DNA from: Oscillatoriales cyanobacterium Centralia_MAG_596
Lineage (GTDB): Bacteria > Cyanobacteriota > Cyanobacteriia > Leptolyngbyales > Leptolyngbyaceae
Direction of reading: 5' to 3'
Length of the DNA: 37,259 bases
Assembly: GCA_021323955.1 (NCBI GenBank)
Contig: JAJPKC010000321.1
Coordinates: 1-37,259, forward strand
Translations under genes and position numbers: made by a program
Part shown: piece by piece, positions 1-37,259 of the stretch
How positions within the stretch are numbered: position 1 is the first letter of the stretch
Layout: each line of letters starts with the position of its first letter
The notes under the pieces: generated by a model
Seen by the model: the letters and a program-made list of their open reading frames with translations, nothing else
The model's database searches: none
What the model was told of the DNA's origin: nothing

Positions 1-1943
1 GCGTGCTTCTCCATGTACTCAGACATATCGATCCGCACAAGGGCTTCTTCGGTGTCGAACAGGTAAGCCGCGAGTGCTTTAGCGAGTTCCGTTTTGCCCA
101 CCCCCGTCGGTCCCAAGAAGATGAAGCTGGCAGTCGGACGGTTGGGATCGGCCAGACCCGCACGCGATCGCTGGATCGCATCGGCAACTGCGGTTACGGC
201 TTCTCGCTGGCCAACCACGCGCTTGTGCAGTTCGTCCTCTAACTGCAGGAGTTTCTGCATCTCCGATTCCACCAGCTTGCTGATTGGAATCCCAGTCCAT
301 TTGGAGATAATTTCGGCAATATCAGCCTCGGTTACCTCTTCGCGCAGCAGAGACTTGCCGCTAGTCTGTGTGTCGCCGAGTTTGGTTTCAGCAGCCTGTA
401 GCTGTTTGTGTAATTCCGGCAGTTTGCCATATTTCAGCGGGGCGGCTCGGTTCTGGTCATACTCCCGTTCTGCCTGCTGCAGTTCGATGTTGGTGCGATC
501 GATTTCCTCTTTAATTTTTTGAATCTGGTCAATGATGTCTTTTTCGGCCTGCCACTGGGCGTTGAAGTTGCTCTGCTCTTCCTTCAGATCGGCCAGTTCC
601 TTCTCCAGGCGCTCCAATCGATCGCGCGAGGCCGGGTCTGTCTCCTTTTGCAAGGAGAGTTTCTCCATCTCCAACTGCAGAATCTTGCGATCGACTTCAT
701 CCAGCTCTTCGGGCTTGGAGGTAATCTCCATTTTTAGCTTGGCCGCGGCTTCGTCTACCAGGTCGATCGCCTTGTCTGGCAAGAAGCGATCGCTGATGTA
801 TCGGGTTGAGAGCGTTGCTGCTGCAACCAGGGCACTGTCTGAAATTTTGACCCCGTGGTGTACCTCATACCGCTCTTTCAGACCGCGCAGGATCGAGATC
901 GTATCTTCAACGCTGGGTTGATCCACGTAAACCTGCTGGAATCGGCGCTCCAGGGCCGCATCCTTCTCGATGTACTTACGGTACTCATCCAGCGTAGTCG
1001 CGCCAATACAGCGGAGTTCACCCCGTGCCAGCATGGGTTTAAGCAAATTCCCGGCATCCATCGCGCCCTGCGTTGCGCCTGCACCGACAACGGTATGAAT
1101 TTCGTCGATGAACAGAATGATCTGTCCGCGTGAATCGGTGACTTCCTTCAGCACAGCCTTTAAGCGCTCTTCAAATTCACCACGATACTTCGCACCGGCA
1201 ATCAACGCGCCCATGTCCAGCGCGATCAGCTTACGGTCTTTGAGCGATTGCGGCACGTCGCCACTGACGATTCGTTGCGCCAGTCCTTCGGCGATCGCGG
1301 TTTTACCTACCCCAGGTTCACCGATCAAGACTGGATTGTTCTTGGTGCGGCGCGACAAGATTTGAATCGTGCGGCGAATTTCGTCATCGCGTCCAATCAC
1401 CGGATCAAGCTTTCCATCCCGCGCAAACTGCGTCAAATCCCGTCCATACTTCTCTAGTGACTCGTACTTTCCTTCTGGGTTTTGGTCCGTCACTTTTTGG
1501 CTTCCTCGAATCTGTTCAATAGCCGTTCTGAGCCTGGTTTCGTCTAGTCTAAAGTCTGCCAGCAACCCTTTACCAAAACGGTCGTCATTGGCGTAGCCTA
1601 GCAGTAAGTGTTCTACGGAGATAAACTCGTCGCCAAACTGCTTGCGATAGTTGTCGGCGCGATCGAGCAGGGTATCCAGACTGCGTCCAAGATACATGGA
1701 TGCGCCACTGCCAGATACCTTTGGCTGTTTACGAATAAACTCATCTGTACGCTCTTGCACCTGCGATACGTTGATGCCGAGCTTGTTAAAAACGCTACTA
1801 GCCAGTCCATTTTGCTCCAGCAGTGCTTTCATCAGGTGTTCGGATTCGATCTGCTGCTGCTGGGCTTGCTTCACAATATCTTGTGTTTGCGCGATCGCCT
1901 CCCAGGCCTTCTCTGTAAATTGATTGGGGCTTGTTGGCTGCAT
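1..1943 (-). CDS. clpB: ATP-dependent chaperone ClpB (3' end truncated by window edge)
   Basis: Minus-strand translation from ATG at 1943: [42 protein letters not shown]..., first Walker [35 protein letters not shown], coiled-coil middle domain, second Walker [18 protein letters not shown]. No stop inside the window, so it is absent from the ORF track. Confidence 0.97.
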
Positions 1944-2487
1944 ACTCCCCCTCGATGTGACATCTCAAGTGACTCTACTATCGTCATTGTAGGGAAACCA
2001 GTGCGATCGCCTGGATCGGTGTTCCCCCCTTTTTAGATGGGTATTGCCGAAAGACTAGCAGGATCTTGGCGCTAGTGGGTGCTTGATGCGGACGCGATCG
2101 CCAAGCCGGTCAATCAACCGCGTCCAATGCTGATAAATCTTCATAATTGTGTAATACACCATCCATAGGGGCCGGCCTGATTTTCCTTTCGTTACCACCC
2201 TATCGCTGGACCGCATTCGGGCTTCAGCACCCACTGTTCGCAAAATGTTGAGTTCAAATCGCAAAGAATGTGGTTTAAGTAAATGGCAAATGCGTGCGGT
2301 TACTCGTGTGACCACTGAAAATCACCCAGCAGGGTGAGCGATCGGGATGATGCACAATTGGTTGCCATTCGGTACCATAACGCCACGTCACTTCAGGCTA
2401 CGGCTCATCGTTACGGCCTAAAACCCATGATGCCGAAGTTGTAGCTCGATTGTCAGGCTCACGAGCGTTCGCGCTCATGTCGTCTCG

Positions 2488-2733
2488 ATGCGTTACGCGA
2501 TTGCCAAACTACTCATCTCTTCAGGGGTTAAAAGTCAAGCCGTGGAATCGAACCGCAGCAATACCCAGCTCATTAACTTTTTACAAAAAGAACTGGCGAT
2601 CTCGACCACCGCGATCGCAATGGCGCTTCGTCACTGTGAGCAAGATCCCGGTCCCCTGCCGATGATCCTCTGGCAGTATGGTCTGGTATCGCTGGAGCAG
2701 TTGGAACAAATCTTTGACTGGTTAGAAGGCTGA
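2488..2733 (+). CDS. DUF2949-type small cyanobacterial protein
   Basis: 81 aa ORF; ...LINFLQKELAISTTAIAMALRHCEQDPGPLPMILWQYGLVSLEQLEQIFDWLEG resembles the conserved cyanobacterial DUF2949 family (recognised by eye). Confidence 0.7.
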   Translation: MRYAIAKLLISSGVKSQAVESNRSNTQLINFLQKELAISTTAIAMALRHCEQDPGPLPMILWQYGLVSLEQLEQIFDWLEG

Positions 2734-2804
2734 AAAAGCTCTGCGCTTTGTGTGTTGAGGTTGCTCCAAAAACTCAAGTCTCATGCGTCAAACCGAGAAA
2801 CGCC

Positions 2805-3377
2805 CTATTGCCGACTCATCCGATTTAATAGCCACAGCGCTGCGGCGATCCCAAAGAATTGCGCCAAAATCACGTTGATGCTGGCCTGAACCACCAGAAT
2901 ATCGAGCGGTTGGATAAATTTTGAAGGGTCAGTGTTGACAAACCCACCAATTCCCTGGTTAAACGCTTTTGCCGCCAATAATCCCACTGTTGCTTCGGCA
3001 CCCAACAGCGACAGCAAAATGCCAAGGAGGCTGGCCATCAGCCCGGTGCGTAGAACCTGAACGGTGTCTGATTTCCGTGGGCGGTTGGCCGCCACTCCAT
3101 CCAGCTTGCGCCCGATCGGAATGTAGCGAAACACGGCCCAGTACATGTTGAAGAGCAGCACCACAATTCCAAAGATTGTGACCAATACCCCAATACCTGT
3201 CGTGGGGCTATTTTGATTTGCGCCAGGCGAGCGACTGAGCGCACCGGCAAAGATTAAAATAATGCTCGAAACTACCGTCAGCACTAACTGTACCCAAAAG
3301 CTGATCCATCCGGTCAGGCGAAAGGTTTTTGCAATTTCCTTAAGAGTTGGTGATGTAGAACCGAACCTACCGAACAT
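2805..3377 (-). CDS. DUF3611 family membrane protein
   Basis: ORF 2805..3455; internal ATG at 3377 (MFGRFGSTSPTLKEIAKTFRLTGWISFWVQLVLTVVSSIILIFA...) looks like the real start; several TM segments and the RYIPIGRKL motif. Confidence 0.75.
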   Translation of the reverse strand: MFGRFGSTSPTLKEIAKTFRLTGWISFWVQLVLTVVSSIILIFAGALSRSPGANQNSPTTGIGVLVTIFGIVVLLFNMYWAVFRYIPIGRKLDGVAANRPRKSDTVQVLRTGLMASLLGILLSLLGAEATVGLLAAKAFNQGIGGFVNTDPSKFIQPLDILVVQASINVILAQFFGIAAALWLLNRMSRQ

Positions 3378-3743
3378 GGTGCAGAAATGTAAGCATAGTG
3401 CCAACAGTGTCTCATGGTAATGCTGTCTAGATCTAGAGGGTAACGCGCTAGACATTCTTTAAATGCCAGTGATGGCCCATTGACCAGGACTTCACCAGTG
3501 AAACATAGGGTGGCTCCGGTGGCGATGAACCCCGATCGCTTTAGTTTCGTTCTGCGGCTATGGTCAAGCCCCGCTATCCCAGGGTTTCCTCATCTTTAAC
3601 GGTTCTCAGTTGGATATTCAACGTTTCCGCGTAACATACAGATAAGTAAGTGAGATAACTTTATTTTTAATCGTTCAGTTTTTATTTCTGTTGCGAGCCT
3701 TATTGCTCTGCTATCTACCGTCATCGAGTTCTAAGTGAATCTC

Positions 3744-4421
3744 ATGCTGGACGAAACTTATTCACGTCAACTTGCTGCTGGTCTGCCGCCGCTGCGGATT
3801 CTAATCATTGAAGATGATCCAATGATGCAGTTGGGACTGGAGCAAAGCTTGGAAGACTACCCCCACCTGACGCTGGTTGGACAGGCTAGTGACGGATATT
3901 TAGGGGTCGAAGCGGCGCTCAAACTCAAGCCCGACGTCATTGTCATGGATATTGGTTTGCCGCGGCTGGACGGCATTGCCGCAACGCAGCAGATTAAAGC
4001 CGCGCTGCCAGACGTTCGTGTGGTGATGTTAACGTCGCACACCTCGGAAACTGAGGTCATTGCTGCGCTTTCCAGTGGTGCTGACGCTTACTGCATTAAG
4101 GGCACTAACGTTGAACGGCTATTAGCCGCGATCGCCGCAGCGCAGGAAGGCGCAACGTATCTGGATCCACAAATTGCGCGTCGTGTAATTGACCACCTCA
4201 AGCCACCAACACCCACGGGTAACATTGGCCAATTGTCACAGCGGGAGCAAGAAGTACTGCAACTCATGGTGGAGGGACAAAGCAACCCGGAAATTGCGGC
4301 AGCGCTGTACCTTAGCCCTAACACAGTCAAAACCCATATTCGCGGCATTATGAACAAGCTGGCTGTAGATGATCGCGTTCAAGCGGCCGTTGTTGCGCTG
4401 CGATCGGGACTGGTGAAGTAG
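3744..4421 (+). CDS. NarL/LuxR-family DNA-binding response regulator
   Basis: REC domain (ILIIEDDPMMQLGLEQSL...DVIVMDIGLPRLDGI...VVMLTSH) plus LuxR HTH (LSQREQEVLQLMVEGQSNPEIAAALYLSPNTVKTHIRGIMNKL). Start chosen at ATG 3744 within ORF 3735..4421. Confidence 0.93.
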   Translation: MLDETYSRQLAAGLPPLRILIIEDDPMMQLGLEQSLEDYPHLTLVGQASDGYLGVEAALKLKPDVIVMDIGLPRLDGIAATQQIKAALPDVRVVMLTSHTSETEVIAALSSGADAYCIKGTNVERLLAAIAAAQEGATYLDPQIARRVIDHLKPPTPTGNIGQLSQREQEVLQLMVEGQSNPEIAAALYLSPNTVKTHIRGIMNKLAVDDRVQAAVVALRSGLVK

Positions 4422-5041
4422 AGTCTGACAAGGATCGTGAACGATTGGTCACTTTCTCATCTGTCACCCACCTGGCCGAACTGCCTCTGTCTGTACACTA
4501 TCTTTGTAACGCAACTTAATACCTCCTTGGCAGACAATATTCTGCTGAAGCGTCTAGAATCGTAGCGTACCGTATATCGACTTTTCTGCGGTCAGGGCAT
4601 AGTCTATTCGTTCTCGTCTGCAGTTTGGCCAGTAAAACGTGCAGTCTGGGTGTATCGAAATGAGTGTGTTCATGCGATCGGTTGCCCCCGTTCGGTCGAA
4701 AGTAAAGCTGAGTAAAACACCTTCAAGAGTTAAGGACGTTACGGTTTCGTTGCTGGCCCTTTAGAGCTGCCGCCGTAAAGCTGGTATATCTCACTACCAT
4801 GCCCCTTAGAGCCCATGCATTGAAAAACACTCAAGTACCGAACTGCACGATACTTGAGGTAGATGCCAAAATGCTTTTTACTCTGAAGGTTAATTTAATG
4901 CTTTTGGATGATGTGTGGGTGTAGGGTGTGATTGTTAAGTTGATAATGGTGATTCCTCAACTCAGTTGTGTTGATTTGGCTTCGTTCCATGTTCGCGTGC
5001 AGTGAAAGTGACCTAATTTTTTGATTGTCTGGATGGGAAAC

Positions 5042-5425
5042 ATGAAGTTTGACGATATTTATCAGTTTTTCCAAGCGCCACCACCTTTCTATCTCAACAA
5101 AGAGCTGGCTGTGTGCTATGTACTTGCTATCTTATCGAGGGGTGATTCCTACGGCACTGAGCTGATTCAGCTTCTCGAAACTGAATATCCCAGCTATCGC
5201 CTTTCTGACACGGTGCTCTACAGCGCCTTGAAGTTTCTGGAAGATGAGCAAATTATCGAGGGGTACTGGAAAAAGGTAGAAGGCCGTGGTCGCCCTCGCC
5301 GGATGTACCAAATTCGCTCAGAGTCAGCGCAACAGGCACAAGACCTAACGCGGCTTTGGTACGACTATGTCAGAAACCATAGCAGTCTGGCTCACACAAA
5401 CGGGTTAGCTCCAACTGGCAACTAG
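5042..5425 (+). CDS. PadR-family transcriptional regulator
   Basis: MKFDDIYQFFQAPPPFYLNKELAVCYVLAILSRGDSYGTELIQLLETEYPSYRLSDTVLYSALKFLEDEQIIEGYWKKVEGRGRPRRMYQI: PadR winged helix. Confidence 0.88.
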   Translation: MKFDDIYQFFQAPPPFYLNKELAVCYVLAILSRGDSYGTELIQLLETEYPSYRLSDTVLYSALKFLEDEQIIEGYWKKVEGRGRPRRMYQIRSESAQQAQDLTRLWYDYVRNHSSLAHTNGLAPTGN

Positions 5426-5576
5426 CCTCAGGGGCATCTGGATGCATTGGCGGACGCTTTCGTAGTGCTGGTTCTGCGTTAGGGTAGTGCAGTGCTTTGG
5501 TTGCTAGACGTGAATCTTCTAGTGCTCCCAGGCAAAGCGTACACTGTAGTGTGGATGCTGTTGAGCAAGCATAATC

Positions 5577-6104
5577 ATGAGTGTTTCTATCCTACAGTCC
5601 ACATTTTTGCTGACGCTGCTGCTGTCTATTGGTTTACTGTTCTTTATTCGCGCTTCAGTTAAAGATCGTACTGAGGCAGTGAGACTGGCTTCTTCCCAAG
5701 CGGATGTTTCACTTCTAGACCAGTTGCAAGTGTACTTTACCCAGCGCGCTTACCGTATTGCAGCGGCAGATGCTGTGCGGCGGCAGGTGACTTTTGAAGG
5801 ACTTGTCCGTCCAAGCGCTTGGTTGGCTCTTTTCTTGACGTTGTTAGCTGCGATCGGCTTGCTCTGTTTCGTCCTAATCCTGTCAATTTTGTTTCCAGAC
5901 TACGGGGACAAACTGTTAGGCGTGCTCGTCCTGGCACCGATCGCCGGTGCTTTCTACTGGCGTAACGCGGCTCGCCCAGAGCAAGTTTTAGTTCAGCTGG
6001 AGGATGCTAGTTTGGCTCCCGAGGGGCAGAGTGTTGTGACCGTCACAGCCCATCGGGATGAACTGGCAGAACTGCAGCGGAACTTGCCGCTGACACGTCT
6101 ATAG
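5577..6104 (+). CDS. Cofactor assembly of complex C subunit B (CCB2/CCB4-like)
   Basis: 175 aa with two TM regions; MSVSILQSTFLLTLLLSIGLLFFIRASVKDRTE... matches the cyanobacterial CCB family by pattern. Confidence 0.7.
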   Translation: MSVSILQSTFLLTLLLSIGLLFFIRASVKDRTEAVRLASSQADVSLLDQLQVYFTQRAYRIAAADAVRRQVTFEGLVRPSAWLALFLTLLAAIGLLCFVLILSILFPDYGDKLLGVLVLAPIAGAFYWRNAARPEQVLVQLEDASLAPEGQSVVTVTAHRDELAELQRNLPLTRL

Positions 6105-6144
6105 AGCGTCCTATAGCTTCAAAACAGCCACGAGGAAACTGACA

Positions 6145-6190
6145 ATCGTTAAAACCCCGCTTGAAGTACTTCAAGCGGGGTTTTAACGAT
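6145..6190. terminator. Bidirectional intrinsic terminator, perfect palindrome
   Basis: ATCGTTAAAACCCCGCTTGAAGTACTTCAAGCGGGGTTTTAACGAT is a perfect 46-nt palindrome between convergent genes (ends 6104 + and 6278 -), with A/T tracts flanking the GC stem. Confidence 0.85.
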
Positions 6191-6277
6191 GTTTTTGATC
6201 AATGCTTCAAATATCGTTTTGAATGCCGAGAGAACGATCGAACGCCAGACACGCTTTTCAACTGTGCTAGCTAAAGC

Positions 6278-6601
6278 TCAACGGCTTTGAGCAACAACTG
6301 GAAGCTCATCAGATTCTTCATCCGACAGTCTTAGACTGGGAAATAGAAAATGGTTTTCTTCAACATACTGCGCTCCAAACAACCCCTTCTCTGCCCAGAA
6401 GTACCGATCCGTGGTATGCTCATTCCGCTTAACTAAAAGCAACGCGGGTGGCACAATCCCCTCTGAATGGATAAACTTGCGTGCAGCTGTAACAGGCTTA
6501 TCTTCGCCGCACTCAATACTGAACTGAGGCACGTTCTCCAGGATTCTCCGACCCTCCTGCCGACGACGGCTTTTCCGCTTGCGTCTCCTTGCCAATCCCA
6601 T
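6278..6601 (-). CDS. DUF3155-type conserved cyanobacterial protein
   Basis: MGLARRRKRKSRRRQEGRRILENVPQFSIECGEDKPVTAARKFIHSEGIVPPALLLVKRNEHTTDRYFWAEKGLFGAQYVEENHFLFPSLR; start at the internal Met of ORF 6278..6619. Confidence 0.7.
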   Translation of the reverse strand: MGLARRRKRKSRRRQEGRRILENVPQFSIECGEDKPVTAARKFIHSEGIVPPALLLVKRNEHTTDRYFWAEKGLFGAQYVEENHFLFPSLRLSDEESDELPVVAQSR

Positions 6602-6941
6602 TACCCCCTTTATTACCAATCAAGTGTAGTGATAGTTACAAAGACGACGCAAGTATATCGATTCGGGGCCAAGATTTCAACTTTTTTTAATTCATTGATA
6701 CAAAGATTAAATCCCCCCAGAGGACGAAATTGCGACGAACACTTCCATGACAGCCGCTACTGCTGATCGATGAGATAGAACTGACGCAACTTAAGCCAAT
6801 ACGGCCCTTGCTTAGACCGACAATCGCTTCTTCGTATCTTCATCATACCTGTATCGAAGTATCTAAGCCAAAAGTAAACGAGTTATGCTTTGAACAGAGC
6901 CAGGGGATGACTGACTACACCGCGTTCTCAAAAGCTGCTTC

Positions 6942-8657
6942 ATGTTGATGCCGATTAGTTCAGAATTTGTGGCACTCTGTCGCGGACAAATTGGGCTGCT
7001 GACCCATTCTCTTGGTGCGTCGCTCAGCGTGGTGTATCTGACGCAAGAGTTAGCGGAAGGCGTCGAAGCACGGTTAGTGCCCATCATGGCGTATCCAGAG
7101 ACGGCTGCCGATTGGCGGATGCAAGGAGGGTTACGATCGCTCGTGGCTGGTATTGATACCGTCCTTTCTCCGCCGTTACAGACCGTTGATCCAGGCCTTT
7201 CGGCAAAAGCGTTACCGAATATCAATTCCAGTGATGCAGCTATTGATGCGTCTGCACTTTCTCCAGAGGACATGGCGCAGCCAATCGCAGATGCCGGTGC
7301 TCATTCTGATGTGGAGGCTGGCTCAAATTCAAATGCTGGCCATGCATCCCTGCTGCCAGACTGTCGTGTTGTCTTGCCGCTCATGCACGAAGACGTGGTG
7401 CTGGGTTTGCTGGTGACAGAGCGCCATGATCGACCCTGGACAGATTGGGAGCAGTCCCAGATCCATCACATTGCGGATACGCTGGCGATCGCCTGCGTAC
7501 TAGATCAGCGCTATCAGTGGTTGGAGCGCGAGCAGCAGCAGCAGCAGCAACTTCAGGCACAGCGGCACGACCAACTCGATAACCTGCTGCATCAGTTTCG
7601 GAATTCTTTGATGGCCCTCCAGACCTTTGGCAAGCTGATTCTGAAGCGATTGCTCCCAGGCGATGCAAATCATGATGTCGCTACCAGTCTGGTGCGCGAA
7701 ACAGCCCGTTTACGTGACCTGGCACAGCAATTGGAGACAGCCGTAGCAGGAGCGGCAGCCATTAACACGGTGCCCCTCTCGCTGCCACCTGCTAGCGGGG
7801 ATGGGCCGTTAGAGTGGCGTCAGATTGATCCAGGTGGCGTCTTGCAGAACGCCCATGTGCCTGCGCTGCTACCAGCCGCTGGTAGCAGCGCAGGCACATC
7901 CTTACCGCTGGAGTCCTGCTCGATCACCACCGTTTTGGAGCCATTGGTGGCGTCGGCGCGGGCGATCGCTGCCGAACGGTCGCTCACGTTACACACCGAT
8001 ATTGCTGACGATCTGCCGCCGATTTGGGCTAACGGTCAGGTCTTGCGGGAGGTGTTGAGCAATGCGATCGACAATGCGCTGAAATATACACCCGCAGGTG
8101 GGCACGTCCTGATCCAGGTACAGTTGGAGGATGCGATTGGTCAGGGAGCAGGCTCTGGTAGTGAGGCACCACCAGTTCACCATACGCTCTCTCCCAGGGA
8201 CGCGACAGGCACCATTAACGGCAACTGTAGGTCTACGTTGACACCTGATGCCGCAGGCGCGGCAAAAGACGAGGATTTCGGAGAACGTCAGGCGTCCGCG
8301 CTTGAACGTCAGGAGCAAACATTGGCTCAGAATTCGATGCTGCCCCGCAACGAGCCACGTCTGGAGCGATCGTTCTTAAACATCGCTGTTACTGATACTG
8401 GCCCAGGGATTCCACCGCAGGACTTGCCGCATGTGTTTGAGCGGCGTTACCGAGGTGTGCAAACCCAAACGGGTGTTCCTGGAAGTGGCTTAGGATTATC
8501 GATCGCGCATGATCTGGTGCTGCAAATGCAGGGCAAAATCCAGGTGTTGAGTCCAGCGCTGATGCAAAATCGGGATGGATCCTTAGACCAGATCAGGAAC
8601 GCTCAAGGCCCCGGTACAACAGTGGTCGTTGGACTCCCGATCGCAGCAACAGAATGA
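6942..8657 (+). CDS. GAF-domain sensor histidine kinase
   Basis: N-terminal GAF-like region; HisKA-like HQFRNSLMALQTFGKLILKRLLPGD; N box REVLSNAIDNALKYTP; G boxes VTDTGPGIPPQDLPHVFERRYRG and GSGLGLSIAHDLV. Confidence 0.9.
   Translation: MLMPISSEFVALCRGQIGLLTHSLGASLSVVYLTQELAEGVEARLVPIMAYPETAADWRMQGGLRSLVAGIDTVLSPPLQTVDPGLSAKALPNINSSDAAIDASALSPEDMAQPIADAGAHSDVEAGSNSNAGHASLLPDCRVVLPLMHEDVVLGLLVTERHDRPWTDWEQSQIHHIADTLAIACVLDQRYQWLEREQQQQQQLQAQRHDQLDNLLHQFRNSLMALQTFGKLILKRLLPGDANHDVATSLVRETARLRDLAQQLETAVAGAAAINTVPLSLPPASGDGPLEWRQIDPGGVLQNAHVPALLPAAGSSAGTSLPLESCSITTVLEPLVASARAIAAERSLTLHTDIADDLPPIWANGQVLREVLSNAIDNALKYTPAGGHVLIQVQLEDAIGQGAGSGSEAPPVHHTLSPRDATGTINGNCRSTLTPDAAGAAKDEDFGERQASALERQEQTLAQNSMLPRNEPRLERSFLNIAVTDTGPGIPPQDLPHVFERRYRGVQTQTGVPGSGLGLSIAHDLVLQMQGKIQVLSPALMQNRDGSLDQIRNAQGPGTTVVVGLPIAATE
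7855..7899. repeat. Near-perfect palindrome inside histidine kinase CDS
   Basis: ATGTGCCTGCGCTGCTACCAGC-C-GCTGGTAGCAGCGCAGGCACAT: two exactly complementary 22-nt arms with a 1-nt spacer. Confidence 0.95.
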
Positions 8658-8662
8658 CCAGA

Positions 8663-8713
8663 GAGGTTTGGGGCTAGAGAGGTTTGGGTGCCAGCACTGT
8701 AGCCCCAAACCTC
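8663..8713. terminator. Bidirectional terminator with duplicated left arm
   Basis: GAGGTTTGGGGCTA (8663-8676) pairs with TAGCCCCAAACCTC (8700-8713); a second copy of GAGGTTTGGG lies between them. Located between convergent genes ending at 8657 (+) and 8723 (-). Confidence 0.7.
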
Positions 8714-8722
8714 AAACGCCCG

Positions 8723-9952
8723 TTAGCGGCGGATTTCTAGATCCGAAGCGAGCGTTAAGGTGAGGTCTGTATTGGGATTGATGGCAATTAAATCGACCTT
8801 ATCCCGACCCAGGAAATATCCGGCAAGGGCACCAATCGCGGCACCAGGAAGAACTTCCTCGGCTTTGATGGTGCGATCGCCAGTGACACCAGCAATTCCG
8901 GCAGCGGCTCCGGCACCGACCACCGTACCAGCAATAATCCTGCCAACGTTCGCGCCTTTGGTGACAGTTTCCGTTTTGGTAATTACCTCTGAGTTGGCGC
9001 TTACTGGCAACCGCGTTCCGTTGGGCAGCACAAATTCGCTGGCTACAAATTGAGCCCCACTCTGCACAATTTGCAGTTGCCCAACCACATCAGTTCCCGC
9101 TGGAATCAGTACTTCGCCCTGCGCTGTGACGACGTTCTGGGCCACTTTCAGCGTTACCGGCGTTGGATTTGGTTCTTCTTTCGACAGCAAAATTTTATCT
9201 GCTCGCTCATAGCGCACAGGAATCGTCGTTCCGGCTGGAATTTTGACTCCCTGCGGTACGGCCCCTACAACGTACGGCGAATTGATTGCTGGGGCTTGAC
9301 CAGCGCTAACTAACGCCTGGTAAACAAATGCCGCCACTTCAGCCCGAGTGGCTGTTTGATTTGGGTTGAGTGCTTTGACATCGGGGTAATTGACGACAAT
9401 CTGCTTTTGGGTAGCAGCGGCAATGCTTGGGCGAGCGTAGTCGGGAACGTTGGCAGCATCGCTATAAACAGCCAGGATGCTGTCTACTGAACCGTTAGCT
9501 GTATAACTTAAGCCGTTGGCCAGCGATACCAGTACTTGAGCACGGGGAATGTTTTCGCTCGGTCTGAAAGTATTGCCAGGGTAGCCTGCCAGAAAACCAG
9601 TGGTATAGGCCGCCTGAATGGCATCTGCTGCCCAGAAGCCGGCTGGAATGTCTGTGAACTGAACCGGATTGCGAATGGGCGTTTTATTAAATGCTTTACG
9701 AATAATGGCCGCGAACTGTGCCCGTGTGACAGGTTCTTCTGGCCGAAAAGAGCCATCGGGGAAGCCTGCAATAATCCCTCGACTGACAAGTCCTTGAATA
9801 AAGCCGCTCGCCCAATAGCTAGAGGGCACATCAGGAAAGGTTGCCTGGGCAAGGACGGGTGCGGACATCACCACGGGTGCAACGGTTCCCGTTGTCATAC
9901 CGAGAGCAACCAGTACGGCCGTCCCAGATTTCCACGCATTGACATAAGACAT
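8723..9952 (-). CDS. S-layer homology (SLH) domain protein with C-terminal beta-rich/glycine-zipper region
   Basis: Signal-like N terminus; three SLH units (FPDVPSSYWASGFIQGLVSRGIIAGFPDGSFRPEEPVTRAQF; FTDIPAGFWAADAIQAAYTTGFLAGYPGNTFRPSENIPRAQ; YSDAANVPDYARPSIAAATQKQIVVNYPDVKALNPNQTATRAE); C-terminal GTVVGAGAAAGIAG...GAAIGALAGYFLG. ORF opens at 9961. Confidence 0.88.
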   Translation of the reverse strand: MSYVNAWKSGTAVLVALGMTTGTVAPVVMSAPVLAQATFPDVPSSYWASGFIQGLVSRGIIAGFPDGSFRPEEPVTRAQFAAIIRKAFNKTPIRNPVQFTDIPAGFWAADAIQAAYTTGFLAGYPGNTFRPSENIPRAQVLVSLANGLSYTANGSVDSILAVYSDAANVPDYARPSIAAATQKQIVVNYPDVKALNPNQTATRAEVAAFVYQALVSAGQAPAINSPYVVGAVPQGVKIPAGTTIPVRYERADKILLSKEEPNPTPVTLKVAQNVVTAQGEVLIPAGTDVVGQLQIVQSGAQFVASEFVLPNGTRLPVSANSEVITKTETVTKGANVGRIIAGTVVGAGAAAGIAGVTGDRTIKAEEVLPGAAIGALAGYFLGRDKVDLIAINPNTDLTLTLASDLEIRR

Positions 9953-10387
9953 GGGAAACATCTCCAGAGATACATCGACGATTCGTTAGTTTTATAGACC
10001 TTGAAGGAGATTAAAGGTTCCAAATAGTAAAATTTGGGCCAAAAGACTGATTTTTATCTTAATTTTCACAGCTCTTAAAGGTATGCTTCAGATTTTTTCC
10101 TTCTCCACTATTTTGTAATTTGGACGACGCCTGTTTTGAGCGCTAAGTTGCTCCCAAGCGCGAGGCGAAAATTTCGCACCTGGTTGACCGTGATGATACC
10201 TGTTCAATTCAGAAATGCACGCATATCTCTTCAGAATGCTTTCCGTTTGGTCTGCTGCGTTCCAGTTGTTAGGTTTCCGGTACGATGGCTTAAATTCTTC
10301 CTTATAAAAACGATCGTACCGCTGGTTTTAGCCGGAATATTGAGACTGAGGATCGGTTGACAATACCCGCAGTGGCGAGGGCAAGCG

Positions 10388-13300
10388 ATGATTCTGGACG
10401 CAGATGACCTACAGACAATCCGAGAATGCTGCCGAGATGATGCGGCATTTGAGCGGCTTCAGAGCATCCTGGCTGCGCGTCAGCAAGTCACCGGGCAACC
10501 AAACCTAGAGCAACGACGCGATCGCTACGAAGCCATTTTGAAGGCGCTGCCCGATCGCGTGTTTCTCAACAACCGCAACGGTGATAGTTTGGATTTTAAG
10601 GGCACGCCAGAAGACGTTGAGCATGGCTTTAGCCGCGAAACGATCGTGGGCACTAATTTGCGTCAGTTTCTTCCCCCGGATTTGGCCCAGGATGTTTTGG
10701 ATGCAATCGGGCGAACGTTGGACTCAGGCGTGCTACAAACCCTGGAGTACCAACTGCCCAATGTGTGGGAACCGGAGACGGGCGAACTCCGAGATTATGA
10801 AGTGCGCCTGGTTGTCAGCGGCAACGACGAAGTGTTGGCGATCGAGCGTGACATTACTGAACGCAAGCGCATCGAAAAAGCCCTCCGTGAGCGAGAGTAT
10901 CGTTATCGATCGCTCTACAACAACACGCCGGTCATGCTGCACTCGATCGACAGCCACGGTTGTCTGATTAGCGTCAGTGACTACTGGTTATCCTCCCTGG
11001 GGTATACCCGCAGCGAAGTTCTGGGTCGCAAATCGGTAGAGTTTATGACTCCGGCTTCACGCCACTACGCCGAAACGGTGGTATTGCCAGACTATTTCAA
11101 AACCGGCGTGTGTGCTGATGTCCCCTACCAATTCGTCAGAAAAAATGGCGAAATCAGGGATGTTTTGCTCTCCGCGATCGCCGAACGTGACACTGACGGC
11201 TCCATTATTCGCTCCTTAGCGGTACTAACAGACATCACAGAGCGCAAGCGGGCAGAACAGGCCAGCGATCGCGAACGTCGTCTATTCACCAGTGGCCCCG
11301 TCACGGTCTTTCGCTGGACGGCGGCTGAGAACTGGCCGGTAGAATACGTCTCTGCTAACGTCAGCCAGTTTGGCTACCAGCCACAAGATTTTATGAGTGG
11401 CAGGATTAACTATGGTGATATTGTTCACCCCGATGACCTTGCCAGAGTTGCTGCCGAAGTGAAATCCTGCATTGACGCCGGTCTACCGGCGATTGAGCAA
11501 GACTATCGGATTATTCGCGCCGATGGCGAAGTTCGCTGGATTTATGACCTCTGTGGCATTGTGCGTGACGACCACGGCAATGTTACTCACTACGAAGGCT
11601 ATATTCTCGACATGGCGGACCGCAAGCGGGCCGAACAAGCGCTGCGCGAGTCCGAAGAAAAATTTTCAACTGTATTCCACTGCAGCCCAACCGCAATGGC
11701 GCTTACAACCTTACAGCCATCGTCTCCAGCTTACATCGTCGATGTCAACGATAGCTTTTTGCAAATCACCGGCTATGAGCGAAATGACGTCATTGGATTA
11801 ACAACCGCTGATCTAAATCTATGGGCTGACTTGTCAACGCGGACTGAGATGCTGCGCATCCTGCAAGAATCGGGATCGGTGCAAAATCTTGAGATGAGAT
11901 TTCGGCGTAAGTCAGGGGAAATTGGCGTTGCCCTACTCTCGGCGGAGATTATCCAGCTCAAGGGTGAACCATGCTTGCTTACCGTTACGTTTGATATTAC
12001 CGATCGCAAGCGCACTGAAGACGCTTTACAGGTCAGTGAAGCGCGCAATCTCGCGTTTTTGAATGCCATCCCTGACATGATGTTTCGCATTCATCGCAAT
12101 GGTACCTATCTCGATTGCAAGGCTGAGCAAGAGAGTGATTTTGTAATACCGTCCGATGGCATGATTGGCAAAACAGTTGCGGATGTGCTGCCACCCGACG
12201 TTGCTCAACAGCGGATGGAATACATTGAACGTACGCTGGCGACGGGAGAAATCCAGATTTTTGAGTATCAGTTGCTGAATCAGGGTGAGCCACGCGACTA
12301 CGAAGCCCGTCTTGTTGTGAGTGGCAAAGATGAAGTGCTGGCAATTGTCCGCGATATCACTCAGCATAAACGCGCGGCAGCCCAGATCCAGGCCAATGCC
12401 GATCGCGATCGACTGCTGGGGCTGATTGCTCTCCGCATTCGGCGATCATTGAACCTTGATCAAATCCTGATGACAACAGTGGCCGAAGTGAGGCAGTTTC
12501 TCAATGCCGATCGCGTATTTATTGGGCAAATTGATTCTAACTGGCAGGGCAAAGTCGTTGCTGAGTCTGCCGCCCCTGACTGGGGGTCGATTCTTGCCTG
12601 GATTGCCGATGACATCTACCTGCGTGAAATTCGAGCGCTGTTCGCGCAAGGACAGGGTCAGGCGATCGACGATACCAGTACGGCAGCCGTATCACCCCTA
12701 CTGGCGGATTACTACCAGCGTTGCCACATCAAGGCCAGTCTGGGTGTGCCAATCATGGTGGGCGACGAATTTTTTGGCGTTCTGATCGCCAACCAGTGCT
12801 CTAGTTCTCGTCATTGGACAAAATTTGAGGTTCAGCTATTGGCACAACTGGCGGTTCAGGTTGCGATTGCGATCCAGCAGGCGGAACTCTATCAACAGGT
12901 GCAGGCTCTGGCCAACAGTCTCGAACAGCAAGTGCAGGAACGCACTGCCCAACTGCAACACAACATGCAGTCACTCCAGGAATTGAGCCAAATCAAGGAT
13001 GATTTTCTGAATGCCGTCTCTCACGACCTCCGAACGCCGGTCATGGGTATGATGATGGTGCTGAAAAATTTGCAGAATAAATCAGGTGAACGTGTTGTCA
13101 TTTCACGCTCTATTCTGGAACGTATGGTGCAAAGCTGCGATCGTCAGCTCAGCATGATTAATTCGCTACTCGAAGCTCACTCCAGCGAAGCGCGAGGTGT
13201 GAACTTGCACTGTGAACGGTTGAATTTGGGGAAGCTGGTACACACGATCACAGAGGACTTAGACCCCCTTATTGCTGAAGACCGAGCTACCTTAGCAAAT

Positions 13301-13666
13301 CAAATCCCCCTCGAATTGCCACCTGTCATGGCGGATGCCGGCCTTATCCGACGCGTGTTTGAAAACCTGCTGACCAATGCGCTCAAACATAATCCGCCAG
13401 GATTGCACCTGACGCTCCAAGCCATGATCATCGATGACCTAATTCGCTGTACCGTTCAAGATGATGGGATTGGTATGACTCAGGCTGAGTGCGATTCCCT
13501 ATTCGAGCGCTACGCTCGCGGTACACGCACACGACGCTCAACAGGGATCGGTCTTGGACTCTTCCTTTGTCGCCAAATTATCACTGCACACGGTGGACAA
13601 ATTGGCGTCATCAGCACCCCCGGTGCAGGGGCTACATTTTGGTTTACACTGCCGCTGGCCCACTAG
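10388..13666 (+). CDS. Multi-PAS, GAF-containing sensor histidine kinase
   Basis: 1092 aa; five PAS-like units, four ending in DITERKR/DMADRKR/DITDRKR-type linkers and the fifth in DITQHKR; GAF segment (LDQILMTTVAEVRQFLNADRVFI...); H box DFLNAVSHDLRTPV; ATPase boxes NLLTNALKHNP, DDGIGM, TGIGLGLFLCRQII. Confidence 0.93.
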   Translation: MILDADDLQTIRECCRDDAAFERLQSILAARQQVTGQPNLEQRRDRYEAILKALPDRVFLNNRNGDSLDFKGTPEDVEHGFSRETIVGTNLRQFLPPDLAQDVLDAIGRTLDSGVLQTLEYQLPNVWEPETGELRDYEVRLVVSGNDEVLAIERDITERKRIEKALREREYRYRSLYNNTPVMLHSIDSHGCLISVSDYWLSSLGYTRSEVLGRKSVEFMTPASRHYAETVVLPDYFKTGVCADVPYQFVRKNGEIRDVLLSAIAERDTDGSIIRSLAVLTDITERKRAEQASDRERRLFTSGPVTVFRWTAAENWPVEYVSANVSQFGYQPQDFMSGRINYGDIVHPDDLARVAAEVKSCIDAGLPAIEQDYRIIRADGEVRWIYDLCGIVRDDHGNVTHYEGYILDMADRKRAEQALRESEEKFSTVFHCSPTAMALTTLQPSSPAYIVDVNDSFLQITGYERNDVIGLTTADLNLWADLSTRTEMLRILQESGSVQNLEMRFRRKSGEIGVALLSAEIIQLKGEPCLLTVTFDITDRKRTEDALQVSEARNLAFLNAIPDMMFRIHRNGTYLDCKAEQESDFVIPSDGMIGKTVADVLPPDVAQQRMEYIERTLATGEIQIFEYQLLNQGEPRDYEARLVVSGKDEVLAIVRDITQHKRAAAQIQANADRDRLLGLIALRIRRSLNLDQILMTTVAEVRQFLNADRVFIGQIDSNWQGKVVAESAAPDWGSILAWIADDIYLREIRALFAQGQGQAIDDTSTAAVSPLLADYYQRCHIKASLGVPIMVGDEFFGVLIANQCSSSRHWTKFEVQLLAQLAVQVAIAIQQAELYQQVQALANSLEQQVQERTAQLQHNMQSLQELSQIKDDFLNAVSHDLRTPVMGMMMVLKNLQNKSGERVVISRSILERMVQSCDRQLSMINSLLEAHSSEARGVNLHCERLNLGKLVHTITEDLDPLIAEDRATLANQIPLELPPVMADAGLIRRVFENLLTNALKHNPPGLHLTLQAMIIDDLIRCTVQDDGIGMTQAECDSLFERYARGTRTRRSTGIGLGLFLCRQIITAHGGQIGVISTPGAGATFWFTLPLAH

Positions 13667-13995
13667 CGCCAGCAACTCTAAACAGCGCACTGATCCATTT
13701 CCAGCGGGTCTATTGCCAGATGTTGCAGTGGTGCCGTCAAATTAAGTAAGACAATGAAGCCCTGACCGTCTAGTATGACGACTGTCTCGGACTAAATTCA
13801 GCGCAGCGGCATCGTGAGTATGTACGGGTAATCGCTAGCCCGATGAAATGAACGCGGTTGCAAATAGGCCGCTACGCTCCAATTGCTCCCTTCAAGATCA
13901 CTTGAACGATCGCCTGCACCCGAATTGTCAACAGCCTGGGCACTGTAACGTGCTGCTACCCACTCCAACCCTCCTCTCACTTAGCGGAGCCTTCT

Positions 13996-15225
13996 ATGAA
14001 AGTCCTGGTGTTAAATGCGGGATCAAGCAGTCAGAAGAGCTGCTTGTATGAACTCACAGGCGACGTGCTGACGCAACAACCGCCCCCCCCACTCTGGGAA
14101 GCCCATGTTGATTGGACACACCGTCAAGGATGCGCAGAGATTAAAGTCGAAACGTCCTCCAGCGCGGTGCTAAAGGAGGAGATTCAGACGGACGATCGCC
14201 GCACCATCATCGGCCACATACTTGAAACCCTATGGCAGGGGGAAACGAAAGTCATTGAGCAGCTTTCGGAGATCGATGTGATTGGGCATCGGGTTGTGCA
14301 TGGTGGCAGAGATTACCTTACAAGCACTCACATTACCAGCGATGTCAAAGCCACGATCGCGCGGTTAGCCGTCCTCGCACCAACGCATAACCCTGCCAAC
14401 CTGGAAGGAATTGAAGCGATCGAGAACATGCTGCCTTCTAAACCTCAGATCGCTGTTTTTGACACGGCCTTCCATGCTCATATGCCAGCCGCCGCCGCTA
14501 CTTATCCCGGCCCATACGAATGGTTCGAGAACGGAATCCAGCGCTACGGATTCCACGGCATCAGCCACCAGTACTGCACTCAACGCACAGCCCAAATTTT
14601 GGGCAAGGATGCCACTGAGCTAAAGCTGATCATCTGCCATTTAGGGAATGGATGCTCACTGTCAGCCGTTGATCAAGGAAGGAGTATTGATACCACGATG
14701 GGCTTTACACCATTGGATGGACTGATGATGGGGAGCCGCTCCGGTGCCGTTGACCCTGGAATTTTGATTTACTTGATGCGGCAAGAGGGCTATACCCCTG
14801 ACCAACTGAATCAATTGTTGAATCAGCAGTCGGGACTGAAAGGGATCTCGGGCTTATCGGCTGATGTGCGTCAGGTTCTCGACGCGATCGCGGCTGGCAA
14901 TGAGCGCGCAAAGTTAGCGCTGGACATTTATATTCATCGCCTCCGCTCTTACATTGGGGCCATGCTCGCTAGCTTGAGGGGGTTGGACGCCTTGGTGTTC
15001 ACGGCGGGTGTTGGTGAAAATGCAGCGGTAGTTCGAGCGGCTGCTTGTGAGGCGTTCGAGTTCCTTGGATGGCAGTTAGACTCAGCCAAGAACCAACGGT
15101 CACCTGTGGATCAAGACATTGCAACCGCCGACTCTGCCGTGCGAATTGTGATTGTGCATACGCAGGAAGACTGGGCGATCGCTCAAGAATGTTGGCGCTT
15201 GACAGCTAAAACTACATCCAGATAA
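13996..15225 (+). CDS. ackA: Acetate kinase
   Basis: MKVLVLNAGSSSQKSCLYEL..., VIGHRVVHGG, FDTAFH, YGFHGISHQY, CHLGNGCSLSAV, DTTMGFTPLDGLMMGSRSGAVDPG, FTAGVGENA. Confidence 0.97.
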   Translation: MKVLVLNAGSSSQKSCLYELTGDVLTQQPPPPLWEAHVDWTHRQGCAEIKVETSSSAVLKEEIQTDDRRTIIGHILETLWQGETKVIEQLSEIDVIGHRVVHGGRDYLTSTHITSDVKATIARLAVLAPTHNPANLEGIEAIENMLPSKPQIAVFDTAFHAHMPAAAATYPGPYEWFENGIQRYGFHGISHQYCTQRTAQILGKDATELKLIICHLGNGCSLSAVDQGRSIDTTMGFTPLDGLMMGSRSGAVDPGILIYLMRQEGYTPDQLNQLLNQQSGLKGISGLSADVRQVLDAIAAGNERAKLALDIYIHRLRSYIGAMLASLRGLDALVFTAGVGENAAVVRAAACEAFEFLGWQLDSAKNQRSPVDQDIATADSAVRIVIVHTQEDWAIAQECWRLTAKTTSR

Positions 15226-15315
15226 GAGAATTGTCGGGCAGAATCCGCTGGCAGGGTTAGGACAGCGGCTCAAATTTGTCTCGCTTGAGTTCTGTTGATC
15301 AGGTCGGCAAAGCGC

Positions 15316-16092
15316 TTAGTCTTCTCCGCCTGCCATGAGCTTTTGCAGAGACTCCAGCCCCTTTTTCACTCGACGTGAGACTGTCACCGCACTAATACCC
15401 AGCCGATCAGCTGTCTCTTTCTGGGTCAGGTCGTGGAGAAACACAAATTCTAGAATTTCGCGCGTGCGATTCTCTAGCTGGATGAGTGACTGCTGCAGCC
15501 GAATCCTGTCCTCCTGCGCCAGTTGAAAGCTCCGATAACGTGTATCAGGCATCAATTCCCCTAGTGAGGACGAACCTTCCTCTTCATCCCGAATCGGTGC
15601 ATCAAGGCTGAGCAGTGCTCGATTACGGCACGCTAACTTAATTTCCTGCCACTCACTCAGACTAATCTCGATCGCGGTCGCAATCTCCAAATCGGTTGGT
15701 TGACGATTCAGCGTTACTTGTAAATCACGAACGGCTAGCGCGGCCTGTCGTTGAAGTGCCTGCCATCGTCTGGGGATACGTACAGAAGGGCTTTTGTCGC
15801 GCAGGTAATGTTGAATTTCGCCACGAATATAGGGAATTGCAAATGAACTAAAGGCATGCCCCTTAGTCATATCAAACCGTTCGATTGCCCGGATCAATCC
15901 AATCGATCCAACCTGAAGTAAATCCTCGTAACTTTCGGTGCATTGGTTGATCCAATGATGTGCTTCCTTTCTGACCAATCCAAAATTAAGTTCAACCAAT
16001 TGATTCCGAACGTGAAGGCAGGGCGATTGCTGATAGGTTCGCAGAAGCTGCAAACTTTCGCTTTTCAATTCACAGTTAGCTGTCGTAAGCAT
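15316..16092 (-). CDS. sigF: RNA polymerase sigma factor SigF (sigma-B/F/G-type, group 3)
   Basis: Region 2 (NQLVELNFGLVRKEAHHW...YEDLLQVGSIGLIRAIERFDMTKGHAFSSFAIPYIRGEIQHYLRDK), region 3, region 4 (LEFVFLHDLTQKETADRLGISAVTVSRRVKKGLESLQKLM). Likely ATG at 16092; ORF opens at 16170. Confidence 0.88.
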   Translation of the reverse strand: MLTTANCELKSESLQLLRTYQQSPCLHVRNQLVELNFGLVRKEAHHWINQCTESYEDLLQVGSIGLIRAIERFDMTKGHAFSSFAIPYIRGEIQHYLRDKSPSVRIPRRWQALQRQAALAVRDLQVTLNRQPTDLEIATAIEISLSEWQEIKLACRNRALLSLDAPIRDEEEGSSSLGELMPDTRYRSFQLAQEDRIRLQQSLIQLENRTREILEFVFLHDLTQKETADRLGISAVTVSRRVKKGLESLQKLMAGGED

Positions 16093-16907
16093 GACGAATT
16101 TCAGTCGGTAGAGGCAAGTGACACCAGGGCAATTCAAATTCAGTCTTGTTCGATGCTCAACAGGACACACTGATAGAGACCGTAAACACTAGAAGAACGT
16201 ATTCTTCTCGCGACTGGCAACCCGGCTAGAAAGACTGTCGCCGTGGGCTGAGCCAAGAACCGATAACCGCTTCATTAAACTCAGACACCTTGATTGAGTC
16301 AAGTATTGCGCCAGGGCTTTCTGCTGCTGCAAATCAAACTTATTCGTTCTGACTGGTCAATAACAACGACATTTTTACTGATTTGATTTCTGCTTTAACT
16401 CCATGCACGACGCTAGTTTCCATGATGGTAGAAGATCCTCTAGGACAAATTCTTGACGTTAATATTGGCGACCTCTAAAGACACAAAGATGTCATCGTTG
16501 ATTCTACCGAAACCAAATCTTTTGAAATTAACAAGTGATTGATAAATGAAGTTTCTCATCCGTGGGTTTGACTAGGTTTTGCTCCTTGGGATTGAATCAA
16601 TAAGATATAAGTCACCGAGTCTAAAGTGATGCCGTCTGATCAGTCGTATATGTTGTATGTACGTAGAACGATTCAACTTGGCCCCGGGCAACACCCAAAA
16701 AGTATTGCCGTTAACCCTGGAGTTTCGACGAGCGGTGCATGATGCGCTTATCTCGTAAAGGGTGTCTATCGGCTCACTGACTGCGAGCCATAAAGCGGAT
16801 TAATTTTGAAGTTCAAATTCTAAACTATTAGGCTCCCTCAATACAACAAGGGGACTGTTGAGCAAAGGTTAAGAAGTAGTGGGGCTGTAGGACTTGCCCT
16901 CAAGAAC

Positions 16908-16932
16908 AAAAAAGGGGCCTTGCGCCCCTTTA
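16908..16932 (-). terminator. Probable rho-independent terminator downstream of psbO
   Basis: AAAGGGGC-CTT-GCGCCCCTTT hairpin with an A-rich flank (U-rich on the minus transcript), about 110 bp past the psbO stop. Confidence 0.65.
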
Positions 16933-17040
16933 GCAAATTGTGCTGCTTGTCTAACAGTTCATAGACAAGGATTCCAGGAAACCGCTTATTCCTGACAGCG
17001 TTCTTAGTAGTGAAAGCTACAGGTTAGACACGTGCACAGC

Positions 17041-17871
17041 TTAGGCAGCGGCAGCTTCGACGCGAGCGTAAAAAAGCCCACGAATCTTTACATCGCTAGC
17101 TTTCTTAGAACCCATGTCTGTCTCGGAGGGTTGCTCACTTTCAAACGTTCCGGCAATTTCGCCCGTCGCATTGTCAACCTTGGCAATCTGAAGCGAAATT
17201 CTGCCCTTATCGAATTGGAAACGCTTGGTGTTTTCTTTGGCTAACTCTTCGCTATCCGCCTGAGCTGGCAGCGCGACCGCGTTATCATAACCAGCGGTTA
17301 AACCACGCCCTTTGGGATCAAGAAAGTTAGAAGTCCGGTAAGAGGGTACGTTGAATGTTCCTTCAAAGTCTGTCGATGTGCTGATACTGGTCAGGCCAGG
17401 CTGGGTTTGAGCAACCAGGCTCTTAACCGTAAACAGAAATGGAACGCGCTCCCCACCGGGTAACTGGACAGTAATCGGCTGGAAATCGATACCATCTTGC
17501 TCAACAAACGTTAGGCTACCGTCAGGATTGACTTTTAGCTGCCCTTCAACGGATTCGATCGTGGATGTATAGCGAGTCATGAGCTTGGCAGGGACAAACT
17601 CGGCTTTCTGACGCTTGTTAGCAGATTCTTCCTTGATTAAAAAGCTGGTTGGCTGTAGGCAAAGATTCGTCAGCACGTAGGATTTGCCCGAGTCGATCGG
17701 AATCGATCCGCGTGACGTTCCTTCTAGTTGGGGACAGTTATTTGCCAGACCTGTACCCCGGATTTGGTCGTAGGTTAAAGCTTCTTTAGCAAAGGCTGGG
17801 GTCGCGGAAAAAGCAGTCAATAAACTGAAGCAAGATGCCAGCAGTGCAACGATTAGAGCGCGGTACCTCAT
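17041..17871 (-). CDS. psbO: Photosystem II manganese-stabilizing protein PsbO
   Basis: MRYRALIVALLASCFSLLTAFSATPAFAKEALTYDQIRGTGLANNCPQLEGTSRGSIPI...; signal peptide and PsbO motifs. ATG at 17871; the ORF-track extension to 18003 is upstream read-through. Confidence 0.96.
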   Translation of the reverse strand: MRYRALIVALLASCFSLLTAFSATPAFAKEALTYDQIRGTGLANNCPQLEGTSRGSIPIDSGKSYVLTNLCLQPTSFLIKEESANKRQKAEFVPAKLMTRYTSTIESVEGQLKVNPDGSLTFVEQDGIDFQPITVQLPGGERVPFLFTVKSLVAQTQPGLTSISTSTDFEGTFNVPSYRTSNFLDPKGRGLTAGYDNAVALPAQADSEELAKENTKRFQFDKGRISLQIAKVDNATGEIAGTFESEQPSETDMGSKKASDVKIRGLFYARVEAAAA

Positions 17872-18405
17872 GAAAACCTCAATAGTCGATGTAGTATTTT
17901 TTGCCAGTGCAATCCAGAGCCGGGCTGCGATGTTCTTGGTTGGATTGACGGAAGTTAGAAGTTGCCGCTTCAGCAGGTGTGATAGTCGGCAAATACTCCG
18001 CAAATCTGCCTAGACGTTGAGCATCAGGGTAGATTCAATCCTCGAAGAGACACGTTGAACCACGTCTACACTTGACTAAATTCTTGTGTTCCCGGAATGA
18101 TTTAACAAAGGTTTCATAGAGCATTTTACACGTCAATGTAGCCTTTCCCCTGCCCAATACAACAAATTGGCGTGCAGTGCTTGGGAGCTGGGGTATTGGT
18201 GAGCTTGAGATGGGTGATCGCGATCGAACGCTTTGACCTGGCCTGGTGTTCAAGTGTACTGACAGTGTTACGCATTGCTGTGGTCGGGTTTAGCACCAGC
18301 GATGACGTGCAGGGACCTGTCATTTAAACAACTTGTGGTTGTGACAGTCTGCGTTAAGCTCTAGACTCTTGGCTAGATGGATACAGTTCACAGGAATTAA
18401 GTTTA

Positions 18406-18771
18406 ATGAGCGACAGCAAGTGTACGGATACAGACCGGCTTGAACCGAACCTGCAATACATTGCTGACGCTGTTCGAACGCTTGCCTCCCGTTCCGAGAA
18501 TGATTCGCTGGCGTTGCTAGCGCTCCTGAGGATGCTGGAAGGGTTACATCAAGAGATCCGCGATAACCTCTTTCAGGCATCTTTGCCGGATAATCGGCGG
18601 GCTTTATACAGTTTATTGAAGGATATTGAAGCGTCGGGTGGTTGGCCTTACATCCATCGCATGAAGCTGCGATCGTTACTGGTGAATTTTCAGGACACAA
18701 CTACTGATACTGATCGATCGGCTCGGCTGTTCAATCTCACGCCGCCCACTGTAGACGATGCGATCGATTAG
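18406..18771 (+). CDS. Conserved cyanobacterial hypothetical protein
   Basis: 121 aa ORF with normal codon usage, ATG start, followed by a terminator hairpin. Confidence 0.7.
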   Translation: MSDSKCTDTDRLEPNLQYIADAVRTLASRSENDSLALLALLRMLEGLHQEIRDNLFQASLPDNRRALYSLLKDIEASGGWPYIHRMKLRSLLVNFQDTTTDTDRSARLFNLTPPTVDDAID

Positions 18772-18796
18772 GCGTTCACTGCTGCATCTCATAAAT

Positions 18797-18827
18797 AAAG
18801 CGCCAGAATCGTATCCTCTGGCGCTTT
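18797..18827. terminator. Rho-independent terminator
   Basis: AAAGCGCCAGA...TCTGGCGCTTTT hairpin between the convergent 18406..18771 (+) gene and psbM (-). Confidence 0.8.
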
Positions 18828-18854
18828 TGTGCAAATGAAACTGAACTGAAGCAT

Positions 18855-18971
18855 TCAGGAGTCTTTATTGGCCTGCCTGCTCGCGGTCTGGATGTAGAGG
18901 ATCAGCAGAAAGACTGCTGGAACCAGCACAAATAGGATACTTGCGATAAACCCCAGATCGTTGACTTGCAT
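18855..18971 (-). CDS. psbM: Photosystem II reaction center protein PsbM
   Basis: Minus strand ATG at 18971: [38 protein letters not shown] (38 aa), the PsbM signature; below the ORF-track length cutoff. Confidence 0.96.
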
Positions 18972-19127
18972 AAATTTTGCCTACTAAATGACCTACCGTC
19001 GACGATCTTTAGAATACCACCGTGCGATATTTCCTTCCATGATCATCAGAGGAGTTCCTATAGATTCCATCTCTAGCATTATTCCGCTTGCAGCAAGGCT
19101 CCTGACAAGATGGGCGATCGTTCGGCC

Positions 19128-19433
19128 CTATTTAGCTGATGGTTTTGTCTTGACTGTAACCGGACCGTGTACAAGCGTCTGACACGCCAGCCGATAGGTG
19201 TCTGGTTTTTGCTTTAATTTGCGCTTTTCGGTTTCAGTGCGGGGGGAGAGGTTTTCTGTTCCCTCCACGATTTCGACGATACATGTACCACATTGCCCGT
19301 AACCGTTGCAGTTGGTCATTTTGCCGACAAACGTATAGATATCGATCCGGTTTTCGAGGGCTTTAAGTCTCAGGTTTGCGCCATCTGCGACAACGACTTC
19401 CCGGTTTTCCTTCAAAAATTTGATGGTAGTCAT
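19128..19433 (-). CDS. 2Fe-2S ferredoxin
   Basis: 101 aa with cluster-binding [10 protein letters not shown]...C pattern ([20 protein letters not shown]...[15 protein letters not shown]). Confidence 0.9.
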
Positions 19434-19861
19434 TTTCAGATTATGTCTTAGGTTAAGTCGCTTTGCTCAGCAGCGCTGCGGTTCTTACTGAGGCACTGAC
19501 TTGCGTTTCGTTGAATTCGTGCATCAGTGCGAGCAAGAGGCTGCTCCAATTGTTTATATATCCAAACATTACGTTGCACAAGTTTACAAAACTCGTCTTA
19601 TTGCTCTAATGCTTTGAGTAATAGTCATTTTGCTTGCAATCAGTACTTGCACTGGTTACACTTCTTTATACACTTTCATTTTGATGAACATAACTTTCAA
19701 GCAGCTAGTTGGGCTTTACCAAGTAGCTTCACATGGGAGCCAGATTGAGGAGTGCAAGGTTGAAGTAGCCAGAGACCTGGTACATTTATCAATGTCCGGC
19801 ACTTTAATAAAATGCTTAGGAAAGCGTTGAACTAGAGCTATTCAAAGGAGGAGCGTAGTCA

Positions 19862-21394
19862 ATGGGACTACCCTGGTACCGAGTACATACTGTCCTCATT
19901 AATGATCCTGGACGGTTAATTGCGACACACCTGATGCACACTGCACTGGTAGCAGGGTGGGCAGGTTCAATGACATTGTACGAGCTGGCGATCTTTGATC
20001 CAAGTGATCCGGTTCTAAATCCGATGTGGCGTCAAGGCATGTTTGTATTGCCCTTTTTGGCTCGCCTCGGCGTGACAGGATCCTGGAGCGGTTGGAGTAT
20101 CACCGGTGAAACTGGTGTTAATCCAGGCTTCTGGTCTTTTGAGGGCGTTGCGGCTGCTCACATCATCCTCTCTGGATTGTTGTTCCTGGCGGCCTGCTGG
20201 CACTGGGTTTATTGGGACCTGGAGCTTTTTAGAGATCCTCGCACGGGCGAACCAGCCCTGGATCTGCCCAAAATGTTTGGTATTCACTTATTCTTATCCG
20301 GGCTGCTCTGCTTCGGATTTGGAGCGTTCCATCTGACAGGATTGTTTGGTCCTGGTTTCTGGGTGTCTGATCCGTATGGATTGACTGGCAGCGTTCAACC
20401 TGTGGCACCTGAATGGGGGCCAGCCGGGTTCAACCCCTTCAACCCAGGAGGTGTTGTCGCGCATCACATTGCAGCCGGAATTGTTGGCATTATTGCTGGT
20501 CTTTTCCACCTGAGTGTGCGCCCACCGGAACGCCTGTATAAGGCTTTGCGGATGGGGAACATTGAGACGGTTTTGTCTAGCAGCATCGCGGCGGTATTCT
20601 TTGCGGCCTTTGTTGTCGCTGGGACGATGTGGTTCGGTAGTGCGACGACGCCGATCGAGTTGTTTGGTCCAACCCGTTATCAATGGGATGGCAGTTACTT
20701 TAAGCAGGAAATTGAGCGTCGTGTCCAGGCGAATGTCGCTGGTGGTGCTAGTCTTTCTGAGGCCTACTCAGCAATTCCTGAAAAGCTTGCCTTCTATGAC
20801 TACGTGGGTAACAGCCCCGCAAAGGGCGGTTTGTTCCGTACCGGGCAAATGAACAAGGGTGATGGGATTGCTCAGACCTGGTTAGGGCATCCAATTTTCA
20901 AGGATGGCGAAGGACGTGAACTTTCAGTTCGTCGTCTGCCCAACTTTTTTGAAAACTTCCCTGTTGTTCTAACAGATAAGGATGGCATTGTCCGAGCCGA
21001 TATTCCATTCCGTAAGGCTGAGTCAAAGTACAGCTTTGAACAGAATGGGGTCACGGTCAGCTTCTATGGCGGTGAACTGAATGGTAAGACGTTCAAAGAT
21101 CCGGCATTGGTGAAGCGCTATGCACGGGCAGCACAGTTGGGAGAGCCGTTTGAGTTCGATCGTGAAACGTTGAATTCTGATGGTGTGTTCCGTACCAGTC
21201 CGAGAGGTTGGTTTACCTTCGGGCACGCTGTATTTGCACTACTGTTCTTCTTTGGGCACATTTGGCACGGTACCCGTACCATCTTTAGGGATGTGTTTGC
21301 TGGTGTTGATCCAGACCTGTCTGAAGAGCAAGTCGAATGGGGCTTCTTCCAGAAGGTGGGTGATAAAACGACTCGTCGTAAGGAAGCTGTCTAA
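19862..21394 (+). CDS. psbB: Photosystem II CP47 chlorophyll apoprotein
   Basis: [70 protein letters not shown]... full-length 510 aa PsbB. Confidence 0.99.
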
Positions 21395-21534
21395 GCTCCT
21401 TTGCTGAAGTGCTGGAGAGGGGCTGACAATATTCTTCCTGGTCGTTAACGTCGTTAGTGATTGGTAAGAGGTTTGTAGCCCCTCTTATGCTTTGCCAGAT
21501 TCGTTCACATTGAAAACAGAGTCAGGAATTTGCT

Positions 21535-21630
21535 ATGGAAAGCGTTGCTTACATCTTGATCCTCACGTTAGCTATTGGTGTGCTCTTTTTTGCGATCGCC
21601 TTCCGTGAGCCGCCTCGTATTGGTAAGTAG
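21535..21630 (+). CDS. psbT: Photosystem II reaction center protein PsbT
   Basis: [31 protein letters not shown] (31 aa) directly downstream of psbB; below the ORF-track cutoff. Confidence 0.97.
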
Positions 21631-22050
21631 GTTGATTAATCCGGTTGATTAATCAGCGATCGCAAGCGAGGCCGACCAGCAAGCGATTTTAGTGATTAAT
21701 TGCTTCATGAATAAGCGGCATTAGAACAGTTGGAGCGCACATTATCTGGTTGAGTTATCGAGTCTTTGCCGCGTGTGAAGACCACGAAACGGTCGGCTCT
21801 ACCAGGTGTCAAAGGGTTTAACCACAGTCTAGAGATAGATGCGTGACCTGCTCCAGCGATCGCCGTTGATTTTGAGAGAACCCTTGTTTACAGTTCTTGA
21901 CATTATGCGACTGCCTGTATTGAAGTGCGGCGGTATTCGTGGAGCAATTTCTTTGGCCAATCGGACGCGAGTCATGTGATTTAAGGGCTCCTGTGCGTCA
22001 CTATCTTTAAATGTCTTGTCAGCAGCAGTCTACGGAGTGTATCTGACCCA

Positions 22051-22617
22051 TTGAGCTTTACCGTCCGTGTTGCCCAACCGAGAGATGTGGCGGACCTCGT
22101 CGATGTTTTGTCCAACAGCTTTCATCCGCGTGTTGGGCCGATGCGCCTGTTGCTGCCGCTTTTGCGGATGGGGGTATATGAGGATTTGCGCTATCGCTTA
22201 CGCTCTTCTCAGTTGTCAGAATATATCTGTCTCGTAGCGATCGCGACCGCTCCCGAAGAAACCGTCAACCACTCAACCTTGGTTGGAACCGTAGAAGTCA
22301 CGCTTCGTTCCAACAGCCCGTTTCAGCTCCGTAGCCTCCCTTACCCCTATCTCTCTAATTTGGCCGTACGTACAGAAGCGCGTCGGCAAGGGGTAGCCCA
22401 GCGATTGCTGACCGCCTGTGAGCGCATGGCTTCAGAGCGAGGGTTTCACGAGCTTTATCTCCATGTCCTTGAAAATAATCACGCTGCGATGCAGCTCTAT
22501 TTCAAGGCTGGCTATGAGTTGCGACAAGCAGACACGTTTTGGTGGTGTTGCCTGTTTAACCAGCCTCGAAAGCTGCTCCTTTATAAGCGTTTGGCTTTTC
22601 CACATCCGAGCAATTGA
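22051..22617 (+). CDS. GNAT family N-acetyltransferase
   Basis: PYLSNLAVRTEARRQGVAQRLLTACERMASERGFHELYLHVLENNHAAMQLYFKAGYEL: acetyl-CoA binding motif A/B of the GNAT fold; TTG start proposed. Confidence 0.87.
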   Translation: MSFTVRVAQPRDVADLVDVLSNSFHPRVGPMRLLLPLLRMGVYEDLRYRLRSSQLSEYICLVAIATAPEETVNHSTLVGTVEVTLRSNSPFQLRSLPYPYLSNLAVRTEARRQGVAQRLLTACERMASERGFHELYLHVLENNHAAMQLYFKAGYELRQADTFWWCCLFNQPRKLLLYKRLAFPHPSN

Positions 22618-22638
22618 CCGTGGCTTGCTGTCGTTCGG

Positions 22639-23658
22639 CTAGACCAGCAAGGGCTTGAACCCGTGCTTGAGCGAAACTTCGCCGATCTGATCCATCTTCT
22701 CGACGGTGATGCGGTTGCGGCCCCAGGAGAAGTTCGTATGCCACTTTTCAAATTCCAGCAGCATTGACTCCGCAAAGCAGGCAAAGAGCTGACGGGCGGG
22801 GATGTCCATATTGACAATTTTCATGATGCGCCAGTCAATATCGAGCGAGTGCTCTACAATGCCGCCGTTGAGAACGTGAACCCCTGGCTGCTGAATCTTC
22901 GTGGCCAGATTTTTGGGATAACCGCCATCAATCAGCAAGCAGGGCTGCTTCAACGTTGCCGAGTCAATCTCAACGCCCTTAGGCATGCTGGCGACCCAAA
23001 CAATGATGTCTGCTTGCGGCAACGCTTCTGGTAGGTCCATAATCTTACCGCGGCCAAGCTCCTCTTGCAGGGCTTGCAGACGCTCCTGGTTACGCGCTAT
23101 GAGTAACAGTTCGGCAATATCGGTGCGGGCGTTAAGCCAGCGGCAGACGGCGCTACCAATGTCACCGGTTGCACCGCAGACAGCAACCGTTGCCGTTGAG
23201 AGATTGATGCCTAACGCCTGTGATGCTTGCTCAACCTGGCGACAAATGATGTAAGCTGTGTGCGTGTTGCCAGTTGTAAATCGCTCAAACTCCAGCATGA
23301 CGTTGCGAACCTGCCGGATTTGTTGCAAGTTGAAGTTTTCAAAGATGATAGACGAGAAACCACCGAGCGCTGTAATGTTGATGCCGTGCTTTTGTGCGTG
23401 CGCCATCGCGTTGATGACTTTTCGAGTTGCAGCTTTAATCCGACGGGCTGCCAGCATTTCGGGAAGAAAGCATGATTCAACATATCTGCCTTCGATCGTT
23501 TGACCCGTAACGCTTGTGACTCGAATGGTATCGACAATTTGAGGCGGCGCACTACACCAAAAATCTAACCCCTGATCGGCGTATTCAGGATAACCCAACT
23601 CTTCAGCAACGGCTTGGGCGTGTTCTAGGCTTGTAAGATGACCAATTAAACCAAACAT
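22639..23658 (-). CDS. aar: Long-chain acyl-[acyl-carrier-protein] reductase
   Basis: [43 protein letters not shown]..., Rossmann motif [18 protein letters not shown]; pairs with ado. Confidence 0.97.
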
Positions 23659-23983
23659 GGACGACTCTGCAAATTTAGAAATGCTGACGAAAAACGGATG
23701 CTAAGACGAGCAAACTTCAAAGGGCACTGTGAGATAGTGCCCAAAGTTACCAATACACACTCAACTCGGCGAACGATAGTCGGAACTAATGGAACTCATT
23801 GTGTGATTAGTTACCGATTGTATGGGTTGCTGCAGGGGTAGACAGAACATATGCTCCGGACTTTGGTTGAGCGACACGATGCTGGTTTGCCAGACCATGA
23901 GTGTCCGGCACGGTTCCCAAACTGATCGCGCGCTCAAGAGCGCATTGCTGCAGAAATTGACGTTGCCAAGTTGAATCTGAGTG

Positions 23984-24679
23984 TTAGGCGGCTGAAAGCC
24001 CAAGGGCAGACATCCGCATAATTTCGCGGGTGCTAAAGCCAATGTTCTCCAGGGCTTCGCCGTACTGAATCATGAAATCTTCAACCAGGGACTCTTTCTC
24101 CATCCCCAACACTTGCGCGTCAGCTTCCACCTGATTGAGCATTTGCCAAACAAGCGGCAGATTTTGACGATTAGCGGTTTCTAACTCGGCTTTGGATGTC
24201 TCAAAATTGGCTTTCAACCATTCCTCACCAAAGTTGAGGTGGCTGTATTCATCTTTAACGACACCCTCAGTAATTTTGCGAGCAAAGTCATCCGCGACAG
24301 GAATGTAAATGTTGTACGCGGCGATCGCAAAACATTCAATAATGAGTGCCTGAATTAATAAACAGGCCACGATGTTGTTCGCAGCAGCGGCGACTTGAAA
24401 ATTTTCGTGTAGCTTGGAGAAAAACTGACGCGCAAACTCCATGTCGGGAGTTACTTTGAGGTTCCGTCCACAAGCCTCAAAGCCCTTCTTATGGCGATTC
24501 TCCATTTTTGCTAGGCTGAGCAATTGGTCTTTGTGATCGGGAAGTAATTCAGCCAGATGAATATAGTTTTCGTTGGCTTCTTGCTCACCTTCAATTACGA
24601 TCGCATTGATCCGACTGTAGGCATCTTTGTAAGATTCACTGTAGAAATCGATTGCTGGACTAGCCTCAAGCTGCGGCAT
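23984..24679 (-). CDS. ado: Aldehyde-deformylating oxygenase
   Basis: 231 aa; di-iron ligands in [54 protein letters not shown]. Confidence 0.97.
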
Positions 24680-24978
24680 AGGTCTATTGTCTCCTCAAGA
24701 ATGCTGCCGATACTCACTCGGCGTTGGGACGATGTAGAAAGAATTTGGTACAACGCAACGAAAGTTAAAAAATCGTGCTTGTATCACTTTAGCTCTTTCC
24801 TGTGGGGGATCGACCAATTCAATGAAGATTCAGTTTTGATTCAGGAGAACGATATACCGAAAGTCCTTGTCACCCTGCTTTCCTCAGTCTGGTGGTAGCG
24901 ATCGACACCAATTAAACTGGAGAACCCGTCGGTATTAGCCGTTATGATTGGCACCGCGATAGTTGTTAATTGCTGCTA

Positions 24979-25830
24979 AAAATGCATTCCGATTTGTCAG
25001 ATCACACCACCTTTGCTTCAAAAACCGGGAGACTAATTGCGTCAATGCGGGCGATGCTGTTGGTTGCCGGTGCTGGTTTGGTGCTGTTGCCATTGGGCAT
25101 TGTGGTGGGGATGTCGTTGTTGCCTGCTGGTACATTGGCCCATCCAGTCTTGTCTACGTGGTCCTGGCAAAACTACCGTCAGGCATGGCTTCAAGGACAT
25201 TTTTTGTTGGCGTTTGCCAATTCTACTCTCGTGGCCTTGGCGGTGACAGGCGGGCAGATGGCAACGGCTGCGCTGGCGGGATATGCATTAGCGCGGCTAA
25301 ACTTTCGCGGCAGACGGGCAATTTTGCTCATTGTGCTGGCAACGCTGGTAATTCCATTTCAAATGCTGGTGATTCCGATTTTTCTGGTGTTGAAGTGGGG
25401 GCATTTGATTAACACGTATGGCGCGTTGATTTTGCCGACGATCGCCAACGGCTTCGGCATTTTTTTGTTGAGACAATATTTTCAAACGATTCCAGTTGAG
25501 CTGGAGGAAGCCGCCGCGATCGATGGTGCAAACCGATGGCAAATTCTCTGGCGCATTATGCTTCCACTGGCACGTCCGGCGTTAGTGACCCTGTTTCTAT
25601 TTACTTTCATCGGCGAGTGGAACGACTTGTTTAAACCCCTGGTGTTTACCACGCGCCCCGAACTGCGTACGGTTCAGTTAGCCCTGGCGGAATTTCAAGA
25701 GCAATTTACCAACAACTGGTCTTTGTTAATGGCAGCCGTTGTAATTGCAACCATTCCAGTCGTGTTGCTCTTTTTGCTCGGTCAACGTCAATTTATTCGT
25801 GGGATCGCCACTACAGGCATCAAGAACTAG
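24979..25830 (+). CDS. Carbohydrate ABC transporter permease (MalG-like)
   Basis: Multiple TM segments plus EAA loop EEAAAIDGANRWQILWRIMLPLARPAL. Start could be TTG 24970 or ATG 24979. Confidence 0.9.
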   Translation, partial: KMHSDLSDHTTFASKTGRLIASMRAMLLVAGAGLVLLPLGIVVGMSLLPAGTLAHPVLSTWSWQNYRQAWLQGHFLLAFANSTLVALAVTGGQMATAALAGYALARLNFRGRRAILLIVLATLVIPFQMLVIPIFLVLKWGHLINTYGALILPTIANGFGIFLLRQYFQTIPVELEEAAAIDGANRWQILWRIMLPLARPALVTLFLFTFIGEWNDLFKPLVFTTRPELRTVQLALAEFQEQFTNNWSLLMAAVVIATIPVVLLFLLGQRQFIRGIATTGIKN

Positions 25831-26722
25831 ACTGGAGCTTGGTTGTCACCCACGATCGCAGCAGTTCATTCACTTGATCGGGGATCTCGTCGTGGGGACA
25901 GTGTCCGGCCCGCAAATAGTATTCCGTGAGCTGGGGATGGTAATGGCGAAACTTTGCTCCCCGTTCTCTGGCATTAATCCAGGGATCGGCTTCGCCCCAA
26001 AGCGTGAGTAATGGACGGGGTAATTGCCCCAGCAAAACGTCTACCTTTTCGCCCTGGGGGGTACGAAACACAGAGGCAAACACCCCAGGTGCGCCGGGAT
26101 CGCAGGACGGCTGATAAATTTCGTCTATAAGCTGATCCGTGACCGCCTGCTGATCGAGATACACCTTTTCCAGCGTTTTGCGAATAACCGATTTTTGGCG
26201 TACGTACTGAAACAGCAGGAAACTTGCCCAATCTTGACGAAATAAAGTCTGAACTACTTTGCCCATGACTTCGCGGACTGGGTCGGGCTTCGTTGTCCCT
26301 TGAATATCAGTGAACGGCCCTGCACTGTTGATGAGTACCAGTCCCGCGGCTGATTCGGGACGTTGCGAGGCGACGCAAAGAGCTGTGTATCCGCCCAATG
26401 AGTTGCCGACGAGCACAACTGGCTGCCCGATGACCTGTGTAATGAACTCGTGGAGCTGATCGCGCCAGAGATTGCCGCTGTACTGCCAGCCTGGTTTTGC
26501 CGATCGCCCAAAGCCCAGCAAGTCGATCGCCCAGACTTCAAAGTCATCACTTAACCCGGCGATCGTTTTGCGCCAGTGGTCTGTAGATGCGCCGAACCCA
26601 TGAATTAGGAGTAGGGGTGGACGTTGCGCTTGCCGTGTCCCGGCTTTGACGTAATAAATCGGTTGCTGTTGCCATTGCCAATATTGACCTGGTTTTGGCA
26701 GCGAAATCGAAGGCGCTTGCAT
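25820..26722 (-). CDS. Alpha/beta fold hydrolase
   Basis: PPLLLIHGFGASTDHWRKTI, nucleophile elbow VLVGNSLGGYTAL, late His in RAGHCPHDEIPDQVNELL. ATG at 26722 preferred; ORF opens at 26743. Confidence 0.9.
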   Translation of the reverse strand: MQAPSISLPKPGQYWQWQQQPIYYVKAGTRQAQRPPLLLIHGFGASTDHWRKTIAGLSDDFEVWAIDLLGFGRSAKPGWQYSGNLWRDQLHEFITQVIGQPVVLVGNSLGGYTALCVASQRPESAAGLVLINSAGPFTDIQGTTKPDPVREVMGKVVQTLFRQDWASFLLFQYVRQKSVIRKTLEKVYLDQQAVTDQLIDEIYQPSCDPGAPGVFASVFRTPQGEKVDVLLGQLPRPLLTLWGEADPWINARERGAKFRHYHPQLTEYYLRAGHCPHDEIPDQVNELLRSWVTTKLQSSS

Positions 26723-26739
26723 AGTTATGAGGAGCCAAA

Positions 26740-27510
26740 TCACCTCTGGTATTTTAACGCGCCCACTTCCTGTTCTTCTGCGGCCATCTCATCCGCGATC
26801 CCATCCTGCACAAGGGAAGGCATCTTGCCGTTCTTCTGGATAAAGTTGTTGACCATTGCAAAAATGGCGTTGACTTTACGGGTACGCCAACTGTCGATGA
26901 CGGCATTCACCTCAACGAGAGACAATCGCCGTTCCAGCGCTTCTCGTAAATAAGCCGCGTGTCTGGTTTCGTCGTTGGCAACGCTCAGAATGCCCTTTTT
27001 GAGATTGATACTGATGGGATCGTCCGGTAATGCATTTGCCATTCGCACAAAGTCCTTGCTGGCATCCAGTTCCAGAATGTAGGTGCTGGCCAAAAACACT
27101 ACCCAGTCGATCGCCTCGGGCTTGAGGTCGGCTTGAGTGTAGCCTTCAAAGTACGCTTCAAAAAACGGGTTGCGTTTACGTGCTTCAGTGTTTGCTGCCG
27201 GTTGGGTTGGTCGGGGAGACGATTTGAAATCAATGACCTGTTTGTTTAATTGCTTGAGTCCATGGGCAAACACTTGACCGTGACGGCGCTCATCGTTCGC
27301 GTGTCGGGTCAGCCTTTCAGCCAGCCAGGTATCGCCTTCTGAGGCTGCGCGATCGCCCAGTGCCTCCAGGTAGGGAACGGAGCCAGACTCTGCCAATTGC
27401 AGGCTTGCCAGGGTGTTGGGGCGAGTCAGCGGATCGCGCATGTTGCGGGCGGTGATATAGGCTGCCGCCCCCGAGCCGGCCAGATGTAACACTTGTGTGA
27501 GAAAGTTCAT
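26740..27510 (-). CDS. Ferritin-like di-iron domain protein
   Basis: Putative metal-ligand helices HANDERRHGQVF and VANDETRHAAYLREALE; helical 256 aa protein. Confidence 0.72.
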   Translation of the reverse strand: MNFLTQVLHLAGSGAAAYITARNMRDPLTRPNTLASLQLAESGSVPYLEALGDRAASEGDTWLAERLTRHANDERRHGQVFAHGLKQLNKQVIDFKSSPRPTQPAANTEARKRNPFFEAYFEGYTQADLKPEAIDWVVFLASTYILELDASKDFVRMANALPDDPISINLKKGILSVANDETRHAAYLREALERRLSLVEVNAVIDSWRTRKVNAIFAMVNNFIQKNGKMPSLVQDGIADEMAAEEQEVGALKYQR

Positions 27511-27658
27511 AACGGTGAGAGAACGGACTTCTAGACGACATCCTAACGTTCTTTGTCAGAATAGATGGTGAACGCAATTCCGTTTTGAGTGGCAGCAGCA
27601 GCAGTCTTGTTGGTAGGCTTAACAGGGGAAATTTCAGGTAACGAAACACCAGTTACTT

Positions 27659-29308
27659 TTGGGGGTTGCGGTGCATTTGTTTAAAACCGTTGCCGGATTA
27701 CGCTGTTATCTCAACCGATACCGCTCCGGTCAACCTCTTCTTGATCGTTCAGATGACATCGTTCCTGTCAGTACTGCCTCTGAAATTGGTCTGGTGCCGA
27801 CGATGGGAGCGCTTCATATAGGGCACCTCAGCTTGATTCAAAGGGCGCGACGTGAGAATAAACTCGTCGTCGTTAGTATCTTCGTGAACCCACTCCAGTT
27901 TGGTCCTACCGAAGATTTTCAGCAGTATCCCCGGACACTGGAGCACGATCGCGCATTGTGTGAAGCCGCAGGGGTCGATGCAATTTTTGCGCCGAGTGCT
28001 GTAGAGATGGGCGTTGCGCGTGGGCAATTGAGTGTAGGGGACCAGACCACAGACGGTTCCCAATCACCAACTCAAGTCATTCCACCGGCAGCAATGATGT
28101 CTGTGCTGTGTGGGCGATCGCGCCTCGGACACTTTCAAGGGGTTGCGACGATTGTGACGAAGTTGCTTAACATTGTGCAGCCCCATCGTGCCTATTTTGG
28201 GCAAAAGGATGCGCAGCAGTTGGCGATTATCCGCCGTTTGGTGCAAGACCTGAATTTGCCCGTGACGATTATTGGTTGTCCGACGGTTCGTGAGTCCAGT
28301 GGGCTGGCGTTTAGCTCTCGCAATCAGTACTTGACCGCAGCGCAAAAAGAACAGGCGATTGCCCTTTACCGAGGGCTAAGTCAGGCAGAACGAATGTTTT
28401 GGAACGGGGAACGGGTAGCTGGGGTATTGTGTGGGGCCGTCTCAGCCGAATTAGAGCGTGAACCAGTGATTGTCCGCGAATATGTTGAGTTAGTTCATCC
28501 ATTGACGTTGGAGCCGTTGGAAATGATTGAGGATGCAGGATTGTTGGCCGTTGCTGCTCGGGTGGGTTCGACACGCCTGATCGATAATTTGCTGTTGCAC
28601 AGCCGCAAGCCAATTGTGGCAATTGACGGCCCCGCTGGCGCTGGAAAATCAACCGTTGCGCGTCAAGTCGCACAGGTACTCGATCTGCTGTATCTCGATA
28701 CAGGGGCAATGTACCGCGCTCTGACGTGGTTGGTCTTGCAGTCTGGTATCGCCATTGATGATGAGCCCAGCATTGCAGAACTTGTGAGCCAGTGTGAAAT
28801 TGCGATTAGCGGCGAACCAACCGCCATTAGCGTTTGCATTGATGGTCAGGACGTGACGCAAGCGATTCGCAGTCTGGAAGTGACCTCGAACGTGTCTGCG
28901 ATCGCGGCACAGCCAACGGTGCGGAATGAGCTTGTGCGACAGCAGCGACGCTACGGCAGGAATGGTGGCATTGTGATCGATGGTCGTGATATTGGCACCT
29001 ATGTTTTTCCCGATGCCGAACTCAAAATATTTCTCACGGCTTCGGTACAGGAGCGTGCTCGTCGTCGCCAGCAAGATCTGAAGCATCAAGGCAAGGAAAC
29101 CATCAGTTTGGATGCGTTAGAGCAAGCGATTTATGAGCGCGATCGCAAAGATAGCACCCGTGCCCTGGCTCCCCTCCGTCAGGCAGAAGACGCGATTGAA
29201 ATCCAAACGGACGCGCTCAGTATTGCTGAAGTGGTCGACCGCGTGATGCAGCTTTACCACGATCGCTGTGCGGTTCTAGCAACCAACGGCCAGCTAATTC
29301 AGGGTTGA
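27659..29308 (+). CDS. panC/cmk: Bifunctional pantoate--beta-alanine ligase / (d)CMP kinase
   Basis: PanC: VPTMGALHIGHLSLIQRAR, SIFVNPLQFGPTEDFQQYPRTLEHD, YFGQKDAQQLAIIRR; CMK: VAIDGPAGAGKSTVARQVAQVLDLLYLDTGAMYRALT...GGIVIDGRDIGTYVFPDAELKIFLTAS. Confidence 0.97.
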   Translation: MGVAVHLFKTVAGLRCYLNRYRSGQPLLDRSDDIVPVSTASEIGLVPTMGALHIGHLSLIQRARRENKLVVVSIFVNPLQFGPTEDFQQYPRTLEHDRALCEAAGVDAIFAPSAVEMGVARGQLSVGDQTTDGSQSPTQVIPPAAMMSVLCGRSRLGHFQGVATIVTKLLNIVQPHRAYFGQKDAQQLAIIRRLVQDLNLPVTIIGCPTVRESSGLAFSSRNQYLTAAQKEQAIALYRGLSQAERMFWNGERVAGVLCGAVSAELEREPVIVREYVELVHPLTLEPLEMIEDAGLLAVAARVGSTRLIDNLLLHSRKPIVAIDGPAGAGKSTVARQVAQVLDLLYLDTGAMYRALTWLVLQSGIAIDDEPSIAELVSQCEIAISGEPTAISVCIDGQDVTQAIRSLEVTSNVSAIAAQPTVRNELVRQQRRYGRNGGIVIDGRDIGTYVFPDAELKIFLTASVQERARRRQQDLKHQGKETISLDALEQAIYERDRKDSTRALAPLRQAEDAIEIQTDALSIAEVVDRVMQLYHDRCAVLATNGQLIQG

Positions 29309-29363
29309 TTGGCAAGTGACGATCGCGGACATGAACCGCGATCGCGCCCGCAGAAGTACTAAA

Positions 29364-29579
29364 CTACAAATCCTCTGGCTTCAGTCCTGTTCGCTTAGCA
29401 ATGCGCGCCAGCATTTTGGGACCAATTTCCTGTCCATCATGAAAGGCAAAAACCACATTTTCCCAACCAGAGCGCGACAGGATTTTGTGCGAGCCGCCTG
29501 CTTTCCGTTCAACGCTCCAACCAATCCGTAACAAAGCCGCTAACACTTGCTTTGCCTTGGTCGATCTCCACTGACTCAT
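29364..29579 (-). CDS. hicA: HicA-type toxin (mRNA interferase)
   Basis: 71 aa; KAKQVLAALLRIGWSVERKAGGSHKILSRSG...VVFAFHDGQEIGPKMLARIAKRTGL: HicA dsRBD-like fold with the GSHKI histidine. Confidence 0.92.
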   Translation of the reverse strand: MSQWRSTKAKQVLAALLRIGWSVERKAGGSHKILSRSGWENVVFAFHDGQEIGPKMLARIAKRTGLKPEDL

Positions 29580-29782
29580 GCTGCCAAAAACGCAACGTGA
29601 TCAAGTTCTGTTGCGTTCTCACCCTGTTCAAGACGATCAGCCAGAACACGAAGTGCTAATGCTTTGACCCGCGCCATAGCGTCTTCACGACTCTGCCCAT
29701 AAGCAAGGACGCCTGGTAAATCTACAACTTCAGCAATCCAGCGTCCATCGTCTTCTTGTTCCAACTCAATTGTTAGATTCAT
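29576..29782 (-). CDS. hicB: HicB-type antitoxin
   Basis: MNLTIELEQEDDGRWIAEVVDLPGVLAYGQSREDAMARVKALALRVLADRLEQGE; overlaps hicA by 4 nt. Confidence 0.92.
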   Translation of the reverse strand: MNLTIELEQEDDGRWIAEVVDLPGVLAYGQSREDAMARVKALALRVLADRLEQGENATELDHVAFLAA

Positions 29783-29835
29783 ACACTTTTTTATTAATAC
29801 GGCTACTTCACTTAAATAATAAATCTATGAAAGAC

Positions 29836-29864
29836 TTGTAGCAACTTAATTTCACATGCTACAA
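29836..29864. promoter_or_regulatory. Inverted repeat upstream of hicB (candidate HicB operator)
   Basis: TTGTAGCA-N13-TGCTACAA, 8-bp arms, about 54 bp upstream of the hicB start. Confidence 0.35.
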
Positions 29865-29984
29865 AGAAACGTAGATGAAGAATAAGAAAGCGATTCAATT
29901 CACAAATGATATTTTTGTGGTTGAGAGCGGTGGCACAACTCAGATAATGTCTTTTCTTTCTCACAAATAGCAGACTGTTTTCGA

Positions 29985-31168
29985 CTAATTCTCACTCAAT
30001 ATTTTTGCGTAAGATTTATCGCTATCTTTATTACGCCAAGTTGGTTTGATATGCTCTACAAGAGCTGGAAGATCTTCCTCTAGAGTCGATTTCCAAAGTC
30101 TTGGATTGTAATCATAAACTCTAAGCATACTATCTACATCAAATATTGGTTTTGTTCCTAAAGCTCTAATCAAAGCGACTGGTTTTTCTAAAGCTATTCT
30201 CCATCCCAATTCAAATAGGACGTTGGGATTATGTTCCGTCAGGTCTACTATCATCAAGTCAGCTTTGCTTAAATCACTGATTATTGTGCGTTGAATAATA
30301 TCGCTGCCTGATTTTCTAGCTGTCTCGGCTTTAAAGCCAGCTTTTACTGCGGCAGGAACAATTAATTGAGTTAGTACTTCCCGAAAAAAATCTATTGGGT
30401 ATTCTCCAGTTTTCTCGGAAAAAGGAAGAGCAACAAATGCAACTAAGGTCGTTTTTTCCTCTGGCTCTCCAAGAATAACAGCATTATCGGAAGCTTTTGG
30501 CTGGGTAGGAATTGTGGTTTTTGTTTTTCAATAGAAACGGGATTTGCTGCTACATCAACTGTATCTAATTCAGTCTTGCTAAATTTAGAAATGAACTTGA
30601 GATTAGATTGATATACTTGATAAAAATCATTATGGAAATCTTCGTTGAGACCGAAATCTGTTACGAGAGTATTCTTAAGGTATTTAATTTCTGGTAGGAG
30701 TCCGCCACTGTAGTAGTCGTGCACTCTCTTAAAGAGAAGAATATTGAATAATCCTTGTCTGTAGCCATTTTCCTCTTCCTCTTTTGATCTGGCGAACACT
30801 ATATTTTGACCTGTTAAGGCGAGTGCAATTTTTTCGGCTTTTGAGTAACCCTCCGTAAAGCCGTAATCACGAGAGGATGCCGTCAAATAGTAGAAGGTAT
30901 TACCTTTGCTGCTTAACTCTCAAGCTTTAGCTACATCGTCCGGATGCCACGGATTTCCACCATTAAACTCTCTAATGACCTGAGCAATTTTAATGGAGTC
31001 TTCCAAAGTGTTAATAGGAAAAGGGCGATTGCCTTTCGTTCTTTTTCTCTTTCTTCTTTCGCTAGAATCCTGCTGACTGTCGGAATCTTCTTGTTATTCT
31101 AAATCTTCATCTAGTGTTTCTTCTGAAGATTCCTCTTGCTGGCGACTGTCTTCAGGTTCTATAGTCAT
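29985..31168 (-). pseudogene. Decayed gene: N-terminal helical/wHTH-like domain + C-terminal TIR-like / nucleoside 2-deoxyribosyltransferase-like effector domain
   Basis: One continuous reading frame from ATG 31168 interrupted by TAA (31094-31096), TGA (30920-30922) and a frameshift near the A-rich tract about 30516-30530. Rejoined C terminus: TKTTIPTQPKASDNAVILGEPEEKTTLVAFVALPFSEKTGEYPIDFFREVLTQLIVPAAVKAGFKAETARKSGSDIIQRTIISDLSKADLMIVDLTEHNPNVLFELGWRIALEKPVALI... Confidence 0.85.
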
Positions 31169-31282
31169 GCGAAAACTCCGTTACTATAACTGCCCATGTT
31201 ACTAAATCCAATACCTAGATCGCTACTATGTCATTGTGTTTTGGCTGGATCGCTTCAACACGCAGCTTGCATTATAGGAAAA

Positions 31283-31315
31283 TTCCTGAGCCACCTCTGT
31301 TCGATGGCTCAGGAA
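31283..31315 (-). terminator. Rho-independent terminator downstream of gltB
   Basis: TTCCTGAGCCA-N11-TGGCTCAGGAA 11-bp stem followed on the minus strand by a T-rich tract, just past the gltB stop. Confidence 0.8.
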
Positions 31316-31334
31316 CTTAAATACAGCTACTTAC

Positions 31335-34300
31335 CTACTGCGCTGGGGTCAGCACTTTTTCAGTCGTGGCTTCGGGGTTGGCTTCGGGAGAGTCTTTCTC
31401 GGATGGAGGGACGAGTTGCCAGAACTGGGGCAGGTAGTCAGACCAGTTGGCCAGAATTGTCTGGGCTTTTTGGCTACCTGTGCGATCGGCGTGGGCTTCG
31501 ATCAAGTCCTTCAATTGTTGTTCTCCGGCTGGGGCAATGACCCGCTGGACTTTGACAATCTCTGGGTTGACCTTGGTGGGGAAGCTGCCGTCCTCATCCA
31601 GGAAGTAAGCCAAACCTCCCGTCATGCCAGCGCCAACGTTGCGTCCAGCGTGACCCAGCACCACAATAATGCCGCCGGTCATGTACTCGCAGCAGTGGTC
31701 GCCGGTTCCTTCAACGACAGCTTGTGCTTTAGAGTTACGAACAGCAAAGCGTTCGCCTGCCTGACCATAGGCAAAGAGCGTGCCTCCCGTTGCGCCATAA
31801 AGGCAGGTATTGCCAATGATCACATTGTTGGAGGGATTGTAGGTTGCACTGGAGGGGGGCACAATGACAATTTCGCCACCGTGTAGCCCTTTACCGACGT
31901 AATCGTTGGCTTCGCCTTCCAGGTTAAGCGTGATGCCGGGGAGGTTGAAGGCACCGAAGCTTTGACCGACGCTGCCCTTAAAGTTGAGCGTAATGTGCCC
32001 ACCGAAGCCACTGTTGCCGTATTTACGGGCAATCGCGCCGGCTAACCGCGTCCCAATCGTGCGATCGGTATTGATCACCGCGATCGTTTTGTCGGCTGTG
32101 GTTTGATGCTCGATCGCTGCCTGGATCTCTGGATCACTTAAAATCTGGTCGTCCAAAACGTAGCCGTTGCTGTGGACTGGCTCATGTATCAGCCAGGTGC
32201 GATCGTCTTGTGTATTCGGCAACTGGGTCAAGCATTCCAGGTTCAGGCTTTGGGTTTTGGCGATCGTGACCCCTTCGCGGACTTTCAGGAGGTCTGCGCG
32301 ACCAATAATGTCGTTCAGGGAGCGGTAGCCCAGTTTTGCCAGCAGCGATCGCGCTTCCTCCGCAATGAAGAGGAAGAAGTTGACCACATGTTCTGGCAGA
32401 CCAGGAAAGCGCTTGCGCAGATCTTCACGCTGGCTGGCGACGCCAACCGGGCAATTGTTGGTATGGCAGATGCGCGCCATGATGCAGCCCTCGGCAATCA
32501 TCGCGATCGACCCAAAGCCAAACTCTTCGCCGCCCATGAGCGCCGCCATCACCACATCCCAACCCGTTTTGATGCCGCCATCCACCCGCAGCAGGACGCG
32601 ATCGCGCAGTTGGTTCTCGATCAACACCCGATGAACCTCAGTCAGGCCCAATTCCCAGGGGCTACCGGCGTGTTTGATCGAGCTGAGTGGCGATGCGCCT
32701 GTACCGCCATCATGGCCGGAAATCTGAATGATGTCGGCGTTGGCTTTCGCTACTCCCGCTGCGATTGTGCCGATACCCACTTCGGCAACGAGCTTGACTG
32801 ACACCTGCGCCTCTGGGTTGATCTGGTGCAGGTCGAAGATGAGTTGCGCTAAGTCTTCGATCGAGTAGATGTCGTGGTGCGGTGGTGGCGAAATCAGCGT
32901 CACACCGGGCTTCGATCGCCGCAGCATCGCAATGTACGAACTGACTTTTGGCCCTGGCAACTGCCCACCTTCACCGGGCTTTGCACCCTGCGCCATCTTG
33001 ATTTCAAGCTGCTTGGCGCTGATCAAATACTCTGGCGTCACTCCAAAACGACCCGATGCAACTTGCTTAATAGCAGAGTTGGCTGTATCCCCATTGCGCA
33101 GCCCTTTTAAGTGCGGAAACAACGATGAGAGCCCTTGATTGTCCACATCGTCCAAAACACGGTAGCGGGTCGGATCTTCCCCCCCTTCGCCCGAGTTGGA
33201 TTTGCCGCCGATGCGGTTCATGGCGATCGCCAACGTCTCGTGCGCCTCGCGGGACAAAGCGCCGAGGGACATACCGCCCGTACAAAAGCGTTGGACAATC
33301 TCGCTGGCTGGTTCAACCTCCTCCAGTGGAATGGAAGGGCGATCGCTCCAGATATCGAGCAAGTCACGCAGGGCTGTGAGTGGGCGTTCTTCCAGGTACT
33401 TTTGATATAGCTCGTAATGGTTGTATGCCTTGTCGGCCACGGCTCGATGCAGGTGCTTCGCCATTTCTGGGCTATTCATGTGATACTCGCCACCCGGGCG
33501 ATAGTTCACAAAGCCGTAGTTTTCGAGCTTCTTGGCGGTTAGTTCAGGAAACGCCCGTTGATGGAATGACACAACTTCCTGCGCCAGATCCGCAACGCTA
33601 AGTCCGCCCAACCGTGAAGCGGTGCCCGCAAAACCGAGGTGGAGTAAATCAGCGCCAATGCCGATGGCTTCAAAAATCTGAGCGCCATGGTAGCTCGCTA
33701 ACAGGGAGATGCCCATCTTCGAGAGGATTTTGAGCAGTCCCTCTTCGATCGCTTTGCGATAGTTGCTCTGTGCGGTGGCTAGCGTGATGGCTTTGAGCTT
33801 GCCCCGCTCCATAAAGCTCTGCGTTTTGGGGTCAGTCCACCATTGCCGCACCGTTTCTAATGCCAGATAAGGGCAGACGGCACTGGCCCCATACCCGATC
33901 AGGCAGGCGAAGTGATGGGTGCTCCAGCACTGAGCGGTATCCGTAATCAAGGACGTTTTCATGCGCAGTCCCTGCCGAATCAGGTGGTGATGCACGGCAC
34001 CGATCGCCAACAGCGGTGGGATGTAGGTGTAGTCTGTCCCGATGCTAGAGGTGCTGATGCCCACGCGATCGCTCAAGATCAAAATCTTCTTCCCAGCGCG
34101 AACGGCAGCCGCTGCTTTTTGGCACAGGTCAGTGACGGCTCGTTGTAGCCCTGTTGGGCCGTGTGACAGCTCGAACAGGGTAGAAAGGTCGGCGGTCTCA
34201 AACCCAGACTGACGAATCTGCTTGAGTTCGGCATCGTTCAGAACTGGCGATTCTAGCTTCAGTAAATGAGCGTACTGGGGACTGACCTCTAGCAGATTGC

Positions 34301-35999
34301 CCCGTTCGCCAAGCTGGATCGTCAGCGACATGACGAGCTTTTCGCGCAACGGGTCGATGGGAGGGTTGGTTACCTGAGCAAACCGCTGCTTAAAGTAGTC
34401 GTACAGTAGTCGTGGCTTGGTTGACAGGATCGCCAGCGGCACATCATCACCCATGCAGAAGGTCGGTTCTTTGCCCTGTGCGCCCATCTCCTGGATGATC
34501 ATTTCCACGTCCTCGGCAGTATAGCCAAAGGCCATTTGGTAGCGCAGCAAGTTCTCCGGCGCGATCGAGGGTGTCGTTTCTGCAAATGGCTCGTGCTTGA
34601 GTTCGTAGCGGTTTTGCTGGAGCCATTGACCATAAGGCTTCGCGCTAGCAATGCGCTGCTTGATCTGCCAGTTCTTTTGCACTTCGCCGTGCTCTAGATC
34701 CACGGCAATCATTTGGCCAGGCCCCAGTCGCCCTTTCTCGACAATCTCAGCTTCGGGCAGGTTGATCACGCCCGCTTCTGAGGCCACGACAATGTAGCCA
34801 TCCCGCGTAATGCTGTAACGGGCGGGACGCAGGCCATTGCGATCGAGCGTGGCACCGACTACTTTACCGTCGCTAAACACCAGCAGGGCTGGGCCGTCCC
34901 AGGGTTCCTGGATACCGCTGTAGTATTCGTAGAAGTCGGTAATCTCGGGGTAGTCGGCCAAGTCCGGTTGGTTCTGGTACGCTTCGGGCACCATGATCAT
35001 CAATGCCTCTTGCGGACTGCGACCGGAACGCACTAGCAACTCAAACACATTGTCAAGGTTGGCGGAGTCGCTGTTTTCAAGGTTGACCGTAGGCTTTAGC
35101 TCTACCAGTCGATCGCCCCAACTGGAGTGCTCCAGATCGGCTTCCCGGGCCATCATCCAGTTGACGTTACCCAGGAGCGTGTTGATCTCGCCGTTATGAC
35201 CCAGGAGACGCATGGGCTGGGCTAGCGGCCAGCGGGGCATCGTGTTTGTACTAAAGCGGCGATGGTAGACCGCAAACGCACTCTTATACTCCGGCTGCTT
35301 TAGGTCGATGTAGAAGTCGCCCAAAACGGCTGATCGCACCATCCCCTTATAGACGATCGTGCGGTTGGAAAACGAGCAGATATAGAAGTCAGCCACTTCA
35401 TTTTGCAGTGCTGAGCCTTGAACTTCGGCAGGTGCCGCTGCATGGGACCGTTTACGAGTAATGTAGAGCTGCCGTTCCAGTGCTTCTCCCTGCTGCGACG
35501 ATTGCACCAGCACTTGCTCGATTTGAGGCAAATTTTCGCGGGCTTGCCGACCGAGGCGGTGAGGGCGCGTTGGCACGACTCGCCACCCCAAAACCGTTAG
35601 CCCTTCTTCTGTAGCAATTCGCTCAAACACACGACGAGCCACGATCGCTGCTTCCTGATTCGCGGGCAAGAACACCATGCCCACGCCAATTTGGGCTGGG
35701 GTCGAGACTTGAATCCCTTCATTGGCTAACCATTGGTGCAACAATTCCCACGGAACTGCGGTCATCAGGCCAGCGCCATCCCCTGAATCCTGATCCGCGC
35801 TACACCCACCCCGATGCTCCAGGCAGGTGAGCGCGTCGAGGGCTTTCTCGATTAAGTCATGACTACTCCGGCCTTGCTGGTCGGCAATGAACCCGACACC
35901 ACAGGCATCGCGCTCTTCTACTAGCCAACGTGGTCCCGCGTACCCAACCGTTGAGCTTGGATTCTGGTGTTGATCTTGATTCACAGTTGCTCTACCCAT
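31335..35999 (-). CDS. gltB: Ferredoxin-dependent glutamate synthase (large, single-subunit)
   Basis: 1554 aa; glutaminase N terminus after [28 protein letters not shown]/3Fe-4S core ([49 protein letters not shown]); C-terminal GXGXG beta-helix. No gltD-like small subunit adjacent, so probably the Fd-type (glsF). Confidence 0.96.
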
Positions 36000-37126
36000 G
36001 AGATGGCTCAGTTCGTTTTTTAAAGTTGATCCGTTGAAATTTAATTCTCGTTAAGCAGCGCTGGTTCACAGTTGACGGTGCAGTAGCCGTTAGTGAAAGC
36101 TATGTTGGGGGGCGATCGTGCCAACTTTCTAGGACGCCTGGGAAGAGGTAGAAACCGTACTGCAAGCGCCGAGGCTACAACTGCAGAGCTGCTAATCCAA
36201 AGACCAGTTTCAGGGGAGCGCTGCGAGTGTCGTCGCTCCAGCAGGTTTGGCTAGCCTGACCGATGCCGACATAAGTGAATCTAAATGGCCGGGGGCGACG
36301 CCTTCCTCAGAGAGTTAACCTGTCGCGCCACACATCTCAGGACGGCAAACTCAAATGAGGAACCCTCCATCATCATCACTACAGGCTGTCATGCGGTCAA
36401 AGATGAAGCGGTTCTGCTTTAAGCATCAAACACTTATGGCAAAAAACCTGTCTTCCTCGACACAACAGCAATGGGGCATTTGCTGTCACGCAATCCAACT
36501 GCATAAGACCGAACAGTATGGAATAAAGATATTATAAAAAATACTTTGCCCTGACAATCCCTGAATGGTTGCACATGTCCAGGAGACAACGGCTACCAGA
36601 GAGATAAATGTCGTTCATCCATGAAGGCGCACAAGCAATACCAGGCGATCGCTTGTCGCAAAAATCACCTGTGAGAAATCCCAAAACGATGCGGTACGAA
36701 GGTGTCGATCGCCAACGGTCAGCTTCAGCATTCGGCCCGTTCTAACGGCTTACTAAGGGCTACTTTTAGCCGTGATGCCGAACACAATTCAAAATTAGAA
36801 TTGCTGCATGCTAACTCCTAGCAAAGAACTGACTGCGTCTGCCCAGCGAGCAGGGTCATCAGGCTGAAAACGATACTAACTCCAGTATCACTCAGCTAAT
36901 CTTGAAGTCGGTGGCAACGTCATGATTCTATAACAGGTGTGCGAAAATCTGATGTTTGGGAAAAGGAGTCTGCGGCTGGCTCGATGGTCGAAGTCACGAT
37001 CGCCGCTTCGTGCTGATCCAGTCCCAGTTGCACGTCTGTCGATCGTGACTCTCCAGATTTGTCGCTTCTACGACCACCGATATCAACCCAATGCTGTGCT
37101 AAAGCGCTTACCCCTGGAGGAGAATT

Positions 37127-37259
37127 GTGATTGAAATTCGCATGCCGGATTGCTATCTACTGGCCGCGACTCCTATCCCATGGCTCTGCTGGCTTGGGGG
37201 ATCCACTCGATCGCCGATTACTCGCTGGCTCCCGCTGACCGCGGCTCTCCTCGGCTTGA
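37127..37259 (+). CDS. Possible start of an unidentified CDS running off the right edge
   Basis: GTG preceded by GGAGGAGAATT; open to the window end (MIEIRMPDCYLLAATPIPWLCWLGGSTRSPITRWLPLTAALLGL...). Confidence 0.25.
   Translation, partial: MIEIRMPDCYLLAATPIPWLCWLGGSTRSPITRWLPLTAALLGL

Follow-up and report, generated by a model that had tools for sequence, protein, structure and literature searches.

A dead winged-helix/NDT-like gene in a cyanobacterial genome and its intact relatives as a candidate family of antiphage sensor-enzymes partly linked to TM-macro ThsA

In TM-macro Thoeris, a TIR-like ThsB produces ADPR, IAD or His-ADPR, and the macro domain of ThsA binds the nucleotide, oligomerizes and clusters the membrane helices (PMC11204291). 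Three ThsB subfamilies with a tyrosine near the catalytic glutamate occur only with TM-macro ThsA; TIRs that act as NADases usually lack this tyrosine (PMC11204291). Swarozyc is built on a DUF4062 TIR-like NADase with an HTH/winged auxiliary domain, and this combination of winged-helix sensor and TIR-like NADase can be triggered by a phage portal and kill by NAD+ loss (PMC13174449). The Retron-Eco1 complex is described as NAD+-hydrolyzing filaments in the title of Carabias 2024, as cited in PMC12548924. Furthermore, domains of the nucleoside 2-deoxyribosyltransferase (NDT) type, also termed 'DrHyd', have been predicted to act in conflict systems, either as cyclases or as NADase effectors (PMC9503650). 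Herein, a family that joins a winged-helix (wHTH) head to an NDT-like domain is examined from a dead copy and its intact relatives. The family has not yet been described as antiviral, and the dead copy looks like a lost antiviral gene.

The dead copy lies in a 37,259-nucleotide stretch of DNA from Oscillatoriales cyanobacterium Centralia_MAG_596 (contig JAJPKC010000321.1), hereafter the window, in the order gltB, dead gene, HicB, HicA and cmk/panC. Translation reproduced what the original prediction had placed on the minus strand at 29985-31168, namely one gene with two in-frame stops and one frameshift. Its parts, and the two genes downstream of it, are as follows.

29985..31168, minus strand: whole decayed gene, from ATG at 31168 to TAA at 29987-29985, about 394 codons (translation and relatives)
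31040..31168, minus strand: acidic then basic leader, predicted to be disordered, containing lesion 1 (similar leaders in L004 and L018)
31094..31096, minus strand: lesion 1, in-frame TAA (translation)
30530..31012, minus strand: tandem winged-helix (wHTH) putative sensor module, containing lesion 2 (A8 profile; AlphaFold model of L047)
30920..30922, minus strand: lesion 2, in-frame TGA inside the first wHTH (translation)
30518..30530, minus strand: lesion 3, frameshift zone in an A-rich linker (translation)
29988..30527, minus strand: predicted NDT/DNPH1-like (TIR-related) catalytic domain, Glu of NPNVLFELG kept (PF05014, PADLOC, AlphaFold, Foldseek)
29579..29785, minus strand: HicB-like antitoxin gene, intact, sharing 61% identity with the HicB that follows the L045 copy
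29364..29579, minus strand: HicA-like toxin gene, intact, 71 aa, 68% identical to the L045 HicA, which matches PF07927

After the TGA, the minus-strand frame stays open to about 30530; from 30527 the reading continues in a different frame and ends with the TAA at 29987-29985. To avoid circularity, the profile used to assess homology (A8) was built from the seven intact relatives only, with the window sequence excluded, and was run against 2513 sequences, including 2000 shuffles of the window N-terminal part. In this set, the read-through N-terminal part scored E 7.1e-15 and the C-terminal part E 8.3e-10, while the best of the 2000 shuffled N-terminal parts reached E 0.075. Both window domains belong to the wHTH plus NDT/TIR-like family defined from intact members, and the broken gene, with its two in-frame stops and one frameshift, is confirmed as real, far above chance. 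The ATG at 31168 is probably the true start, because the intact proteins L004 and L018 begin with a comparable leader, likewise acidic and then basic; in the model of the intact relative L047, the leader has a pLDDT below 50. The lesions were read from one draft assembly (704 contigs, 91.7% complete) and the frameshift sits in an A-rich stretch, as would be expected if the gene were intact in the organism and damaged by a sequencing or assembly error. This is nevertheless very improbable, because three independent lesions fall within one 1.2-kb gene while its neighbors are open (gltB, 1554 aa; panC-cmk, 549 aa; HicB and HicA), and decay was also found in other family members (L094/L045 and L074).

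The C-terminal part had been assigned to the nucleoside 2-deoxyribosyltransferase superfamily, and this assignment is supported by PF05014, matched at E 3.5e-6 (27.6 bits, just under the curated cut-off of 28.8), and by structural comparison. An AlphaFold model of the window's own C-terminal part (pLDDT 82) gave NDT, MilB and DNPH1 as top Foldseek matches, with a best E of 1.3e-5 (NDT) and a TM-score of up to 0.70 on DNPH1, and the top matches of intact L047 were likewise NDT, MilB and DNPH1. As the catalytic Glu motif NPNVLFELG is also retained, the domain is predicted to adopt an NDT/DNPH1-like, TIR-related N-glycosidase fold with its catalytic glutamate in place. In the relatives, the Pfam search returned no match to PF05014, and NCBIfam gave no match for any piece of the window gene. 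The additional label 'TIR' holds only loosely: the fold is TIR-related and the PADLOC 'TIR effector' model matches the window C-terminal part at E 2.9e-5, but no Pfam TIR model, including PF08937 (ThsB_TIR), matches the window or the relatives, and the PADLOC ThsB models do not match the family. In the alignment, six of the seven intact members carry a tyrosine in strand 1, replaced by F in L047 and by V in the window; this residue may be equivalent to the tyrosine near the glutamate of the TM-macro-linked ThsB subfamilies.

For the N-terminal part, the AlphaFold model of L047, an intact relative from a Thermoplasmata genome, is helical with two wing-like strand pairs (pLDDT about 90) and is read as two winged-helix units in tandem, in agreement with the helical, wHTH-like module originally proposed. 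A relation to DUF5343, suggested at the same time, found no support, the N-terminal part being without any Pfam family match in the window or the relatives. The first winged-helix part also occurs joined to an unrelated C-terminus in G293 (L037/L075:3679-4485), and the head is thus a possible mobile sensor module.

Seven relatives share the architecture, all full-length and with the same domain order: three from cyanobacteria (G011, G194 and G023), one each from a Limisphaerales genome (L046) and the Thermoplasmata genome (L047), and two from IMG/VR proviruses (L049 and L054). They are 42-79% identical to the G011 protein. The window copy is an outlier at 20-25% identity, including when it is compared with the ThsA-linked branch described below. 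Among the 390 cyanobacterial genomes searched, full-length genes were found in two, together with one broken operon. No additional full-length member was recovered from further cyanobacterial genomes or from a second provirus scan with the N-terminal part, and plasmid and phage collections yielded matches to the C-terminal domain only. Relatives consisting of the C-terminal domain alone are common; in many Staphylococcus and Streptococcus prophages, they appear as stand-alone NDT/TIR-like hypothetical proteins, up to 46% identical to the G011 domain, and these are possible candidates for prophage-borne defense genes. Another decayed member, in G191 (L074:9890-10534), retains the leader and first wHTH part only and ends in unrelated sequence overlapping a ParE-like gene.

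In G011 and G194, a TM-macro ThsA gene lies directly upstream on the same strand, at 69 and 54 nt, respectively (PADLOC E 7.5e-40 and 3.9e-36; PF20016 E 1.2e-27 and 5.2e-26). The pairing is not a matter of chance, because such a ThsA is present in only 19 of the 390 cyanobacterial genomes; the two wHTH-NDT proteins are 75% identical and thus one lineage, met in two families and at two different genomic locations. G023 has, near a contig end running into an insertion-sequence-like end, the 5' half of a ThsA gene (63-67% identical; L094), and its wHTH-NDT gene (L045) begins, without its leader, at another contig end. This operon was probably broken by insertion, the contig join being deduced. 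Since the three ThsA-linked copies are 75-79% alike, they represent one lineage and not three independent pairings. The family also occurs without ThsA, as the whole genomes holding L046 and L047 contain none. L046 is followed by a D12 methyltransferase gene and L047 by genes for a GmrSD_N protein and a HEPN protein; L049 is preceded by a serine recombinase (named by inspection) and lies near a HEC-07-like gene, and L054 adjoins a phage terminase-like gene (named by sequence inspection). Some neighbors of family genes are housekeeping genes, and the listing is descriptive, covering the seven intact members. Intact homologs, anticipated by the original prediction, exist and lie in defense or mobile contexts. 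Its view of the protein as an abortive-infection or depletion effector does not cover the part of the family that shares an operon with TM-macro ThsA as its TIR-like partner, in which the enzyme may be a signal maker and not the killing effector.

Two further kinds of gene were observed beside TM-macro ThsA. DUF4062 (Swarozyc-type) genes adjoin it in at least six cyanobacterial loci (L110, L112, L113, L115, L116 and L117), with matches of E 6e-10 to 2e-3, mostly just under the curated cut-off. Some DUF4062 proteins may therefore be ThsB-like partners of TM-macro ThsA; the main text of the Swarozyc paper does not mention ThsA (PMC13174449). In G001, a genome of the window's own genus, the ThsA partner is a 376-aa protein (L079/L111) with a CAP12/Pycsar TIR domain (PF10137, E 2.6e-17) after an unassigned N-terminal part, and the G001 ThsA is 60% identical to the G023 fragment.

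At the window site, the G+C content of the dead gene is 38%, against 54-57% in gltB and panC-cmk. When six sister genomes were inspected at gltB, one contig ended there, four had other genes after gltB, and in one (G003) only a short segment separated gltB from cmk, in which there was a HicB remnant but no vestige of a wHTH-NDT gene. Either the window's lineage acquired the gene or G003 lost it; acquisition is favored by the low G+C and by the absence of the gene elsewhere in the genus. The HicBA pair between gltB and cmk is intact in the window (29364-29785), whereas HicB is decayed in G003 (L102:2721-2840). HicBA was also considered as a part of the system itself, but the pair comes after the gene in the window and at L045, not in G011 or G194, and is thus regarded as a neighbor only. 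The window genome gave no match to PDLC00410 or PF20016, that is, no ThsA was found.

On balance, these observations make it somewhat probable that the window gene, now dead, arrived by horizontal transfer and once encoded an antiphage sensor-enzyme, of a family that acts in a ThsB-like manner in the ThsA-linked branch. In such a protein, the leader and tandem winged-helix head would recognize either part of the phage or a host molecule that the phage has altered, and the engaged head would allow the C-terminal N-glycosidase to cut NAD+ or a nucleotide by means of the conserved glutamate. In the ThsA-linked cyanobacterial branch, which we infer to work like ThsB, the enzyme would produce an ADPR-type signal, driving the membrane protein TM-macro ThsA to oligomerize, so that the infected cell is killed or arrested; in the other members, the enzyme probably works by itself, through NAD+ or nucleotide depletion. 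This interpretation draws on the recognition of both domains by a window-free profile, the NDT/MilB/DNPH1 fold matches of the window domain and L047 with the tandem wHTH head, the ThsA operon in G011 and G194 and its remains in G023, the defense or phage genes beside L046, L047, L049 and L054, the low G+C relative to the flanks and the sister genome without the gene at the same site, with TM-macro Thoeris (PMC11204291) and Swarozyc (PMC13174449) as precedents. It is weakened by the distance of the window copy from the ThsA-linked branch and its valine where that branch has tyrosine, by the lack of ThsA in the genomes of the window, L046 and L047, by the origin of the ThsA-linked copies in one lineage, and by a picture of defense neighbors drawn from seven intact members only.

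The lack of ThsA in the genomes of the window, L046 and L047 lends weight to a narrower version of the preferred interpretation, confined to the window copy itself, in which it was an abortive-infection NADase resembling Swarozyc or the Retron-Eco1 effector, which worked without a second-messenger partner and killed by NAD+ depletion. The chance of this falls slightly short of even. A partnerless winged-helix protein with a TIR-like NADase is a demonstrated design (PMC13174449), the title of Carabias 2024 (cited in PMC12548924) offers a parallel in NAD+-hydrolyzing filaments, and the valine of the window copy fits NADase TIRs. The best-conserved cyanobacterial relatives, however, stand in a ThsA operon, DUF4062 (PF13271) does not match, and no reverse transcriptase was recognized as an immediate neighbor of any member. 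That the effector was instead a nucleotide or nucleoside N-hydrolase, acting on deoxynucleotides or CMP-like nucleotides and not on NAD+, is unlikely. The Foldseek matches to NDT, MilB and DNPH1 rather than TIR point in this direction, as does the tyrosine-glutamate pair of six of the seven intact members, which resembles deoxynucleotide enzymes (PMC11204291); yet the TM-macro-linked ThsB proteins share this arrangement and point to an adenine-dinucleotide signal (PMC11204291), and the window domain has no such tyrosine. An ordinary metabolic or regulatory role, in which an enzyme of nucleoside salvage would be joined to a winged-helix regulator and have no part in defense, is more doubtful still: NDT and DNPH1 relatives are metabolic enzymes and some neighbors are housekeeping genes, but such a role agrees poorly with the patchy distribution among cyanobacterial genomes, the low G+C, the carriage by proviruses and the ThsA operon.

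Beyond the single gene, a broader proposal is put forward tentatively, at rather less than even confidence: that the family constitutes an undescribed Thoeris sensor-enzyme class, in which the place of the standard ThsB is taken by a tandem wHTH head fused to an NDT-like N-glycosidase, and TM-macro ThsA acts as the common executioner for at least four kinds of TIR-like partner (ThsB_TIR, DUF4062, CAP12-type TIR and wHTH-NDT). If this were true, one TM-macro ThsA would serve several different NAD-processing sensors, the sensor being swappable while the signal and the killer stay constant, and a part of Thoeris would have been missed by annotation tools. It would also tie nucleoside-hydrolase-like enzymes to ThsA signaling, with a bearing on the identity of their product. 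The main value of the window copy is that of a fossil pointing to the wHTH-NDT family.

Compared with known systems, the family shares with the NDT, DNPH1 and MilB enzymes the predicted fold and the catalytic Glu motif, but differs in its low identity to them (11-20%), its fused winged-helix head and its non-metabolic context. The Retron-Eco1 (Ec86) effector resembles it in having an NDT-type domain, and also has a winged-helix part; the immediate neighbors of the window gene and of the intact members were identified as other genes, with no reverse transcriptase recognized among them, and the PADLOC retron-effector models gave no match. Swarozyc likewise unites a TIR/NDT-related enzyme and a winged-helix module in one protein and is patchy and mobile, but the order is reversed, the catalytic domain being N-terminal there and C-terminal in the wHTH-NDT family. 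No shared sensor sequence was detected between the two, and PF13271 (DUF4062) matches neither the window nor the relatives, for which reason the window gene is not filed as Swarozyc. The CAP12/Pycsar-type protein of G001 is comparable as a partner of the same ThsA subfamily and in its C-terminal TIR-like domain behind an N-terminal part of about 220 aa, but its catalytic family is PF10137; homology between its N-terminal part and the wHTH head was suspected, and none was detected on comparison. With regard to TM-macro Thoeris, the family differs by its tandem winged-helix head and by matching no ThsB_TIR or other Pfam TIR model, and the window copy, having neither ThsA in its genome, where it was looked for, nor the tyrosine, is not filed as Thoeris. 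The likeness lies in the cyanobacterial relatives placed directly after the TM-macro ThsA gene and in the strand-1 tyrosine of most intact members, which, as far as the alignment indicates, corresponds to that of the TM-macro ThsB subfamilies.
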